Source: Candidatus Methylopumilus universalis
GTDB lineage: Bacteria > Pseudomonadota > Gammaproteobacteria > Burkholderiales > Methylophilaceae
Direction: 5' to 3'
NCBI GenBank assembly: GCA_945883335.1
Contig: CAMCXI010000007.1
Coordinates: 1 to 64,000 of the forward strand
DNA: 64,000 nucleotides
Shown here: positions 1 to 64,000 of the stretch, one piece after another
Layout: each line of letters opens with the position of its first letter
Position numbering within the stretch: the first letter of the stretch is position 1
The notes under the pieces: generated by a model
Database searches by the model: none
What the model was told of the DNA's origin: nothing
What the model saw: only the letters and a program-made list of their open reading frames with translations
Made by a program: the position numbers and the translations under genes

Positions 1-1
1 T

Positions 2-361
2 GATTTTTTAACTTACGAATCTAAGCTTGTGCCTAAGGTACATATTATTGGCGACTCTGTCTCTGCGGCATTGCCAAAATCAGCGCATATGGCCACTTCG
101 CAAGCCCGTGTTTGTGCTAATGCCATTATTGCGCTCATGAGTGAGAAAACGCCAGATGCGTCTCCTGTGTTTGCCAATACTTGTTATAGCTATGTTTCAG
201 ACAAAATGGCGATGCACGTAGCCAATGTGTATCGCTATGATGCGACTAAGAAAATCATGTTGCCAGCGGAAGGTGGCGGGGTTTCAGAGAAGCCATCCGA
301 ACTTGAAGGTAACTACGCCCAAGCTTGGGCAAAAAACATTTGGTCAGATGTGCTGACTTAA
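2..361 (+). CDS. fccB: Flavocytochrome c sulfide dehydrogenase, flavoprotein subunit (C-terminal fragment)
   Basis: The frame is open to the left edge, so this is the last ~119 residues of a gene that starts outside the window; the GTG at 29 is an internal Val. The segment matches the C-terminal flavin-binding part of FccB/SoxF proteins: a VHIIGD strand, a PKSAHMATSQA segment, a NTCYS motif, and a VANVYRYD segment before a Trp-rich end. The family is an FAD protein that oxidises sulfide or thiols in the periplasm and passes electrons to a cytochrome c partner; that partner is not in the window. Two exported proteins follow on the same strand. The family call is firm; the physiological substrate is inferred. 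Confidence 0.85.
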   Translation, partial: DFLTYESKLVPKVHIIGDSVSAALPKSAHMATSQARVCANAIIALMSEKTPDASPVFANTCYSYVSDKMAMHVANVYRYDATKKIMLPAEGGGVSEKPSELEGNYAQAWAKNIWSDVLT

Positions 362-395
362 GTTCTATTTTTAATACGTTTTATTGAGAGTCGTC

Positions 396-956
396 ATGTT
401 GAAAATCAAACAAGTCTTATCGGCAGTATCCTTTTTAATGCTAAATAGCATGGCTTCGGCACATGAAATCACGCCGACATCTATCGCTGTTTACATTCAG
501 GCCCAAGATTATGAATATCAAATTAGGTTAAGAAGCTACTCCCAAGGCTATTGGGTCAGCCAAGGCCCAATGTTAGAGACGGCGGCACTCGAAGTTTTGG
601 GCACGGAGTTTGGAGGTGTAGAGATGTGCGATGCAAAACCAAACGAATCAAAAGTGCTGGTATGGCTGCGTCCAAGTATGTTTTACAACCCACAAATGCA
701 AACCTTTTATGGCAAAGTTACGGCGGTTACTTTTACGGCTGACGGCAAGCCGCTGGCCAAGTATGTAGGCGAAGCAAACAAGCGTGCATTCTTTGATGTT
801 AAAACGGACATGACGCTTAACGCTGTTTATCACGCCGCCATGCAAGCTGTTTCAGCCAAAATGAAAGATGATGCTAAGTTTCAATCTGCACTAAGCGCGC
901 CGTCTTTCTCATTGCCTTGTGCAACAGCAAGCATGTTGCCTGAGTCAAAAATTTAA
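396..956 (+). CDS. Small exported protein of unknown function
   Basis: 186 aa. I chose the ATG at 396 because GAGAG lies five bases upstream and a clear signal peptide begins there (MLKIKQ, a hydrophobic stretch, then cleavage near ASA-HE). A TTG at 384 is also in frame. The mature part is about 165 aa with no motif I recognise; it has only two Cys, one in an EMCDAK segment and one near the end in LPCAT, which could form a disulfide. It lies 34 bases after the flavocytochrome c gene and 40 before the SMP-30-like gene, so all three probably form one transcription unit of periplasmic proteins. No function is assigned. Confidence 0.75.
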   Translation: MLKIKQVLSAVSFLMLNSMASAHEITPTSIAVYIQAQDYEYQIRLRSYSQGYWVSQGPMLETAALEVLGTEFGGVEMCDAKPNESKVLVWLRPSMFYNPQMQTFYGKVTAVTFTADGKPLAKYVGEANKRAFFDVKTDMTLNAVYHAAMQAVSAKMKDDAKFQSALSAPSFSLPCATASMLPESKI

Positions 957-996
957 TTCATGTCAATTCAGTACTTTCAACTCAAGAGGGAGTTTT

Positions 997-1854
997 ATGC
1001 GTATTTCTAAATTATTACTAGCGTTGGTCGCGGTTGTTTCTATCACGGCTCAGGCCGACGAAACCAAAAAAATCATAGGCCTAAAAATGCCTGAATCAGC
1101 CATTGCCGCAAAAGATGGCCGTGTGTTTGTTTCAGAAATCGGCGAATTTGGCAAAGACGGTGATGGCCAAATTACCGTGGTGGATAAAAACGGCGAAGCC
1201 AAGGTATTTGCACAAGGTTTAGATGACCCTAAGGGCCTTGCGATTGTGGGTAAGGATTTATATGTGGCGGATAATCACCGTGTGATTAAAATCACGCCAG
1301 ATGGCAAAACTTCAGTATTTGCCGCGGCAGAAGCTTTCCCTGATGCGCCACAATTCTTAAACGACTTAGAGTCAGATGCGGCTGGCAATATTTATGTGAG
1401 CGATAGCGGCGACTTAAAAGGCATGGGCGGTGCAGTTTATAAAATCAACCCACAAGGCAAAGTCACCAACATTATCAATGGCAAACAAGATGCACGCGTC
1501 TTAGCCCCAAATGGCTTGCTCATGGGCAAAACACCTAACTGCATTATGGTGGTCGATTTTGTGTCTGGGGTTTTATATCGTTTGGATATGAAGAAAAACA
1601 CCTTGATTGAAGTCGCTAAAGGCTTCGGCGGTGGTGATGGCATCGTCAAAGGTAAAAAAGACCAGTTCTATGTGAGCGATTGGAAAAACGGCAAAGTGTT
1701 TAGCGTGAAGCTAGAAAAAGGCGCTGTGCCAACTGGCGAGTTAGTGAAAGAAGGCTTTGCCGCCGCGGCAGATATTACGCCTAGCTTAGATGGCAAGTTC
1801 TTGTTAGTGCCAGATATGAAAGCGGGTGAATTGGTGTATTTGCCAGTTCATTAA
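997..1854 (+). CDS. Exported SMP-30/gluconolactonase-like beta-propeller protein
   Basis: 285 aa. The ATG at 997 has AAGAGGGAG just upstream and begins a signal peptide (MRISKLLLALVAVV...AQA). The longer frame back to 919 lacks these signs. The mature protein shows repeated blade-like segments typical of NHL/SMP-30 propellers: GLDDPKGLAIVGKDLYVAD, VIKITPDGKT, LNDLESDAAGNIYVSDSGD, PNGLLM and FYVSDWKNGKV. The conserved Asn-Asp pair in the LNDLESD segment could bind a divalent metal, as in family lactonases. A periplasmic sugar-lactone hydrolase or a non-catalytic binding propeller are both possible. A strong terminator follows 18 bases after the stop. Confidence 0.8.
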   Translation: MRISKLLLALVAVVSITAQADETKKIIGLKMPESAIAAKDGRVFVSEIGEFGKDGDGQITVVDKNGEAKVFAQGLDDPKGLAIVGKDLYVADNHRVIKITPDGKTSVFAAAEAFPDAPQFLNDLESDAAGNIYVSDSGDLKGMGGAVYKINPQGKVTNIINGKQDARVLAPNGLLMGKTPNCIMVVDFVSGVLYRLDMKKNTLIEVAKGFGGGDGIVKGKKDQFYVSDWKNGKVFSVKLEKGAVPTGELVKEGFAAAADITPSLDGKFLLVPDMKAGELVYLPVH

Positions 1855-1872
1855 TAAGTGGTTGAAGAATGT

Positions 1873-1904
1873 AAAATGGCCTTCATTGTAAGGCCATTTT
1901 TTTT
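1873..1904 (+). terminator. Rho-independent terminator after the SMP-30-like gene
   Basis: A hairpin with a 9-bp stem (AATGGCCTT at 1875-1883, AAGGCCATT at 1890-1898) is followed by a run of T to 1904. It ends the plus-strand unit that enters from the left edge. Confidence 0.85.
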
Positions 1905-2000
1905 CGGAGTCGTTACCTTGATCTTGGTAAGTCTGTCAAACCTAAATCGCATAAAATTAAATATCGTAAAACCTTCGTTAAAATGCTTATTTTTGGCAAT

Positions 2001-2022
2001 AAAAAACCCGCCGAAGCGGGTT
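2001..2022 (-). terminator. Rho-independent terminator of the cyclophilin gene
   Basis: Read on the minus strand: AACCCGC, a TTCG tetraloop, GCGGGTT and then a T run. It lies 22 bases past the cyclophilin stop. The stem also has T-rich sequence on the plus side, so it may work weakly both ways. Confidence 0.85.
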
Positions 2023-2044
2023 GTGTTTTTTGGTCAATCTAAAC

Positions 2045-2605
2045 TTATTTAACTACTGTCACTGATTCAATCAAAATCGTTTGCATTGGCACATCGCCGC
2101 CATCTGTAGGCATCTTGGCAATACGTTCCACCACATCCATGCCCTTGACCACTTTACCAAATACTGTATAACCCCAGCCGCGCTCTGACTTATCGCTGTG
2201 ATTTAAGAATGTATTATTAGCCACGTTAATAAAGAACTGTGATGAAGCAGAATGTGGGTCATTAGTGCGTGCCATGGCGATGGTGCCGATAGTATTCGCT
2301 AGGCCATTATCTGCTTCGTTTTTAATTGGTGCGCGGGTGGTTTTTTCATTCAAGTTTTTATCCATGCCGCCGCCTTGAATCATAAAGCCTGAAATCACAC
2401 GGTGAAAAATCGTGCCTGTGTAAAAGCCATCGTTAGCATACTTCACAAAGTTAGCTACGGTGTTCGGGGCTTTTTCTTGATTAAGTTCAACCACAATCAC
2501 GCCTTTGTTGGTTTTGATTTCAACGGTTGGTTGAGCGAATGCGTTGATGCTTGAAGAGAATAGTGAAACTAAAGCGCATGAAAGAAGTAGTTTTTTTAAT
2601 GACAT
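2045..2605 (-). CDS. Cyclophilin-type peptidyl-prolyl cis-trans isomerase, exported
   Basis: 186 aa. The ATG at 2605 is preceded by AAAGGA and starts a signal peptide (MSLKKLLLSCALVSLF...AFAQ), so I reject the in-frame extension to 2677, which would overlap serB. The cyclophilin fold is complete: VEIKTNKGVIVVEL, the catalytic FHRVISGFMIQGG motif, SQFFINVANN, and the WGYTVFGKVVKGMDVVE end. It would speed prolyl isomerisation during folding of periplasmic proteins, like PpiA. It lies 40 bases after serB on the same strand and probably shares its transcript; a TTCG-loop terminator follows. Confidence 0.9.
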   Translation of the reverse strand: MSLKKLLLSCALVSLFSSSINAFAQPTVEIKTNKGVIVVELNQEKAPNTVANFVKYANDGFYTGTIFHRVISGFMIQGGGMDKNLNEKTTRAPIKNEADNGLANTIGTIAMARTNDPHSASSQFFINVANNTFLNHSDKSERGWGYTVFGKVVKGMDVVERIAKMPTDGGDVPMQTILIESVTVVK

Positions 2606-2645
2606 GTTGAGTCCTTTAGTGGGTGAATTAAATAGTAAGGTTATA

Positions 2646-3494
2646 TTAAATGGTTGAGAATAAATTAGCGATGCCATCTAGCCCAACATGGTTAAGTGCA
2701 TAGCTAGCTTGGGCTTGCACGATAGGCTTCGCATGGTAGGCAATGCCTGCGGCAGCAACCCGCATCATGGTGAGGTCGTTAGCGCCATCGCCAATCGCAA
2801 TCACTTGGTCTGGTTTTAAGCCTAATTCATCACGTTTTTGCACGAGAAAATCGGCTTTGGCTTCTGCATCGACAATATCGCCAAGCACTTTGCCTGTCAG
2901 TTTTCCGTCGATAATTTCAAGCGTATTTGACTCTGCATAATCCAAGCCTAGCTTGGCTTTGACATGGTTGGCAAAAAACTCAAAGCCCCCAGAAACGAGC
3001 AGCGTTTTAATACCGTTGGCTTTGCAGGCATCTATCCAAACTTGGGCGCCAGGGTTTAGCTGGAGTCTTTCATCAATCACACGTTGCAGTGCTGACTGAT
3101 CCAAGCCATTAAGCAAAGCCACTCGGCGGGTAAGGCTCTCTCTAAATTCAATCTCGCCACGCATTGCGCTTTCGGTGATTTGAGCTACTTGCGGTTTGAT
3201 GTTCATCATGTCGGCAATTTCATCAATGCACTCGATATTAATGAGTGTGGAATCCATGTCCATGACGGCGAGTTTGATGTTTTTAAGTGTTTGTTTTTCT
3301 GGCACGTAAGCGCAGTCGATTTTCTCACTCGCGCAAAACGCTTTGACAGCGTCCGTATCCGCTTCTTGGTGCGGTAAATAATAAGCATGCTCAGCAATTT
3401 GCATGAATTGTGCACCTTGCTTGGCATTGCTGAGTCGATGGATGTGCATCAAGTGGGGTAATTGAATAGATGAACCTTGAACAACTAAGCGCAT
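2646..3494 (-). CDS. serB: Phosphoserine phosphatase
   Basis: 282 aa, close to the usual SerB length with an N-terminal regulatory-type domain. HAD motif I is VMDMDSTLI with Asp79 as the nucleophile and Asp81; motif II is the Ser of LLVSGGFEFFA; motif III/IV is IAIGDGANDLTMM. The AMRGEIEFRESLTRRVALL substrate-specificity segment is typical of SerB. It hydrolyses O-phosphoserine to serine, the last step of serine synthesis, in the cytoplasm. It runs divergently from sucC across about 146 bases of intergenic sequence. The ATG at 3494 is the natural family start. Confidence 0.95.
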   Translation of the reverse strand: MRLVVQGSSIQLPHLMHIHRLSNAKQGAQFMQIAEHAYYLPHQEADTDAVKAFCASEKIDCAYVPEKQTLKNIKLAVMDMDSTLINIECIDEIADMMNIKPQVAQITESAMRGEIEFRESLTRRVALLNGLDQSALQRVIDERLQLNPGAQVWIDACKANGIKTLLVSGGFEFFANHVKAKLGLDYAESNTLEIIDGKLTGKVLGDIVDAEAKADFLVQKRDELGLKPDQVIAIGDGANDLTMMRVAAAGIAYHAKPIVQAQASYALNHVGLDGIANLFSTI

Positions 3495-3640
3495 ATTGAG
3501 TTTTGTGAAAAATAAGAAAAGTGAAGATATTATACATGTTCAAAGGGTTGTATTTATCATGGCTTTCATCTCAACTGGGCTGGCGTCTAGCGACGTTTTG
3601 CGCGAGAATGTCACTTTAAGCACAATCACACAATATCACC

Positions 3641-4804
3641 ATGAATTTGCATGAATTTCAGGCCAAACAATTACTTCAACGCTATGGCCTAGCGGTGCCC
3701 CTCGGACAAGTCGTGCAATCAGCTGAAGCTGCGGCTGCGGCAACTAAAGAAATCGCTGGCGATGCTTGGGTAGTGAAAGCCCAAGTGCATGCTGGTGGCC
3801 GCGGTAAAGCGGGCGGTGTGATGATTGTGAAATCAGCCAGTGAGGCGCAGTCAGTCGCCCATGGCTTATTGGGCAAGAATTTGGTGACCTACCAAAATGC
3901 GCCAGATGGTCAACCTGTTCATCAGCTTTTGGTTGAGCAAACCCTACCAATCGCACGTGAACTCTATTTATCTATCTTGGTAGACCGCACGCTTGAGCGT
4001 GTGGTGATGGTGGCATCGAGTGCGGGTGGTATGGATATTGAGGAAATTGCCGCAACAACGCCTGAAAAAATTCTGCAAGAAGTCTGCGATCCATTAAATG
4101 GCTTGGTCGATTATCAAGCGCGTAATTTGGCATTTGCTTTAGATTTAGTGGGCGACCAAATTGCTGCATTCACTAAGTTGGCAAAAGGCTTGTACAAACT
4201 ATTCAAAGAGAACGATTTGGCTCTGCTTGAAATCAATCCTCTTGTTGTAACGACTGATGGCAAGCTGTTTGCCCTCGATTGCAAAATGAGTGTGGATGAC
4301 AATGCGCTGTATCGTCAAAAATCATTGGCTGAGCAACGTGATTGGAGCCAAGACGATGCGAAAGAGGCTGAAGCGCATCATGCAGGACTTAATTACATTG
4401 CGCTTAATGGCAATATTGGCTGTATGGTGAACGGCGCTGGTCTTGCCATGGCAACAATGGATTTGATTAAGCTACATGGCGGCGTCCCAGCTAACTTTTT
4501 GGATGTAGGCGGTGGTGCAACGGCTGAAACCGTCGCCAAAGCTTTTAAGATTATTTTGGCTGATAGCAATGCAAAAGCCATTTTAGTGAATATTTTTGGC
4601 GGCATTATGCGCTGCGATATTATTGCTGAAGGCATTATTACTGCGGTGAAAGAGGTCGGCATCAAGATACCCGTGGTCGTGCGTTTAGAAGGTACTAACG
4701 TTGAGCTTGGTCGCAAGATGTTGAGCGAGAGCGGTCTTTCAATTATTTCTGCTGCGGGTTTGACCGATGCGGCTAAACAAGCAGTTGCCGCAGTAAGCGC
4801 GTAA
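3641..4804 (+). CDS. sucC: Succinyl-CoA synthetase (ADP-forming), beta subunit
   Basis: 387 aa, the standard length. It begins [12 protein letters not shown], the SucC signature, followed by the ATP-grasp domain with [20 protein letters not shown] and [11 protein letters not shown], then the CoA-ligase beta domain with [18 protein letters not shown] and [16 protein letters not shown]. Together with SucD it interconverts succinyl-CoA and succinate with ADP/ATP. sucD begins nine bases after the stop. There is no clear Shine-Dalgarno sequence before the ATG. No oxoglutarate dehydrogenase genes are adjacent, so a complete oxidative TCA cycle cannot be judged from here. Confidence 0.97.
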
Positions 4805-4813
4805 GGTTAGAAC

Positions 4814-5698
4814 ATGAGCATATTAGTTAATAAAAATACCAAAGTGTTATGCCAAGGCTTTACTGGCAAACAAGGCACATTCCATTCAGAACAAGCATTA
4901 GCTTATGGCACCAAAATGGTAGGCGGTGTCACACCGGGCAAAGGCAGTCAAAGCCATTTGGGCTTGCCAGTGTTTAACACCATGCGTGATGCCGTCCGTG
5001 AAACTGGCGCGAATGCCTCTGTGATTTACGTTCCGCCACCATTCGCCGCTGACTCTATTTTAGAAGCGTGTGATGCAGGCATTGAGTTGATTGTGTGTAT
5101 TACAGAAGGTATTCCAGTGCTCGATATGCTGAATGTAAAAGCGGCGCTCAAAGCTAATCACGTGAAGTTAGTGGGTCCCAATTGCCCAGGTGTGATTACG
5201 CCTGATGAATGCAAAATTGGCATTATGCCGGGCAGTATTCATTTACGCGGCAAAGTGGGGATTGTGTCGCGTTCAGGCACATTGACTTATGAGGCGGTTA
5301 ACCAAACTACTTCATTAGGCTTAGGCCAGTCGACTTGCGTCGGCATTGGCGGCGACCCGATTCGCGGACTAAACTTCATTGATTGCTTAGAGATGTTTCA
5401 AGGGGATCCTGAAACTGAAGCGATTATCATGGTGGGCGAAATTGGTGGTGCTGATGAAGAGGCCGCAGCTGATTACATTAAGCATCATATGACCAAGCCT
5501 GTGGCTGGTTATATCGCTGGTCAAACAGCGCCTAAAGGCAAACGCATGGGTCATGCTGGCGCGATTATTTCTGGCGGTAGCGGTAAGGCTGAAGATAAGA
5601 TGTTGGCATTAGAAAAAGCGGGTGTCATTGTTGCAAGCTCTCCAGCAGGTTTGGGTGAAGCAGTGATGGCGGCGATTAAAGCGAAGCAAGCTAATTAA
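4814..5698 (+). CDS. sucD: Succinyl-CoA synthetase, alpha subunit
   Basis: 294 aa, standard length. It has the CoA-binding Rossmann domain ([22 protein letters not shown]) and the ligase domain with the phosphorylated His247 in [18 protein letters not shown]. It partners with SucC, which ends nine bases upstream. Its TAA stop overlaps the ATG of the following ankyrin gene (TAATG), which suggests translational coupling of that gene to the TCA-cycle operon. Confidence 0.97.
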
Positions 5699-6675
5699 TG
5701 AAATTAGGGCTGAAATCTGACGTGATCAAGAATCTAGCAAAGCACTTCATATTTATTGTCTTAAGTTTATTCTTGAGCAATATCTCCATGGCTGAAGAGG
5801 ATGTGCCTTATCTCTTAACCGTTTCAGCGAAAGGTGACCTTGTGACAGTGCGTGCCTTGCTTGATAGCGGCACCAATCCAAATGTGCGCGATATCGACAA
5901 CGTCACTGCGTTGATGTACGCCGCACGTAAAGATAAATCAGAAGTGGTTAAAGTATTGTTGGAAAAGGGCGCTGACCCAAATGCAAAGGATAACAGTGGT
6001 TGGACATCACTCATGTTAGCGGCCCGCAAAAACTATCTTAAAACAGCTGAAGCATTGCTCGATAAGGGCGCAGATCCTGCTTTACGTGATGTCTCTGGCT
6101 GGAGTGCAATGGGGATGGCTGCCACTTCTGGTTATTCTGAGATGGTCGGGCTTTTGATTGAACACGGCATGGACGTGAATACCAAGAGCGATGATGGTAA
6201 AAGCGTTTTAATGTATGCCGCGAAGAGCGGTGATGTACCAACAGTCAAGGTATTGTTGACCCATGGCGCCCTGATTGCAGACCGAGATCGTTTGAAAGTA
6301 AATGCCTTAATGTACGCCGCTCGTGAAGGAAGAGTGGGTGCTGTTGAGACGCTGATTGATTCTGGCGCTAAGGTTGATGACTACGATCAAAATAAATGGA
6401 CGGCGCTCAGTTGGGCTGTTAGAAAGAAAAAAGTTGATGTTGTCCAAATGTTAATTGCAAAAGGCGCGGATGTTAACCATAAAGATTCAGAAGGCACACC
6501 ACCATTACAAAATGCTGTTCTGAATGGTGATGTGCCCATGGTGGCCTTGCTGATTAAAAGCGGCGCGAATGTTAAAGCTAAAGACCAATATGGTTTGAGT
6601 GCTTTGGTGTATGCCTTAAAAGGCAAAAGTCCTGAAATCGTTAAGATGATTAAAGATGCAGGTGGCAGCTATTAG
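5698..6675 (+). CDS. Exported ankyrin-repeat protein
   Basis: 325 aa. A signal peptide of about 32 residues (a basic start, then FIFIVLSLFLSNISMA) is followed by nine consecutive ~33-residue ankyrin repeats that fill the rest of the protein; typical units are TALMYAARKDKSEVVKVLLEKGADPNAKD and similar. There is no other domain. The mature protein should be a periplasmic or surface binding scaffold. The start codon overlaps the sucD stop, and the 3' end runs to within seven bases of nadE. The partner is unknown; the operon position gives no clear hint. Confidence 0.85.
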   Translation: MKLGLKSDVIKNLAKHFIFIVLSLFLSNISMAEEDVPYLLTVSAKGDLVTVRALLDSGTNPNVRDIDNVTALMYAARKDKSEVVKVLLEKGADPNAKDNSGWTSLMLAARKNYLKTAEALLDKGADPALRDVSGWSAMGMAATSGYSEMVGLLIEHGMDVNTKSDDGKSVLMYAAKSGDVPTVKVLLTHGALIADRDRLKVNALMYAAREGRVGAVETLIDSGAKVDDYDQNKWTALSWAVRKKKVDVVQMLIAKGADVNHKDSEGTPPLQNAVLNGDVPMVALLIKSGANVKAKDQYGLSALVYALKGKSPEIVKMIKDAGGSY

Positions 6676-6682
6676 TCAGTCT

Positions 6683-8302
6683 ATGCACTTAGCAATTGCC
6701 CAAATTAACTGTACGGTTGGCGATATTGCAGGTAACAGCGAAAAAATTGCGATCGCCGCATCAAAGGCTAAAGCACAAGGAGCATCTCTCCTCATCACCC
6801 CAGAACTCGCCTTGACTGGCTATCCGCCAGAAGATCTATTACTCAGAGAAGACTTTAATCAAGCAAGTGAAACAGCTTTGCTTGAACTCGCTAAAAAGAC
6901 GCAAGGGATTGCCTTGCTAGTAGGTCACCCACGTGTTTTTGAAGACGCATGCTACAACGCCGCTTCTGTGCTTCAAAATGGCAAAGTCATCGCCACTTAT
7001 CATAAGCAAGCCTTACCTAATCACACGGTATTTGATGAGCTGCGCTATTTCAAAGCGGGCACAGCGCCATTGATTTTTGAACACCAAGGCGTGAAATGTG
7101 GCGTGTTAATTTGCGCGGATATTTGGGAAGCCAACCCCGCAAAATTAGCCAAGGAAGCAGGTGCTGAAATCCTATTGACGCTCAATGCCTCGCCTTACCA
7201 TATGGGAAAGCAAGATAGCCGCCATGAAGTTGCGCGCCAGCGTATTTTAGAAACGGGATTGGCGCTGGTCTATACCAATCTTGTTGGCGGCCAAGATGAG
7301 CTAGTTTTTGATGGTGCTTCTTTCGTCCTCGATAGATCTGGTGTAGTTGTTCAGCAATTGCCCGCCTTTGAAGAGGCGCTTTCAATAGTTGAGATTGACT
7401 GTGTGGCGGGCAATAAAGCGAATCCTAATTTGGCGCAAATCACGCCTGTACTTTCGACAGAAGCTTCAGTTTACCAAGCGCTTACTTTGGGGTTAAAAGA
7501 TTACGTCACCAAAAACAAATTCAAGGGCGTGGTACTTGGTCTTTCGGGTGGGATTGATTCTGCTTTAACACTGTCAGTGGCAGTGGACGCCTTAGGCGCT
7601 GAGCAAGTGCGAGTAGTGATGATGCCATCAGAATTTACCGCCGATATGAGTGTAAGCGATGCGCATTTAATGGCGGATATATTGGGTGTCCGCTACAGTG
7701 AATTACCCATTGGCCCGTTGTTTGATTTGTTTAGAGAAACGTTATCAGATGAGTTTGCTGGTTTGCCTTTTGATACCACAGAAGAAAATCTACAAGCGCG
7801 TATTCGTGGCATGTTGTTGATGGCTTTATCGAATAAGTTTGGCAGTATCGTGCTCACGACAGGCAATAAGAGCGAAATGGCGGTTGGTTATTCAACGCTT
7901 TATGGGGATATGGCAGGCGGCTTTGCTTTACTAAAAGATGTGCCAAAAACACTGGTTTATCAGTTATCAAATTATCGCAATTCAATATCGCTAGTCATCC
8001 CTGAACGTATTATTACGCGTCCGCCATCAGCAGAGTTACGTCACGACCAAAAAGACCAAGACAGCCTGCCAGCGTATGAGATTTTAGATGCCATTATGGA
8101 AGCTTATGTGGAGCATGATGCGAGCCATGCCGATATCCTCGCGATGGGATATAGAGCGCAAGATGTGAATCGTGTAACATCGCTTATTGATAGAAACGAA
8201 TATAAGCGTCGCCAGTCACCGATTGGCGTGCGGATAACCCAGCGTGGGTTTGGCAAGGATAGGCGTTATCCAATTACTTCTAAATTTGTGCCAAAAGCGT
8301 AA
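6683..8302 (+). CDS. nadE: Glutamine-dependent NAD+ synthetase
   Basis: 539 aa. The N-terminal nitrilase-type glutaminase domain has the Glu41, Lys108 and Cys144 triad (ITPELALTGYPPED, YHKQALPNHTVFDE, GVLICADIWE). The C-terminal synthetase domain has the ATP-pyrophosphatase loop SGGIDS at 288-293 and the TTGNKSEMAVGYSTLYGD segment. It converts deamido-NAD to NAD using glutamine. I chose the ATG at 6683 because homologues start just before the IAIAQ-type strand; an ATG at 6656 inside the ankyrin gene is possible. glnB follows 34 bases later, linking a glutamine user to nitrogen sensing. Confidence 0.95.
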   Translation: MHLAIAQINCTVGDIAGNSEKIAIAASKAKAQGASLLITPELALTGYPPEDLLLREDFNQASETALLELAKKTQGIALLVGHPRVFEDACYNAASVLQNGKVIATYHKQALPNHTVFDELRYFKAGTAPLIFEHQGVKCGVLICADIWEANPAKLAKEAGAEILLTLNASPYHMGKQDSRHEVARQRILETGLALVYTNLVGGQDELVFDGASFVLDRSGVVVQQLPAFEEALSIVEIDCVAGNKANPNLAQITPVLSTEASVYQALTLGLKDYVTKNKFKGVVLGLSGGIDSALTLSVAVDALGAEQVRVVMMPSEFTADMSVSDAHLMADILGVRYSELPIGPLFDLFRETLSDEFAGLPFDTTEENLQARIRGMLLMALSNKFGSIVLTTGNKSEMAVGYSTLYGDMAGGFALLKDVPKTLVYQLSNYRNSISLVIPERIITRPPSAELRHDQKDQDSLPAYEILDAIMEAYVEHDASHADILAMGYRAQDVNRVTSLIDRNEYKRRQSPIGVRITQRGFGKDRRYPITSKFVPKA

Positions 8303-8336
8303 AACAATTAATAGATTTTCACCTGAGGGGATATAA

Positions 8337-8675
<339 letters not shown>

Positions 8676-8691
8676 GTAAAGTTAATGAAGC

Positions 8692-8713
8692 GCTGGGCTT
8701 CTAAAAGCCCAGC
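8692..8713. terminator. Hairpin between convergent glnB and feoB
   Basis: A perfect 9-bp stem (GCTGGGCTT at 8692-8700, AAGCCCAGC at 8705-8713) with a CTAA loop. It covers the feoB stop codon and its last four codons. Neither side has a T tract, so it may act as a transcript-end stabiliser or a weak terminator for both genes. Confidence 0.5.
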
Positions 8714-10491
8714 CAGAGTACTGATTGATAAAACATAAAGCTCACTATCCAAGCTAAACCCAAAGACCAAACGATAGAAAGCAGGGCAAACATCCAGCTT
8801 TTCGCTTCGTTTTTGAGGGTAATAATGGTTGATAAGCAAGGCGTATAAATGAGTGTAAATAGCATAAAGCTCATGCCTTGCACCCAATCTAGTTTTTGCG
8901 CCATCAGATGCATCAACGCATCACCCTGAAGCCCATAAATCACCGCAAGCGCACCAATTACAATCTCTTTGGCGACAAAGCCAAAAATCAACGCAATCGC
9001 AAGTTGGCTATCAATGCCAATAGCACTAAGTGCTACAGAAAACCAATCCCCAATTTTTCCTGCATAAGTGGCGCTGCTGGCTGGAGCGGCATCTAATGGA
9101 AAGTGCGTTAATACCCACACCAAAATCACTCCAATAGTAATGAATTTGCTGGCGCGATTTAAGAAATATCTGACTTCCTGCCATCCTCTTAACCATATTT
9201 GACGGCCTGTCGGGAAGCGGTAAGGCGGTAGCTCTAAAATAAATGGCTCGTTATTTTGATATTGGCCCCTGAACAACATGGCTGTGATAAAAATAGTGAT
9301 AAAACTCACTAAGTAAAGCGCAAATAATATCAATGGCGCCTGGCTTGTAGTGAATAGAGTTGCGGTCATAAACAAGAATACTTGTAGCCGCGCTGAGCAG
9401 AGTGACAGGGGAATCACGAGCATGGTCAGCAAACGCATGTTTTTTGAGCGCATTACGCGTGTGCCCATCAGTGCTGGTACGTTGCAACCGAAGCCCATCA
9501 ATACCATCACAAAGCCTCGGCCATCTAAGCCCATCTTTGCCATCAAGGCATCCACTAAGAAGGCAGCGCGCGATAAATAGCCGCTATCTTCTACCATTGT
9601 TATCACCAAGAAGAATAAAACGATGATGGGAATGAATGCTGCAACTGTACCTAAGCCGTTATAAACCCCGTCTAGCAATAAGCCACTTAACCAAGTTGGC
9701 GCACTTAATAAAAGGGGCTCTAGCGCATCAGTGCGGAATAGGGTGAGTAGCCATGCAATGCCATCTTGTAGCGGCTTTCCTACATTGAAGATGAACTGAA
9801 ATAACAGGTACATCGCGGCAAAAAATATCGGTAAGCCTAACCATGGATGTAATAGCACTTTGTCGATGCGATTGGTGAAGTCATCCCCAAGTTGCATCGG
9901 CATTTGCACAGTGGATTCAACAATCGCTTCCATTTCAGCTTCAATGTTTGAGTCTTGCTGAAGCTGTTTGCTAACTTTTTCGGCATCTACATGTTGTTTT
10001 GGCTTGGATAATACTAACGATGCTGCTTTGAGTGCCTCTGGGCAACTGTCGCCATATTTTGCGCTAATTTGGACTATAGGCATATTCAGTTTGGCTGACA
10101 TGGCTTCTGTGTCAATTGTAATACCAGCCCGCTTTGCTTCATCGCTCATGTTGAGTAACAACATGCATGGCATACCTAGGGCGCGGATTTGTAGCGCAAG
10201 TGAAAGTTGTCTATCAATCTGCGCACTGTTGGCGACGATCATCACTAAATCAACATTATTATTGCTTAGGAAGTGGCGAACCACTTGTTCGTCATCGGAA
10301 TAGCCATGCAGATCGTACAAGCCAGGTAAATCAATCAGCTCAGCAATATGTCCACCCATCAAAATCTTTGTGCTCATGAGGTCAACTGTGATGCCAGGCC
10401 AGTTTCCAACGCGCGCAGAAGCCCCACTCAATCGATTGAAGAGGGTAGACTTGCCAGTGTTTGGCATACCTAAAAGTGCGATGCGTTTCAT
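8701..10491 (-). CDS. feoB: Ferrous iron transport protein B
   Basis: 596 aa. The N-terminal G domain has G1 GMPNTGKS (8-15), G3 DLPG (54-57) and G4 NMSD (114-117); a helical spacer follows, then the membrane domain with the two Gate motifs (NVGKPLQDG.. region and the GFGCNVPALMGTR segment) and an ending near the IYTPCLSTI helix. It drives Fe2+ uptake through the inner membrane. At 596 aa it is clearly shorter than E. coli FeoB (773), lacking much of the C-terminal extension. It overlaps feoA by four bases and lies under the Fur box at 10753. Confidence 0.95.
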   Translation of the reverse strand: MKRIALLGMPNTGKSTLFNRLSGASARVGNWPGITVDLMSTKILMGGHIAELIDLPGLYDLHGYSDDEQVVRHFLSNNNVDLVMIVANSAQIDRQLSLALQIRALGMPCMLLLNMSDEAKRAGITIDTEAMSAKLNMPIVQISAKYGDSCPEALKAASLVLSKPKQHVDAEKVSKQLQQDSNIEAEMEAIVESTVQMPMQLGDDFTNRIDKVLLHPWLGLPIFFAAMYLLFQFIFNVGKPLQDGIAWLLTLFRTDALEPLLLSAPTWLSGLLLDGVYNGLGTVAAFIPIIVLFFLVITMVEDSGYLSRAAFLVDALMAKMGLDGRGFVMVLMGFGCNVPALMGTRVMRSKNMRLLTMLVIPLSLCSARLQVFLFMTATLFTTSQAPLILFALYLVSFITIFITAMLFRGQYQNNEPFILELPPYRFPTGRQIWLRGWQEVRYFLNRASKFITIGVILVWVLTHFPLDAAPASSATYAGKIGDWFSVALSAIGIDSQLAIALIFGFVAKEIVIGALAVIYGLQGDALMHLMAQKLDWVQGMSFMLFTLIYTPCLSTIITLKNEAKSWMFALLSIVWSLGLAWIVSFMFYQSVLWLGF

Positions 10492-10730
10492 GAGGGTTTA
10501 ACTTGAATGCGGCTGGCTTCAGTGCGACGCAAAATAATGTCAGTGCTGCCTATTCTTACGTGCAATGGTCCGTTGAAGCTTGCACAGCGAACTAACTCTA
10601 CTCTTTTGCCAGTACGAAAGCCAAGCGCTGCTAAGCGATGAAACAGTGAATTGTCAGCGTCAATATTACTGATCAGAGCAGTTTCACCTGGTTTTAAGCT
10701 TGATAGATTTTGTGTTAAAAATGGATTCAT
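10488..10730 (-). CDS. feoA: Ferrous iron transport protein A
   Basis: 80 aa SH3-like FeoA: LKPGETALISNID, then HRLAALGFRTGKRVELVR and GPLHVRIGSTDIILRR, ending EASRIQV. Its stop overlaps the feoB start (ATGA). It is thought to support FeoB assembly or GTPase activity at the inner membrane. No feoC follows. The Fur box starts 22 bases upstream of the ATG, so the operon should be repressed by iron-loaded Fur. Confidence 0.93.
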   Translation of the reverse strand: MNPFLTQNLSSLKPGETALISNIDADNSLFHRLAALGFRTGKRVELVRCASFNGPLHVRIGSTDIILRRTEASRIQVKPS

Positions 10731-10752
10731 TAATAAAATGAAAATCCTAAAT

Positions 10753-10771
10753 GATAATAATTCTTATTATC
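10753..10771. promoter_or_regulatory. Fur box upstream of feoAB
   Basis: GATAATAATTCTTATTATC is a perfect 19-bp inverted repeat (8-bp arms around TTC). It fits the classical Fur operator GATAATGATAATCATTATC in length and arms and lies 23 bases before the feoA start. Confidence 0.88.
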
Positions 10772-10808
10772 GCACAGTCGAATGTGATGCGATAGTATGA
10801 AATCCAAT

Positions 10809-10837
10809 AAAAAACGGCCTGCGAGCAGACCGTTTTT
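10809..10837 (-). terminator. Terminator of the ppiC-type gene
   Basis: On the minus strand: a long stem (ACGGTCTGC with GCAGGCCGT, one G-U pair), a short loop and a run of T. It lies 24 bases past the PpiC stop and separates that operon from feoAB. Confidence 0.85.
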
Positions 10838-10860
10838 GTTTATTAACAAGTGCGTAAAAA

Positions 10861-11670
10861 TTATTTTTTTGCAGCAGGTTTCGTGTTGTCTAACACTGTT
10901 GCTTTAGCGCGCAAGTCAGTCAACTTTTTTTCTAATTGACGTTGTGCAAGTTGCTTTTGCAGATTGTCTTTTACATTGTCGTAGGCGGGTGCTTTTAATT
11001 CGCGAGTATCATCAAGCTTAATCACATGCCAGCCGAATTGCGTTTGCACTGGATCAGTGCTTGTTTTACCTTTTTGAAGCTTAGCCACGGCATCACCAAA
11101 CGGCTTGACCATGCCACCTAAGGCAAACCAACCTAAATCACCACCTTTTTCTTTAGAGCCCGGGTCGATTGATTTCTCTTTGGCGATTTTTGAAAAGTCG
11201 CCACCTTTGTTGAGTTGTGTAATCATATCTTTTGCTTCAGCTTCTGATGCCACTAAAATGTGGCGAGCACTATATTCTTTGTCGCCCAACTCTGTTTTGA
11301 ATTTCTCGTAAGAAGCTTTTGTATCTGATTCACTGACGGGATGATTTTTCATATAGTCTTGAATATAAACATTCACCAATAACTCACGACGAGTTAACTC
11401 TTCTTTCGCGATGAAGTCAGGCTTTTTATCCATACCAGATTTTTGCGCTTCTTGAAGCACCAGTTCGCTGCTGATTAATTTAGAGATAATGACATCACGA
11501 ACATTGTCATCAACCTTTTGACCATGATCTAGTGCATCTTTAACGATGAAGTCAAAAAGAGATTGCTTGATTGGTTTTCCATTCACCGTTGCTGCTGCTT
11601 CGCCAGCAATTGCTGATGCGCTAAAGCTTAATGTAACGAGTAACAAAAGCGTGATTCTAGAGATTTTCAT
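10861..11670 (-). CDS. Exported parvulin-type peptidyl-prolyl isomerase (PpiC/SurA-like)
   Basis: 269 aa. A signal peptide (MKISRITLLLLVTLSFSASAIA) is followed by a SurA-N-like helical region (VNGKPIKQSLFDFIVKDA, LISSELVLQEAQKSG), the parvulin domain (SARHILVASEAEAK, GGDLGWF, MVKPFGDAV, TQFGWHVIKLDD) and a basic C-terminal helix. It should act as a periplasmic chaperone and prolyl isomerase for outer-membrane or exported proteins. It follows bolA and yciI on the same strand, an arrangement common in betaproteobacteria, and has its own terminator. Confidence 0.92.
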   Translation of the reverse strand: MKISRITLLLLVTLSFSASAIAGEAAATVNGKPIKQSLFDFIVKDALDHGQKVDDNVRDVIISKLISSELVLQEAQKSGMDKKPDFIAKEELTRRELLVNVYIQDYMKNHPVSESDTKASYEKFKTELGDKEYSARHILVASEAEAKDMITQLNKGGDFSKIAKEKSIDPGSKEKGGDLGWFALGGMVKPFGDAVAKLQKGKTSTDPVQTQFGWHVIKLDDTRELKAPAYDNVKDNLQKQLAQRQLEKKLTDLRAKATVLDNTKPAAKK

Positions 11671-11731
11671 TCAAGGTCCTTAAAGGTGTTGATTTCGATG
11701 TGAGGTTGTTGATTTGATAATATTATAGGGG

Positions 11732-11989
11732 TTATTCATTACCGGCGATAGCGTGGATGCTGAGCGCGTGAATTTGATGGGGGATTAAGTCGTCCATCAA
11801 TTGATAAATGACACGATGGCGAGCAACTTGCGATTTGCCATTAAATTCAGCGCAGACGATTTTTAAGTTGTAATGCCTACCACCACCATTACCTTTGTGT
11901 CCTGCATGCAAAGCACTATCGTCTTGAATCTCTAATTGACTTGGCGATAACACTTGAAGTCTCGTTTTAATTTCTTCTATTAAGTTCAT
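11732..11989 (-). CDS. BolA family protein
   Basis: 85 aa. It has the BolA fold signatures: an N-terminal helix (IKTRLQVLSPSQLEIQDDSALHAGH), the invariant His region GGGRHYNLKIVC, then the RHRVIYQLMDDL helix and a terminal IHALSIHAIAGNE. Family members pair with monothiol glutaredoxins and handle Fe-S or iron signalling. It begins one base past the yciI stop and lies upstream of ppiC. It is shorter than E. coli BolA (105) and nearer the betaproteobacterial BolA-like group. Confidence 0.9.
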   Translation of the reverse strand: MNLIEEIKTRLQVLSPSQLEIQDDSALHAGHKGNGGGRHYNLKIVCAEFNGKSQVARHRVIYQLMDDLIPHQIHALSIHAIAGNE

Positions 11990-11990
11990 A

Positions 11991-12293
11991 TTAAGCCGGC
12001 ATGGTTTTACGAAAAGGTTTAACGCTCACGCTGGCATAAACGCCTGCGCTAACAAATGGGTCAGCATTCGCCCAAGTTTCTGCTTCGAGGAGGCTATTAA
12101 ACTCAGCCACAATTAAGCTCCCCGTAAATCCTGCGGGACCTGGATCGATGCTATCAATCGCTGGGAATGGACCGGCTAATAATAAACGACCGAGTTCTTG
12201 CAAAGCGGTGAGTCTTGCTAAGTGTGCAGGGCGGTTAGCCAAACGCTTTTCTAGGCTATTAGATGTATCTTCGGTGATGATGGCGTACCACAT
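11991..12293 (-). CDS. YciI family protein
   Basis: 100 aa ferredoxin-like-fold protein: MWYAIITED, the conserved RPAHLARL (His as likely active residue), [10 protein letters not shown] and the [13 protein letters not shown] motif with the family Asp-Pro pair. Members are small cytoplasmic proteins, some with dehydrochlorinase-like relatives; their cellular role is unsettled. The start codon overlaps the yciB stop by one base (TAATG), so the two are translationally coupled, as is usual for yciB-yciI neighbours. Confidence 0.9.
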
Positions 12294-12916
12294 TAAGCTT
12301 TGTCTTCATTAATGATATGTTTGTTGACAGCCAAGCTTTGTCCGATGATAAAAACGAACATCAGCGCCATAGTGCCAAAAAGCTTAAAGCTCGCCCAAGT
12401 GTCGATTGAGTAATTGAAAGCAACGTATAAGTTAAGCGCACCTAGACCAGTAAAGAAGATTGCCCAAGCGATATTGAGCTTATTCCAAATCGTTTCTGGC
12501 AAGCTGATTTCTTTACCCATCATGCTTTTGATGATGTTCTTTTTTGCGAATAGATTTGCACCAATCAGAACGGCGGCAAATATCCAATACAGCAAAGTCG
12601 GCTTCCATTTGATAAACGCATCATTTTGGAAGTAGAGCGTCATGCCGCCCAGCACCGTTACCAATAAAGCGCTCAGCCATAGAGTGTTATCTACTTTTTT
12701 GTAATGTAGCTTAGCCCAGATAATTTGAATGATGCTGCCAATAATCACTGCGATTGTGGCGAGCATAATCGGCACAAGGCTAGTTTTGACGGTTGCCGCA
12801 ATACCTAGGGTAGTGAGAATTTTAGCTAAAATGAGGCTAGCGGAAGCCGCTTTTTCTGCTACTTTTAGCGTAATAAAAAACAAGATAACGGGGAATAAAT
12901 CGAATAAGAACTTCAT
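12293..12916 (-). CDS. yciB: Inner membrane septation protein A (YciB/IspZ)
   Basis: 207 aa with five or so membrane helices. It begins [20 protein letters not shown], the family signature, and includes the KPTLLYW and [21 protein letters not shown] segments. The family affects cell-envelope integrity and septum formation. It is the first gene of the minus-strand unit yciB-yciI-bolA-ppiC and diverges from the PHP-domain gene across 137 bases. Confidence 0.92.
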
Positions 12917-13053
12917 GCACTACTTTCAGTAAAATGTTCGTTGGCGAAAAGCCGCTTTAAGTGTCGGTCAGACCTGTATTTTGCTATGATGTGTGAAGCC
13001 TGACAAGGCAACTTTTTAAATTTTACCAAGCGCTCGTCCAACTTACATTAAAA

Positions 13054-13917
13054 ATGCGTTCCTTGATAGATCTTCATTGCCATTCTACCGTTTCGGATGG
13101 TGTACTTACGCCAACTGAAATCGTGAATCATGCGGCTGAAAATGGCATCCGTGTATTGGCATTGACTGACCATGATGATGTCGCTGGTTTGGCAACGGCG
13201 CGCGCTGTGGCAGAATCTCATGGTATGCAATTTATCAATGGCGTGGAAGTCTCAGTCACATGGCGTCGCCGCACATTGCATATTGTTGGTTTGAAAATCA
13301 ACCCTGAGTACCCCCCCTTGGTTGAAGGGCTTGCCAACATTCGAGCAGGTCGTCACTCGCGGGCTGCTGGTATGGCTCAGGCTTTGGAAAAAATCGGTAT
13401 TCATGGCTCGCTTGAAGGTGCTTACGAGCATAGCAAAGGTGGCATTATTAGCCGTACCCATTTCGCACGCTTCCTCATAGAAAATGGCTATGCCAAAGAT
13501 ACGAAAGCCGTTTTTAAAAACTACTTGGTCAAAGGCAAGCCGGGTTATTTTGAGCATCAGTGGGCAAGTTTGGAAGATGCGATGGCTTGGATTGTTGGCA
13601 GTGGTGGTGTGGCTGTGATAGCTCATCCCGGCCGCTATGATTTAGGTCGAGTGACGATGCTGGAGTTGATGCATGAGTTTCGAGCCTTAGGTGGCTCAGC
13701 CATTGAAGTGGTGACGGGTAGCCATACGGTTGACCAATACCAAGAGTTTGCAAAAATAGCCAAGTCGTTCGACTTGGCTTCCTCGATGGGCTCTGATTAT
13801 CATGGCAAAGGTCAAACCTATATTGAGATGGGGCGCTTACCTAGCTTGCCAAGTAACTGTGTGCCTGTTTGGCGCGACTGGTCAGAAGTGCAGAGTATTG
13901 AGCTAGAGAAGCATTAA
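13054..13917 (+). CDS. PHP-domain phosphoesterase (RNase AM/YciV-like)
   Basis: 287 aa. The PHP metal-binding motifs are in order: IDLHCHSTVSDG, LTDHDDVAG, the GVEVS Glu, AHPGRY and GSDYH. The E. coli homologue (YciV, RNase AM) trims 5' ends of RNA and acts on 3',5'-bisnucleotides. The stop is directly followed by the yciO start, the same order as E. coli yciV-yciO-...-rluB, and rluB is also in this cluster. Gene symbol usage varies (trpH, rnm), so I leave it blank. Confidence 0.92.
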   Translation: MRSLIDLHCHSTVSDGVLTPTEIVNHAAENGIRVLALTDHDDVAGLATARAVAESHGMQFINGVEVSVTWRRRTLHIVGLKINPEYPPLVEGLANIRAGRHSRAAGMAQALEKIGIHGSLEGAYEHSKGGIISRTHFARFLIENGYAKDTKAVFKNYLVKGKPGYFEHQWASLEDAMAWIVGSGGVAVIAHPGRYDLGRVTMLELMHEFRALGGSAIEVVTGSHTVDQYQEFAKIAKSFDLASSMGSDYHGKGQTYIEMGRLPSLPSNCVPVWRDWSEVQSIELEKH

Positions 13918-14547
13918 ATGGCACAATACTTTTCTATTCATTCAGAAAACCCACAAGCGAGATTGATTCATCAAGCGGTCGAGATTTTGAACAATGGAGG
14001 CGTGATTGCCTATCCGACCGACTCTAGTTATGCCCTTGGTTGCATTATTGGCAATAAAGACGCGCAAACAAAAATTCGCACCATTCGTGGGGTAGATGAA
14101 AGCCATCATTTCACTTTGGTGTGTCGCAACTTGGCAGAACTAGCGACATATGCGCAAGTCGATAATGTGCAATTCCGTTTATTAAAAGCGAATACGCCAG
14201 GGCAATATACTTTTGTGCTCAAAGCTACGCGTGAAGTGCCGCGACGATTGCAACATCCTAAGCGCAGTACCTTAGGCTTAAGAGTTCCGGAACATGCCGT
14301 GACGCAGGCTTTGCTGGCTGAATTGAATCAGCCATTACTGAGCATGACATTGTCTTTAAAAGACATGGCTGAGCCACTCAATACAGCCTGGGAAATTCGC
14401 GACCTTTTAGAGCATCAGCTTGATTTAGTGATTGATGCAGGACCTTGTTCAGCCTTGCCGACCACGGTGATTGACCTCACTAAAGATGAGCCGCAATTGA
14501 TTCGGCGCGGCGCAGGTGATTTGGCGCCCTTTGGTTTAGACGATTAA
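13918..14547 (+). CDS. yciO: YciO, Sua5/YrdC-family protein
   Basis: 209 aa. YrdC fold with the nucleotide-binding segment GGVIAYPTDSSYALGC and the family KxR motif (TKIRTIRGVDESHHF), followed by PGQYTFVLKATREVPRR and STLGLRVPEH. Its relatives make threonylcarbamoyl-AMP for tRNA t6A37; YciO itself is a paralogue with weak or different activity. It abuts the PHP gene with no spacer, which implies coupling. Confidence 0.9.
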   Translation: MAQYFSIHSENPQARLIHQAVEILNNGGVIAYPTDSSYALGCIIGNKDAQTKIRTIRGVDESHHFTLVCRNLAELATYAQVDNVQFRLLKANTPGQYTFVLKATREVPRRLQHPKRSTLGLRVPEHAVTQALLAELNQPLLSMTLSLKDMAEPLNTAWEIRDLLEHQLDLVIDAGPCSALPTTVIDLTKDEPQLIRRGAGDLAPFGLDD

Positions 14548-14571
14548 TTGGTATTTATTAAAGGATAAAAT

Positions 14572-15207
14572 ATGGATTTAACTTACATACAGAAAATAGC
14601 GATTTACGCGCTCCCCGTCATTTTTGCGATTACCGTGCACGAGGCTGCGCATGGGTTTGCTGCCCGTTTTTTTGGTGATATGACTGCTGATAGAGCGGGG
14701 CGGATTACTTTAAATCCACTTAAGCATGTTGACCCCATCGGCACTATTTTAGTGCCGGCACTGACATTGTTAGTTGGAGGGATTTTGTTCGGCTGGGCGA
14801 AGCCTGTGCCTGTTGATTTTTCACGCTTACGCAACCCTAAACGCGACATGTTGTGGGTTGCCGCAGCTGGCCCAGCCTCTAACTTTGTGATGGCTTTATT
14901 TTGGGCGCTAATGATTAAGCTGTCATTGAGTTCACCTAATATTTATTCAGAGCCTATGGCGCTGATGGGGAAGGCCGGTGTGATGATTAACGTAGTGTTG
15001 ATGGTGCTGAATTTACTGCCTTTGCCGCCATTAGACGGCGGCCGCATTGCGGTGAGTTTGTTGCCTAACCATATGGCATATAAATATGCGCAAGTTGAGC
15101 GCTTTGGTTTGATTATTCTGATTGGCTTGCTTGCAACAGGCATTTTAGGTCGCATTATGGATCCTTTTATAGATGGAGTTATACAGATTATTCAATTCAT
15201 TTTTTAA
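14572..15207 (+). CDS. Site-2 protease family (M50) membrane metalloprotease
   Basis: 211 aa with four to six membrane helices. The zinc motif HEAAH lies in the first helix (FAITVHEAAHGFAARFFGD) and the second metal motif in LLPLPPLDGGRI. There is no PDZ domain, unlike RseP, so it belongs to the short M50 group. It probably cleaves membrane substrates, but none can be named from context. It sits between yciO and trpS and ends with a small terminator hairpin. Confidence 0.9.
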   Translation: MDLTYIQKIAIYALPVIFAITVHEAAHGFAARFFGDMTADRAGRITLNPLKHVDPIGTILVPALTLLVGGILFGWAKPVPVDFSRLRNPKRDMLWVAAAGPASNFVMALFWALMIKLSLSSPNIYSEPMALMGKAGVMINVVLMVLNLLPLPPLDGGRIAVSLLPNHMAYKYAQVERFGLIILIGLLATGILGRIMDPFIDGVIQIIQFIF

Positions 15208-15213
15208 TTATTC

Positions 15214-15234
15214 AGGCGTGATTGCGCGCCTTTT
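15214..15234 (+). terminator. Short terminator before trpS
   Basis: A 7-bp stem (AGGCGTG at 15214-15220, CGCGCCT at 15225-15231, one G-T pair) with an ATTG loop and a T4 run. It lies six bases past the M50 stop and directly before the trpS -10 box. Confidence 0.55.
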
Positions 15235-15236
15235 CG

Positions 15237-15242
15237 TATAAT
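15237..15242 (+). promoter_or_regulatory. Likely -10 box of a trpS promoter
   Basis: TATAAT, a perfect -10 hexamer, 32 bases before the trpS ATG. The -35 region would fall within the terminator hairpin and is a poor match, so the promoter call rests on the -10 and position. Confidence 0.5.
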
Positions 15243-15274
15243 AGATTCCTCTTTATTTATGGTTATTTATCACT

Positions 15275-16477
15275 ATGGCAGTTGAGCGCGTTTTATCGGG
15301 TATGCGTCCTACGGGAAGCTTGCATCTTGGGCATTATCACGGTGTATTAAAAAACTGGGTGAAGCTCCAGCACGAGCATGAATGCTTGTTCTTTGTGGCT
15401 GATTGGCACGCACTAACAACCCACTACGATACGCCTGAGATTATCGAAGAAAGCGTTTGGGAAATGGTGATTGATTGGATTGCGGCTGGCGTAGATCCTG
15501 CAAAAGCCACCATTTTTATTCAATCCAAAGTGCCTGAGCATGCTGAATTGCATACTTTGCTTTCTATGATTACGCCGCTTGGCTGGTTAGAGCGCGTGCC
15601 AACTTATAAAGACCAACAAGAAAAACTCGCGCAAAAAGATTTATCGACTTACGGTTTCTTAGGTTATCCATTGCTACAGAGCGCAGATATATTGATTTAC
15701 AAGGCAACTCAAGTGCCCGTTGGTGAAGATCAAATTCCACATATTGAATTTACACGTGAAATCGCACGCCGTTTTAATCATATTTACGGCCGTGAAAAAG
15801 GCTTTGAAGAAAAAGCCGAAGCCGCAATCAAAAAGCTTGGTAGCAAACGCGGCAGCTTGTATGAAGAGTTGCGTACACGTTACCAAGAAAGCGGCGATGA
15901 TGAGGCGCTTGAGTCCGCCCGCGCCATGATTGAAGAGCAGCAAGGATTAAGCTTGGGAGACCGTGAACGTTTGCTTGGCTACCTTGAAGGTGGCGGAAAA
16001 ATGATTTTGGTTGAGCCAGAATACAAGCTCACGCCTGCATCCAAAATGCCAGGCTTAGATGGTCAAAAGATGTCTAAGTCTTATAACAACACGATTTCTA
16101 TGCGTGAATCACCAGACATGGTGGCGAAAAAGATTAAGACCATGCCAACTGACCCGGCACGTATTCGTTTGAATGATGTGGGCGACCCAGATAAATGTCC
16201 TGTGTGGCAATTACATGAGGTTTATTCAAGCGATGAAACTAAAGCTTGGGTGCAACAAGGTTGCCGCACAGCTGGTATTGGCTGTATTGCATGTAAAACG
16301 CCTGTGATTGAAAGCGTGCTTGAAGAGTTGAAGCCTATTCAGGAACGGGCCGCGCAATATGCTGAAGACCCGATGTTGATTAAAAACGTTGTGGCTGAAG
16401 GTTGTGAGCGCGCTCGTAAAATGGCGCGTGAAACCATGCGTGAAGTTCGCGAAGTCATGGGTTTGAGTTACTCATAA
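15275..16477 (+). CDS. trpS: Tryptophanyl-tRNA synthetase
   Basis: 400 aa. Class I synthetase with the HIGH-type motif LHLGH (16-20) and KMSKS at 265-269. Residues about 177-245 form an insertion rich in charged residues that makes the protein ~65 aa longer than the E. coli enzyme (334 aa); longer TrpS of this kind is usual in betaproteobacteria. It charges tRNA-Trp. It is followed after four bases by scpA. Confidence 0.95.
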   Translation: MAVERVLSGMRPTGSLHLGHYHGVLKNWVKLQHEHECLFFVADWHALTTHYDTPEIIEESVWEMVIDWIAAGVDPAKATIFIQSKVPEHAELHTLLSMITPLGWLERVPTYKDQQEKLAQKDLSTYGFLGYPLLQSADILIYKATQVPVGEDQIPHIEFTREIARRFNHIYGREKGFEEKAEAAIKKLGSKRGSLYEELRTRYQESGDDEALESARAMIEEQQGLSLGDRERLLGYLEGGGKMILVEPEYKLTPASKMPGLDGQKMSKSYNNTISMRESPDMVAKKIKTMPTDPARIRLNDVGDPDKCPVWQLHEVYSSDETKAWVQQGCRTAGIGCIACKTPVIESVLEELKPIQERAAQYAEDPMLIKNVVAEGCERARKMARETMREVREVMGLSYS

Positions 16478-16481
16478 GCGC

Positions 16482-17279
16482 GTGATAATCTTAGCGACAG
16501 AACTTAAAGCATACACTGAGCCACGTATACATGGGGAGGCGATTACGTCGCTTCCTCATGATTTATATATCCCCCCTGATGCATTAGAGGTTTATCTAGA
16601 GACTTTTGAAGGGCCGCTAGATTTACTTCTCTATCTCATTCGCAAACACAATCTCGACATTCTTGATATTCCTATGGCGGAACTGACTCGCCAATACATA
16701 GGTTACGTAGAAAAGATGCAGGCAATTAAATTAGAGTTGGCGGCTGATTACTTGCTAATGTCCGCCATGCTGATTGAGATTAAGTCGCGCATGTTGTTAC
16801 CTAAGCCAACTGAGCTAGAGTCTGAGGATGATCCACGGGCTGAATTGGTTCGTCGATTAATGGAATATGAAGCCATTAAATTAGCGGCGCAAAAGCTCGA
16901 TGAATTGCCACAAGTGGGTGTGGATTTGATGGTGGCCAATGCTTATTTTGAGAAAATCGTTGAGGTGCAAGCCGCGCAAGTTTCGATGGAGGACTTAATG
17001 GCAGCCTGGCAAAACGTTCTCAAGCGCGCCAGTCATTTTGCACACCATAAGGTTGGTAAAGCTGAGCTTTCTGTGCGCGAACACATGAGCCAAATTTTAC
17101 GCAAATTAAAAGCACAAAATATGATGGAGTTTTCAGCGCTTTTTGACATTGAGGCTGATGGTATTCCTAAGTTGGTCGTATGTTTTTTGGCGATATTAGA
17201 GTTGGCGCGTGAGGGTTTGGTGAAGATTACCCAGCAAGCCGCTTTTACGCCTATCTACTTAACAATCAATCAAAACTGA
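16482..17279 (+). CDS. scpA: Segregation and condensation protein A
   Basis: 265 aa kleisin. The N-terminal SMC-binding segment is clear (ETFEGPLDLLLYLIRKHNLDILDIPMAELTRQY), as is the C-terminal winged helix. The start is a GTG at 16482, four bases after trpS; there is no ATG before the conserved core and no strong ribosome site, so translation probably depends on trpS. With ScpB and SMC it forms the condensin that organises the chromosome. The stop overlaps the scpB start. Confidence 0.92.
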   Translation: MIILATELKAYTEPRIHGEAITSLPHDLYIPPDALEVYLETFEGPLDLLLYLIRKHNLDILDIPMAELTRQYIGYVEKMQAIKLELAADYLLMSAMLIEIKSRMLLPKPTELESEDDPRAELVRRLMEYEAIKLAAQKLDELPQVGVDLMVANAYFEKIVEVQAAQVSMEDLMAAWQNVLKRASHFAHHKVGKAELSVREHMSQILRKLKAQNMMEFSALFDIEADGIPKLVVCFLAILELAREGLVKITQQAAFTPIYLTINQN

Positions 17280-17908
17280 TGATGGAATCGAACAACACAA
17301 CGCAGATGAAAGTGATATTAGAGGCGGCTTTGCTAACCAGCCCAACGCCTTTGTCTTTGGATGATATGTTGCGCTTGTTTTCTGAGCGAATTGAACGCGC
17401 GACTTTGCGTATGTTGCTAGATGAGCTTAAGCAGGATTGGCAAGCGCGCGCTTTTAATAGTATGGAGTTGGTACAAGTGGCGAGTGGTTGGCGTTTTCAA
17501 GCATTGCCTGAATTGGCCACTTACTTGTCTCGTCTTAATCCAGATCGTCCTCACCGTTACTCACGAGCTGCGATGGAAACGTTGGCTATTATTGCGTACC
17601 GTCAACCTGTTACGCGCGGTGATATTGAAGAGTTACGTGGCGTGGCGGTGAACCCTAATACTATGCGTCAGTTGCAAGAGCGCGATTGGATTGATGTGGT
17701 GGGTCAGCGTGAAGTGCCTGGTCGCCCTTCATTATATGCAACCACCAAAACCTTTTTAGATGATCTTAATTTAAAATCATTGGCGGATTTGCCAGCGATG
17801 GAAACCTTCATCGAGCAACCCTTTGTCGAAGAAGAACCTCTTGTTGAGGATTTGCAAGAAGCAACAGCGCAAGTCGATTTTCTTGATAACGGCGAGACTC
17901 AAGCCTAA
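17279..17908 (+). CDS. scpB: Segregation and condensation protein B
   Basis: 209 aa with tandem winged-helix domains: LEAALLTSPTPLSLDDMLRLF, ASGWRFQALPELATYL, then RYSRAAMETLAIIAYRQPVTRGDIEELRGV and GRPSLYATTKTFLDDLNL, followed by an acidic tail. It binds ScpA to complete the SMC complex. It starts ATGATG, overlapping the scpA TGA by one base. rluB follows, as is typical in proteobacteria. Confidence 0.94.
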   Translation: MMESNNTTQMKVILEAALLTSPTPLSLDDMLRLFSERIERATLRMLLDELKQDWQARAFNSMELVQVASGWRFQALPELATYLSRLNPDRPHRYSRAAMETLAIIAYRQPVTRGDIEELRGVAVNPNTMRQLQERDWIDVVGQREVPGRPSLYATTKTFLDDLNLKSLADLPAMETFIEQPFVEEEPLVEDLQEATAQVDFLDNGETQA

Positions 17909-17972
17909 TTAAAATATTTAGCTAGTCAATCTGCTGTAAAATTAGTTCTATTCAATTATCTAAATATCCAAC

Positions 17973-19205
17973 ATGGCTCGTCCTTTTAAACAGCAGCGTG
18001 ACCCACAGCGCACCATCAAGCGCCCAACGACTAATTTCACGCCTATCGCACAAGACCCTGATGCACCAGCATTGCCAACGCAGCGTTTGCACAAGCTATT
18101 AGCCCTTTCTGGTTTGGGTTCACGCCGTGATATGGAAGCCTTGATTGCAAGTGGTCGAGTGACGATTAACGGCCAAGTGGCTACTCAGGGTGCAGGCGTA
18201 ACCGAGCATGACATCGTCCGTGTTGATAGTCGTCCTGTACGTTTACCATTCGAGCCTGAATTAGCTAAAGTGCTGATTTATCACAAGCCAGAAGGTGAAA
18301 TTGTCAGTCAAGACGACCCTGAGGGTCGTGCAAGCGTCTTCGATAAGCTGCCCAAAGTGCGCGGTGCTAAATGGATTGCGATAGGTCGTTTAGATATTAA
18401 TACTTCTGGACTGCTGATTTTTACGACTTCGGGTGAGCTTGCCAATCATTTCATGCATCCGCGTTATGGCGTTGAGCGTGAATACGCTGTGCGTATTTTT
18501 GGCGAATTGACGGATGAGCAATTGGCGCAGTTGCGTGTCGGTATTGAGCTGGATGATGGCCCTGCAAATTTTGACATCATCAATCCGCAAGGTGGCGAAG
18601 GCTCTAACCACTGGTATCAAGTTGTCCTAACAGAAGGCCGTAATCGCGAAGTGCGTCGTTTGTTTGAAGCATTTTTAGCGCCAGTAAGCCGTTTGATGCG
18701 GGTACGTTTTGGCCCAGTGAATTTACCACCACGCTTGAAGCGCGGCATGATGTTGGAACTGTCACCTAAGGAAGTTGTAGGGTTGTTAGAGTGGGCTGGC
18801 TTACAAACACCTAGTGGACCAATGCGTCAGCTCACAACACGTGAAAAAGATAAGCTTGGCACTGCATTTACACCTAAGCCTAAACGCGAAGCGCGAGAGC
18901 GAATTGCCGCTGGTGAGCGCAACAAGAGTGAACGTCAAAGTTATTATGAGCGTAACGCACCGCCAAGCTTGGCGGAAACATTGACTGGTACGCAACGTAA
19001 GAGCCGCGGTACTAACTCGGTCGATAAAAAAGCTTCAGAGCGTGCGGCGACGGATAAAGAGAAGTTGGATAGAGCAGATTTTGCGCGCGATAAACGTAAT
19101 ACCCGTGGTAAATCTTCAGCGCCGAAGAAGTCCGGAGGGAGTCGACGGATTCGTCAGGGCACAGATTTACCAGTCAAGACATCCTCCGCCAAAAAAGAGA
19201 AATAA
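17973..19205 (+). CDS. rluB: 23S rRNA pseudouridine synthase B
   Basis: 410 aa. An S4 RNA-binding domain (QRLHKLLALSGLGSRRDMEALI) precedes the RsuA-type catalytic domain with the nucleophilic Asp in GRLDINTSGLLIFTT and the EGRNREVRRLFEA segment. The last ~120 residues are a Lys/Arg-rich disordered tail (KREARERIAAGE and on), typical of RluB. It makes pseudouridine in 23S rRNA helix 89/90 (position 2605 in E. coli). It converges with the cfa gene. Confidence 0.93.
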   Translation: MARPFKQQRDPQRTIKRPTTNFTPIAQDPDAPALPTQRLHKLLALSGLGSRRDMEALIASGRVTINGQVATQGAGVTEHDIVRVDSRPVRLPFEPELAKVLIYHKPEGEIVSQDDPEGRASVFDKLPKVRGAKWIAIGRLDINTSGLLIFTTSGELANHFMHPRYGVEREYAVRIFGELTDEQLAQLRVGIELDDGPANFDIINPQGGEGSNHWYQVVLTEGRNREVRRLFEAFLAPVSRLMRVRFGPVNLPPRLKRGMMLELSPKEVVGLLEWAGLQTPSGPMRQLTTREKDKLGTAFTPKPKREARERIAAGERNKSERQSYYERNAPPSLAETLTGTQRKSRGTNSVDKKASERAATDKEKLDRADFARDKRNTRGKSSAPKKSGGSRRIRQGTDLPVKTSSAKKEK

Positions 19206-19229
19206 TGAGCGATGCCGTGGCGCTAAGTT

Positions 19230-20510
19230 TTAGAGTTTAGCGGCCCTTCTGTTTTCGGGCTTCACTAACAGCATATGAACGTCGCCTAAAGCGCGCTCTT
19301 CAAAGCCGCCTTCGCAATAACACAAGTAAAAGTCCCACATACGGATAAAAGTGTCCGGATAGCCAAGCTGTCGTATTTCGGCAATTTTATCGAAGAAATT
19401 CTCACGCCATTTGGCAAGCGTCGTTGCGTAATGCGGCCCAATATCCTCCAAATCAAATAGACGCATATTGGAAGACTTAGTAATGCTAGTGAGCATCGCT
19501 GTCACAGACGGAATGCAGCTACCAGGGAAAATATAGCGCTGAATAAAATCAACGGATTTGATGGCTGAGGCATAGCGCTGATCTGAAATGGTAATTGCTT
19601 GAAGCAACATTATGCCACTTGGCTTTAGAAGACGCCCACAGGCTTCAAAGTAAGTATCATAAAACTGGTGGCCAACCGCCTCTATCATTTCAATTGAGAC
19701 AAGTTTGTCGAACTGGCCTGTCAGGTCTCGATAGTCAGATAATAAAACTTCAATCTTATTTTCAAGCCCAGCATCTTTTATTCTTTCTACTGCTAGTTGG
19801 TATTGAGCCTTAGAAATAGTGGTTGTCGTGATTTTGCATCCGTAATTTTGTGCGGCATAGATAGCAAAACCTCCCCAACCAGTACCAATTTCCAAAATAT
19901 GATCGGTCGGCTTGAGGTCGAGCTTCGTGCAAATCTTTTTAAGCTTTGCAAGAGAAGCTTGCTCTAGTGATTGTTTGGTTGTTTCAAAAAAAGCGGATGA
20001 ATACATCATGGTGGGATCAAGCATAAGCTTGAAGAAATCATTTCCAAGGTCATAATGCGCAGAGATATTTCGACGGCTGCCTGTTTGCGTGTTCTTATTG
20101 ATGCGATGCAACCAAGCTTGTATGGGGGCAGTGATTTTCGCGAAGCTAGATTCAATATCATCTAACAAAGATTGGTTTCTGACCATTAAGCGAATCAGGT
20201 TGGTGAGATTGTCACACTCAAAGTAGTCTTGCATATAGGCCTCGCCAGCCCCAATAGACCCGCCAAAAACGACTTCACCATAAAATTGTGAGTTTTTGAC
20301 TATCAGCGTGACATCGATGTTGGGAAGCGCTGAATTCCCCGTATTTCCACCAAAAATAATCGTTTGATGGTCCTCAACTAATTTAATAGAGCCGTGTTTT
20401 AACTTCTCTAGCCTTTTAATGAGCATGTGTTTCGCCAAGCGATCTAATCTTTTTGGCTTGGGCGTAAACTTGCTTAATAAAGCAATATCTCTGGGGGCAT
20501 TTGTTGACAT
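19230..20510 (-). CDS. cfa: Cyclopropane-fatty-acyl-phospholipid synthase family methyltransferase
   Basis: 426 aa, full CFA-synthase architecture: an N-terminal lipid-binding domain with FGGSIGAGEAYMQDYFECDNL, then ISAHYDLGNDFFKLMLDPTMMYSSAFF, the SAM motif HILEIGTGWGGFAIYAA, the SIEMIEAVGHQFYDTYF active-site segment, and QRYIFPGSCIPS. It transfers a methyl or methylene group from SAM to the double bond of membrane phospholipid acyl chains. It is the last gene of a nine-gene minus-strand operon that also holds a second, smaller member of the family, a desaturase and a flavin oxidoreductase, so the final product may not be a plain cyclopropane. Confidence 0.88.
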   Translation of the reverse strand: MSTNAPRDIALLSKFTPKPKRLDRLAKHMLIKRLEKLKHGSIKLVEDHQTIIFGGNTGNSALPNIDVTLIVKNSQFYGEVVFGGSIGAGEAYMQDYFECDNLTNLIRLMVRNQSLLDDIESSFAKITAPIQAWLHRINKNTQTGSRRNISAHYDLGNDFFKLMLDPTMMYSSAFFETTKQSLEQASLAKLKKICTKLDLKPTDHILEIGTGWGGFAIYAAQNYGCKITTTTISKAQYQLAVERIKDAGLENKIEVLLSDYRDLTGQFDKLVSIEMIEAVGHQFYDTYFEACGRLLKPSGIMLLQAITISDQRYASAIKSVDFIQRYIFPGSCIPSVTAMLTSITKSSNMRLFDLEDIGPHYATTLAKWRENFFDKIAEIRQLGYPDTFIRMWDFYLCYCEGGFEERALGDVHMLLVKPENRRAAKL

Positions 20511-20529
20511 GTTTTAAGTCTGCTCTAAA

Positions 20530-21264
20530 TTAAGGATGCGGTATAAAGGGTACACGTTTAAGCTTTAATTTTAAAGCTTGCCAGTAAATAGCTAACGTGA
20601 CTTTCAAGGTCATTAATGGGTACATCATCAATACTTTTGCCATGGATGCATGACTAATTTCAATGCGATTTAACATCAGCGTAGCATCAAATTTTTTGAT
20701 GTTTTTCTGCTGATTTTCCATATGAATAAATAGCTGGTCTGAAGGCGCTTTGAATCGCCAGTCATATTGCATATCCATTGGCATAAATGGGGATACATGA
20801 AATGATTTTGCAAATTCAAAGCGATAGGGCGGTGCTTGTTTTTTGCAATTGAGGACATAAGAGTGCCGCTCACCCCAAGGAGTGTTAGTAATTTCTGCCA
20901 CAATAAACTCTAAAGTTTCATCTGCCGCATCAAAGCAATAATAGAAGCTGACAGGATTGAATATGAATCCAAAATAACGAAGATGTGTCAGCAGCCTGAT
21001 TGGACCATCAGTTTGTTCGCCGGTTTCTTTTTGAATAAGTGTTCGAATTGATTGATCGAGATTTTGTTCTTTTCCATTGAAATAATCGCCAGGCCAAAAA
21101 CTGGCAAGATTGCGACCTTGGTAAGACCAAAACCAAAAGGGCTTGAACAGATTTGGGAGCTCGGCTAAATCTAAATACATCATGAATAATTTATATTTAA
21201 AACCATGGTTCACCGGAAAGTAGCGCTGATGATTGACTACCCCAGCGTAGATGCAGCTAGCCAT
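20530..21264 (-). CDS. DUF1365 family protein
   Basis: 244 aa. The start at 21264 lies one base after the stop of the upstream flavin oxidoreductase (TAA-T-ATG) and gives the usual family start MASCIYAGVVNHQRYFP; the frame extends to 21378 but that part lies inside the upstream gene. Family landmarks are HGFKYKLFMMYLDL, LTHLRYFGFIFNPVSFYYCFD and the EITNTPWGERHSYVL segment. DUF1365 proteins have no settled activity but recur next to CFA-type methyltransferases and FAD oxidoreductases, as here, which points to a role in lipid modification. Confidence 0.88.
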   Translation of the reverse strand: MASCIYAGVVNHQRYFPVNHGFKYKLFMMYLDLAELPNLFKPFWFWSYQGRNLASFWPGDYFNGKEQNLDQSIRTLIQKETGEQTDGPIRLLTHLRYFGFIFNPVSFYYCFDAADETLEFIVAEITNTPWGERHSYVLNCKKQAPPYRFEFAKSFHVSPFMPMDMQYDWRFKAPSDQLFIHMENQQKNIKKFDATLMLNRIEISHASMAKVLMMYPLMTLKVTLAIYWQALKLKLKRVPFIPHP

Positions 21265-21265
21265 A

Positions 21266-22534
21266 TTAGACACAAGCAAAGCTTGCTTGTAATTGCGCAT
21301 GCTTGAAGTGTTCAAGGGCTGCAAGCGCGCTAAATAAACCATCTTCATGAAAGCCATTGCGCCAATATGCACCGGCATATCCAGTGCGATTCACGCCGCT
21401 AATGTCTGCATGTCTAAGCTGAGCTGCGATACCTTGCGGTGTAAATACAGGGTGCGTGTAATTGAGTGATTTTATGATTTTGCTTGGATCAATCTTGCTT
21501 GTATGGTTAAGAGTGACGAGAAAGGGCTCTGGCGACTCGAGAGACTGCAAAATATTCATGTTGTAGGTCACTGCCGCAAGATTAAGTGGTTGCTCCGTGA
21601 GGTGGTAGTTCCAAGCAGCCCAAGCGAGCCTCTTTTTAGGCATTAAGTTAACATCAGTATGAAGAACGATTTGATTGTTTTGGTACGGAATTGCACCCAA
21701 TATCTCAATTTCATCCTGGGATGCATCTTCCAGCATGGCTAAAGCTTGATCGCTATGACAAGCAAAAAATACCCAGTCAAACAATTCGGCAGGTTTATTT
21801 TTTGGTTTAATGACTACGCTGTAATGATTTCGGCTCACCGATTCAATCGGAGTATTGAGTCGGATATTGTCTTTAAAGCCTTGCGTGAGTTTTTCGACAT
21901 AAGCCTTAGAGCCGCCCTTAATAACCCGCCACTCAGGCCTGTCAGAAACACTTAACATGCCATGGTTGTGAAAAAAGCGAATAAAAAACTTGGCCGGGAA
22001 TTCAAACATTTGCTCAGTTGAGGCTGACCAAATCGCTGAACCCATGGGAATGACATAATGCTCAATAAAGTTTTTACCATAATGGTGTAGCTTTAAATAC
22101 TCACCAAAAGGCATGTCTGCTTGGCTGTCATCCAGCAATTTAGGGGCTTCTTTATTGAAACGTAAAATATCTTGAATCATCCCCAGAAAGCGGGGGCGAA
22201 ATAGATTTCGTCTTTGCGCGAAAAGGCTGTTCAAACTTGTGCCGTTATATTCAAGGCCTGAAGACTCATCATGCACACTGAAACTCATTTTACTGCTTTG
22301 GGTTTCTACACCGAGTTCGTTTAGCATTTGAATGAAGTTAGGGTAGGTCCAGTCGTTATAAACAATAAACCCTGTGTCGATGTTGTATTGCTTCTCAAAA
22401 GCTTCTATCTCGTGGGTGTGGGTATGGCCACCCACATGGCTGCCCGATTCAAACACCGTGACTTCATGTTCTTTCGCTAACTTCCATCCAAGCGTATTTC
22501 CAGAAACTCCAGCCCCAATAATTGCGATTTTCAT
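21266..22534 (-). CDS. FAD-dependent oxidoreductase (amine-oxidase/phytoene-desaturase fold)
   Basis: 422 aa. The Rossmann FAD motif is at the start (IAIIGAGVSGNTLGWKLA, then VFESGSHVGGHTHT), with the second conserved segment NIDTGFIVYNDWTYPNF and the C-terminal FAD motif GVNRTGYAGAYWRNGFHEDGL. The family is usually annotated NAD/FAD-binding or amine oxidase; in this gene neighbourhood it most likely oxidises a lipid acyl chain. Its ATG overlaps the desaturase stop by four bases and its stop is one base from the DUF1365 start, so the three are tightly coupled. Confidence 0.88.
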   Translation of the reverse strand: MKIAIIGAGVSGNTLGWKLAKEHEVTVFESGSHVGGHTHTHEIEAFEKQYNIDTGFIVYNDWTYPNFIQMLNELGVETQSSKMSFSVHDESSGLEYNGTSLNSLFAQRRNLFRPRFLGMIQDILRFNKEAPKLLDDSQADMPFGEYLKLHHYGKNFIEHYVIPMGSAIWSASTEQMFEFPAKFFIRFFHNHGMLSVSDRPEWRVIKGGSKAYVEKLTQGFKDNIRLNTPIESVSRNHYSVVIKPKNKPAELFDWVFFACHSDQALAMLEDASQDEIEILGAIPYQNNQIVLHTDVNLMPKKRLAWAAWNYHLTEQPLNLAAVTYNMNILQSLESPEPFLVTLNHTSKIDPSKIIKSLNYTHPVFTPQGIAAQLRHADISGVNRTGYAGAYWRNGFHEDGLFSALAALEHFKHAQLQASFACV

Positions 22535-23448
22535 TTAACTGCTCGCTTCTGCGATAAGACCTCAGTAGGTACTTTTCGTAAGTCCCAAATTAAGCCAAGC
22601 GCAGAAAGAATTTTAAGTCCGTAATAAGTCAAATCGATTTCCCACCAATAAAAGCCCTGTCTTGCTGAACTAGGAAAATGGTGATGATTGTTATGCCACC
22701 CTTCACCTAAAGTTAAAATAGCAATTAGGCTGTTGTTGCGGCTGTCGTCATTGGTCATGAATCTTCGTTTTCCCCAAACATGCGCAAGCGAGTTAACAGT
22801 AAATGTCATGTGATAGAGAAATACGGTTGAGATGACAAAGCCCCAAACCAGCAGTTGCATGCCGTTGGTATGTAAATGAGGAGCGCTGCTTTCCAGCCAT
22901 GCCCCCAGCACAAACAAACTAATTGCCAGACCAATTGGGGCAACAGCGTCATAACGATCTAAGAATTTTAGCTCGGGATACTGCATTAAATCTTTTACAC
23001 GTTCATTTTTAGAAGCAAAATTTTTATTTGCTAGAAACCAACTGATGTGACTCCAAAAAAACCCATGCTGCTTTGGAGAGTGTGGATCATTTGGGTGATC
23101 AGAGTGCGCATGGTGATGTCTGTGATGCGAGGCCCACCATAATGGGCCTCGTTGCGCTGCGCTCGCCCCTAAAAATGCAAAAATAAATTGAATCGCCCTC
23201 GAAGTTTTAAAAGCTTTGTGGGCAAAGTAGCGATGATAAAAACCTGTGATCGCAAACATTCTTAATACGTAAAGCACAATGGCAATGATAAGAGCGGTAG
23301 TGCTAAACTCAATCCAGAAAACCGCAAAGCAAGCCAAATGGAGAATGACAAAAGGTAATATACGTAACACTTCTATTTTGTCTGGATTTTTTTCATAGGC
23401 ACCAACCGCATTGCTGTCAAACCAAGCCAATATCGTTTTGAAGATCAT
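22531..23448 (-). CDS. Membrane fatty-acid desaturase (acyl-CoA delta-9 type)
   Basis: 305 aa integral membrane di-iron desaturase. Three His boxes are present: HRYFAH (72-77), a dense box HHRHHHAHSDH (from 108), and GEGWHNNHHHFP near residue 260, spaced as in stearoyl-CoA-type desaturases, with four membrane helices in two pairs. It would introduce a double bond in acyl chains, supplying substrate for the neighbouring methyltransferases. The stop overlaps the oxidoreductase start (ATGA) and the ATG abuts the lipocalin stop without spacer. Confidence 0.92.
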   Translation of the reverse strand: MIFKTILAWFDSNAVGAYEKNPDKIEVLRILPFVILHLACFAVFWIEFSTTALIIAIVLYVLRMFAITGFYHRYFAHKAFKTSRAIQFIFAFLGASAAQRGPLWWASHHRHHHAHSDHPNDPHSPKQHGFFWSHISWFLANKNFASKNERVKDLMQYPELKFLDRYDAVAPIGLAISLFVLGAWLESSAPHLHTNGMQLLVWGFVISTVFLYHMTFTVNSLAHVWGKRRFMTNDDSRNNSLIAILTLGEGWHNNHHHFPSSARQGFYWWEIDLTYYGLKILSALGLIWDLRKVPTEVLSQKRAVK

Positions 23449-23991
23449 TTACGGCGCATCCTTCTTCATCGTTGATTCCCACTCTTGTGGGATTTTAACT
23501 AGTTTATTAATGTCGTAGCCCATGGCTTGAATTTGCGCGACGAAACCACTGTACTGATCATTCGTCATACTAGGGTTACGCGACATCAGCCAGACGTAGT
23601 CTCGGGCATTTCTTGCAATGATAGTGGTTTGATAAGCCTCGTCTAAATAAACAATTCTGTACTCAGCTTTGATGGGCCATATAAATTGCATTCCCCAAAT
23701 GGCATTGCCTGTATTTGGAACCACAAAGCCTGTTGGATGGTAGCTTTTCAATTCGCCCTTTGGGCTACCTTTTCTAAATGTAAACGTGGTTTTAATTGAG
23801 CCATCAGTATCTAATGCATAAGATTCGATGCCGTTATGGACATCTTTTTCGATGAGCGTTGGAATACATGCGATGACATACCAATCTCCCATGAACTTGT
23901 TTAGATTGACTTGTTCCACGGTTTTGATAGGCGGCAAACTAGAACAGGCAGTAAGGACAGCACACATTGAAGCCAAAATAGATCTTTTCAT
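23449..23991 (-). CDS. Lipocalin family lipoprotein (Blc-like)
   Basis: 180 aa. A lipoprotein signal peptide ends in the lipobox LTAC; the lipocalin GxW motif is GDWYVIACIP, followed by blade strands GSIKTTFTFRKGSPKGE, and the C-terminal VWLMSRNPSM segment. Outer-membrane lipocalins of the Blc group bind fatty acids or lysophospholipids. It differs clearly from the canonical Blc copy at 52951 and is embedded in the lipid-modification operon, so it may carry the modified lipid. Confidence 0.88.
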   Translation of the reverse strand: MKRSILASMCAVLTACSSLPPIKTVEQVNLNKFMGDWYVIACIPTLIEKDVHNGIESYALDTDGSIKTTFTFRKGSPKGELKSYHPTGFVVPNTGNAIWGMQFIWPIKAEYRIVYLDEAYQTTIIARNARDYVWLMSRNPSMTNDQYSGFVAQIQAMGYDINKLVKIPQEWESTMKKDAP

Positions 23992-24005
23992 TGTTTAATC
24001 GCCTT

Positions 24006-24626
24006 TTATTTAAGGACGTAATCAATACGCCCATCTTCCGTTAGTGATTGCATTGCCAGCCATTCGTCATCTTGCCCATACCAAATGTCTATCTTGAATT
24101 TTGCCGTATCAATCTTGTAGTGATTCGCTTTAACATTTTGACCTTTAACTAAAATTGACTCTTGCCCCAGTGAAGAAATATTCGCGCTTAAATAGTCACC
24201 AGTTTGTGGATTGAGTAATTTTTTTTGTTGGAGTATTTTAGGGTTCCAATAAGCAAAGGTCATCACACATTCTGCATTGATTTCAGCCGAAGCAGGGGCT
24301 GATATTTTAAAAGCAGCTTTTTCTTGGTGACCTTTAACAACCGTTGTTTTGCTATTTTCTTGTGTTTTGGCTTCTAATTTCTTTAGGCAGTTATTTTCCC
24401 AAGTTTCATTCGCTTGGTGGTGATATTTAAAAAAACTAATTGAAAGTATTTTAATATTAAATTTGGCATCACTTTTAAGTATTTGTTGATTGTTTTCTTT
24501 TTCAGAAAGCACAAATTGATGGGTGCCAATTGGCTTGCCATCCATGGACACATCAAAGTTCCAGCTTTGCGCTTCCGCAATTATTGGCATCGAAACGATT
24601 AAACAGCTGATGAGAAATTTATTCAT
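24006..24626 (-). CDS. Exported protein, DUF6134-like
   Basis: 206 aa. A signal peptide (MNKFLISCLIVSMPIIAEA) precedes a beta-rich domain beginning WNFDVSMDGKPIGTHQFVLSE and containing NETWENNCLKKLEAKTQ and CVMTFAYWNPKIL. I recognise it as the DUF6134/DUF3108-like group of periplasmic proteins that sit beside CFA-type lipid genes; no activity is known. Two Cys, in NNC and ECVM, may form a disulfide. It is separated from its neighbours by 14 and 19 bases in the operon. Confidence 0.75.
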   Translation of the reverse strand: MNKFLISCLIVSMPIIAEAQSWNFDVSMDGKPIGTHQFVLSEKENNQQILKSDAKFNIKILSISFFKYHHQANETWENNCLKKLEAKTQENSKTTVVKGHQEKAAFKISAPASAEINAECVMTFAYWNPKILQQKKLLNPQTGDYLSANISSLGQESILVKGQNVKANHYKIDTAKFKIDIWYGQDDEWLAMQSLTEDGRIDYVLK

Positions 24627-24645
24627 ATTTTAAATTACCTCAACA

Positions 24646-25410
24646 TTAGCTTTTTGGGAACCAAGGAAAAAAAGCATTAGTCTTCAGAATATAAGTTTTA
24701 TAGGCAGGACGTCTTTCAGCAATGTCTGCTTCAAGAAGCTTTACGCCAGTCACTTTTACCAATAAATAAATCATCAATACAGATGAGATCGTCGTCCACC
24801 AAAATCCAGCTGCCACTGCAATCATCCCGTAACCAAGCCAAATGCAGGACTCGCCAAAATAATTGGGGTGTCTGGTGTAGCGCCAAACCCCTTGATCTAA
24901 TACCTTACCTTTATTTTCGGGCTTAGCTTTGAAATGTTTCAATTGGGTATCACCCGTGACCTGGAAACACATCCCAATTACCCAGACGCTCAAGCCCAGC
25001 CAGTCTAGGGCGTTTAGAGAAGTCGTCGATTGCAACGCGAAGTTCAAAGGTAATGAAATAAACCAGGATAAAAACGCTTGAAGCACAAACACTAGGTAAA
25101 TGCTTTTATATCTAAAGTTCGGTTCATTTCTTGCTCTAATGGCTTGGTAGCGTAAGTCCTCAGTTTTGTTGTGGTTGCGTACGTGCAGATAGGTTGACAG
25201 TCTGAATGACCAAACAGTCACTAAAAACAGCACTAAGTAAGCACGTTCACTAGGTTCAGACACTAAACAAAATGTGATGGCTGTTGAGATAAAGAAAAAC
25301 ATTGCCCACAGGCTGTCTACCACAGTCACATTGTTGCTTTTTAAACTCAACAACCAGCCAAATAACGCTAGAGCTAGCATTGGTAATAAGGTAATAAAGT
25401 AAATTTGCAT
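24646..25410 (-). CDS. DUF1295 family membrane protein (steroid 5-alpha-reductase-like)
   Basis: 254 aa with about six membrane helices. The C-terminal cofactor motif RYTRHPNYFGESCIWLGYG is characteristic of the isoprenylcysteine methyltransferase/5-alpha-reductase superfamily that binds NADPH; the N-terminal VVDSLWAMFFF segment is a DUF1295 landmark. It probably reduces a double bond of a lipid or isoprenoid substrate. It lies between the DUF6134 and DUF2878 genes in the operon. Confidence 0.88.
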   Translation of the reverse strand: MQIYFITLLPMLALALFGWLLSLKSNNVTVVDSLWAMFFFISTAITFCLVSEPSERAYLVLFLVTVWSFRLSTYLHVRNHNKTEDLRYQAIRARNEPNFRYKSIYLVFVLQAFLSWFISLPLNFALQSTTSLNALDWLGLSVWVIGMCFQVTGDTQLKHFKAKPENKGKVLDQGVWRYTRHPNYFGESCIWLGYGMIAVAAGFWWTTISSVLMIYLLVKVTGVKLLEADIAERRPAYKTYILKTNAFFPWFPKS

Positions 25411-25443
25411 GGCTGATCTTTCGTCAAATGACTTTAGTTAATA

Positions 25444-25947
25444 TTATTTCTGTTTTGATGCAGCAATTTTAAGTAATACAGGTACGATTAATCCCCAGCC
25501 TATTGCTAGATAAATAAGCGCAGCGGTTGTATGAGTCAGGCTCAATGCACCCAAACGCGCTCCACTCCAGTAGGACAGTGGGCCAGAAATCGCGCCAATT
25601 AAAATTGCCAGAAACTTTTTGTTTTGTAGCCAAGCCAGACTAATGTTGAGGGTGCTTGCAAATAGTGCCCACAAAACGACCATCCAAGGTGGCGGAAGAA
25701 TATCAGGCCAGAAATTGACATGGCCGAATGTTATCCATCCAAGACTCTGTGGAATACCATCAAAAATAAGACCAATAATAAGAGCAGTGAAGAGCAGTTT
25801 ACATTCAAAAACTGGATCATCGGATCTTGCCACATGCGCTAAAAGAACCACAGATGCGATCAATACACCTATCCAAGGCAGCTGATTGGCTCCGCCAAGA
25901 ACACAAGAAAACCATCCAATTTGAAAACCTACTAGATTAAATAACAT
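25444..25947 (-). CDS. DUF2878 family membrane protein
   Basis: 167 aa with five membrane helices: MLFNLVGFQIGWFSCVLGG, VLIASVVLLAHVA, LLFTALIIGLIFDGIPQSLG, WMVVLWALFASTLN and the final ALIYLAIGWGLIVPVLL. The ATG at 25947 has TAAGG five bases upstream and follows the upstream stop by seven bases; a start at 25968 would overlap that gene. DUF2878 has no known function and typically accompanies DUF1295 and CFA-like genes, as here. Confidence 0.85.
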   Translation of the reverse strand: MLFNLVGFQIGWFSCVLGGANQLPWIGVLIASVVLLAHVARSDDPVFECKLLFTALIIGLIFDGIPQSLGWITFGHVNFWPDILPPPWMVVLWALFASTLNISLAWLQNKKFLAILIGAISGPLSYWSGARLGALSLTHTTAALIYLAIGWGLIVPVLLKIAASKQK

Positions 25948-25954
25948 GCCGGCC

Positions 25955-26995
25955 TTATCTTTTCTCAAAAAGGTAATGGCCTACCCACCACTCTTGGCCA
26001 TTATCAAAACCAAATAGTTCTGCGCATGCCATAAAGAAAATACGCCAGCGTTGTCGCCATATCTGAACATTTTCTGCACCATAACAACTTGCCAAAATAG
26101 GCGTTATTTCGTTGCGATGCGCATCCATGTTTTCCAACCAAGCATTCGCTGTCTTTTCATAGTGTGTGCCGTCCCAGCGCCATTGTTGAGAGATTTTGAG
26201 ATGGTCTTGAAAGTGAAGCGGGGTGTCATCACTTGGCATGAAGCCACCGGAGAAAAAGAACTGACTCATCCAGTCATCATCGCCTTGCACTTCAAAGGCA
26301 TAAGGAACGTCACGATGGCAGAAAATATGCATGAAAAACTTACCTTGGGGTTTAAGCCATTGGTTAAGCTTGCCAAATAATATTTGGTAGTTACGCATAT
26401 GCTCAAACATCTCTACCGAGACGATGCGATCAAATGTTTGGCCTATTTTAAAGTTATTCATGTCACAAGTGATGACATTTAAATTAGTCAAATTTCTCCT
26501 CTCTGCTTCTGCCAGAATAAAAGCGCGTTGAGAGTTGGAATTTGAAACAGATGTAATCTGACTATTGGGATAGTTTTTTGCCATCCATAATGACAAAGAG
26601 CCCCAGCCACAGCCAAGTTCTAAAATAGTTTGTCCGTCATGAAGGTCGGCATGCTTGCAAGTTTCTTTTAATGAAGCTGACTCTGATTCATTCAGATTTT
26701 TAACGTCGCTGGACCAATAACAGCTACTATATTTTCGATGCAAACCAAGCGCTAGGTTAAAAAAGCCGGCGGGTACTTCATAATGCTGGGCATTCGCCAT
26801 TTCAGGTAATGGCGCAATTTGAGCAAGCTTCATACTTTCAAAGAATTGCATTCTCAAATCAGCCGCTGTTTCACAGTTGCTTGCTGAAATTTCTTTGAGC
26901 CTCTGTTTACAAAGCTGTCTGATGCCAGCTCTAATAACGAAGTCTGGCATATAGCCGCGCTCTGATAAATAAATGGCTAATTTAGAAAAAATCAT
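25955..26995 (-). CDS. Short CFA-type SAM-dependent lipid methyltransferase
   Basis: 346 aa; start at the ATG at 26995, with CAGGA eight bases upstream. The N-terminal ~110 residues differ from true CFA synthases, but the catalytic part is conserved: LELGCGWGSLSLWMAKNYP (SAM motif I), VSVEMFEHMRNY, and FSGGFMPSDDTPL in place of YIFPGG.LPS. This is the first gene of the operon. Small proteins of this type next to desaturases and flavin enzymes are candidates for methylating unsaturated acyl chains on the way to branched or furan fatty acids; I cannot tell which from sequence alone. Confidence 0.85.
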   Translation of the reverse strand: MIFSKLAIYLSERGYMPDFVIRAGIRQLCKQRLKEISASNCETAADLRMQFFESMKLAQIAPLPEMANAQHYEVPAGFFNLALGLHRKYSSCYWSSDVKNLNESESASLKETCKHADLHDGQTILELGCGWGSLSLWMAKNYPNSQITSVSNSNSQRAFILAEAERRNLTNLNVITCDMNNFKIGQTFDRIVSVEMFEHMRNYQILFGKLNQWLKPQGKFFMHIFCHRDVPYAFEVQGDDDWMSQFFFSGGFMPSDDTPLHFQDHLKISQQWRWDGTHYEKTANAWLENMDAHRNEITPILASCYGAENVQIWRQRWRIFFMACAELFGFDNGQEWWVGHYLFEKR

Positions 26996-27100
26996 AATGT
27001 ATCCTGAGTTATCTTTAATGTAATCTATGCAATTATGAGGCAAAAGTACCAAGAAGGTTTTATCGTTTGAACAATTTATTAATTATTGACTCTTAAGAAG

Positions 27101-27613
27101 ATGCAAAACATACAAACAATATATTTAGCAGGTGGTTGCTACTGGGGAATGGAAGAGCTTTTTAGAGTAATTCCTGGCGTGATACAAACGCAGGTTGGAT
27201 TTTCTGGCGGTCATGTTCCTAATGTCGCTTACAGAGAGGTTACGACCGGTACAACTGGCCATGCGGAAACTTTAATGGTGCAATTTGATGGCGATCGAAT
27301 ATCTTTAAGAAAATTACTATTTGAATTTTTCAGATTGCACAATCCAACCAAGCCCAATCAACAGGGGAACGATATTGGTACCCAGTATCGGTCTGCCATT
27401 TTTTACCAAAATGCAGCACAAGAGCTTATCGCTAAAGAAGTGATCGATGTAGTAAATAGATCTGGTCAATGGGGTTCGCCAGTCGTTACTGAGGTGATGT
27501 TATTTAAAGGATTTTATCCTGCAGAGGAAAAACATCAGAAGTACATTATGAAATATCCTGATGGTTATACCTGTCATTTCAGACGAGATCTTAATTTTGG
27601 AGTTATAGAATAA
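27101..27613 (+). CDS. msrA: Peptide-methionine (S)-S-oxide reductase
   Basis: 170 aa. The active-site motif is AGGCYWGMEELF with Cys13 as the nucleophile, followed by GFSGGHVPNVAYREVTTGTTGHAE and NDIGTQYRSAIFY. It reduces methionine-S-sulfoxide in oxidised proteins. I start at the ATG at 27101; a TTG at 27086 is in frame but the core begins directly after the ATG. No signal peptide, so cytoplasmic. It diverges from the lipid operon across 105 bases, and its stop overlaps the prxQ start (TAATG). Confidence 0.92.
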   Translation: MQNIQTIYLAGGCYWGMEELFRVIPGVIQTQVGFSGGHVPNVAYREVTTGTTGHAETLMVQFDGDRISLRKLLFEFFRLHNPTKPNQQGNDIGTQYRSAIFYQNAAQELIAKEVIDVVNRSGQWGSPVVTEVMLFKGFYPAEEKHQKYIMKYPDGYTCHFRRDLNFGVIE

Positions 27614-28143
27614 TGAAAATATTCATGCTGGCTATTGTGGTGATTGCGATTTTTTTCCTGTGGTCTCAGCGGTCCGAAGCGGCTGCAGTTCCTAAAATAG
27701 GCGACACAGCGCCAGATTTTAACTTGTCAGATCAAAATGGAAAAATGAGAAAGTTGTCTGATTATTCAGGGCAATGGGTTGTGCTTTATTTCTATCCTAA
27801 AGACGACACCCCGGGATGTACTAAAGAGGCTTGTAGTTTCAGAGATGACTTGGCTAGTTTGGAAAAATTAGGCGCTAAAGTGATCGGGGTGAGTATCGAT
27901 GATAACGATTCTCATGCAAAGTTTGCTTCTAAATACCATTTGCCATTCCCCCTGCTCGCTGACAAAGATGGCAGTGTTGCTGAGGCATACGGCGCTCTTA
28001 ACAATTTATTCGTGATTAAGCTTGCTAAGCGCTATACATTTTTAATTAATCCTTCAGGAAAAATTGCTAAAACATATTCAAGTGTTGATACATCAAGGCA
28101 TTCACAAGAAATTATTGATGACCTTAAAAAAATGGCAAATTAA
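27613..28143 (+). CDS. Thioredoxin-dependent peroxiredoxin, Bcp/PrxQ type, exported
   Basis: 176 aa. PrxQ motifs: APDFNLSDQNGK, YFYPKDDTPGCTKEACSFRDD with peroxidatic Cys69 and resolving Cys74 five residues later, and VIGVSIDDNDSHAKF. Unlike cytoplasmic Bcp (about 156 aa), it has an N-terminal hydrophobic segment MKIFMLAIVVIAIFFLWS ending in an Ala-rich site, so it is exported or membrane-anchored on the periplasmic side. It reduces lipid and alkyl hydroperoxides, which fits the adjacent lipid and msrA genes. Coupled to msrA by TAATG. Confidence 0.92.
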   Translation: MKIFMLAIVVIAIFFLWSQRSEAAAVPKIGDTAPDFNLSDQNGKMRKLSDYSGQWVVLYFYPKDDTPGCTKEACSFRDDLASLEKLGAKVIGVSIDDNDSHAKFASKYHLPFPLLADKDGSVAEAYGALNNLFVIKLAKRYTFLINPSGKIAKTYSSVDTSRHSQEIIDDLKKMAN

Positions 28144-28560
28144 ATGATTAACAAAAGAGTACTCATACCGGTTATTTTTGTTTCGGCGCTAATTGCCATA
28201 TATCTTTTTTCGTTGTTTAAATTTAATCACGCCAATCCTACTCAGCAGACCCAACTTCGTAAAGTAGGGGATGAGTGTGCCGGCATCTCAGAAAATGCAG
28301 TTGCCAAGATGACTGCAGTTGTGGAGTTTCAGAAATTAGAAATTCAAGGTAGAAAGATCAACGTCATGCGTCTTTGTATGAAAGACCATGGATTCGTTGA
28401 AAATCCTAATTGGTTCGTTTACGCGCAGCCAATTTCTCTTGCCTCATCTGTCAAACAAAACATCTCCCAAGATGAGGCAATCGAAAATTTAAGGCGTTTA
28501 GATATGATGCAATTTGATGAAACCTCGAAGCATCCTATTTACTGGTCGCCTCGTTCTTAA
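28144..28560 (+). CDS. Small single-span exported protein of unknown function
   Basis: 138 aa, starting directly after the prxQ stop. An N-terminal membrane segment (VLIPVIFVSALIAIYLFSLF) is followed by a ~110-residue periplasmic part with a conserved-looking ECAGIS Cys and an RLCMKDHGF Cys. I recognise no family. Its last 26 bases overlap the convergent protease gene at 28535. Being third in the msrA-prxQ unit, it may take part in periplasmic oxidative defence, but that is only context. Confidence 0.72.
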   Translation: MINKRVLIPVIFVSALIAIYLFSLFKFNHANPTQQTQLRKVGDECAGISENAVAKMTAVVEFQKLEIQGRKINVMRLCMKDHGFVENPNWFVYAQPISLASSVKQNISQDEAIENLRRLDMMQFDETSKHPIYWSPRS

Positions 28561-29575
28561 GCGATGTTGAGTCTTTTAACGTATTGATCTTCAGTGCTAA
28601 TTCTTCAGATGCATAGCTATCCAATGCTTCAATAGAAGCTTTTAGTTTATTGAGGCGATCAAAATCTTTGTCTTTAAGCGCCATTTCCGATTGTAATTTA
28701 AAGGTATCTAGATGTTTTGGGTTGTAAGTCAATGCCTTATCAAGGTCAACCTTCGCTCCAGCCTCATTGCCACTACCATATTCCGAAACAGCTAAGAAGA
28801 ACCAAGCATCTGCAGCATTGGGCTCACTTTTTGACCATGCCTCTGCAACAGTGCGAAGATTTTTCCAATCATGATTTTGATAAGGGATGACAACTTGCAT
28901 AAAAAATGGCTGTTGTTGATAAGCGAGCGCCCAAAAAGGTGATCCCTCAGCTTTTAATGTTGGTTGTTCTTCAGAAGTGATGAGTTTTCTAATCCATTCA
29001 ACAGGAAGGCTGTAAAAAAACCCCTGCGGACCTGGACTTTTAAAACTTGTAATACCAACCAAGTTAAATTGTTGATCGAATAAAGCACCACCACTTGACC
29101 CAAGTGAAAAAGCAGCATCTGATCTAATGATTAAACCATTATCGTATGGATATTTTGCTTTGATACTCCCGTAGGATGGTTGCGGCACATTGTTACCATT
29201 AGGGTAGCCAACACTGAACACTTCTTCTTCTATATTGAGGGAGGCAGTATCTCGCATAGGAACTGGTTTAAATGGCAAGCCTTCGAACTTTAGTGCACAC
29301 AAATCATGCTTCCAGTCTGCTTTGAGCCCAATAGGTTTATATCCATCCCCGTATTTAGCTATGTTTGCTCCTTTTCCGTCAGCTAAGACGTGGCAGTTCG
29401 TGACAACATACTCCTTACTAATGACCACTCCAGTGCCTGTGCCGACATTACCATTTTCAAGTTCAACAGAAATCTGAACAATCGAGTCATGCAGTTGTAA
29501 TAATTGACCTATGTTTGGTTGCGCATTGACCAAGTTGGCATTGACTAATAGGGCCAATAAAAGCATTTTTTTCAT
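28535..29575 (-). CDS. Exported trypsin-like serine protease with C-terminal TPR repeats
   Basis: 346 aa; the ATG at 29575 begins a signal peptide (MKKMLLLALLVNANLVNA). The S1C-type triad is His62 (TNCHVL), Asp91 (WKHDLC) and Ser161 (GSSGGALF). Residues ~220-320 hold TPR-like helices (AADAWFFLAVSEYGSGNEAGAKVDLDKAL and so on). No PDZ domain, so not DegP. A periplasmic protease or processing factor. It is a diverged paralogue of the gene at 30271, which points the other way; both share the ADWKHD.C segment and a FKSPG segment. Confidence 0.85.
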   Translation of the reverse strand: MKKMLLLALLVNANLVNAQPNIGQLLQLHDSIVQISVELENGNVGTGTGVVISKEYVVTNCHVLADGKGANIAKYGDGYKPIGLKADWKHDLCALKFEGLPFKPVPMRDTASLNIEEEVFSVGYPNGNNVPQPSYGSIKAKYPYDNGLIIRSDAAFSLGSSGGALFDQQFNLVGITSFKSPGPQGFFYSLPVEWIRKLITSEEQPTLKAEGSPFWALAYQQQPFFMQVVIPYQNHDWKNLRTVAEAWSKSEPNAADAWFFLAVSEYGSGNEAGAKVDLDKALTYNPKHLDTFKLQSEMALKDKDFDRLNKLKASIEALDSYASEELALKINTLKDSTSLKNEATSK

Positions 29576-29634
29576 CTTTAATTCCAATATGTTAGTTTGC
29601 TGGTTATTTTTTTAGTCTTTATTCGTTTTATTAG

Positions 29635-29791
29635 GTTCAGTTATTATTCCACGGTAGAAAACTTGGCTACCTGTTCTTACTGAACTTATTTGCAATAAAT
29701 AAGACAAAACCAATGACTTAAATAATGTTTAGTGTTATCAGGGTTCATTAAATGTTTTGAGTCTTTTGGAGGCCTTGTGCCTCCTTTTTTT
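29635..29791 (+). ncRNA. Candidate structured RNA or leader ending in a terminator
   Basis: Between the divergent protease gene and the DUF4149 gene lies a nested fold: outer arms GTTCAGT (29635-29641) and ACTGAAC (29679-29685), inner arms GGTAG (29653-29657) and CTACC (29667-29671). It is followed after ~80 bases by a strong terminator (29768-29791). No plus-strand reading frame explains that terminator, so this may be a small RNA or an attenuator leader for the DUF4149 gene, whose ATG is 80 bases on. Promoter not clearly identified. Confidence 0.35.
29768..29791 (+). terminator. Strong plus-strand terminator with no gene just upstream
   Basis: GGAGGC (29768-29773), a CTTGT loop, GCCTCC (29779-29784) and a run of seven T. 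The nearest plus-strand gene upstream ends at 28560, with a minus-strand gene between. It lies 80 bases before the DUF4149 start. Confidence 0.85.
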
Positions 29792-29871
29792 ATGCAAACT
29801 TGAACCATCAAATATTTTATGCTGTCCATCTACTATATCGATCAGTTTAAATAATTTTAGAAAGGCTAGCC

Positions 29872-30258
29872 ATGTTAGCAATACTCATTGCAGCATCTAT
29901 ATTAGGTGTCATGTTATTTGTAAGTTTTGTGGTGTTACCAGTTGCTTTTGCTAAATTACCTGAAAATTTAGCAGGTATTTATGTAAGAAAACTTTTCCCG
30001 CTTTATCACATTACTTTATTTGTTGCTTCACAGTTAGCTGGTTTATTAGCTTATACCCCACATTTAAAACCTATTGCTTTAATTGCAGGTATTGTATTTG
30101 CTATCCATTTCTTATTTTTAACACCTGCTATCAATCAATCAACAGATTCAGGTAATGCTCAGCGGTTTAAGTTTCTTCATCTTTTGAGTGTAATTCTTCA
30201 TTTGGCAGTCATGATGCTTTACGCATTTGCGATTTTTGTGGATGCTTGTCTTTTCTAA
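29872..30258 (+). CDS. DUF4149-like small membrane protein
   Basis: 128 aa, four membrane helices: MLAILIAASILGVMLFVSFVVLPVAF, LYHITLFVASQLAGLLAY, IALIAGIVFAIHFLFLTPAIN and FLHLLSVILHLAVMMLYAFAIF. The FLTPAIN and LHLLSV segments match the DUF4149/TMEM205-like group, of unknown function. GAAAGG lies 8 bases upstream. It lies 12 bases before the second trypsin-TPR gene and probably shares its transcript. Confidence 0.75.
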   Translation: MLAILIAASILGVMLFVSFVVLPVAFAKLPENLAGIYVRKLFPLYHITLFVASQLAGLLAYTPHLKPIALIAGIVFAIHFLFLTPAINQSTDSGNAQRFKFLHLLSVILHLAVMMLYAFAIFVDACLF

Positions 30259-30270
30259 AAAGGTGTTCAC

Positions 30271-31272
30271 ATGATTAACAGGATATTTTTTTTATTTTTT
30301 TTATTGGCTTCATCCAACATTTCACACGCCGCGCCTCCAACGGAGTTAATTTACAAACTTAAAGGTAGTATTACCAAAGTTCATAGTGTGAATGCTAGTG
30401 GAGGAAGGAGCACAGGAACAGGTGTTGTTGTTGCTGAAAACAAAGTGGCGACTAATTGTCATGTATTGATTAACTCTGTAGGCATGAATATTGGGTCTAT
30501 GGGAGAGAACTTTCAGCCGATTGGCCTGCAAGCTGACTGGAAGCATGATGTTTGTATTATGAACTTTATGTATCTTCCGCTAAAGCCTGCGGTATTGGGT
30601 GACAGCGAACATCTCCAATATGAACAAGACATTTTCTCAATTGGTTTTCCTGGAGGGCCACCAAAGCCACTCACTACTTGGGGCACAATTAAGGCGCTTT
30701 ACCCTTTTGAAGATAGTGTGGTCATTAGAACATCTGCATCTTTTCAAATGGGCGCAAGTGGCAGCCCGTTGTTCGATTCTGAAGGTAAGGTCATTGGGAT
30801 TAGTACTTTTAAGAGTCCTGGCCGCAATTCATTCTTCTTCAATATTCCGGTGAAGTGGGTCAAGTCTGCGCTTAATTTGCCTGTACTTGAGTTTAGTCGC
30901 GATTCCCAACCCGCATTTTGGGATGTGTCGTTAGAACAAAAACCATTTTTTATGCAAATTGTTTTGCCGCTTCAAAATGAAAAGTGGAACGAAGTCGAGG
31001 TTATTGCCAAACAATGGCTAAACGCTTCGCCCAATGATACCGAGGCAATGTTTTATAATGCTGCGGTTAAGGGTAATGCTGGAGATTTAGAGGGAGCAAA
31101 AGCAATATACCAGCGTATTTTAAAGACAAACGCTAAACATGCTGAAAGCATCATAGGCTTGGCAAATATCGCTAATAAACAAGGAAAATCAGGCGATTTT
31201 GAAGTTTATAAAAAAAGACTCACAGAACTTAACTTTGATGACGATCAACTCAGTTTGCTGATCACCAAATAA
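30271..31272 (+). CDS. Exported trypsin-like serine protease with C-terminal TPR repeats (paralogue)
   Basis: 333 aa. Signal peptide (MINRIFFLFFLLASSNISHA), S1C-type triad His64 (TNCHVL), Asp93 (WKHDVC), Ser163 (GASGSPLF), and a C-terminal TPR pair (FYNAAVKGNAGDLEGAKAIYQRIL, AESIIGLANIANKQGK). AAAGGTG precedes the ATG. Same architecture as the minus-strand gene at 28535, with an unusual GASGSPL around the active Ser. The two flank the structured intergenic element at 29635-29791. Confidence 0.85.
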   Translation: MINRIFFLFFLLASSNISHAAPPTELIYKLKGSITKVHSVNASGGRSTGTGVVVAENKVATNCHVLINSVGMNIGSMGENFQPIGLQADWKHDVCIMNFMYLPLKPAVLGDSEHLQYEQDIFSIGFPGGPPKPLTTWGTIKALYPFEDSVVIRTSASFQMGASGSPLFDSEGKVIGISTFKSPGRNSFFFNIPVKWVKSALNLPVLEFSRDSQPAFWDVSLEQKPFFMQIVLPLQNEKWNEVEVIAKQWLNASPNDTEAMFYNAAVKGNAGDLEGAKAIYQRILKTNAKHAESIIGLANIANKQGKSGDFEVYKKRLTELNFDDDQLSLLITK

Positions 31273-31435
31273 ATTACTGAAAAAGACAATAAAAAATCAT
31301 TAACAAGAACAATGTAATTTTTTTCAAAATATTCTCCGATGTTGTATGAATGTGATACTAAAATTATCGTGACTTGTCATAATGTTAATTATTTACTTCA
31401 AGCTTTTATTTTGAGAAGAAATTTGAGGGCGCTTT

Positions 31436-31900
31436 ATGAAAACAGAAAATCCAAATCGAATGCCAAAATTGCTTGGATATTTAGGCCTTTTGCCTTTTAT
31501 TATTCCGACTGTATTCCTTTTTTATGACTATCATCATTTTATGGTTTGGAGAAATGTTCTCATCAGTTATGCAGCAGTCATTTTAAGTTTCTTAGGTGCC
31601 GTTTATTGGGGCGTTGCAATGATCGTGAGAGAGATGTCGATTAAAAAACGTAATGTGATGCTTTCATGGAGTGTGATTCCATCCATTGTTGCTTGGATAT
31701 GCCTTTTAATCCCGCAAGTCTATGGATTAATCCTTTTGTCTATCTTCTTTGTCATTTCATTCTTCATGGATATGCAATTAACAAAGTCGGAAGCAAAACC
31801 CGCTTGGTATATTCCTTTGAGATTCCAATTAACGGTGGTTGTTACTACATGTTTAGTAACAGCTGCGTATTTGGTAAAACCAGTGTTGATTAACGCATAA
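31436..31900 (+). CDS. DUF3429 family membrane protein
   Basis: 154 aa with five membrane helices. It begins with a GYLGLLPFIIPTVFLFYDYH segment, contains the family ISYAAVILSFLGAVYWGVAM motif and ends in an LTVVVTTCLVTAAYLV helix. DUF3429 is unstudied but often found beside photolyases in aerobic proteobacteria, as here: its last 11 bases overlap the end of the convergent photolyase-like gene. TTGAGGGC lies seven bases before the ATG. Confidence 0.82.
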   Translation: MKTENPNRMPKLLGYLGLLPFIIPTVFLFYDYHHFMVWRNVLISYAAVILSFLGAVYWGVAMIVREMSIKKRNVMLSWSVIPSIVAWICLLIPQVYGLILLSIFFVISFFMDMQLTKSEAKPAWYIPLRFQLTVVVTTCLVTAAYLVKPVLINA

Positions 31901-33122
31901 GTATTTCTTCTCCGACATAGCTCCAATATTTAGAGAAACGCATTAAACCTCTTGCATGAAGTTTTTCTTGAGTAACTTTGGAGTAAATAGCGGGTTCATC
32001 AATATACGTAACATGACATTTGGATAATAGATGCTTTAAAGTCATGTTCGGCGTCGATTGAGTTACTACATGACTGCAATTTAAAGCATTCAGCACAGCC
32101 AATGTATCGCCGATCCATACCTCTACTTCTGGCATTTCAGCGAGGCAGTCTGCAATAAACTGTATTCTATTTAATGACCAGTTTTTGTAGTGTCGCGGAT
32201 CAAATACAAATATCTTTTTTTGGTCATGTTGATAAAGTAGATGCGTCGGCGATAGCATTTCGTCGGTGAATAAAACCACTGGTTCATTTCCCTGATGCTC
32301 GAAGTTAACTTGAGAGCGTTGTGACGAAGTTACTCTTGCTGGTGCTGTTGTGGGTCTAAAAAGTGAGGCATCTAGTTCCTCGTAGCTCTTTTTGAAGGGA
32401 CAAACGGCCTGACAACTTTTACATAGTTGATTGTCTGTATATTTGCTTAAATTCTCTTGATTGAAAAAGTAGGGCTTGCTACCAAATGTGGATGCCACCC
32501 ACTGCCAAGAAAGCGTATTGGATGCTTGATCGCCATCAAGTAACAAGTCATGCATCCAGCTCGCAGCGATTTTCCAATCAATGCCTAGCCAATGAATCAG
32601 ATAGCTAGAAAGCCACATTCTTGCGTGGTTGTGAAGATAGCCTGTCTCTTGAAGGGTGCGCACAAAGTGGTCAATGCATGGTAACTTTGTATTGGCCTCA
32701 GTCACGAGAGGGGGGAGCGGATTTCTCTTCAACTCAACCTTAGGTGCTTCCATTTCAGAATGAATACGATCACCAGATAAATACCAAATCTGGCGCCAGT
32801 AATCTCGCCAAGCGAACTCAAAAAGCAATTTATCGTTGCCTCTCGTTGATTTTTCTTGGGCAAAAGTGATCGCCTCTGCTAATGAAATACACCCGTGCCT
32901 CAGATAAGGTGATAAATAAGTCACCTCGCCATTGAGATAGTTACGAGATTTTTCATAACGCTCAGGCTTAATATTGGATAGTCTTTTTAAGCCTTCTGTG
33001 CGCCCACCAACCCAATTCTCAGTTAAGTTAGCACCCATATGGTCCAGGAAGATCGTCTTAATTTGATTAATTCGTTCGGATCTTAATTGAGGGATATTGA
33101 TTTTGATTGGTGTCATGGTCAT
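31890..33122 (-). CDS. Photolyase/cryptochrome-like FAD protein with swapped domain order
   Basis: 410 aa. Residues ~60-235 are the FAD-binding helical domain of photolyases: YLRHGCISLAEAI, FEFAWRDYWRQIW, HNHARMWLSSYLIHWLGIDW and DGDQASNTLSWQWVAS. A Cys motif CKSCQAVCP (C234, C237, C241) follows. Instead of preceding it, an alpha/beta domain follows (~280-390: PVVLFTDEML, KKIFVFDPRHYKNW, VEVWIGDTL). Normal photolyases have the alpha/beta domain first. It may be a photolyase-like flavoprotein of changed function. It diverges from the DUF2256 gene. An ATG at 33116 is an equal start. Confidence 0.82.
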   Translation of the reverse strand: MTMTPIKINIPQLRSERINQIKTIFLDHMGANLTENWVGGRTEGLKRLSNIKPERYEKSRNYLNGEVTYLSPYLRHGCISLAEAITFAQEKSTRGNDKLLFEFAWRDYWRQIWYLSGDRIHSEMEAPKVELKRNPLPPLVTEANTKLPCIDHFVRTLQETGYLHNHARMWLSSYLIHWLGIDWKIAASWMHDLLLDGDQASNTLSWQWVASTFGSKPYFFNQENLSKYTDNQLCKSCQAVCPFKKSYEELDASLFRPTTAPARVTSSQRSQVNFEHQGNEPVVLFTDEMLSPTHLLYQHDQKKIFVFDPRHYKNWSLNRIQFIADCLAEMPEVEVWIGDTLAVLNALNCSHVVTQSTPNMTLKHLLSKCHVTYIDEPAIYSKVTQEKLHARGLMRFSKYWSYVGEEILMR

Positions 33123-33150
33123 TGAGGTAATTTTTAAGTTATGTTTGAGA

Positions 33151-33183
33151 GCGCTAGCGCATTACTTAGTTCAAGTGCGAACT
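33151..33183. repeat. Two inverted repeats in the photolyase-DUF2256 divergent region
   Basis: A perfect 10-bp palindrome GCGCTAGCGC (33151-33160) is followed at 33168 by a second inverted repeat AGTTC-N6-GAACT (to 33183). They sit in the 112-base region between the two divergent genes, where an operator would be expected. No known consensus is matched. Confidence 0.4.
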
Positions 33184-33234
33184 TAGTCTATATTGATTTG
33201 ACTAACTTATAAGCCTTTTTAAAGTAAAGTTGTT

Positions 33235-33384
33235 ATGGTTAAAAAAGAAAATCTTCCAAGTAAAGTTTGCCTGACTTGCAATCGACCATTTGTCTGGCGA
33301 AAAAAATGGAAGTTGGTTTGGGATGACGTTAAATACTGCTCTAACGCATGTAGATCATCTAGAAACTTCAATAAACAAGGCTGA
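33235..33384 (+). CDS. DUF2256 small Cys-rich protein
   Basis: 49 aa. The start ATG is at 33235 and the stop TGA at 33382-33384. The sequence has two CxxC-type pairs, VCLTCNRPF and YCSNACRS, flanking an invariant-looking WRKKWKLVWDDVKY block. This is the DUF2256 pattern, a zinc-ribbon-like family of unknown function that very often neighbours photolyase/cryptochrome genes. Here it lies divergent from the swapped-domain photolyase and 62 bases before the CtpA-type protease. It is easily missed because of its length. Confidence 0.85.
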   Translation: MVKKENLPSKVCLTCNRPFVWRKKWKLVWDDVKYCSNACRSSRNFNKQG

Positions 33385-33446
33385 CTTTTAATCATATATA
33401 GTGCTTTATGCAGTCACTTAATCAACCTATTGCTAGGAATTCATAC

Positions 33447-34832
33447 ATGTTATTCAAGCCAAAATCTATCCTGACTTTTTCAATACTCATGGCGTTCAGT
33501 GTGCAATCGTTCTCTGCCACTGAGACATTGAATGATTATCCACGAGACCAATTAAGAAAATTTACAGAAGTTTACTCAGCCATCAAGAGTAACTATGTAG
33601 ACAATATTGATGACAACAAATTATTTAATGATGCCATCGCAGGTGCGCTTGCTGGCCTAGATCCGCATTCTACTTATTTAGATTACGAAGGCTTAAAAGA
33701 TTTTGGTATTGCAACGGGTGGTGAATTCGGTGGCTTGGGTTTAGAAGTGGGAATGGAAGATGGCTTAGTGAAAGTGGTCTCACCTATTGAGGATACACCT
33801 GCTTACCGAGCAGGTATTAAGTCCGGGGATTTGATTGTGCAACTCGATGGCGTCTCTGTAAAAGGCTTAACGATTGGTGACGCAATTAAGAAGATGCGCG
33901 GCAAGCCAGACACCCAAATTAAACTCAGTATTTCTCGAAAAGGAGAAGCTGGCCTAGTGGATATCACGCTAACACGGGCGATTATTAAAAATCCAAGTGT
34001 TAAATATAAGCTGACAGATGCGGGTTATCCATACGTTAGAATTACCCAATTTCAAGAGCGTACTGGTGAAGATTTAGCTAAAACATTGATGACTATTCGT
34101 GAAAAAACGGAAGGCCCGATTAAAGGCTTGGTCTTGGATTTAAGAAACAACCCGGGTGGGGTTGTGAGCTCCGCCGTTGCAGTGAGTGCGGCTTTTCTAA
34201 AGAAAGATTCTTTAGTCGTCTACTCAGATGGACGTGCTGCAGATTCAAAAATGCGCTTGTTTGCAAATCCTAAAAATTACAGCGGTCCAGATCCAGAGGA
34301 TGATTACCTTAAAGCGCTACCGCCTGAAATGAAAACTGTGCCAATGGTGGTATTGGTGAATGCAGGCTCTGCATCTGCTTCAGAAATTGTGTCTGGCGCT
34401 TTGCAAGACCATCAGCGCGCAAAGGTCTTAGGCACACAAAGCTTTGGTAAAGGTACCATCCAAACTTTATTGCCGCTTAGCAATGGCTCTGCGGTTAAAT
34501 TAACCATTGCTAGATATTTTACGCCCAATGGACGTTCCATTCAGGCTAAAGGCATTATCCCTGATATTGTGGTGGAGGATCCTGCGATCAGCCCTGAAGA
34601 GAATGCTAAATTAAGAAGAGAGGCTAATTTAACTAACCATTTAACTAATCCAAAAGAGTTGGATGCTGCGACTAAGACGCCTGTGCAAGCAATCGTGGTT
34701 GAGAAGAGTGAGCCAAAGACGCAATTTGCTGACACTAATCAATTTGAAGCGGGTACGGATAAAGATTTTCAATATTCTCAAGCGATTAATTTATTAAAAG
34801 GCATTGCTGTAGCCAAGGTAAAGGCGAAGTAA
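33447..34832 (+). CDS. C-terminal processing peptidase (S41, CtpA/Prc family)
   Basis: 461 aa; ATG at 33447 with TAGGAAT upstream and a signal peptide MLFKPKSILTFSILMAFSVQSFSA. A PDZ domain (FGGLGLEVGMEDGLVKVVSPIEDTPAYRAGI) precedes the S41 catalytic domain with LDLRNNPGG and the Ser310, Lys335, Gln339 residues (GSASASEIV, SFGKGTIQT). A periplasmic tail-specific protease of the CtpA type. Its last 39 bases overlap the convergent DUF429 gene. Confidence 0.93.
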   Translation: MLFKPKSILTFSILMAFSVQSFSATETLNDYPRDQLRKFTEVYSAIKSNYVDNIDDNKLFNDAIAGALAGLDPHSTYLDYEGLKDFGIATGGEFGGLGLEVGMEDGLVKVVSPIEDTPAYRAGIKSGDLIVQLDGVSVKGLTIGDAIKKMRGKPDTQIKLSISRKGEAGLVDITLTRAIIKNPSVKYKLTDAGYPYVRITQFQERTGEDLAKTLMTIREKTEGPIKGLVLDLRNNPGGVVSSAVAVSAAFLKKDSLVVYSDGRAADSKMRLFANPKNYSGPDPEDDYLKALPPEMKTVPMVVLVNAGSASASEIVSGALQDHQRAKVLGTQSFGKGTIQTLLPLSNGSAVKLTIARYFTPNGRSIQAKGIIPDIVVEDPAISPEENAKLRREANLTNHLTNPKELDAATKTPVQAIVVEKSEPKTQFADTNQFEAGTDKDFQYSQAINLLKGIAVAKVKAK

Positions 34833-35465
34833 TTTAGGCTTATTTGAGGGTGATTTTGGCAGGATGATATAGCCTTCGGTTTTGCATCCGTAGGCTATAT
34901 ATTGATGATTAGCAAAATAATCTGCTGATACTGCACAGAGCGCCGCATCGATGAAGTCAATATTACTAAGCTGGCTAGTGTCGTAATTTGCCTTAAGCGC
35001 TAATGTGCTTTCTCGAACGGAGCGCTTGTTGCCTGAAGGGTTTGAATCTCCAGCCCAAAGCGACATTTGCACAGCGTGGGGGAAGGTTTCTACGACGCAT
35101 GTTTCCTTATTTTCCTCACCCATGAAAATAGGCAATCCAAGCTTTTGGTAAAGTAACTCTCCGTTAAATACCCAGTCGTAAAAGCGACTTTTGGCTGCAA
35201 GTGCTCTAGTCGGGGTATAAAAGCATCGCATGCCATTGCTGACTAAATCACGCTCTGCTTTTCTTGATCCGCTCTTTAGACTGAACATTGACGGCGCATC
35301 AATAGCAACGGCTGATGGATTGTGGCTTAATGCCCATGCTGCAATCTCATCAGAATGAATTGAATGAAATTTCTCGAGATACAAGCCATTGCGATTGGCG
35401 ACTGCATGAAATCCTTTTTTAACGCCGCCAACGTCGATGCCAATAGTGGTTTTGTGTAATGTCAT
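34794..35465 (-). CDS. DUF429 family protein
   Basis: 223 aa. It starts TIGIDVGGVKKGFHAV, an RNase H-like beta-hairpin with the family Asp, then AVAIDAPSMFS, RKAERDLVSNGMRCFYTP and the VETFPHAVQ motif, ending with an FIDAALCAVSADYF segment. DUF429 proteins are predicted RNase H-fold nucleases or hydrolases, often near DNA-repair genes; here between the CtpA-type protease and the (6-4) photolyase. Its 3' end lies inside the protease gene on the other strand. Confidence 0.88.
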   Translation of the reverse strand: MTLHKTTIGIDVGGVKKGFHAVANRNGLYLEKFHSIHSDEIAAWALSHNPSAVAIDAPSMFSLKSGSRKAERDLVSNGMRCFYTPTRALAAKSRFYDWVFNGELLYQKLGLPIFMGEENKETCVVETFPHAVQMSLWAGDSNPSGNKRSVRESTLALKANYDTSQLSNIDFIDAALCAVSADYFANHQYIAYGCKTEGYIILPKSPSNKPKLLRLYLGYSNAF

Positions 35466-35552
35466 TTTGTAAGAGATTTTATCTGAGATTTCTTTTTAGT
35501 TTTTAGAAGAATATACAGTATTGATAAAAGTGATAGCGGGTAAAATTTGAGT

Positions 35553-37079
35553 ATGAAAACATTAGTGTTAGTCCTGGGTGATCAACTGGATTTAAAGAAC
35601 GCCGCATTGCGTAATTTTGATCCAAGTACTCACGAAGTCATTATGATTGAGTCTCGAAATGAGTCCACTTATGTATGGTCACACAAGGCCAAAATCGCCT
35701 TATTTTTATCAGCGATGCGCCATTTTGCTCAAACCCTTGAGTCCCAAAATATTCCTGTTATTTACATTAAAGATTCTAACCCCAACATTGTTGATGTGCT
35801 CAAGCAACATATCTTGGATAAACAAGTGACGTGCTTGGAATGCGTGGAACCGGGTGAATATCGCTTAAAAATTTCCTTAGAGAAGTTAGCACGCGACTTG
35901 AATATTGAACTAGTCATGCATGACGATGACCACTTTTATTGCAGAATTGCTGAGTTCAAAGCGTGGGTGGCCGATAAAAAAGAGCTGCGACTAGAGTATT
36001 TTTATCGGTATATGCGAAAAAAACATCAGGTACTGATGGATGAAGATTCTCAGCCCTTGGGTGGGCAGTGGAATTTTGATGATCAAAATAGAAAGCCATA
36101 CTCAAAGAATGGTCCAGGTCTTATTCAGGATCCTGTAGCTTTTGAACCGGATGCGATTACGCGTGAGGTATTTGAGTTTGTAGAGCAAAGCTACCCTCAA
36201 CATCCAGGCTCACTTGCTCATTTTAGCTGGCCTGTGACCCGTGAACAGGCACTGGTTGCCTTGGATTTTTTTGTGACGCATCGCCTTGCGCACTTTGGTA
36301 CTTATCAAGATGCCATGTGGAAAGAAACGCCTTTTGGTTGGCACTCCATGCTCTCAGCAAGCTTGAATCTTAAATTGCTTAACCCAAGAGAAGTCATTCA
36401 ACGTGCACTAGAAGCTTATCAAACTGATGCTTTAGATTTGTCTACGGTAGAAGGATTTGTGCGGCAGATTATTGGATGGCGGGAATTTGTTCGAGGCATT
36501 TACTATCTTGATATGCCGCAAATGGCAGAAGCAAACTTTTATGAGCATCAGCGATCCTTGCCAAGTTGGTATTGGACGGCTGACAGTAAAATGAACTGCA
36601 TGAAGGATGCTATTGGACAAACACTTAAGTATGGCTATGCGCATCATATTCAACGGTTAATGGTCACAGGTAACTTTGCGCTACTTGCAGAAGTATTGCC
36701 ACAACAAGTGTCCGATTGGTATTTGGCTGTCTACGTAGATGCAATTGAGTGGGTCGAATTACCCAATGTCGTGGGCATGGCCCTATTTGCAAACGGCGGA
36801 CGTTTTACGAGTAAACCTTACGTCGCAAGTGGCGCCTATGTGAAACGAATGAGTAATTATTGCAATGGGTGTCATTACAAGCCTGAAGTGAGATATGGCG
36901 ATCAAGCTTGCCCGATGACCACATTGTATTGGAATTTTTTAATGAAGCATCAAGCCGCATTTAATCAAAATCCAAGGACACGGTTAATGACCGCGAATCT
37001 ATCAAAAATTAGTATTGAAGACCAAACCCAAATTCAAATACATGCGAATAAAATTTTGAGCAATCTTGATGCAATTTAG
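35553..37079 (+). CDS. Iron-sulfur bacterial (6-4) photolyase (FeS-BCP, PhrB/CryB family)
   Basis: 508 aa from the ATG at 35553 (a TTG at 35547 is also in frame). The N-terminal alpha/beta domain starts TLVLVLGDQLD; the helical FAD domain contains HRLAHFGTYQDAM, GFVRQIIGWREFVRGIYY and HHIQRLMVTGNFALL. The four [4Fe-4S] ligand Cys are present at 349, 437, 440 and 453, each one less than the PhrB numbering I recall (350, 438, 441, 454). It should repair (6-4) photoproducts using light; the antenna is usually a ribolumazine. It follows DUF429 divergently and converges with prmB. Confidence 0.93.
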   Translation: MKTLVLVLGDQLDLKNAALRNFDPSTHEVIMIESRNESTYVWSHKAKIALFLSAMRHFAQTLESQNIPVIYIKDSNPNIVDVLKQHILDKQVTCLECVEPGEYRLKISLEKLARDLNIELVMHDDDHFYCRIAEFKAWVADKKELRLEYFYRYMRKKHQVLMDEDSQPLGGQWNFDDQNRKPYSKNGPGLIQDPVAFEPDAITREVFEFVEQSYPQHPGSLAHFSWPVTREQALVALDFFVTHRLAHFGTYQDAMWKETPFGWHSMLSASLNLKLLNPREVIQRALEAYQTDALDLSTVEGFVRQIIGWREFVRGIYYLDMPQMAEANFYEHQRSLPSWYWTADSKMNCMKDAIGQTLKYGYAHHIQRLMVTGNFALLAEVLPQQVSDWYLAVYVDAIEWVELPNVVGMALFANGGRFTSKPYVASGAYVKRMSNYCNGCHYKPEVRYGDQACPMTTLYWNFLMKHQAAFNQNPRTRLMTANLSKISIEDQTQIQIHANKILSNLDAI

Positions 37080-37113
37080 TTGCGTCCTCAGACATTAAGC
37101 GTCTTATTCAACA

Positions 37114-38019
37114 TTAAATCGCGCTCGGCAATTGTTCCTTGGTAATAAGAAATACAAACTGATTGCCGGACTCTACCTCTAGCCAAGTGAATTGCGCATC
37201 AGGGTAAGCCTCAAGTAAAGCATCGCGGTTGTGACCGATTTCAACAATCAACAAGCCGCCATCATTCAGATAATTCCCGGCTTCCTTGAGTAAGGTATGC
37301 GTATGGTCTAAACCATCCGTGCCGCTACCCAGCGCGATTTGTGGTTCATTACGATACTCTGTTGGAAGTAACGCCATTGATGGTGCATCTACGTATGGCG
37401 GGTTGCTAATAATTAAATCGTAAGTTTTGTCAGCAAGTGCTGTAAACATGTCAGATTGAATCGCGGTGACTTGCTCTTCCAACCCATAGTTTTTGATATT
37501 GATGTTTGATACCGCAATGGCATCAGGTGAAATATCTACCACATCGATACTTGCATTAGGGAAGGCGTGCGCTAGCAAAACACCTAGACAACCACTGCCT
37601 GTGCAAATGTCAGCTGCGCTTTCCACCATCTCTTGATACTCAATCCAAGGATGTAAGCCATTCTCAAGTAATTCGGCAATAAATGAGCGTGGCACAATCA
37701 CACGCTCATCCACGTAAAACTTAAAGCCTCTTAACCATGCTTCGCGAAGCAAGTAAGCGGTTGGGGTGCGGTCTGTGACGCGACGCTCAATCAGATGCGC
37801 CAAATGCTTGGCTTCATCTCTGGTTACACGCGCATCTAAAAAATTGTCTAAGGTATCTAAAGGTAAATGCAGCGCGCTCATCACGAGCCAGACGCTTTCG
37901 TCATAGGCGTTGTCAGTGCCATGGCCAAAGAATACTTCAGCTTTTTCTAAGCGGCTCATACTAAAACGCACCCAGTCCCGTATGGTGAGTAATGCTTCGG
38001 TGATGTGATTAGGCGTCAT
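37114..38019 (-). CDS. prmB: 50S ribosomal protein L3 N5-glutamine methyltransferase
   Basis: 301 aa; start at 38019 (MTPNHITEALLTIRDWVRF), with GGACAC about ten bases upstream. PrmB features: NAYDESVWLVMSALHL, DRTPTAYLLREAWLRGFKFYV, VPRSFIAELL, SAM motif ADICTGSGCLGVLLA, and catalytic NPPY in ISNPPYVDAPSM. It methylates Gln in ribosomal protein L3. It is last in the dapD-ArsC-dapE-prmB run; 16 bases separate it from dapE. Confidence 0.94.
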   Translation of the reverse strand: MTPNHITEALLTIRDWVRFSMSRLEKAEVFFGHGTDNAYDESVWLVMSALHLPLDTLDNFLDARVTRDEAKHLAHLIERRVTDRTPTAYLLREAWLRGFKFYVDERVIVPRSFIAELLENGLHPWIEYQEMVESAADICTGSGCLGVLLAHAFPNASIDVVDISPDAIAVSNINIKNYGLEEQVTAIQSDMFTALADKTYDLIISNPPYVDAPSMALLPTEYRNEPQIALGSGTDGLDHTHTLLKEAGNYLNDGGLLIVEIGHNRDALLEAYPDAQFTWLEVESGNQFVFLITKEQLPSAI

Positions 38020-38035
38020 GTTGATCGTGTCCAGT

Positions 38036-39202
<1,167 letters not shown>

Positions 39203-39553
39203 TTAAGGATTTAAGAGTTGATGGTATTTGGCTTCATCAAAGCCTAAAGCCAGTAAGGTGTAATCTTTGACTAATAAAGGGCGCTTTATCACTGAGGTCT
39301 TTATCATCATTAATTCAGTAGCACTTGCGTTGTCGATGACAGCCGCTTTTTCTGCGTCGCTTAAATTTCGCCAAGTCATGCCTGCACGATTGACTAATTT
39401 ATCCCAAGGCGCTTGCGTGAGCCATTGTTGGATCGTGGCCTCATCTATGCCTTGTTTTTTGAAGTCGTGGAATTCATAAGTAACACCATTTTCTTCAAGC
39501 CAAGTGCGCGCTTTTTTAACAGTATTGCAATTTGGGATGCCGTAAAGTTTCAT
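39203..39553 (-). CDS. ArsC/Spx-family protein (YffB-like)
   Basis: 116 aa from the ATG at 39553 (MKLYGIPNCNTVKKA); an ATG at 39562 is also possible. The ArsC fold has one Cys in GIPNCNTVKKARTWLEENG, then FHDFKKQGIDE and the family VIKRPLLV motif. Proteins of this type sit between dapD and dapE in many betaproteobacteria; their role is not settled. A terminator-like hairpin lies between it and dapD. Confidence 0.88.
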   Translation of the reverse strand: MKLYGIPNCNTVKKARTWLEENGVTYEFHDFKKQGIDEATIQQWLTQAPWDKLVNRAGMTWRNLSDAEKAAVIDNASATELMMIKTSVIKRPLLVKDYTLLALGFDEAKYHQLLNP

Positions 39554-39591
39554 GGGGGACATTTTAACAGTAAAAGCAGCGCTATAAAGCA

Positions 39592-39615
39592 AAACAGCCC
39601 ACTAAGGGGCTGTTT
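39592..39615 (-). terminator. Hairpin between dapD and the ArsC-like gene
   Basis: A 9-bp stem (AAACAGCCC at 39592-39600, GGGCTGTTT at 39607-39615) with an ACTAAG loop. Read on the minus strand it ends in only four T, so it would be a weak terminator or attenuator after dapD. Confidence 0.6.
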
Positions 39616-39635
39616 GTAAAGAAGGCGAAAGTGAA

Positions 39636-40463
39636 TTAAATGCCGCGCAATAATTCATTAATGCCGACTTTACCTAAAGTCTTTTCATCTACTTTTTTCA
39701 CAATGACAGCGCAGTAAAGGCTGTAGCTACCGTCTTTAGAAGGCAAATTGCCAGAAACAACCACAGAGCCTTTTGGCACGCGGCCATAAGTCACTGAACC
39801 AGTCTCGCGGTCGTAAATTTTTGTAGATTGGCCGATGTAAACGCCCATTGAAATCACGCAGTTGTCTTCAACCACAACACCTTCAACCACTTCAGAACGC
39901 GCGCCAACAAAGCAATTATCACCAATAATGGTTGGGCCAGCTTGAACAGGCTCCAATACACCGCCAATGCCTACACCACCAGATAAGTGCACGTTTTTAC
40001 CAATTTGCGCACATGAACCAACCGTTGCCCATGTATCAACCATGGTACCCTCGCCAACATAAGCGCCGATGTTGACGTATGAAGGCATTAATACAGCATT
40101 TTTGCCGATGAATGAACCGCGACGAACGATTGCGTTAGGCACTACGCGGAAGCCGCCAGCTTGGAAGTCTTCTTCAGTGTAATCAGCAAATTTTGGTGGG
40201 ACTTTATCGAAGTACTGTGTGCAACCGCCATCCATCAATATATTGTCTTGTAAACGGAATGAAAGCAATACTGCCTTCTTGAGCCATTGGTGTGTTTCCC
40301 ATTCTTGGCTGTCACCTTTACGTGAAGCAACGCGTAATTTACCTGCATCTAAATCAGCTAAAACGCTAGCAACGGCTTCTTTAAGCTCTGCTGAAGCATT
40401 GCTTGGGTTAATGTCGGCGCGACGCTCAAAAGCGTCTTCAATGATGGTTTGTAATTGGCTCAT
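39636..40463 (-). CDS. dapD: Tetrahydrodipicolinate N-succinyltransferase
   Basis: 275 aa, the exact DapD length. The N-terminal helical domain ([17 protein letters not shown]) is followed by the left-handed beta-helix of hexapeptide repeats ([48 protein letters not shown] region) and the C-terminal [20 protein letters not shown]. It succinylates tetrahydrodipicolinate in the diaminopimelate pathway. First gene of the dap cluster. Confidence 0.96.
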
Positions 40464-40561
40464 GGATAATTCCGATACTGAAAAAATAGTCTAAAAATTG
40501 GTAAAGCTTAATTAAGTGCGGCATTTTACCTGATTCTGTTAGCTTGAAGCAGGTAATGCGC

Positions 40562-41395
40562 TTATTTGCTCGTTTTTGCCTGTTCGTAAAGTGGCATCAC
40601 CGTTGGGATCAGCTTAGATAGGTCATCGATACGTGTTTTTTCAGATGGATGGCTACTTAAGAATTCCGCAGGTTTTTTACCGCTAGATTGTGCCATTTTA
40701 GTCCACAAGCTAATCGCTGCATTAGGATTGTAGCCTGCACGTGCAGCCAGCTCTAACCCCATACGATCAGCTTCCGTTTCTTGCGTACGCGAATTAGGGA
40801 GTGCGAAAAATAATTGTGTACCTTTGCCAGCCATGTCTAAACTTGTTGCCGCATTTTTCTTGGAACCAATGACTGCCGCTAGTAATGCAAGGCCGCCTTG
40901 CTGCGCATAAGCTAGAGACATACGTTCACGTCCATGTTCACGCAAAGCATGAGCAATCTCGTGGCCAATGACGGCAGCAAGCTCATCATCTGTTGCGTTT
41001 AACTTATCGATTAAGCCAGTAAACACCATAATTTTTCCGCCAGGCATGCAATAGGCGTTGACTTGATCATTCTTTTCTACGTTGACTTCCCATTTCCAGC
41101 GGGCAGCATCTGCACGATAGACTGGGACTTGCGCGATTAAGTGGTCGGAAATGGCGCGGATTCTAGCTAATACAGTAGGGTCGGTGTTAAGCGTTTTCTT
41201 GTCGCTAGCCGTTTTGAGTGTTTGAGAGTAACTCGCCGAAGACATGCTTTCCACTTGCTTGCTAGACAGCATCATAAATTGGCTACGATCTATTCCAACA
41301 GCGCCTTTGTTAGTGGTTGTTGTACAGCCTACTATTTGCGTTGAGATAAGCGCTAGCATTAGAAAGTGAAATGGTTTCGTGAGAATTTTTATCAT
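40562..41395 (-). CDS. M48 metalloprotease lipoprotein (LoiP-like)
   Basis: 277 aa from the ATG at 41395. A lipoprotein signal peptide ends in IVGC (Cys24). The zinc motif is HEIAH at 145-149 (AAVIGHEIAHALREHGRE) with the third ligand Glu in RTQETEADRMGLEL. This is the membrane-attached LoiP/BepA-like M48 group, which works in outer-membrane protein quality control. AAAGA lies upstream of the ATG; a TTG at 41410 is in frame but weaker. It lies after kup on the minus strand. Confidence 0.9.
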   Translation of the reverse strand: MIKILTKPFHFLMLALISTQIVGCTTTTNKGAVGIDRSQFMMLSSKQVESMSSASYSQTLKTASDKKTLNTDPTVLARIRAISDHLIAQVPVYRADAARWKWEVNVEKNDQVNAYCMPGGKIMVFTGLIDKLNATDDELAAVIGHEIAHALREHGRERMSLAYAQQGGLALLAAVIGSKKNAATSLDMAGKGTQLFFALPNSRTQETEADRMGLELAARAGYNPNAAISLWTKMAQSSGKKPAEFLSSHPSEKTRIDDLSKLIPTVMPLYEQAKTSK

Positions 41396-41421
41396 GATTA
41401 AATCTTTCAAACAATTTCTGA

Positions 41422-43311
41422 TTAGAAGCTCACCTGCGAACCAAGTTCAACCACGCGGTTAGGTGGGAGCTTAAATTGGTTGGTAATGGTTTCAGCCGAT
41501 CTGAATAGACCAATAAATATTTTTTTGCGCCAAATCGCCATGTCTGGGCTTTCGCAAGCAATCAGAATTTCTTTGCCTACGAAGAATGAGGTGTCCATTG
41601 AGTCAAGCACCAAGCCTTGAGCTGCGGACAATTCCAAGTCGCGAGGTAAATCAGGCTCATCTTTAAAGCCGTAATTGACAGTCACTCTGTAGAACTCATG
41701 TGGAAGTTTTTCTACCAAGATTAAGTCTTCTTTGGGGGTATGCGGAAAATCTGAGAACTTTACAGTCAATATCACCACTTTTTCATGCAATACTTTGTTG
41801 TGTTTGAGGTTGTGCAACATTGCATGCGGGACACCATCAGGGTTAGGTGTCATAAATAATGCGGTGCCTGGAACGCGCGCTGGCGGGTGCTGACCGATCG
41901 CTTCAATAAACGGACTCAGTTCCATTGCGTCGTCTTTAAGGTTAGCGTAAAGCAATGAGCGTCCAGTCTTCCAAGTCACCATGAGCGTGAAGATGAAGAT
42001 TCCAATCACAAGCGGCACCCAGCCGCCATCAGGAATTTTAAGAACGTTAGCTGTAAAGAAAGAAACGTCGACTATTAGAAAAGTAACAATTAACGCGCCA
42101 GTTTTTAGCTTGCTCCAGCCCCACATGTGGTGAAAAACAATGCCGGCGAGTAATGAAGTAATGACCATGTCACCAGTCACCGCAATACCATAAGCTGCAG
42201 CTAAATTGCCGGAGGACTTAAAGCCTAATACCAGCACCATAATAGCAATCATCAAACCCCAATTAACACGTGGCATATAGATTTGTCCTTCGTGACTCTC
42301 TGAAGTGTGTTCTACATGCATGCGTGGCAAATATCCAAGCTGAAGAGCTTGACGAGACACTGAAAATGCCCCAGTAATTACCGCTTGAGAAGCAATCACC
42401 GCAGCCAAGGTTGCTAGGATAATTAATGGAAATAAACTCCATTCGGGAGACATTAAATAGAAAGGATTAACGACCGTCTCATGGTTGGCAAGAATAAGTG
42501 CGCCTTGACCAAAATAATTGAGTATGAGTGCAGGAAAAACCAGACAGAACCAAGCAAGTCTGATTGGCAAGCGTCCGAAGTGACCCATGTCGGCATACAA
42601 CGCTTCCGCACCAGTGACAGAAAGCACTACTGCACCAAGCGCAACAAATGCAATCCAAGGGCTGGTATGGAAAAATTGAAAAGCATAATACGGGTTAAGA
42701 GCTTGCAAGATAGTTGGATATTGCACAATGCTCGTGATGCCAAGCACGGCGAGCGTTCCAAACCAAAGCAACATAATCGGCCCGAAGAGGGCACCAACCA
42801 AGGCTGTTCCCTTGCTCTGTGCCCAGAATAAGAGGGCTATTACGATAAGCGTGATTGGGATGATGAGTTTATGGAGCCCTGGTGCTGCAACTTCTAAACC
42901 CTCAACCGCTGAAAGCACGGAAATCGCTGGCGTAATCATCCCGTCTGCATAGAACATACAAGCACCCAAAATGCCCAGCAGCATAATGGTATGTTGCATT
43001 TTTTTATCGCCGCCTGCATGTCGTGATGCAAGTGCGAGCAAAGCCATAATACCGCCTTCGCCGCGGTTATCAGCTCGCATAATAAAGGCGACATATTTCA
43101 CTGAAACCACCATGATAAGCGCCCATACAATGAGGGACAAAATTCCAAACATATTGGCTTCAGTGAGAGGAACAGGGTGAGCGCCGACTGAAAAAACTTC
43201 TTTCATCGTATAAAGCGGGCTGGTGCCAATATCACCAAACACAACGCCCAATGCGGCCAATGTCAGTGCGGAGAGTTTTGTTTTATTGCCAGTACCAGTG
43301 GATGACGACAT
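41422..43311 (-). CDS. kup: Low-affinity potassium uptake protein Kup
   Basis: 629 aa, the usual Kup length. The first helix begins LSALTLAALGVVFGDIGTSPLYTMKEVF, the family signature; twelve membrane helices (residues ~15-450) are followed by a ~170-aa cytoplasmic domain. It brings in K+, probably with protons. The 94 bases between it and xseA contain no gene on either strand that I can support. Confidence 0.95.
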   Translation of the reverse strand: MSSSTGTGNKTKLSALTLAALGVVFGDIGTSPLYTMKEVFSVGAHPVPLTEANMFGILSLIVWALIMVVSVKYVAFIMRADNRGEGGIMALLALASRHAGGDKKMQHTIMLLGILGACMFYADGMITPAISVLSAVEGLEVAAPGLHKLIIPITLIVIALLFWAQSKGTALVGALFGPIMLLWFGTLAVLGITSIVQYPTILQALNPYYAFQFFHTSPWIAFVALGAVVLSVTGAEALYADMGHFGRLPIRLAWFCLVFPALILNYFGQGALILANHETVVNPFYLMSPEWSLFPLIILATLAAVIASQAVITGAFSVSRQALQLGYLPRMHVEHTSESHEGQIYMPRVNWGLMIAIMVLVLGFKSSGNLAAAYGIAVTGDMVITSLLAGIVFHHMWGWSKLKTGALIVTFLIVDVSFFTANVLKIPDGGWVPLVIGIFIFTLMVTWKTGRSLLYANLKDDAMELSPFIEAIGQHPPARVPGTALFMTPNPDGVPHAMLHNLKHNKVLHEKVVILTVKFSDFPHTPKEDLILVEKLPHEFYRVTVNYGFKDEPDLPRDLELSAAQGLVLDSMDTSFFVGKEILIACESPDMAIWRKKIFIGLFRSAETITNQFKLPPNRVVELGSQVSF

Positions 43312-43404
43312 TAAAAATCAGCTTGAGGACTTAAAACAGTATTATCAATCAACTTCAGTGCTAAACCAATAGCAGAATGATAATAGCTCGTGACTTCATC
43401 GAAA

Positions 43405-44619
43405 TTAAGAGGTTTTTGAGACAACTGCCTCAGCTTCGCCCACACCAAAAGTAAGGTTGATGGCATCCCCAGCTTTGATTTGGTTACTATTATTAATAAT
43501 CTGGCCATCTTGGGTTTGCGCAAAAGCATAGCCTCGCGTCAACACTGCTTGCGGGTTGAGATGATGTAAGTTTTGCTCAATTTGATTGAGATTGTTTTGT
43601 TGACGTTGTAATTGTTGTTTGATGTTCAAACTCAGCCTATGGGCTAGTTGCGCTAGTTGTTGTATCTGTTGCCCAATTTGCTGTGATGGAGAGACCAGAC
43701 GACGCGCCAAATAATCTAGCATCTGTGAACGTTGCATTATTCCATCAACAATACTTTTATTAAGTTGCAAGCCTAATTGTTTGAGCCTATTTAATAATGA
43801 TTCGCGAGATGGCGATGCAAGCTCCGCCGCCGCTGTTGGTGTCGCAGCGCGCGTATCCGCCACAAAGTCACAAATCGTAAAATCTGTTTCATGCCCCACA
43901 CCGCTAATGGTTGGAATCCGGCAATTGGCAATCGCTCGCGCAACGACTTCCTCATTAAACTGCCATAAGTCTTCCATGCTTCCACCCCCACGGCAAATAA
44001 TTAGCACGTCGCATTCATTTCGCTCATGAGCGCTATTGATCGCATTGGCGATTTGCTTTGCCGCACCTTTGCCTTGGACAGGCGTTGGGTAAATGATCAC
44101 AGGAATGCTGGGCATGCGGCGTTTGAGCGTTGTAAGTACGTCATGCAATGCGGCCGCGTCGGGTGACGTCACAATGCCGATTTGTTTTGGGTGGGCTGGA
44201 ATAGCTTGTTTAAAAGCAGGGTCGAAGAGGCCTTCTTGTTGTAGTTTTGCTTTTAGTTTTTCAAAGGCTTCAAATAATACCCCAGCGCCAGCACGTTGCA
44301 AAAACTCAATGGTGAGTTGAAAGCTACCGCGTGCTTCGTAGAGCGTGACTAATGCGCGCGCTTCGACTTTATCACCTTCTTTCGGCGTCCAGTCTAAATA
44401 ACTATTACGCCCACGAAACATCACACAACTCACTTGGGCGCCAGCATCCTTCAGTGAGAAGTACCAATGCCCGGAAGCAGCGCGGGTGAGGTTGGAGATT
44501 TCGCCTGATACCCAAAATAGCGGAAAGCTTTGCTCCAGCACCTCTTTTGCCAAGCGATTCAACTCACTAACGGTGAGCACTTTTGGCGAAGCAATACTCG
44601 CTTGTTCTGTGTCTATCAT
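43405..44619 (-). CDS. xseA: Exodeoxyribonuclease VII large subunit
   Basis: 404 aa. The OB-fold N-terminus has LTVSELNRLAKEVLEQSFPLFWVSGEISN and SGHWYFSLKDAGAQVSCVMF; the catalytic region contains IGIVTSPDAAALHDV, IICRGGGSMEDLWQFNEE and ISGVGHETDFTICDFVADTRAATPTAAAE, followed by a coiled-coil tail and the RGYAFAQT segment. With XseB it digests single-stranded DNA. It is somewhat shorter than E. coli XseA (456 aa). It diverges from dsbB. Confidence 0.95.
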   Translation of the reverse strand: MIDTEQASIASPKVLTVSELNRLAKEVLEQSFPLFWVSGEISNLTRAASGHWYFSLKDAGAQVSCVMFRGRNSYLDWTPKEGDKVEARALVTLYEARGSFQLTIEFLQRAGAGVLFEAFEKLKAKLQQEGLFDPAFKQAIPAHPKQIGIVTSPDAAALHDVLTTLKRRMPSIPVIIYPTPVQGKGAAKQIANAINSAHERNECDVLIICRGGGSMEDLWQFNEEVVARAIANCRIPTISGVGHETDFTICDFVADTRAATPTAAAELASPSRESLLNRLKQLGLQLNKSIVDGIMQRSQMLDYLARRLVSPSQQIGQQIQQLAQLAHRLSLNIKQQLQRQQNNLNQIEQNLHHLNPQAVLTRGYAFAQTQDGQIINNSNQIKAGDAINLTFGVGEAEAVVSKTS

Positions 44620-44708
44620 TGGGTTTTATCCGTTACAATCTAGGCTAATTAGTTGCTCGTTATTATAAAGGATGAGCACGTTGCTATTCGCACCGATTGG
44701 ATTTAAAT

Positions 44709-45209
44709 ATGTTTAATAAAATACTGAACTGCCGGACCGCCTATTTATTAGGCTTTTTTGCGAGCTTTGGCCTAGTAGCCTTAGCTTTAGTGATTCAAAC
44801 CCAATACAATTTAGAGCCGTGTCCGCTCTGTATTTCTCAGCGCATTGTGTTGATGGGCTTAGGACTTTTGTTTTTAATGGCGGCAATTCACAATCCGCAA
44901 AAACCAGCTTGGGTAAAGTTCTATGCTTTACTGCAAATACTGACCGCCTTTGGTGGCGCTGGTGTTGCCATTCGTCATTGGTATTTGCAAGTGCATAAAG
45001 ATGAAATGTTGGTAGATTGCGGCGTTGGCTTTGACTACATGTTCGATAACTTTCCGCTTAAAAAAGCGCTCATGCTAGTGTTTCGTGGAACTGGCGATTG
45101 TGCTGCGATTGATTGGACCTTTTTAGGATTAAGTATTCCGCAATTGGCTTTAATCGCCTTTTTAAGTATTGCGGCCTATGCGGTGTTATTGGCTAAAAAA
45201 CGAATTTAG
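44709..45209 (+). CDS. dsbB: Disulfide bond formation protein B
   Basis: 166 aa, four membrane helices. Two redox pairs: Cys38/Cys41 in EPCPLC and Cys104/Cys131 (LVDCG, GDCAAID), spaced as in DsbB. It passes electrons from DsbA to quinone. The ATG at 44709 precedes a hydrophobic start; the TTG at 44697 adds only four residues. cysM follows ten bases later. Confidence 0.93.
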   Translation: MFNKILNCRTAYLLGFFASFGLVALALVIQTQYNLEPCPLCISQRIVLMGLGLLFLMAAIHNPQKPAWVKFYALLQILTAFGGAGVAIRHWYLQVHKDEMLVDCGVGFDYMFDNFPLKKALMLVFRGTGDCAAIDWTFLGLSIPQLALIAFLSIAAYAVLLAKKRI

Positions 45210-45219
45210 ATGAAATTTT

Positions 45220-46107
45220 ATGTATAAATATTTAGAAGACTTTGTCGGAAATACCCCTTTAGTCAAACTAAAACGTATCCCTGGAAATACCAGCAATACG
45301 ATTTTGGTGAAGTTGGAGGGTAACAACCCCGCAGGCTCAGTGAAAGATCGTCCAGCGCTGTCGATGATTACACGCGCTGAAGCCCGTGGCGATATTAAGC
45401 CAGGCGACACCTTGATTGAAGCGACATCTGGCAACACTGGCATTGCCTTGGCCATGGCGGCAGCGATGAAGGGCTACAAAATGTTGCTGGTGATGCCTGA
45501 AAACCAAAGCATAGAACGTCGCCAAACCATGAAAGCTTTTGGTGCGGAATTATTGCTGACCCCGAAAGATGGCAGTATGGAGTTGGCGCGTGATGTGGCG
45601 ATGAAGCTTCAAGCCGAAGGCGAGGGTATTGTGCTCGACCAATTTGGTAATCCAGATAATCCATTAGCCCATTACGAAGGCACTGGCCCTGAGATTTGGC
45701 GTGATACCGAAGGCAAAGTCACCCATTTTATTGCGAGTATGGGCACCACTGGCACCATCATGGGTACGTCCCGTTTCTTAAAAGAGCAAAACCCTAACAT
45801 CCAAATTATCGGCGTACAGCCCGAAGATGGCGCGCAAATCCCGGGCATTCGTAAATGGCCAGAAGAGTATTTACCTACTATTTATGATGCTAAAAATGTG
45901 GATCAATTGATTTATGTGAGTCAAGCCAATGCTGAAAAAATGACGCGTCGACTGGCCGCTGAAGAGGGCATCTTTGCCGGTATTTCATCTGGCGGCGGTT
46001 TATATGCGGCACTTGAGTTATCAAAGCACTTAGAAAACGCTGTGATTGTGTCTATTGTGTGTGACAGGGGTGACCGCTATCTTTCAACGGGTGTTTTTCC
46101 AGCATGA
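45220..46107 (+). CDS. cysM: Cysteine synthase B
   Basis: 295 aa. PLP Lys42 in AGSVKDRPAL, the substrate loop EATSGNTGIALAM, and the Arg-containing ENQSIERRQTM segment typical of CysM rather than CysK, then GTTGTIMGTSRFLKE. It makes cysteine from O-acetylserine with sulfide or thiosulfate. Its stop overlaps the next gene (ATGA). Neighbouring dsbB deals with disulfides but no functional link is needed. Confidence 0.94.
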   Translation: MYKYLEDFVGNTPLVKLKRIPGNTSNTILVKLEGNNPAGSVKDRPALSMITRAEARGDIKPGDTLIEATSGNTGIALAMAAAMKGYKMLLVMPENQSIERRQTMKAFGAELLLTPKDGSMELARDVAMKLQAEGEGIVLDQFGNPDNPLAHYEGTGPEIWRDTEGKVTHFIASMGTTGTIMGTSRFLKEQNPNIQIIGVQPEDGAQIPGIRKWPEEYLPTIYDAKNVDQLIYVSQANAEKMTRRLAAEEGIFAGISSGGGLYAALELSKHLENAVIVSIVCDRGDRYLSTGVFPA

Positions 46108-46880
46108 TTCCAACCTTAGTTTTTGACATTGAAACCATCCCCGATACTGATGGCTTAAAAAGCTTGCTGGGCTTGCCAGAAGAGACATCGGCGGATGATG
46201 TGGCGAAAATTGCCTTTCATCAACGTCGTCAGCACAACGGCAGTGAGTTTTTGCCTTTGCATCAGCACCGTGTGGTGGCAATTTCTTGTGTTTTGCGTGA
46301 CAGCGATAACTTCAAGGTATGGTCATTGGGAGCGCCAGATGAGCCAGAAGGTCAACTGATTCAGCGTTTTTTTGATGGCATTGAAAAGTACACGCCGAAT
46401 GTGGTTTCTTGGAATGGCGGTGGTTTCGATTTCCCTGTGTTGCACTATCGCGGATTGGTGCATGGCATACAAGCACCTCGCTATTGGGATATGGGCGAAG
46501 ACGACAAAGAGTTTAAGTGGAATAACTACATTAGCCGTTATCATTCACGCCATACTGATTTAATGGATTTGCTCGCGATGTATCAAGGGCGTGCCAATGC
46601 GCCTTTAGATGATATGGCGCAATTGTGTGGTTTCCCAGGCAAGCTTGGCATGGATGGCAGTAAGGTGTGGGATGCCTATCAAAATGGCGAGATAGAAGCG
46701 ATTCGCAATTACTGCGAAACCGATGTGGTGAATACTTATCTTGTGTTTTTGCGCTTTCAATTGATGCGCGGTCAGCTAAATCAAGCAGCTTATGAGCGTG
46801 AGATTGGATTAGTGCGCGACACCTTGAATGCAGATGCGGCAACCCACTGGCAAGAGTTTATGGCGGCTTGGAAGTCTTAA
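46104..46880 (+). CDS. Predicted 3'-5' exonuclease, PolB-like
   Basis: 258 aa. DEDD-type exonuclease: FDIETIPDTDG (Asp/Glu pair), VSWNGGGFDFPVLHYR, and the C-terminal RNYCETDVVNTYLVFLR. This is the family annotated as DNA polymerase B exonuclease-like (PF10108), free-standing without a polymerase. A 3'-5' nuclease of repair or RNA processing; substrate unknown. Its start overlaps the cysM stop. Confidence 0.9.
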   Translation: MIPTLVFDIETIPDTDGLKSLLGLPEETSADDVAKIAFHQRRQHNGSEFLPLHQHRVVAISCVLRDSDNFKVWSLGAPDEPEGQLIQRFFDGIEKYTPNVVSWNGGGFDFPVLHYRGLVHGIQAPRYWDMGEDDKEFKWNNYISRYHSRHTDLMDLLAMYQGRANAPLDDMAQLCGFPGKLGMDGSKVWDAYQNGEIEAIRNYCETDVVNTYLVFLRFQLMRGQLNQAAYEREIGLVRDTLNADAATHWQEFMAAWKS

Positions 46881-46918
46881 GCATTTTTTAATTATTTAAG
46901 TTGTAAAGTTTATCCGTC

Positions 46919-48259
46919 ATGCGCTCTCGTAAAAAATTCAAATCTGAAAATCCTATTGGCACAGCCCTTATCGAATCTCTAGACCAAGAGGGGCGAGGCG
47001 TTGCCCATGTGGACGGTAAAGCGATATTTATTCGCGGCGCTTTGCCTAATGAGACGGTGACTTACCAATCAACACGTATTAAATCTAGCTATGAGTTTGC
47101 TGAAACTAAGTCAGTGTTAAAAGCCTCAAATTTGCGTGTCACGCCGAAATGTCCGCACTTCGGTATGTGTGGTGGCTGTGCGCTCCAGCATTTGGATTTT
47201 TCTGCGCAAGTGGCGGCTAAGCAACGCTTACTGGAAAATGATTTACACCATATCGGCAAGGTAAAGCCAGAGAGTCTGTTGCCACCAATTTATGGGCCGG
47301 CTTGGGGCTACCGACACAAAGCGCGTTTGCGTGTGAAGTACGTTGCTAAAAAAGACCGAGTGCTGGTTGGATTTAATGAAAAATCTACCCCATTTGTGGC
47401 GGATATGAATCGCTGTGAAGTTTTGCCACCGCGCATTTCAGCTTTGATTACCCCGCTACAAGAAATGATTGTTCAAATGAGCATTCGTGATGCTATTCCG
47501 CAGATTGAGTTAGCAGTCGGTGAGCACGCAGTTGTGTTGGTGTTCCGTGTGATGGAAACACCCAATGCTAAAGATGAAGCCTTGTTTAAAGCCTTTGCTG
47601 ATGAATTTGATGTGCAAGTGTGGACGCAGACCAAAGGCCTGGATACCGTTCAGCCTTTCTATCCATTAGATGGCGCCAAGCTCAGCTATTCTTTGCCTGA
47701 GTTTGATTTAACTTATCCGTTTAACCCCACTGAGTTTACGCAGGTTAATCCGCATATTAATCAAGTGATGTTGCGCCGTGCGATACAGTTACTCTCTCCG
47801 CAGGTGGGTGAGAATATTGCAGATTTCTTCTGTGGCCTAGGTAACTTTACTTTGCCAATTGCGCGCTCCGGGGCAACTGTATTGGGCATGGAGGGCTTGG
47901 AAGTCTTAGTTAATCGTGCGCGTGAAAGTGCGGCTTTAAATGGGCTCGCTGAGCAAGTGGAATTTACTGAGGCTGACTTATTCGATATGACGCCAGAATT
48001 ATTACAAGGCTTGGGTCATTTTGATAAATGGCTGATCGATCCGCCACGCGATGGTGCAATGGCTTTAGTGAGTGCTTTGCCCAATGACGGCAGCTTTGGC
48101 CCTGAACGCATGGTCTATGTGTCTTGTAACCCAGCCACATTGGCGCGTGATGCTGGAATTCTGGTCAATGAAAAAGGCTATCGCATGATCGCCGCTGGCG
48201 TGATTAATATGTTCCCACACACCTCACACGTGGAATCCATTGCCTTATTTGAGCGCTAA
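46919..48259 (+). CDS. rlmD: 23S rRNA (uracil1939-C5)-methyltransferase
   Basis: 446 aa. An N-terminal TRAM domain ([28 protein letters not shown]) is followed by the four Fe-S Cys 78, 84, 87 and 166 ([18 protein letters not shown]), the SAM region [17 protein letters not shown], and the catalytic [13 protein letters not shown]. It methylates U1939 in 23S rRNA. Its last 20 bases overlap an in-frame extension of the following gene, which I start later. Confidence 0.94.
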
Positions 48260-48281
48260 ATTGCGCTATCCCTTAAAAATC

Positions 48282-49739
48282 ATGTTTAAAAAAGTCTGCT
48301 TTCTATTTTGCTTGATTTTTAGCCTAAACGCTTGTCACAAGCAAGAAGCAGATCTCCTCCAAGATATACGCTTTGCCGTCGCACAAGCGCCAATTAATCT
48401 AGATCCTCGTTATGCCACTGATGCCGCATCAGCGCGTGTTAATCGCTTGCTATATCGCTCACTGGTTGGTTTTGATACTAGTTCAAAACCCATCGCTGAT
48501 TTAGCCAATTGGCAGGTGGTGAGTCCAACCCAATATCGCTTTCACTTAAGCAAGGCTGGGCGCACTTATCATGATGGCACTTCATTAAGCGCTAAGGATG
48601 TAAAATCGACTTATGAATCTTTGTTGGCGCTCAAAGACTCACCGCTTTCAGGTGAGTTTGCCAACATCAGTCGCATTCAAATACTAGACGACAATACCTT
48701 AGACTTTTACTTAAAAGCAGCCGATTACGATTTTCCCGCGAAGCTCATCATCGGTATTTTGCCAGCGAGTCAAATATCGCAAGGGCGTGATTTTAGCCAT
48801 CACCCATTAGGGAGTGGTTCGCTATCATTTGTAAGTTGGACAAATACGCTCCAATTAAAGCGTGTGACTGATAGCCAAATCATTACCTTGCTAGAAGTGA
48901 AGGACCCCACCGTGCGTATCCTTAAGCTCATGCGTGGTGAAGTGGATATTCTGCAAGGTGATTTGCCACCGGAGTTGGTGCGTTATTTAAAAACACAGCC
49001 CAATATCAACTTGACTGAAAGCAATGGCGCCAACTTCTCTTATCTAGGCTTTAATCTACAAGATAAAACACTGGCGAATCTAAAAGTGCGACAGGCGATT
49101 GCGCTTGCGATTAATCGACCAGAGATTATCCAGCAAGCTTTAGTCGGTGGGTCACGTGAGGCAGGGGCAATCTTGCCACCCGAGCATTGGGCGGGGAATA
49201 AAAGCCTTGAGTCTTACGCATACAACCCAGCGCTTTCTAAACAGCTTTTAAAAGAGGCGGGCGTGGAGTTGCCGCTTCACCTCGTTTATAAAACATCAAC
49301 CGATGCTCAGCGTGTGCGCCTCGCCACGATTATCCAAGCGCAAATGGCAGAAGCAGGCATTGCGCTTGAGATTAAAAGCCTCGATTGGGGCACGTTTTTT
49401 GAAGATGTGAAACAAGGCCATTTTCAATTATTTGGCCTCACTTGGGTGGGTATCAATACCCCAGACATTTACGCAAAAGCATTCGGCTCAGATAATGCCC
49501 CGCCCAAAGGCTTTAATCGTGGTCGTTTTAGCAATGCCCAGCTAGATGCCTTGTTAGCCGAGCAGGACTGGAAAGCTGCCACGAATATTATTCATCAGCA
49601 ATTACCTTATGTGCCGCTATGGTACGAAGGCCAGTTTGCTGCCACGCGAGCAAATATTAGCCAATATGCGCCAAAGCCAGACGGTAATTGGGATGATTTG
49701 GCGAACGTTGTTCGTATAACTAGCACTAGCACGCATTAG
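48282..49739 (+). CDS. Peptide/oligopeptide ABC transporter substrate-binding lipoprotein
   Basis: 485 aa from the ATG at 48282; a lipoprotein signal peptide ends in LNAC. The SBP-bac-5 fold is clear: RFAVAQAPINLDPRYATDAASARVNRLLYRSL, the YHDGTSLSAKDVKSTYE motif, VRQAIALAINRPEIIQQAL, and a C-terminal PYVPLWYEGQ. It binds peptides or similar compounds in the periplasm. No permease or ATPase genes are nearby, so it is an orphan binding protein serving a transporter elsewhere, or a sensor. Confidence 0.88.
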   Translation: MFKKVCFLFCLIFSLNACHKQEADLLQDIRFAVAQAPINLDPRYATDAASARVNRLLYRSLVGFDTSSKPIADLANWQVVSPTQYRFHLSKAGRTYHDGTSLSAKDVKSTYESLLALKDSPLSGEFANISRIQILDDNTLDFYLKAADYDFPAKLIIGILPASQISQGRDFSHHPLGSGSLSFVSWTNTLQLKRVTDSQIITLLEVKDPTVRILKLMRGEVDILQGDLPPELVRYLKTQPNINLTESNGANFSYLGFNLQDKTLANLKVRQAIALAINRPEIIQQALVGGSREAGAILPPEHWAGNKSLESYAYNPALSKQLLKEAGVELPLHLVYKTSTDAQRVRLATIIQAQMAEAGIALEIKSLDWGTFFEDVKQGHFQLFGLTWVGINTPDIYAKAFGSDNAPPKGFNRGRFSNAQLDALLAEQDWKAATNIIHQQLPYVPLWYEGQFAATRANISQYAPKPDGNWDDLANVVRITSTSTH

Positions 49740-49779
49740 ATTTTATAAATTAGGCATTCCAGAGTAAAATACTCAACTT

Positions 49780-51957
49780 ATGCAAATCAACACGATTCCC
49801 ACCGTAAAACCTATCACTCAGTACCGTCCTTATTGGGCTAAACGCTTTGGCACGTCCAAAATGTTGCCGATGTCTCGTGAAGAGATGGATGACTTGGGTT
49901 GGGATAGCTGCGACATTATTTTGGTTACTGGCGATGCGTATATCGATCATCCCAGCTTTGGCATGGCGCTAGTTGGCCGCTTGCTTGAGTCGCAAGGTTT
50001 TCGCGTTGGGATTATTGCCCAGCCTGATTGGTCGGATGCTGAAGCGTTTAAAGCCTTAGGTAAGCCCAATCTTTACTTTGGGATTACTGCGGGCAATATG
50101 GATAGCATGGTGAACCGCTATACCGCTGACCGCAAGATACGCTCTGACGATGCTTATACCCCAGATGCGGCCGCTGGCAAGCGCCCAGACCGCGCGGTGC
50201 TAGTGTATTCACAACGCTGTCGTGAAGCTTTTTCTGATGTGCCTTTGGTGATTGGTAGTATCGAAGCCAGTTTGCGTCGTATCGCGCATTATGATTATTG
50301 GTCTGACAAAGTACGCCGCTCAGTCTTGGTAGACTCTAAAGCCGATATTTTGTTATACGGCAACGCTGAGCGTGCTTTGATTGAACTTAGCCATCGCTTG
50401 GGTAAAGGCGAAAATGTCGCTGACATTACCGATATTCGGGGCACTGCATTTTTACGTAAAAAAATCCCAGAAGGTTGGCAAGAAGTCGCTTCTACCAATC
50501 TAGACCGTCCTGGCAAAGTAGAAGCGCCTATTGACCCTTATGAAATGAAAATGGGTGCAGGCACTAGCTGTGAGACTGAGGCTAAAAAAGATGAGCCTGT
50601 CTTGCCTGAAGGTACGCAAGCAGTGCAAATCGTTCGCAAACCTAAAGCAGATCGTGCCTTTCAAGTGGTGCGTTTGCCTAGCTATGAAGAAGTGGCAAAA
50701 GACCCTGTGCTGTATGCGCATGCTTCTCGTGTTCTGCATTTAGAAGCCAACCCTGGCAATGCACGTGCGCTTATTCAAAAGCACGGTGATCGCGAAGTGT
50801 GGCTTAATGCGCCGCCGATTCCGCTGACTACCAAAGAGATGGATTACGTTTACGATTTGCCTTATGCACGTAGGCCGCATCCCGCTTATGGCGATGCAAA
50901 AATCCCTGCCTGGGAGATGATTCGCTTCTCAGTGAATATCATGCGAGGCTGTTTTGGCGGCTGTACTTTCTGTTCGATTACCGAGCATGAAGGCCGCATT
51001 ATTCAAAGCCGCTCTGAAGAAAGTATTTTGAAAGAAGTGGAAGAAATCCGCGATAAGGTTGATGGTTTTACGGGCGTGATTTCAGACCTGGGTGGGCCCA
51101 CTGCCAATATGTATCGCATGGCGTGTAAGTCGCCTGAGATTGAAAAATCATGCCGTAAGCTTTCATGCGTTTATCCGGGCATTTGTGAAAACCTGAATAC
51201 AGATCATTCCGCCTTGATTCAGCTTTATCGCAAAGCGCGTAATCTCAAGGGCATTAAAAAGATTCTTGTGGGATCTGGGCTTCGTTACGATTTGGCGGTG
51301 ACTTCACCTGAGTATGTCAAAGAATTGGTGCAAAATCATGTGGGCGGCTATTTGAAGATTGCGCCTGAGCATTCTGAAGAGAACGTGCTTTCTAAAATGA
51401 TGAAGCCAGGCATGGGCGCTTACGATAAGTTTAAAGAGATGTTTGAGCGCTTCTCAAAAGAGGCTGGCAAAAAGCAATATTTGATTCCCTATTTCATCGC
51501 AGCGCATCCTGGCACGACTGATGAAGATATGATGAATCTTGCGCTTTGGCTCAAGAAATATGATTTTAGGTTAGACCAAGTGCAAACATTTACGCCAACC
51601 CCAATGGCGATGGCAACGGCCATGTATCACTCTGGCAAAAACCCACTGCGTAAAGTGACAGATGATAGCGAAGAAGTGCCTATTCCTAAAGCGGGTGGCG
51701 TGCGCCGTTTGCACAAAGCTTTTATTCGCTACCACGACCCAAAAAACTGGCCACTACTGCGTGAAGCACTTCAAAACATGGGTCGTGCGGATTTGATCGG
51801 TAACGGCAAACATTGCTTAATCCCTGCTTGGCAACCGCTGGATAAAACGCCGCCACGCCCTGTGCAAGTGGCAAGCAAAACGCGCCCGGTTGTTACCCCG
51901 GCGCCTGCCAATGGCAAAAAGCTTGAAATAGGAAAACCATTCCGACGTTCTCGATAA
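49780..51957 (+). CDS. YgiQ family radical SAM protein
   Basis: 725 aa. The N-terminal YgiQ domain ([41 protein letters not shown] region) contains cobalamin-like-binding features; the radical SAM cluster is Cys391, Cys395 and Cys398 ([18 protein letters not shown]), followed by [12 protein letters not shown] and [11 protein letters not shown] basic Pro-rich tail ends the protein. The reaction of YgiQ proteins is unknown. Confidence 0.92.
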
Positions 51958-52012
51958 GTGCTTTTATTGAACCGCAGGACGGGATGTATGTCTGATTGTT
52001 ACATTTATGATT

Positions 52013-52017
52013 GAGGG
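52013..52017 (+). promoter_or_regulatory. Ribosome binding site that favours a GTG start
   Basis: GAGGG, seven bases before the GTG at 52025, which starts a clean signal peptide. It lies downstream of the alternative ATG (52007), so it cannot serve that codon. Confidence 0.65.
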
Positions 52018-52024
52018 CTTTTTC

Positions 52025-52879
52025 GTGCGTTCATTAATTTCAAAATTTTCATTCGCTGTCATGCTTCTTGTCAGCGCTCAAATTGCGCTAGCGGCTGATA
52101 ATGGTCTGCTTTGGAAGCTGGAAGCGCCAAGTGGCAAGGTCAGCTATTTGCTTGGCACGATGCACACCGACGATCAACGTGTCACTGAGTTCTCACCTAA
52201 AATCCTTGAAGCCTTTAATCAAAGCGAAGCGTTTATGATGGAAACGCTACCGCCGCGTGATCCCTCTATATTTATGATGAAGCAAGGCACTGTTTCAGAA
52301 ATGATGACAGAAAAAGAGTTTGACCAAGTGCGTGAGTTGGCTGATTTTCATTCTATGCACATCGAAGCCGCCATGCACATGAAGCCATGGCTTCTCGCAG
52401 TGATATTCGACTTGCCTAAGCCTAAAGCGCTTTACTCGATGGATGAGCTCTTGATGGCGAAAGCTGAGGAGCAGGATAAAAAAATTATTGGCTTAGAAAA
52501 AATGCGTGATCATTTTTCAGTGCTTGATAGTGTAAGCATGGAAGATCAAATGATCATGTTGCGTGCGGTACTTAAGCGAAGCCAAAAAGACAAAGAGCGT
52601 GATTACGAAAAGCTACTTAAAACTTATCAGTCTGGCGACTTGAAGAAAATTATCGACTTGGACGACAAAATTACAGGCGGAATGTTGCCGAAAGCCGTTT
52701 GGGAAAATATGCGCGTTAAGCTGATTGATGAACGCAATGCTGGCATGGCGGAGGGCTTAGTGTCCGAGGCAAAAGATAAAGCCGTGTTTGCCGCGGTGGG
52801 CGCATCGCACTTGGCGGGTGAGGGCGGTATATTGGGTCGATTGCGTGGTGCTGGGTTTACGGTGACAGCGGTCAAATAA
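52025..52879 (+). CDS. TraB/GumN family exported protein
   Basis: 284 aa from the GTG at 52025 (MRSLISKFSFAVMLLVSAQIALA signal peptide). The TraB/GumN pattern is clear: LLWKLEAPSGKVSYLLGTMHTDD with the GTxH motif, MDELLMAKAEEQDKKIIGLE, the central RNAGMAEGL motif and a final FAAVGASHLAGEGGILGRLRGAGFTV with the second GxxH-type motif. A predicted metal-dependent protease-like fold acting outside the cytoplasm. A bidirectional terminator follows. Confidence 0.88.
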   Translation: MRSLISKFSFAVMLLVSAQIALAADNGLLWKLEAPSGKVSYLLGTMHTDDQRVTEFSPKILEAFNQSEAFMMETLPPRDPSIFMMKQGTVSEMMTEKEFDQVRELADFHSMHIEAAMHMKPWLLAVIFDLPKPKALYSMDELLMAKAEEQDKKIIGLEKMRDHFSVLDSVSMEDQMIMLRAVLKRSQKDKERDYEKLLKTYQSGDLKKIIDLDDKITGGMLPKAVWENMRVKLIDERNAGMAEGLVSEAKDKAVFAAVGASHLAGEGGILGRLRGAGFTVTAVK

Positions 52880-52897
52880 AGCCACAATACATTTAAT

Positions 52898-52933
52898 AAA
52901 AAAAGCGCAGTGGAATTTCCAGTGCGCTTTTTT
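52898..52933. terminator. Bidirectional terminator between TraB and lipocalin genes
   Basis: A long hairpin (GCGCAGTGGA stem half, TCCAGTGCGC-type other half, short ATT loop) flanked by A and T runs on both sides; it serves the convergent TraB (+) and lipocalin (-) genes. Confidence 0.88.
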
Positions 52934-52950
52934 ATTGATGATGACTAGTT

Positions 52951-53460
52951 TTATTGATTTGGATAAATCAATTTATCCGTTTCAAAGCCAAGTTCTTTGG
53001 CTTTGGCAGTTAATTGCTGTTTCACAATGTAAGACATTTGCGGCGTACGAGAGAGTATCCACAGATAATCTTTTCCGCCAGTCACTAGCGCATATTGATA
53101 GCCTGGTTTATCAAGCTCGACAATGGTGTAAGCCCCATAAAATGGGCCAAAGAACGATACCTTTAAGCGCCCAACATCTGGTGTTTCCACAAAATAGGCT
53201 TTGCCGATGGCTTCATTCCACTTTTGCTTTTTGGTGTCAAAGCCATGATTCACTACTTTTAACCCGCCATCTTCGCGGAAGCTATATTCCGCATAAACCT
53301 TATCCAATCCACGTTCAAAGCTATGGTCTAGGCGGGCAATTTCATACCAAGTGCCTAGGTATTTATCTGCCTCAAAGCCTGTAATCGCCTTGTATTTAGC
53401 ATCGTCGCCAGTACAGGCAAGTAGCACCAAACAAAGTAACAAACAAAGTTTTTTTATCAT
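52951..53460 (-). CDS. blc: Outer-membrane lipoprotein Blc (bacterial lipocalin)
   Basis: 169 aa. The lipobox is LLAC; the canonical lipocalin motif is KYLGTWYEIARLDHSFERGL, followed by VYAEYSFREDGGLKVVNHGFD, FGPFYGAYTIVELD and the YLWILSRTPQM segment. It is the orthodox Blc form, binding lysophospholipids or fatty acids at the outer membrane; a diverged second lipocalin lies at 23449. It follows rhlE by 17 bases, with AAGGAAAAA before its ATG. Confidence 0.92.
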   Translation of the reverse strand: MIKKLCLLLCLVLLACTGDDAKYKAITGFEADKYLGTWYEIARLDHSFERGLDKVYAEYSFREDGGLKVVNHGFDTKKQKWNEAIGKAYFVETPDVGRLKVSFFGPFYGAYTIVELDKPGYQYALVTGGKDYLWILSRTPQMSYIVKQQLTAKAKELGFETDKLIYPNQ

Positions 53461-53477
53461 GACTTTTTCCTTATCAA

Positions 53478-54974
53478 TTAACGACCGCGTCCGCCGCCGC
53501 CGGTATGTCCACCACGACTGCCGCCATTGTTACGGTTGGCATTGCGTCCTGTATTAGGGTTAGGGCCTCTGTTTTGTGGCTTAGGCGCAAATAAAGCAGG
53601 TTGTGGCATGGCTTGATGACGCGCTGCTTCCGACATGTTTTTAGTCGAAAGACTTTCTGCTGACGACCTATTGCTGTCAACAGGTGATTTGTCTGAACGT
53701 TGGCCTTGTGGCTTATTGCGGTTGCTGTTTCGGCCATTAGCGCCCGCATTTTGTGGGCGACGTTGCTGCTGCGGTCTTGGTGCACGCGGCGCTTCTGGCT
53801 CAGCCTTTTCTGGTTGAACCCAGCCATCAGCAGGCACTTTTGGAATCTCACGTTTCATGAGCTTCTCAATGTCTTTGAGCAGTTTTAATTCCTCACGATC
53901 CACTAATGAAACAGCAGCGCCACTGCTCCCTGCGCGGCCAGTTCTGCCGATGCGGTGCACATAGTCTTCAGGTACGTTGGGTAATTCAAAGTTAATCACT
54001 TGTGGCAATTGATCGATGTCTAAACCACGCGCCGCGATGTCGGTTGCCACCAACACGCGCACGGTACCGTCTTTAAATTGGGCCAGGGCTTTAGTCCGAG
54101 CCCCTTGGCTTTTGTTGCCGTGAATAGCTGCCGCCTCAATGCCGTCTTTGACGAGTTTCTCAGCAAGGCGATTGGCGCCGTGCTTGGTGCGGGTAAAAAC
54201 AAGCACTTGTTGCCAGTCGTTATGCTTAACCAAATGGCTTACAAGCTCGCGTTTAAAGCTTTGGCTAATCATGTGAACTGTTTGCTCAACGAGTTCTGAA
54301 GCCGTATTGCGACGTGCGACCTCTACGAAGCCAGGATTGTTAAGAAGGCCATCTGCCAGCGCTTTGATTTCATCAGAGAACGTAGCTGAGAAGAGTAAGT
54401 TTTGGCGTGCCTTTGGCAGTAAAGCCAAGATCTTTTTGATGTCACGGATAAAGCCCATGTCGAGCATGCGGTCCGCTTCATCTAGCACTAAAATTTCAAC
54501 GCCTGATAAGTCCACTGCTTTTTGGTTAGCGAGGTCGAGTAAGCGACCTGGCGTTGCCACCAAGATATCGAGTGGTTTTCTTAAGCGGGACATTTGTGGG
54601 TTGATGTTCACCCCACCAAAAATGACTGTTGAAGTGAGCGATAAATACTTACCGTACGTTTTAACGGACTCTTCAATCTGCGCGGCAAGTTCGCGCGTTG
54701 GGGTTAACATCAAGCAACGTGGGCGACCTTTGCCTAAATCGGCAACAGGCTTTTGGCTCAAGATATGCAAAATAGGCAAAGTAAAACCAGCGGTTTTGCC
54801 TGTGCCTGTTTGTGCGCCAGCGAGTAAATCACCGCCCGTGAGGACTTGAGGAATCGCTTGCGTTTGAATTGGGGTTGGGGTGGTATAACCCGCGTCGCTA
54901 ATGGCGCGGAGAATAGTTTCTGCTAAGCCTAAATCATTAAAATTTGGGCTATGGGTTGTAACTTCTGATGACAA
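53478..54974 (-). CDS. rhlE: DEAD-box RNA helicase RhlE
   Basis: 498 aa. Helicase motifs in order: Q motif ([13 protein letters not shown]), [47 protein letters not shown] and [10 protein letters not shown]. The ~130-aa tail after residue 370 is rich in Gly, Asn, Arg and Pro and ends in short RGG-like repeats, probably an RNA-binding disordered tail. RhlE acts in ribosome assembly and RNA turnover. There are ~170 bases of leader before the next gene upstream. Confidence 0.93.
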
Positions 54975-55145
54975 TGTAAATTCCTTAAAGGAGATTTATA
55001 AGTGGGTCTGCTGTCTTCAAGACAACACCAATCGAGACTAACAAATAAGAGGTAAAAGTGTTGGTGCATGGCACCTTTAGGCCGCTGTGCTGATTGGTAT
55101 GGCACAGGGAAGGCTTGATTATACGTAGTATTGGGTTATTAGCTA

Positions 55146-55871
55146 CTAAATCTTTTCAGTGTGCGTCAACAGGTGCAACTCTTCCGCAGTCAGCCAGCGC
55201 CATTCACCTTCAGCAAGGTCTTTCGGTAGTATGACTTCACCGATTTTGATGCGTTTGAGTGCTTCTACGCGGTTACTATTAGCAGCGACCATGCGTTTGA
55301 CTTGGTGATACTTACCTTCAGCGAGTGTCATGTGAAGGATGTGGCTATTGATTTGTTCGCAGGCGAGCGCGGCAATCGGCGCTGGTTCGTCGATAAGCTG
55401 AACGCCATCGAGTAGGTTTTTAATTTGCGCTGCGTCCACAGGGTGTTTGCAATGTACTTCGTACACCTTAGGCACTTTCCACTTTGGCGAGCTGAGGCGA
55501 TGGATAAAGTGACCATCATCAGACAGCAAAATTAAGCCTGTGGTGTCCTCATCCAAGCGGCCGATACATTGCACATCACGCTCGACTAAGGGGTGCGGCA
55601 ATAAGCTGTATAGCGATGGGTGATGCAGGGTTTTATGTGAGCATTCGTAGTGTGCTGGTTTGTTGAGCATCAAATAAGACTGCTCTCGGTATTGCCAAGG
55701 CTCATCATCGACCGTGAAGTGAAGTTCCTCGGTGTGAAATTCCGCAAACGGATCATCGCAAGGTTCGCCGTTGACGGTGACGGCATCGTGCCTAACTAAG
55801 ATGCGACAAGCCTTGCGAGAGCCAAAGCCTTGGGAATGTAAAACGCGTTCTATCGATATTTTTTTAGACAT
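55146..55871 (-). CDS. rsuA: 16S rRNA pseudouridine(516) synthase
   Basis: 241 aa. An S4 domain (SIERVLHSQGFGSRKACRILVRHDAVTVNG) precedes the catalytic core with the Asp in CIGRLDEDTTGLILLSDDG, HLSSPKWKVPKVYEV, and LAEGKYHQVKRMVAANSNRVEALKR. RsuA isomerises U516 of 16S rRNA. Its neighbours rpiA and gst lie upstream on the same strand (19 bases to rpiA). The intergenic 54975-55145 carries the rhlE leader and no gene I can support. Confidence 0.92.
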   Translation of the reverse strand: MSKKISIERVLHSQGFGSRKACRILVRHDAVTVNGEPCDDPFAEFHTEELHFTVDDEPWQYREQSYLMLNKPAHYECSHKTLHHPSLYSLLPHPLVERDVQCIGRLDEDTTGLILLSDDGHFIHRLSSPKWKVPKVYEVHCKHPVDAAQIKNLLDGVQLIDEPAPIAALACEQINSHILHMTLAEGKYHQVKRMVAANSNRVEALKRIKIGEVILPKDLAEGEWRWLTAEELHLLTHTEKI

Positions 55872-55890
55872 GGCGGCATTATAGAGCCTT

Positions 55891-56568
55891 TTAGACGCCC
55901 ATCACCTCAATATTCCCGTTGTCAGCAATCAATACTTGGCTTGCGATGCCATAAAATACGCCGTGTTCCACAATGCCGGGGGTGTTGTTGAGAAAGGTAT
56001 TAAGGGCCGCATCGTTGATGCTTGCAGGGAATCGCATATCTAAAATATAGCTACCGTACGCACTGATGGCGACATTGTCTTGACCAGCATTGAGTCGAAT
56101 ATCGCCTTCTGCGCCATGCTGTTCTAATTGGTGTTTGACCATTTGCCATGCGCCAGGGATGACTTCAATGGGGATAATGAATTTCTCGCCGATACGGCTC
56201 ACTAGCTTACTCTTGTCTGCCACCACAATGAATTGATCTGCGGCTTTAGCGAGCAGCTTCTCCATCACCAAATCTTGCCCACGGCCTTTGAGTAAGGATA
56301 GGTTAGGGGTGATCTCATCGGCACCATCAACATAGAGATCGATGCGTTTGAGCTCGGCAATTGAAACGACTTTTAGCCCATAACTGTGGGCTTTTATCGC
56401 GCTAACAGTTGAGCTCGCCACAGTGCTTATGCTCAGGTCTTCCTCAATTTGGCGTTTGGCGAGGTGCTCAATAAAGTAATTGGCGGTTGAGCCTGTGCCG
56501 AGGCCGATGACCATGCCATTTTTTGCGAGTTTTGCAGCCTCAAAAGCGACTAATTCTTTATCGTTCAT
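55891..56568 (-). CDS. rpiA: Ribose-5-phosphate isomerase A
   Basis: 225 aa from the ATG at 56568, with AAGGAAA upstream; the in-frame extension to 56598 overlaps the GST gene. RpiA motifs: MVIGLGTGSTANYFIEHLA, VDGADEITPNLSLLKGRGQDLVMEKLLAKAADQFIVVADKSK (catalytic Asp/Glu/Lys), and IPIEVIPGAWQ. It interconverts ribose-5-P and ribulose-5-P in the pentose (and, in methylotrophs, ribulose monophosphate) pathways. Confidence 0.95.
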   Translation of the reverse strand: MNDKELVAFEAAKLAKNGMVIGLGTGSTANYFIEHLAKRQIEEDLSISTVASSTVSAIKAHSYGLKVVSIAELKRIDLYVDGADEITPNLSLLKGRGQDLVMEKLLAKAADQFIVVADKSKLVSRIGEKFIIPIEVIPGAWQMVKHQLEQHGAEGDIRLNAGQDNVAISAYGSYILDMRFPASINDAALNTFLNNTPGIVEHGVFYGIASQVLIADNGNIEVMGV

Positions 56569-56578
56569 CTGTATTTCC

Positions 56579-57196
56579 TTAATTAGCTTCGGCTTCACGT
56601 TTTCTAGCGCGTGCTAGGGCAGGGCGCTCTGAAAGCGTATGCATGTAGTTAAGTAAAGTCATATCGAGCGCCACTTTGACGTGATGTGCCCAATGTAAAA
56701 CGGATACGCAAACAATATCTGCGGCGCTGAATTGGTCACCTGCGATGTATTGGCGCCCTTTCAAGTGAGTGCTTAACACAGCGGCAGCTTTTTCAAATTC
56801 CCAGTAACTGGTATTAGCTACGGCAGCGATGCGTTTATCTTCAGGTAGCAAACGGTCGTGCTTTGCGGCAGTCCATAAATGTACCTCTAGCTCTGACACC
56901 ACAAAGAATAGCCACTGAAAATACTCAGCACGGCCTTTTGCATCAGTTGGGATAAGCTTTGCTACTGGAAACTTCTCGGCAACATAGGTGCAGATGGCTG
57001 CTGACTCGCTCATCACATGACCATTATCGACTAGGCTTGGGATTTTGCCGAAGGGATTAATCGCTAAAAACGCAGGCTTTCTGTGCTCACCGCCCTGTAA
57101 GTTAACCCGGGTATATTCATATTCCGCGCTAGCTTCTTCTAAGGCCCAAGCAACACGAGCCGAGCGGGTTTGTGGGTAGCCGTATAGTTTCATCAT
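56579..57196 (-). CDS. Glutathione S-transferase family protein
   Basis: 205 aa. Thioredoxin-fold N-terminus (MMKLYGYPQTRSARVAWALEEASAEYEY) with the G-site motif NPFGKIPSLVDNGHVMSESAAIC and an all-helical C-terminal domain (SAADIVCVSVLHWAHHV). The likely catalytic residue is the Ser of TRSARV. Possibly a detoxifying transferase. It lies 10 bases upstream of rpiA. Confidence 0.9.
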   Translation of the reverse strand: MMKLYGYPQTRSARVAWALEEASAEYEYTRVNLQGGEHRKPAFLAINPFGKIPSLVDNGHVMSESAAICTYVAEKFPVAKLIPTDAKGRAEYFQWLFFVVSELEVHLWTAAKHDRLLPEDKRIAAVANTSYWEFEKAAAVLSTHLKGRQYIAGDQFSAADIVCVSVLHWAHHVKVALDMTLLNYMHTLSERPALARARKREAEAN

Positions 57197-57276
57197 GATT
57201 TGAATTGTCTTCGTATAGAGGTAATCAAAGTAGTTTAAGTTAAACTGCTACAACGATTAAGTTTAAGTAACCAGCC

Positions 57277-58050
57277 ATGACATTCAAACACATTATTTCA
57301 CGTGATAACAGTCTATTTAAGCAGCTTAAAAAGCTGGCGGATTCCTCACGTGAGCGCCGCAAATTAGGTGAGACCTTGCTTGATGGCGCGCATCTGGTGG
57401 AGACTTATCTCGAGGTGTTTGGTGAGCCGCGCTTGCTCATTATCGCCGAGGGCGAAAGTACGGCAGAGGTGTCGCATCTTATTCAGCAATTGGTTGATGT
57501 GCCAACTGTCATGTTTCCAACGTTAATGTTCCAAGAGTTAGCGCCAGTTGCAAGTCCCACAGGTATTTTGGCTTTGGTAAAAACGCCAACCATCGCGCCG
57601 CAAGAGGCGCCTCACTTTGTGTTGATGCTAGAAGATATTCAAGACCCAGGTAATTTAGGTAGCATGCTACGCACTGCAGCAGCAGCGGGTGTGGATGCGG
57701 TTTATCTATCAGAAGGCTGTACTGAAGCTTGGTCACCAAAAGCCTTACGCGGCGGGCAGGGCGCGCAGTTTACTTTGCCGATTGTTGAGCGTGCTGATTT
57801 GGTCGGCTTGGCAAGTAATTTTGCTGGGCAAGTGTTAGCCACCACATTGCGTGGGGATTCTATTTATAAATTGGATTTAACAGGGCCAACCGCCATCGCG
57901 ATTGGCAACGAAGGCAACGGCCTAAGCGGCGCCATGCAAAAGGCAGCAAGTCATCATGTCACCATCCCAATTGCTGAAGGTGTTGAGTCACTTAATGCAG
58001 CCGCAGCGGCTTCAATTTGCTTGTTTGAGCGGGTAAGACAGACGCTTTAA
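57277..58050 (+). CDS. TrmH/SpoU family RNA 2'-O-methyltransferase
   Basis: 257 aa. An N-terminal substrate-binding domain (SRDNSLFKQLKKLADSSRERRKLGETLLDGAHLVETYLE) is followed by the SPOUT knot domain with VLMLEDIQDPGNLGSMLRTAAAAGVDAV, IAIGNEGNGLS and IPIAEGVESLNAAAAASICLFE, the three TrmH motifs. It methylates a ribose of rRNA or tRNA; the target cannot be fixed from sequence. It converges with hslO with only one base between stop codons. Confidence 0.92.
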   Translation: MTFKHIISRDNSLFKQLKKLADSSRERRKLGETLLDGAHLVETYLEVFGEPRLLIIAEGESTAEVSHLIQQLVDVPTVMFPTLMFQELAPVASPTGILALVKTPTIAPQEAPHFVLMLEDIQDPGNLGSMLRTAAAAGVDAVYLSEGCTEAWSPKALRGGQGAQFTLPIVERADLVGLASNFAGQVLATTLRGDSIYKLDLTGPTAIAIGNEGNGLSGAMQKAASHHVTIPIAEGVESLNAAAAASICLFERVRQTL

Positions 58051-58051
58051 T

Positions 58052-58960
58052 TTAGTGTTTTGTTTTTGAAACAGGCGGGGTGATATCTGCTGCAAAAAGC
58101 TGTTCTGCATCGACCTTATCAAAGACGTAAGCTGCATTACAAAAATCGCAATTCACTTCGATTTCGCCGCGCTCTTCTATGATGCTGTGGACCTCTGTCG
58201 CCCCTAGCATCTTGAGCATATTGCTGACGTTCTTGCGCGAGCAAGAGCAGCGGAAGCAGATGTTGCGTGGGTCAAATAAGCGGACATCTTCTTCGTGGAA
58301 GAGGCGTGTCAGCAATGTTTCAGCGGGTAGGGTGATGAGTTCTTCATCGGTAATCGTTTCTGCTAAAAAGCCGGCACGCGCCCATGCATCGACATCTTGC
58401 ACTGGTAAATCAGGGAGTTTTTGTAAGAGCATGCCCGCGGCTGATTGCAGGTCACAGGCTAGCCAGATGCGCGTCTCAATTTGCTCTGAACGCTCCATGT
58501 AGTTTTGCAGGATCTCACTAATGCTATCGCCCTCAATCGGCACAATGCCTTGATAGGTTTGGCCGCCATCTTTTGGATCTAAGGTAATCACAAAGTGACC
58601 GTTGCCTACTAGTTCGGTAAAGCTTTGATTGTTGATCTCACCTTGCCACTTGGCAGTTGCTCGCATCTCAAGCGCTGCACTGCACTCCACCACTAATAGA
58701 TTGAGTGGACCTTGTCCTTGAATCTGTAAAATGAGCGCGCCATTTTCTAGCTTAAGCGTAGCGGCTAGAAGCGCCGCCGCCGCCATTAGTTCGCCTAAGG
58801 CATGCTTTAACAAGGGTGGATAATCGACGTGCTGAAGTGCAGTGTTATAAGTGTCTTGTAAGCGGACGGTATTCCCGCGAATCGGGGTGTTATCAAATAC
58901 AAAACGATGAAGCTCGTCGCTAGAGAGTGCAGTATTTTTGAATGTCGTCATGCGCGGCAT
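58052..58960 (-). CDS. hslO: 33 kDa chaperonin (Hsp33)
   Basis: 302 aa from the ATG at 58960 (MPRMTTF); an ATG at 58951 is equally possible, and the frame to 59065 lies in gluQ. The N-terminal domain carries LKHALGELMAAAALLAATLKLENGALILQIQG; the C-terminal redox switch has Cys in CFRCSCSR and CDFC, the zinc-binding CxC...CxxC set. Hsp33 is a redox-activated holdase that protects proteins during oxidative stress. It follows gluQ. Confidence 0.93.
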   Translation of the reverse strand: MPRMTTFKNTALSSDELHRFVFDNTPIRGNTVRLQDTYNTALQHVDYPPLLKHALGELMAAAALLAATLKLENGALILQIQGQGPLNLLVVECSAALEMRATAKWQGEINNQSFTELVGNGHFVITLDPKDGGQTYQGIVPIEGDSISEILQNYMERSEQIETRIWLACDLQSAAGMLLQKLPDLPVQDVDAWARAGFLAETITDEELITLPAETLLTRLFHEEDVRLFDPRNICFRCSCSRKNVSNMLKMLGATEVHSIIEERGEIEVNCDFCNAAYVFDKVDAEQLFAADITPPVSKTKH

Positions 58961-59004
58961 TTTATCATGACAAGCCTCGCGGCCTAAGCCAAAAATGGCG
59001 ATGC

Positions 59005-59883
59005 TTAAAAAACGATACTGCGCTGTTGCGGAACCAGATTGATATCCCAATGCTGAGTCGCCCATTTTAAAATTTCACGAGGGGACTGTGCTGTTAACTC
59101 TTGCGGGGGTTGTTGATCTAAAAAATGCAGTGCCTGTATCAGCCATGCTGAGGCGCGTGTAGCATTGATGGCGGGCGCTAGAGTTTGTTTGCTCAGCTTT
59201 TCGCCTGCAGCGTTACTCGCCACAGGAATATGCGCATATTGCGGCAGTGGGTAACCTAGACGTTGTTGAAGATAAATTTGTCGCGGGGTTGAATCGAGTA
59301 AGTCCGCACCTCGCACAATGTCGGTTACACCTTGCTCAACGTCATCGACGACGACAGCAAGCTGATATGCAAATAAGCCATCGGCACGTTTTAATACAAA
59401 GTCGCCTACGTCGTGTGCAAGGTTTTGTTGGATGTTGCCCTGAATTGCATCGGTGAAAGCGATTGGCTGGTCATCAACAATGACGCGGCGTGCGTGTGGG
59501 GCTTTGACTACGGCTTTATGGCGGCATGTGCCAGGGTAAACCAGACCATCAATGCCATGCTGGGCTGAGTCTGCAATTTCTTTACGTGAGCAATCGCAGT
59601 CGTAAACTAATGACTTTGCTTTGAGCTGATTGAGTGTGTCTTGATAAAGATCACTTCGCTGAGACTGGTAGATTACTTCGCCATCCCATTCAAACCCAAA
59701 GTCCTCTAGCGTCTGCAAGATATGTTGTGCAGCGCCAGCCATCTCTCTTGGTTTGTCTAGATCTTCCATGCGCAATCGCCATAGGCCGCCTTGCGACTTC
59801 ATATCGCAGTAGCTAGCAAGCGCAGCTAATAGTGAGCCAAAGTGAAGTGGGCCGGTAGGAGAGGGGGCGAAGCGACCGATCAT
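59005..59883 (-). CDS. gluQ: Glutamyl-Q tRNA(Asp) synthetase
   Basis: 292 aa. It lacks the anticodon-binding domain of GltX. It begins GRFAPSPTGPLHFGSLLAALASY (HIGH-type motif) and has a Cys zinc set (YDCDCSRKEI, YPGTCRHK) and KLSKQ. It glutamylates queuosine in tRNA-Asp. The DUF3301 gene lies 12 bases upstream, hslO 44 bases downstream. Confidence 0.94.
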   Translation of the reverse strand: MIGRFAPSPTGPLHFGSLLAALASYCDMKSQGGLWRLRMEDLDKPREMAGAAQHILQTLEDFGFEWDGEVIYQSQRSDLYQDTLNQLKAKSLVYDCDCSRKEIADSAQHGIDGLVYPGTCRHKAVVKAPHARRVIVDDQPIAFTDAIQGNIQQNLAHDVGDFVLKRADGLFAYQLAVVVDDVEQGVTDIVRGADLLDSTPRQIYLQQRLGYPLPQYAHIPVASNAAGEKLSKQTLAPAINATRASAWLIQALHFLDQQPPQELTAQSPREILKWATQHWDINLVPQQRSIVF

Positions 59884-59895
59884 GGCTTGGCTCTT

Positions 59896-60207
59896 TTAAT
59901 GCACCGCCTGTAGGTACGGCGGAATATACCAAGACTGTAAATCACGCCCCAGTAATACCAGGTGGCAGTGCATACGGTCACCGCCGTTGGCGCTGACGTC
60001 GAACTCATAAGTGCGCAGAATTTGCACATGGCCTTTGCTATTACGACCCAGACGTAAGCGCACGCAGGCAACGCTCTCATCGAGTAGTTGCAGGTTAGTG
60101 CGCTGGGTGAGGTCATGTCCTTTGGTAATGGCGGTGTCCCTTGCTGAGACGCTGTCGATCCAGAACCAGGCGAGCAGAATGATGCTGATGAGTAATAGGT
60201 TTTCCAA
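59896..60207 (-). CDS. DUF3301 family single-span membrane protein
   Basis: 103 aa. An N-terminal membrane segment (NLLLISIILLAWFWIDSVSA) is followed by REtype segment RDTAITKGHDLTQRTNLQLLDESVACVRLRLGRNSKGHVQILRTYEFDVS region and a terminal WYIPPYLQAVH. This is the DUF3301 pattern; function unknown. The gene runs out of the amt intergenic region in the opposite direction to amt and is probably cotranscribed with gluQ. Confidence 0.85.
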   Translation of the reverse strand: MENLLLISIILLAWFWIDSVSARDTAITKGHDLTQRTNLQLLDESVACVRLRLGRNSKGHVQILRTYEFDVSANGGDRMHCHLVLLGRDLQSWYIPPYLQAVH

Positions 60208-60293
60208 GAGGGGGTCTTAATCGTTTTGATGAATGCTAGAGTTTAATCAATCTTCATTACTTCGTCATGTCTCATCGCATCAATATAAACAAT

Positions 60294-60310
60294 TGCACTT
60301 TTATGGTGCG
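60294..60310. promoter_or_regulatory. NtrC-like enhancer site 1 upstream of amt
   Basis: TGCACT-TTTAT-GGTGCG matches the NtrC operator TGCACC-N5-GGTGCA with one change in each arm. Its start is 101 bases before the sigma-54 box. Confidence 0.75.
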
Positions 60311-60323
60311 GCGCACTGGCGGT

Positions 60324-60340
60324 TGAACCAATTTGGTGCA
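60324..60340. promoter_or_regulatory. NtrC-like enhancer site 2 upstream of amt
   Basis: TGAACC-AATTT-GGTGCA, one mismatch to TGCACC-N5-GGTGCA. It is exactly 30 bases (about three helical turns) from site 1, on the same DNA face. Confidence 0.75.
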
Positions 60341-60394
60341 CATTATTTTTTATATCGAAAAAAATGTAGATTTAAAACAATGTGATAAAAAATC

Positions 60395-60410
60395 TGGCCC
60401 ATTAATTGCT
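60395..60410 (+). promoter_or_regulatory. Sigma-54 promoter of amt
   Basis: TGGCCCATTAATTGCT has the GG-N10-GC core of the -24/-12 element (consensus TGGCAC-N5-TTGCW). Transcription would start near 60421, about 75 bases before the amt ATG, and the two NtrC-like sites lie 80-130 bases upstream. Confidence 0.82.
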
Positions 60411-60495
60411 AACATATGAAGTTAAATTTAGGCCGACATTTTAACCGGCGGACCTGAATAAAGATAATTAAAAAACTTAAAACGAGGATGAGAAT

Positions 60496-61701
60496 ATGGA
60501 AGCGCTTCAATCGGCGAGTGATGTCTTATTTGTATTGTTAGGGGCGATCATGGTCTTGGCAATGCATGCGGGGTTTGCATTCTTAGAGGTGGGTACGGTA
60601 CGCCGTAAAAACCAAGTGAATGCTTTGGTGAAGATCATGGTGGACTTCTCAGTCTCGACCATTGCCTATTTCTTTATTGGCTATAGCGTTGCTTATGGTA
60701 TCGGCTTTCTGCAGGGCGCAGAAGTGCTCGCTGCAAAAAATGGCTATGAGCTAGTGAAGTTCTTCTTCTTGCTCACTTTTGCTGCGGCGATTCCAGCGAT
60801 TATCTCTGGCGGTATTGCAGAACGGGCTAAGTTCAATCCACAGCTAGCCGCTACTTTCTTATTGGTTGGTTTGGTTTATCCATTCTTTGAAGGCATTGCT
60901 TGGAATCATCACTACGGCATTCAAGAATGGCTGAAAGCGAGCTACGGTTTCGAGTTTCACGACTTTGCAGGCTCTGTTGTGGTGCATGCGATGGGCGGCT
61001 GGATTGCACTGGGTGCTGTGATTTTGTTAGGTGCACGTCACGGGCGTTACGGTAAGGATGGCCGAGTGCATGCCTACCCACCTTCAAACATTCCGTTCCT
61101 CGCTTTAGGCGCATGGATTTTGACCGTGGGTTGGTTTGGTTTTAATGTGATGTCAGCACAAACCTTAAGTAGTGTGACCGGTCTTGTAGCGATGAACTCT
61201 TTAATGGCGCTTGTTGGGGGCACGATTGCCGCCTTAGTGATGGGTAAAAATGATCCTGGCTTCGTGCATAACGGCCCGTTAGCAGGTTTGGTGGCGGTAT
61301 GTGCTGGTTCTGACGTGATGCATCCGCTAGGCGCTTTAGTGACTGGCGCTGTCGCTGGTGCCTTGTTTGTTTGGGCATTCACACTGACACAAAATCGCTG
61401 GAAGATTGATGACGTGTTAGGTGTATGGCCATTACACGGTCTATGCGGTGCCTGGGGTGGTATAGCTGCTGGCATCTTTGGCGCTAAAGCGCTAGGTGGT
61501 ATGGGCACTGTCAGCCTCATGTCACAACTGATTGGTACAGGCTTAGGCGTGACGATTGCCTTGGTTGGCGGGTTTGCTGTGTATGGCTTAGTTAAAAAGC
61601 TGGTCGGTATCCGCATGGATGTTGAAGACGAATACATGGGCGCCGATTTGGCGATTCATAAGATCACTGCAACACCAAACATGGGTGGCGGTGACGAATA
61701 A
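60496..61701 (+). CDS. amt: Ammonium transporter
   Basis: 401 aa, eleven membrane helices, no N-terminal signal peptide. Conserved Amt residues: AGFAFLEVGTVRRKNQVNAL, the first pore His in DFAGSVVVHAMGGW, the second in GVWPLHGLCGAWGG, and the NGPLAGLVAVCAGSD segment. It moves ammonium into the cell. GAGGATGAG precedes the ATG. The upstream region carries a sigma-54 box and two NtrC-like sites. No glnK is beside it. Confidence 0.95.
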   Translation: MEALQSASDVLFVLLGAIMVLAMHAGFAFLEVGTVRRKNQVNALVKIMVDFSVSTIAYFFIGYSVAYGIGFLQGAEVLAAKNGYELVKFFFLLTFAAAIPAIISGGIAERAKFNPQLAATFLLVGLVYPFFEGIAWNHHYGIQEWLKASYGFEFHDFAGSVVVHAMGGWIALGAVILLGARHGRYGKDGRVHAYPPSNIPFLALGAWILTVGWFGFNVMSAQTLSSVTGLVAMNSLMALVGGTIAALVMGKNDPGFVHNGPLAGLVAVCAGSDVMHPLGALVTGAVAGALFVWAFTLTQNRWKIDDVLGVWPLHGLCGAWGGIAAGIFGAKALGGMGTVSLMSQLIGTGLGVTIALVGGFAVYGLVKKLVGIRMDVEDEYMGADLAIHKITATPNMGGGDE

Positions 61702-61728
61702 GCTTTAAGGTTTGTAGATAATAAAAAA

Positions 61729-61751
61729 GCTCAGATTTCTGAGCCTTTTTT
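61729..61751. terminator. Bidirectional terminator after amt and DUF779
   Basis: GCTCAG (61729-61734), an ATTT loop and CTGAGC (61739-61744), with A and T runs on each side. It serves amt on plus and, read the other way, the DUF779 gene. Confidence 0.85.
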
Positions 61752-61765
61752 GTTTGGTGCGATAC

Positions 61766-62134
61766 TTAACCTATCTCAACAGGCGGCAAGTCTTTTAGTT
61801 CTTCGTCGCTAAATAAGCGGCCCTTAGTGATGAAGGCTTTTCCTGTTCCGCAGTCAAGTGAGAACGAGCCGCTGGAGGCATCCATCGCATCAAGGATGGT
61901 GTGCGTGTTCTCTGAGAACTGGAAGTGGCTGTGACCCATATAAAAGGCAGCGCCTTCTACTTCACCTACTTTGACGTCAGATGGAGTCTTTCGAAACTCA
62001 TTCGCTGGCATGCACATTGGTCCGCTACCTTCACAACATCCACCTGACTGGAAAAAGACAATCGGGCCATGCTGCGCTGTTAATTGGCGAATCAGCGCAA
62101 TTGCGGAAGGGGTCCCAGAAATACGTTCAGCCAT
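61766..62134 (-). CDS. DUF779 family protein
   Basis: 122 aa. FFQSGGCCEGSGPMC carries a CC pair and a further Cys; the end has LDCGTGKAFITKGRLFSDEE. DUF779 proteins are small cytoplasmic proteins found beside ExaC-type aldehyde dehydrogenases; a metal or redox role is likely but unproven. TAGGAGT precedes the ATG. It follows the aldehyde dehydrogenase by 103 bases, which hold a terminator. Confidence 0.9.
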   Translation of the reverse strand: MAERISGTPSAIALIRQLTAQHGPIVFFQSGGCCEGSGPMCMPANEFRKTPSDVKVGEVEGAAFYMGHSHFQFSENTHTILDAMDASSGSFSLDCGTGKAFITKGRLFSDEELKDLPPVEIG

Positions 62135-62156
62135 CTTACACTCCTAACAAAGACGT

Positions 62157-62186
62157 AAAAAAAGAGGCGGTATGAACCGCCTCTTT
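62157..62186 (-). terminator. Terminator of the aldehyde dehydrogenase gene
   Basis: On the minus strand: AAAGAGGCGG (62186 to 62177), loop TTCATA, CCGCCTCTTT (62170 to 62161), then further T to 62157. It lies between the dehydrogenase stop and the DUF779 gene. Confidence 0.88.
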
Positions 62187-62237
62187 ATACTAGCTTTATT
62201 ACTTGACTAATTCAATAGGGAATTAACTCTTTTCAAA

Positions 62238-63758
62238 TTAGAAGAAGCCTAGCTTTTTAGGGCTGTAGCTCACTAACAAGTTTTTAGTTTGTTGGTAGTG
62301 ATCAAGCATCATTTTGTGTGTTTCACGGCCGATACCTGATTCTTTGTAGCCGCCGAACGCTGCATGTGCTGGGTAAGCATGGTAGCAGTTAGTCCAAACG
62401 CGACCAGCTTTGATGCCACGACCCATGCGGTATGCACGGCTGCCATCACGACTCCAAACGCCAGAACCTAAACCGAAGATGGTGTCGTTAGCGATTTCCA
62501 AAGCTTCCGCTTCGTCTTTAAAGGTTGTGACAGCAAGCACTGGTCCAAAAATTTCTTCTTGGAAAATGCGCATTTTGTTGTGGCCTTTAAATAGCGTTGG
62601 CTGAACATAGTAACCTTGTGACAAATCGCCACCTAGTTTGTTTTGTTGGCCGCCGATTAATAATTCAGCACCTTCTTGTTTACCGATGTCCATGTAAGAC
62701 ATGATCTTGTTCAGTTGGTCAGCAGAAGCTTGTGCGCCAAGCATTGTATTTGGATCAAGTGGGTTGCCTTGTTTGATCGCTGCAACACGTGGCAATACAC
62801 GTTCCATGAATTTGTCATAAACAGATTCTTGGATCAATGCACGTGATGGGCATGTACAAACTTCACCTTGGTTGAATGCGAATAATACCAAGCCTTCAAC
62901 GGCTTTATCAAAGAAGTCGTCGTCAGCTGCTGCGATGTCATCAAAGAAGATGTTAGGTGATTTGCCACCTAACTCTAGTGTTGCAGGAATCAAGTTACCA
63001 GCGGCAGCTTGAGCAATTACGCGGCCAGTAGCTGTAGAGCCTGTGAACGCAATTTTTGCGATACGGCGGCTATTAGCAAGTGGGGCACCAACTTCACGGC
63101 CATAACCGTTCACAATATTCATCACGCCAGGTGGCACGATGTCAGCAATCGTTTCCATCATAATCATGATGCTAATTGGTGTGAATTCAGCTGGCTTCAT
63201 CACAACACAGTTACCAGCAGCTACAGCAGGTGCAAGTTTCCATGCAGCCATGAGAATTGGAAAGTTCCAAGGAATAATTTGACCAATAACGCCTAGTGGT
63301 TCGTGGAAGTGATACGCAACCATTGTGTCGTCGATCTCGCTCAGTGTGCCTTCTTGAGCACGTAAGCAACCAGCAAAGTAACGGAAATGATCGATTGCCA
63401 ATGGGATGTCAGCATTCATTGTTTCGCGGATTGGTTTGCCGTTGTCGATTGTTTCAGCAGTTGCTAATAACTCAAGGTTAGCTTCTAAACGGTCAGCGAT
63501 TTTAAGCAACATGTTCGCGCGCTCTTGCACGGATGTTTTGCCCCATTTGTCAGCAGCAGCGTGCGCTGCATCTAATGCCAACTCAACGTCAGCTGCGCCA
63601 GAGCGTGCTGCTTTTGTGTATGGCAAACCAGTAATTGGTGTGATTACATCAAAGTATTCGCCGCCGACAGGTGCAACCCATTTTCCGCCGATAAAGTTAT
63701 CATATTTGGCTTTGTATGGGATTTTTACACCCATGCCTTTTAATAGTTCTAAGCTCAT
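62238..63758 (-). CDS. NAD-dependent aldehyde dehydrogenase, ExaC type
   Basis: 506 aa from the ATG at 63758, with GGAG nine bases upstream (the ATG at 63764 is too close to it); 506 is the ExaC length I recall. ALDH motifs: [35 protein letters not shown] (Glu262) and [13 protein letters not shown] (catalytic Cys301, with a second Cys at 303). It probably oxidises acetaldehyde or related short aldehydes. DUF779 is its usual partner. The 236 bases upstream to the window edge hold no gene. Confidence 0.92.
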
Positions 63759-63764
63759 TCTCAT

Positions 63765-64000
63765 TATCTCCGTGGTATTTTTTTAAGTGATTTACATTTG
63801 CCATGTTGCTTAAGTACCACTTATAACTTTACTCCAAATCTGAAGAAAATGAAGCCCCTTAACCAATCAAAATAAGCGTTTTTTTATGCAGTAGGTGGAA
63901 AGTGTCTGATGTTTAAGTTTTTTTAAATTAACCATATTATGAAAATGGATTAATTTTATGGGGAATTAGCGATTTTTACTCGCCAATACTGAACACAAGC
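63765..64000. other. Upstream region of the aldehyde dehydrogenase, no gene found
   Basis: AT-rich sequence with several T runs. At 63966-63984 there is an imperfect inverted repeat (TTAGCGA/TCGCCAA) that could be an operator or hairpin. I see no convincing sigma-70 or sigma-54 element and no open frame worth reporting. Confidence 0.4.

Follow-up and report, generated by a model that had tools for sequence, protein, structure and literature searches.

A predicted dimethyl furan fatty acid biosynthesis operon with conserved accessory genes in Candidatus Methylopumilus universalis

Introduction

Furan fatty acids (FuFA) are membrane lipids that are consumed by singlet oxygen, and the published bacterial pathway for their synthesis comprises four enzymes (PMC7380195). 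Three of them, UfaM, UfaD and UfaO (the last one with a DUF1365 domain), were described in Rhodobacter sphaeroides and Rhodopseudomonas palustris, while the neighbors of the ufa genes in R. sphaeroides, RSP1087-1089, are not required for FuFA (PMC7380195). Here we describe a locus found in a stretch of 64,000 nt (from here on, the window) that contains homologues of all three, in the order ufaD-ufaO-ufaM that is common to the window, R. palustris JSC-3b and Rhodopseudomonas AAP120, and membrane acyl chains are presumed to be the substrate here too. However, in R. sphaeroides ufaM (RSP2144) is located, judging by locus number, apart from ufaD and ufaO (RSP1091/1090), whereas in the window they are part of one operon together with fufM and five more genes.

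Results

Nine consecutive ORFs, all of them on the minus strand and separated by 0–33 bases or slightly overlapping, occupy positions 19230-26995 of the window. The original prediction had described this close packing and had named a family for each gene; the ORF coordinates agree, and so does Pfam (CMAS twice, DUF1365, NAD_binding_8/amine oxidoreductase, FA_desaturase, Lipocalin_2, DUF6134, DUF1295 and DUF2878). The features are as follows:

26996..27085, no strand: short intergenic region, presumed from reading the sequence to hold a promoter common to the operon and a divergent msrA
25955..26995, minus: FufM-type methyltransferase, 346 aa from the ATG (longest frame, from a TTG, to 27052)
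25444..25947, minus: DUF2878 small protein (PF11086, 8.6e-42; longest frame, from a TTG, to 25968)
24646..25410, minus: DUF1295 steroid-5-alpha-reductase-like membrane protein (PF06966, 1e-65; PF02544, 7.5e-12)
24006..24626, minus: DUF6134 protein (PF19630, 1.4e-50)
23449..23991, minus: Blc-type lipocalin (PF08212, Lipocalin_2, 1.9e-35)
22531..23448, minus: acyl desaturase, FA_desaturase (PF00487, 4.3e-23)
21266..22534, minus: UfaD-type flavoprotein (Pfam NAD_binding_8/Amino_oxidase)
20530..21264, minus: UfaO-type DUF1365 protein (PF07103, 9.5e-85; longest frame to 21378)
19230..20510, minus: UfaM-type fatty acyl methylase (CMAS domain; assigned by identity to Rhodopseudomonas UfaM, signature and clade)

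The divergent msrA was also present at four loci of the same genus as the window (L030, L031, L034, L038). Apart from the two operon genes (289 and 131 bits), no gene of the genome matched CMAS strongly; the next ones scored 39.8 and 19.3.

The arrangement is not due to chance, because 15 of the 24 DUF2878-anchored loci found in other genomes of the same order (21 from the window's own family and three from other families) carry all nine genes in the same order. Among the remainder, the block is interrupted by a contig end in L023, L034 and L044 and is present only in part in L033 and L043, while L036, L037, L039 and L040 had no DUF6134 match (L039 had no lipocalin match either, and L037 also stops inside the last gene). 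Outside the order, three loci of the same class (L096, L101 and L113) contain eight of the nine families arranged as Desat-UfaD-UfaO-UfaM-DUF2878-DUF1295-FufM-lipocalin. Lack of co-occurrence in a neighborhood survey had been set in advance as grounds for refutation, and the families do co-occur. Among loci with a UfaM-type gene, homologues of both UfaD and UfaO were found in 19 of 19 within the order and in 20 of 21 of the wider set. In a sample of 61 genomes of relatives, 36 gave no DUF2878 match; four of the ten from the window's genus are among them, and several are incomplete. A first scan of named genomes with this family gave no match.

A homology search against the Ufa proteins found Rhodopseudomonas counterparts of all four pathway enzymes, using as references AAP120 and R. 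palustris JSC-3b, close relatives of the characterised C. sphaeroides 2.4.1 and R. palustris CGA009. The full-length CMAS protein was 39–40% identical to UfaM versus 33% to the second CFA of AAP120, and the short one 49% identical to the AAP120 FufM-type protein versus 25–27% to UfaM. The flavin oxidoreductase had 40–41% identity over about 420 residues to UfaD of both strains, and the DUF1365 protein only 31–32% to that of the ufaD-ufaO-ufaM clusters in the two genomes.

The E. coli CFA synthase has a G-M-F-E-H motif and a residue, His266, to which functional roles are attached. In the alignment, the full-length enzyme of the window lacks this motif and the His266 equivalent, and has the active-site signature E-M-x-E-A plus Q304 (as E274-M-I-E277-A278 and Q304) that all 42 complete UfaM-type rows share and neither of the two stand-alone CFA rows has. 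The tree places it inside a single UfaM clade (SH-aLRT 99); the nearest solved structures are CFA synthases. We predict that this gene codes for a UfaM-type methylase, distinct from CFA synthase, that would carry out the first step, methylation at a cis double bond. Cyclopropane or simple branched-chain synthesis was rejected as a candidate on the basis of the signature and the clade.

The short protein had been called a CFA-type methyltransferase, which holds for its CMAS domain; however, over its full length it is closer to coclaurine N-methyltransferase (6gkv, E 1.2e-71) than to CFA synthase (6bqc, E 1.5e-29). It falls in a FufM clade (SH-aLRT 100) with the single CNMT-type protein of Rhodopseudomonas, represented there by sequences of relatives and not by RPA0924 itself. 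All six Rhodopseudomonas-like genomes had one FufM-type protein each. In one R. palustris MAG, FufM and a plain CFA were matched and a UfaM-type match was absent. UfaD was present in 30 of the 33 genomes with FufM (12.5 expected, relatedness being uncorrected in this and the other co-occurrence test of expected versus observed genome counts), at ≤10 kb in 20 of these 30. The protein is predicted to be a FufM-type ring methylase, adding the second methyl to the furan ring.

The UfaD-type flavoprotein would be the desaturase that turns the methylated chain into a conjugated diene, and the DUF1365 protein is predicted to be a UfaO-type, O2-dependent, furan-forming oxygenase. A nitrobindin-like fold for UfaO was considered and not used; the model came from three sequences (pLDDT 70) and the match was weak (best E 0.012, TM 0.31).

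In 22 of 30 loci, one of them the window, a DUF1295 gene shared its strand with fufM at a distance of no more than 1.5 kb; these loci are spread over 13 families (count made with re-collected families). It was immediately upstream of fufM in 53 of 79 named loci (count made with earlier DUF1295 and CFAshort profiles). Steroid 5-alpha-reductase-like reductases are marked by their fold and a C-terminal NYFGE-type motif. The best Foldseek hits of the DUF1295 model were the sterol C14 reductase 4quv (E 7e-3) and the SRD5A structure 7c83 (E 0.14), none reaching 0.001, and phmmer against 7bw1 gave an E of only 0.018. DUF1295 is a frequent partner of FufM and is predicted to be a reductase acting with it. 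A literature search found no published link between DUF1295 and FuFA. FufM alone is enough for dimethylation (PMC7380195), and therefore DUF1295 is not needed for this reaction.

Regarding the other accessory genes, DUF2878 is tied to the FuFA core by its co-occurrence with UfaD, found in 71 of 74 DUF2878 genomes (28 expected, again uncorrected for relatedness) and at ≤12 kb in 54 of the 71. The link is not new, since an Aeromonas operon that combines it with UfaD/UfaO/UfaM-like genes is already in print (PMC10012899, in the excerpt cited here). The protein, hydrophobic by eye, is presumably membrane-bound. DUF6134 was matched in 19 of the 24 loci of the order versus one of 30 wider loci, and the window protein has a signal-like N-terminus (by eye). 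The lipocalin, in which a lipobox-like LTAC was recognized by eye, matched the NCBIfam Blc model at 6.3e-22, under the cut-off of that model; in the wider loci it was present in 4 of 5 with fufM versus 0 of 25 without it, and it is predicted to be a lipid carrier. The FA_desaturase has as nearest solved structure Acyl-CoA desaturase 1 (4ymk, 1.4e-32), with three histidine boxes in which H72, H77, H109, H112, H113, H252, H255 and H256 are conserved in at least 93% of 25 sequences. It had been taken for the desaturase of the pathway, a role that belongs to the flavoprotein UfaD; its predicted function is to supply cis-monounsaturated acyl chains.

A link to sigma-E/ChrR or light-response loci had also been suggested, and characterised cases of the pathway are under a regulator that responds to light or singlet oxygen. 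Among relatives the link holds, since a LitR-like, ECF or ChrR-type gene was detected near the block in 11 of the 24 loci of the order (L022 had both ECF and ChrR-type genes). When six genomes of the window's genus were queried with a single LitR sequence, only frames of 140–144 residues matched, none of them full-length, and LitR control was provisionally set aside there. Sigma-E/ChrR control was likewise judged less likely in the window genome, where the one ECF factor found adjoins an RseA-like frame (by eye) and TGATC is absent from the 200 bases upstream of fufM.

Discussion

Very probably, the block holds a complete set of genes for dimethyl FuFA synthesis, arranged as one operon together with conserved accessory genes. 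The FA_desaturase would provide cis-monounsaturated acyl chains. The UfaM-type enzyme would then methylate the acyl double bond of the phospholipid to give a methyl-branched trans-monoene, which the UfaD-type flavoprotein would convert to a conjugated methyl diene; the UfaO-type DUF1365 protein would introduce oxygen derived from O2 to form the furan ring, and the FufM-type enzyme the second ring methyl. These four reactions are established biochemically for the Rhodobacter and Rhodopseudomonas enzymes (PMC7380195), and their assignment to the window genes is by homology. DUF1295 (SRD5A-like) may take part in the dimethyl-FuFA branch, with an intermediate or the oxidation product as its substrate, and the lipocalin, DUF6134 and DUF2878 may handle the furan lipids or place them in the envelope, where the product of the operon would shield the membrane from singlet oxygen. 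The original prediction had left the product as a methylated, branched or furan chain, and had placed the two methyltransferases and the flavin enzyme in the chain; several steps were misassigned, and the oxygen inserter DUF1365 was left without a role.

Of those three products, the furan option, specifically dimethyl furan, is strongly supported, because of the identities to Rhodopseudomonas proteins, the presence of one UfaM-clade and one FufM-clade enzyme, and a UfaM signature that is absent from true CFA synthases, together with the full UfaM/UfaD/UfaO/FufM set; cyclopropane formation or simple branching is unlikely. A product limited to methyl-branched or cyclopropane fatty acids, with the redox genes at work on a different lipid, would fit two CMAS-domain proteins in one operon and the CFA synthase structures nearest to the full-length one. 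However, that enzyme has the UfaM and not the CFA-synthase residues, belongs to the UfaM clade and is accompanied by UfaD and UfaO nearly everywhere, so that we regard this reading as very improbable. It is also very unlikely that only monomethyl FuFA are produced and that the short methyltransferase is an N-methyltransferase for another amine or lipid head group. Alkaloid N-methyltransferases are indeed its best solved relatives, and three of 33 genomes have FufM-type genes without UfaD, but the 49% identity, the single FufM clade and the 30 genomes with both genes argue for FufM. Moreover, the plant protein LIME1, 37.87% identical to FufM, is located on lipid droplets (PMC10940516, as excerpted).

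A dimethyl FuFA operon could still carry DUF1295 and the other accessory genes as passengers of operon inheritance, outside FuFA metabolism. FufM needed no partner in the published assay and DUF1295 does not adjoin fufM in 8 of 30 and 26 of 79 loci. However, the pairing persists with altered gene order in 13 families, and singlet oxygen induces a DUF1295 gene as well as a DUF1365 gene of Chlamydomonas (PMC4067076, in the part cited), an alga to which operon inheritance does not apply; we consider the passenger status of these genes unlikely.

The dimethyl-furan ring, when attacked by singlet oxygen, opens to an enedione. DUF1295 might be a furan-recycling reductase that, with NADPH, would reduce the C=C of the enedione to a 1,4-diketone from which the furan recloses, so that FufM and DUF1295 together would provide the membrane with an antioxidant that can be regenerated; the lipocalin and the neighboring msrA and peroxiredoxin would belong to the same repair module, extending from proteobacteria to green algae. 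We offer this as speculation, with a low chance of being right. In any case, the DUF1295-FufM pairing, found in 13 bacterial families and suggested by the excerpted Chlamydomonas list, gives a direct way to test what these families do and what becomes of the oxidised furan. The locus and its relatives would link DUF1295, DUF2878, a desaturase and a Blc-type lipocalin to the FuFA pathway, and its gene set would predict which bacteria can produce dimethyl-FuFA.

Similar gene sets have been described elsewhere. In the light-induced LitR/PplR cluster of Pseudomonas (PMC9758184), a LitR-type regulator controls UfaM along with a photolyase, an SDR and an FAD oxidoreductase, and relatives of the window operon carry LitR-like genes; however, FufM and DUF1295 are not named in the excerpt cited, and the six genomes of the window's genus had no full-length LitR match. 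In the RpoE2-ChrR regulon of Shewanella (PMC4336711), cfa and photolyase are in one operon controlled by the sigma factor, and the relative L022 has ECF and ChrR-type genes near the block, although in the available portion the gene is called cfa and a furan product is not named, whereas the window gene is UfaM-type. In Aeromonas salmonicida (PMC10012899), NTF2, SDR, FAD oxidoreductase, DUF1365, cfa and DUF2878 genes are a predicted operon, riboflavin-responsive and changing together, to which the excerpt gives a probable role in fatty acid metabolism; unlike in the window, FufM and DUF1295 are not named in it. In Chlamydomonas, CFA1, CFA2/CPLD27 (coclaurine N-methyltransferase), DUF1365, DUF1295 and MSRA3 need SAK1 for their induction by singlet oxygen (PMC4067076). 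This eukaryotic list is far longer, resembles the window by gene annotation only, and the part cited discusses cyclopropane, not furan. A further parallel is that of R. palustris, where FufM (RPA0924) belongs to the same family and clade as the window protein, and in named Rhodopseudomonas loci a DUF1295 gene is likewise upstream of fufM. However, fufM is there located, by locus number, apart from the ufa cluster (RPA2569-2571) (PMC7380195), whereas in the window it heads the operon, uniting all four published FuFA enzymes, as assigned by homology, at one locus.

Homology to the furan fatty acid pathway

Nine tightly packed genes occupy positions 19230-26995 on the minus strand, and domain matches bore out the families that the original prediction had named for them. 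From 5' to 3' they are fufM (short CFA type), DUF2878, DUF1295, DUF6134, a lipocalin gene, FA_desaturase, ufaD, ufaO (DUF1365) and ufaM (full CFA type). In the published furan fatty acid (FuFA) pathway, UfaM methylates cis-vaccenate and UfaD then desaturates the product (JBC 2020, PMC7380195), UfaO, a DUF1365 protein, inserts oxygen derived from O2, and FufM methylates the furan ring, being enough alone for dimethylation (PMC7380195). Judged by homology, four window genes match this pathway. The reference proteins were those of Rhodopseudomonas AAP120 and R. palustris JSC-3b, stand-ins for the strains of PMC7380195, the Rhodopseudomonas genomes having been located via phototrophic genomes of the right family. 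A modified acyl chain, possibly a furan, had been foreseen for the operon, and the comparison agrees, with identities of 40–41% for UfaD, 31–32% for UfaO and 39–40% for UfaM. The order ufaD-ufaO-ufaM is identical in the window, JSC-3b and AAP120. Besides UfaM, AAP120 encodes another CFA together with a FufM-type protein, as PMC7380195 describes for CGA009; only UfaM and FufM were matched in JSC-3b, and the matches in a R. palustris MAG were to a plain CFA and FufM, none being of the UfaM type.

The short CFA-type gene is predicted to be of the FufM type, its product being 49% identical to the FufM-type protein of Rhodopseudomonas AAP120 vs. only 25–27% to UfaM. Among solved structures, coclaurine N-methyltransferase is its closest relative (full length, E 1.2e-71; CFA, 1.5e-29). 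Six Rhodopseudomonas-like genomes contained one FufM-type protein each (50–52% identity), together with one or two weaker matches (24–31%). Strong CMAS matches in the window's own genome are limited to the two operon genes. The plant protein LIME1 has 37.87% identity to FufM (PMC10940516).

In a tree of 50 hand-chosen rows, which carries a long-branch warning near the stand-alone CFA rows, UfaM (21 rows) and FufM (27 rows) were each set apart by a single branch (SH-aLRT 99 and 100), and the two stand-alone CFA rows were separate from both. The active-site positions considered in E. coli CFA (6bqc) are E239, Y317, H266, the G-M-F-E-H motif and Cys139. Aligned with it, the window UfaM-type enzyme keeps E239 as E277 and Y317 as Y361, has E274 for the G and A278 for the H of G-M-F-E-H, and replaces H266 by Q304. 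In an alignment of 47 rows collected by similarity to the window gene, three of them incomplete, the signature E-M-x-E-A plus Q is common to all 42 UfaM-type rows that are complete; these stand for 41 different genes, one of which appears in two rows. G-M-F-E-H plus H was found in both stand-alone CFA rows. The Cys139 position is S, A or C and therefore has no diagnostic value.

In the UfaO-type protein (20530-21264), H50-x-R-x-x-P-x-x-H58 with D70 and D98 (longest-frame numbering) is conserved in ≥93% of the 48 sequences compared, and these residues are candidate metal ligands of the predicted oxygenase.

Conservation of the operon among relatives

The window genome (1.6 Mb, 12 contigs, completeness 92.8%) is one of 25 with DUF2878 among the 61 genomes of the relatives sample; within its genus the gene is present in 6/10. 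The relatives of the window genome are probably Methylophilaceae. Loci of up to 20 kb around DUF2878 were compared in the 24 genomes other than the window's (own-order loci). The conserved gene order that the original prediction had proposed to look for was found, all nine genes standing in order in 15/24 loci, one of which (L035) belongs to a different family within the order. A contig end truncates L023, L034 and L044, and L036, L037, L039 and L040 gave no DUF6134 match (L039 no lipocalin match either; in L037 the contig also stops inside the last gene). The block is only partly present in L033 and L043, and in the genomes of L033, L043 and L044 UfaD is on a different contig or more than 60 kb off. 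In L043, from a relative with a 1.35 Mb genome (G024), fufM-DUF2878-DUF1295-DUF6134 are still grouped, and the UfaD of this genome, 46% identical to that of the window, is located ~68 kb away.

Co-occurrence across Pseudomonadota

Among 398 sampled Pseudomonadota genomes UfaD was found in 151, DUF2878 in 74 and FufM in 33. UfaD accompanied DUF2878 in 71/74 genomes (expected 28.1; Fisher p 7e-32, relatedness ignored), two of the three exceptions being matches below the family cut-off, and FufM in 30/33 (expected 12.5; p 6e-11, relatedness ignored), the three exceptions belonging to one genus. The pairing of FufM and DUF2878 was weaker (11/33, expected 6.1; p 0.026, relatedness ignored). The distance between DUF2878 and UfaD was at most 12 kb in 54/71 genomes, and that between FufM and UfaD at most 10 kb in 20/30.

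From the 73 other DUF2878 genomes, 30 loci were taken for family spread (wider loci), and 20 of them had UfaD, UfaO and UfaM together. The full trio was missing from L087, L088, L089, L093, L103, L106, L112, L114, L115 and L116, of which L089 has UfaM-type only and L116 is a below-cut-off match; every wider locus in the signature alignment except L089 has UfaD and UfaO. FufM was present in five wider loci, and DUF1295 in the same 5/5 and 0/25 of the others; the lipocalin followed in 4/5 vs. 0/25 and the desaturase in 3/5 vs. 1/25. L096, L101 and L113 contain eight of the nine families in rearranged order. The neighbors in L094, scanned as an example, were an SDR, a SnoaL-like protein, a chalcone-isomerase-like protein and DUF3833. 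In L087 and L088 (genomes G307 and G260) DUF2878 is apart from the other block families, near genes reading by eye as recA, recX and sucCD in L088, and UfaD is elsewhere in both genomes.

DUF1295 as a partner of FufM

DUF1295 is a frequent partner of FufM. The 33 FufM genomes across the phylum yielded 30 loci with 1.5 kb flanks, and DUF1295 was located within 1.5 kb of fufM on the same strand in 22 (21/29 without the window), at least once in each of 13 families; the eight loci lacking it are confined to two families (f62 and f66). Among named loci, mostly from Bradyrhizobium and its kin and representing the best 80 of at least 564 relatives, DUF1295 was directly upstream in 53 of 79 assessable cases and absent there in 26, one locus starting too near to judge. 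Among own-order loci with FufM, 22/23 also have DUF1295 (L044 is truncated). The gene order varies between groups, so that the pairing is not explained by the inheritance of one arrangement.

The best fold matches of the DUF1295 model (pLDDT 83) were sterol C14 reductase (4quv) and SRD5A (7c83, 7bw1), all weak (E 0.007, 0.14 and 0.33). Since FufM alone suffices for dimethylation, DUF1295 more likely acts on the supply or fate of the product than on the dimethylation step.

Flanking genes and regulation

An msrA-peroxiredoxin pair, divergent from the operon, begins at ~27086, and a presumed promoter region of ~90 bases is common to the operon and msrA. Other genes on this side are:

Flanking genes of the operon
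28535-29587, minus strand, trypsin-like protease (domain confirmed)
30271-31272, plus strand, trypsin-like protease similar to that at 28535-29587 (judged by eye)
31436-31900, plus strand, DUF3429 gene, overlapped by the end of the FAD_binding_7 protein
31890-33122, minus strand, photolyase-type FAD-binding protein (FAD_binding_7), ~5 kb from the operon

The FAD_binding_7 gene, msrA and peroxiredoxin look like a photo-oxidative stress neighborhood. A DUF4149 gene lies between the two protease genes, and related genes occur close to the block elsewhere in the family.

In 8/24 own-order loci the gene directly upstream of the block belongs to a single MerR/B12-binding (LitR/CarH-like) cluster; 5/24 have an ECF sigma factor nearby, with a RskA- or ChrR-type protein, and 11/24 have at least one of the two types. 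Pfam scans covered one protein each of the LitR-like, RskA-type and ECF groups, and the ChrR-type protein. Loci with regulators upstream are L021, L022, L023, L024, L025, L027, L028, L029, L035, L039 and L040. That the block may be headed by a LitR-like regulator, an ECF factor with a RskA-type anti-sigma or one with a ChrR cupin suggests regulator exchange. Across six genomes from the window's genus, a single LitR query recovered just short MerR frames and a single ECF query one factor per genome; in the window genome this factor adjoins an RseA-like frame.

Proposed working and comparison with known systems

By homology to the proven enzymes, the operon would carry out the UfaM-, UfaD-, UfaO- and FufM-type steps. 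The FA_desaturase (nearest solved structure, Acyl-CoA desaturase 1) may supply the substrate, the lipocalin and DUF6134 would be lipid-handling envelope proteins, DUF2878 could be a helper, and DUF1295 a putative reductase on the dimethyl branch.

The core FuFA pathway is already known; the nine-gene operon including fufM is a new form of it. The open-licence PMC literature gave no paper joining DUF1295 or DUF2878 to furan fatty acid, FufM or RPA0924, and the DUF1295-FufM link appears new within the literature searched. A predicted operon of DUF2878, DUF1365, cfa, FAD oxidoreductase, SDR and NTF2 genes has been printed for Aeromonas salmonicida (PMC10012899), with no furan assignment in the passages describing it (PMC10012899), and the DUF2878 link thus appears new only as to the furan assignment and its breadth. 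In Chlamydomonas, CFA1, CFA2, a DUF1365 gene, a DUF1295 gene and MSRA3 need SAK1 for induction by singlet oxygen, within a long list of SAK1-dependent genes, and CFA2 is listed in another table as CPLD27, coclaurine N-methyltransferase (PMC4067076). In their annotation these genes parallel the operon genes and their msrA neighbor, and the algal list may be an independent hint.
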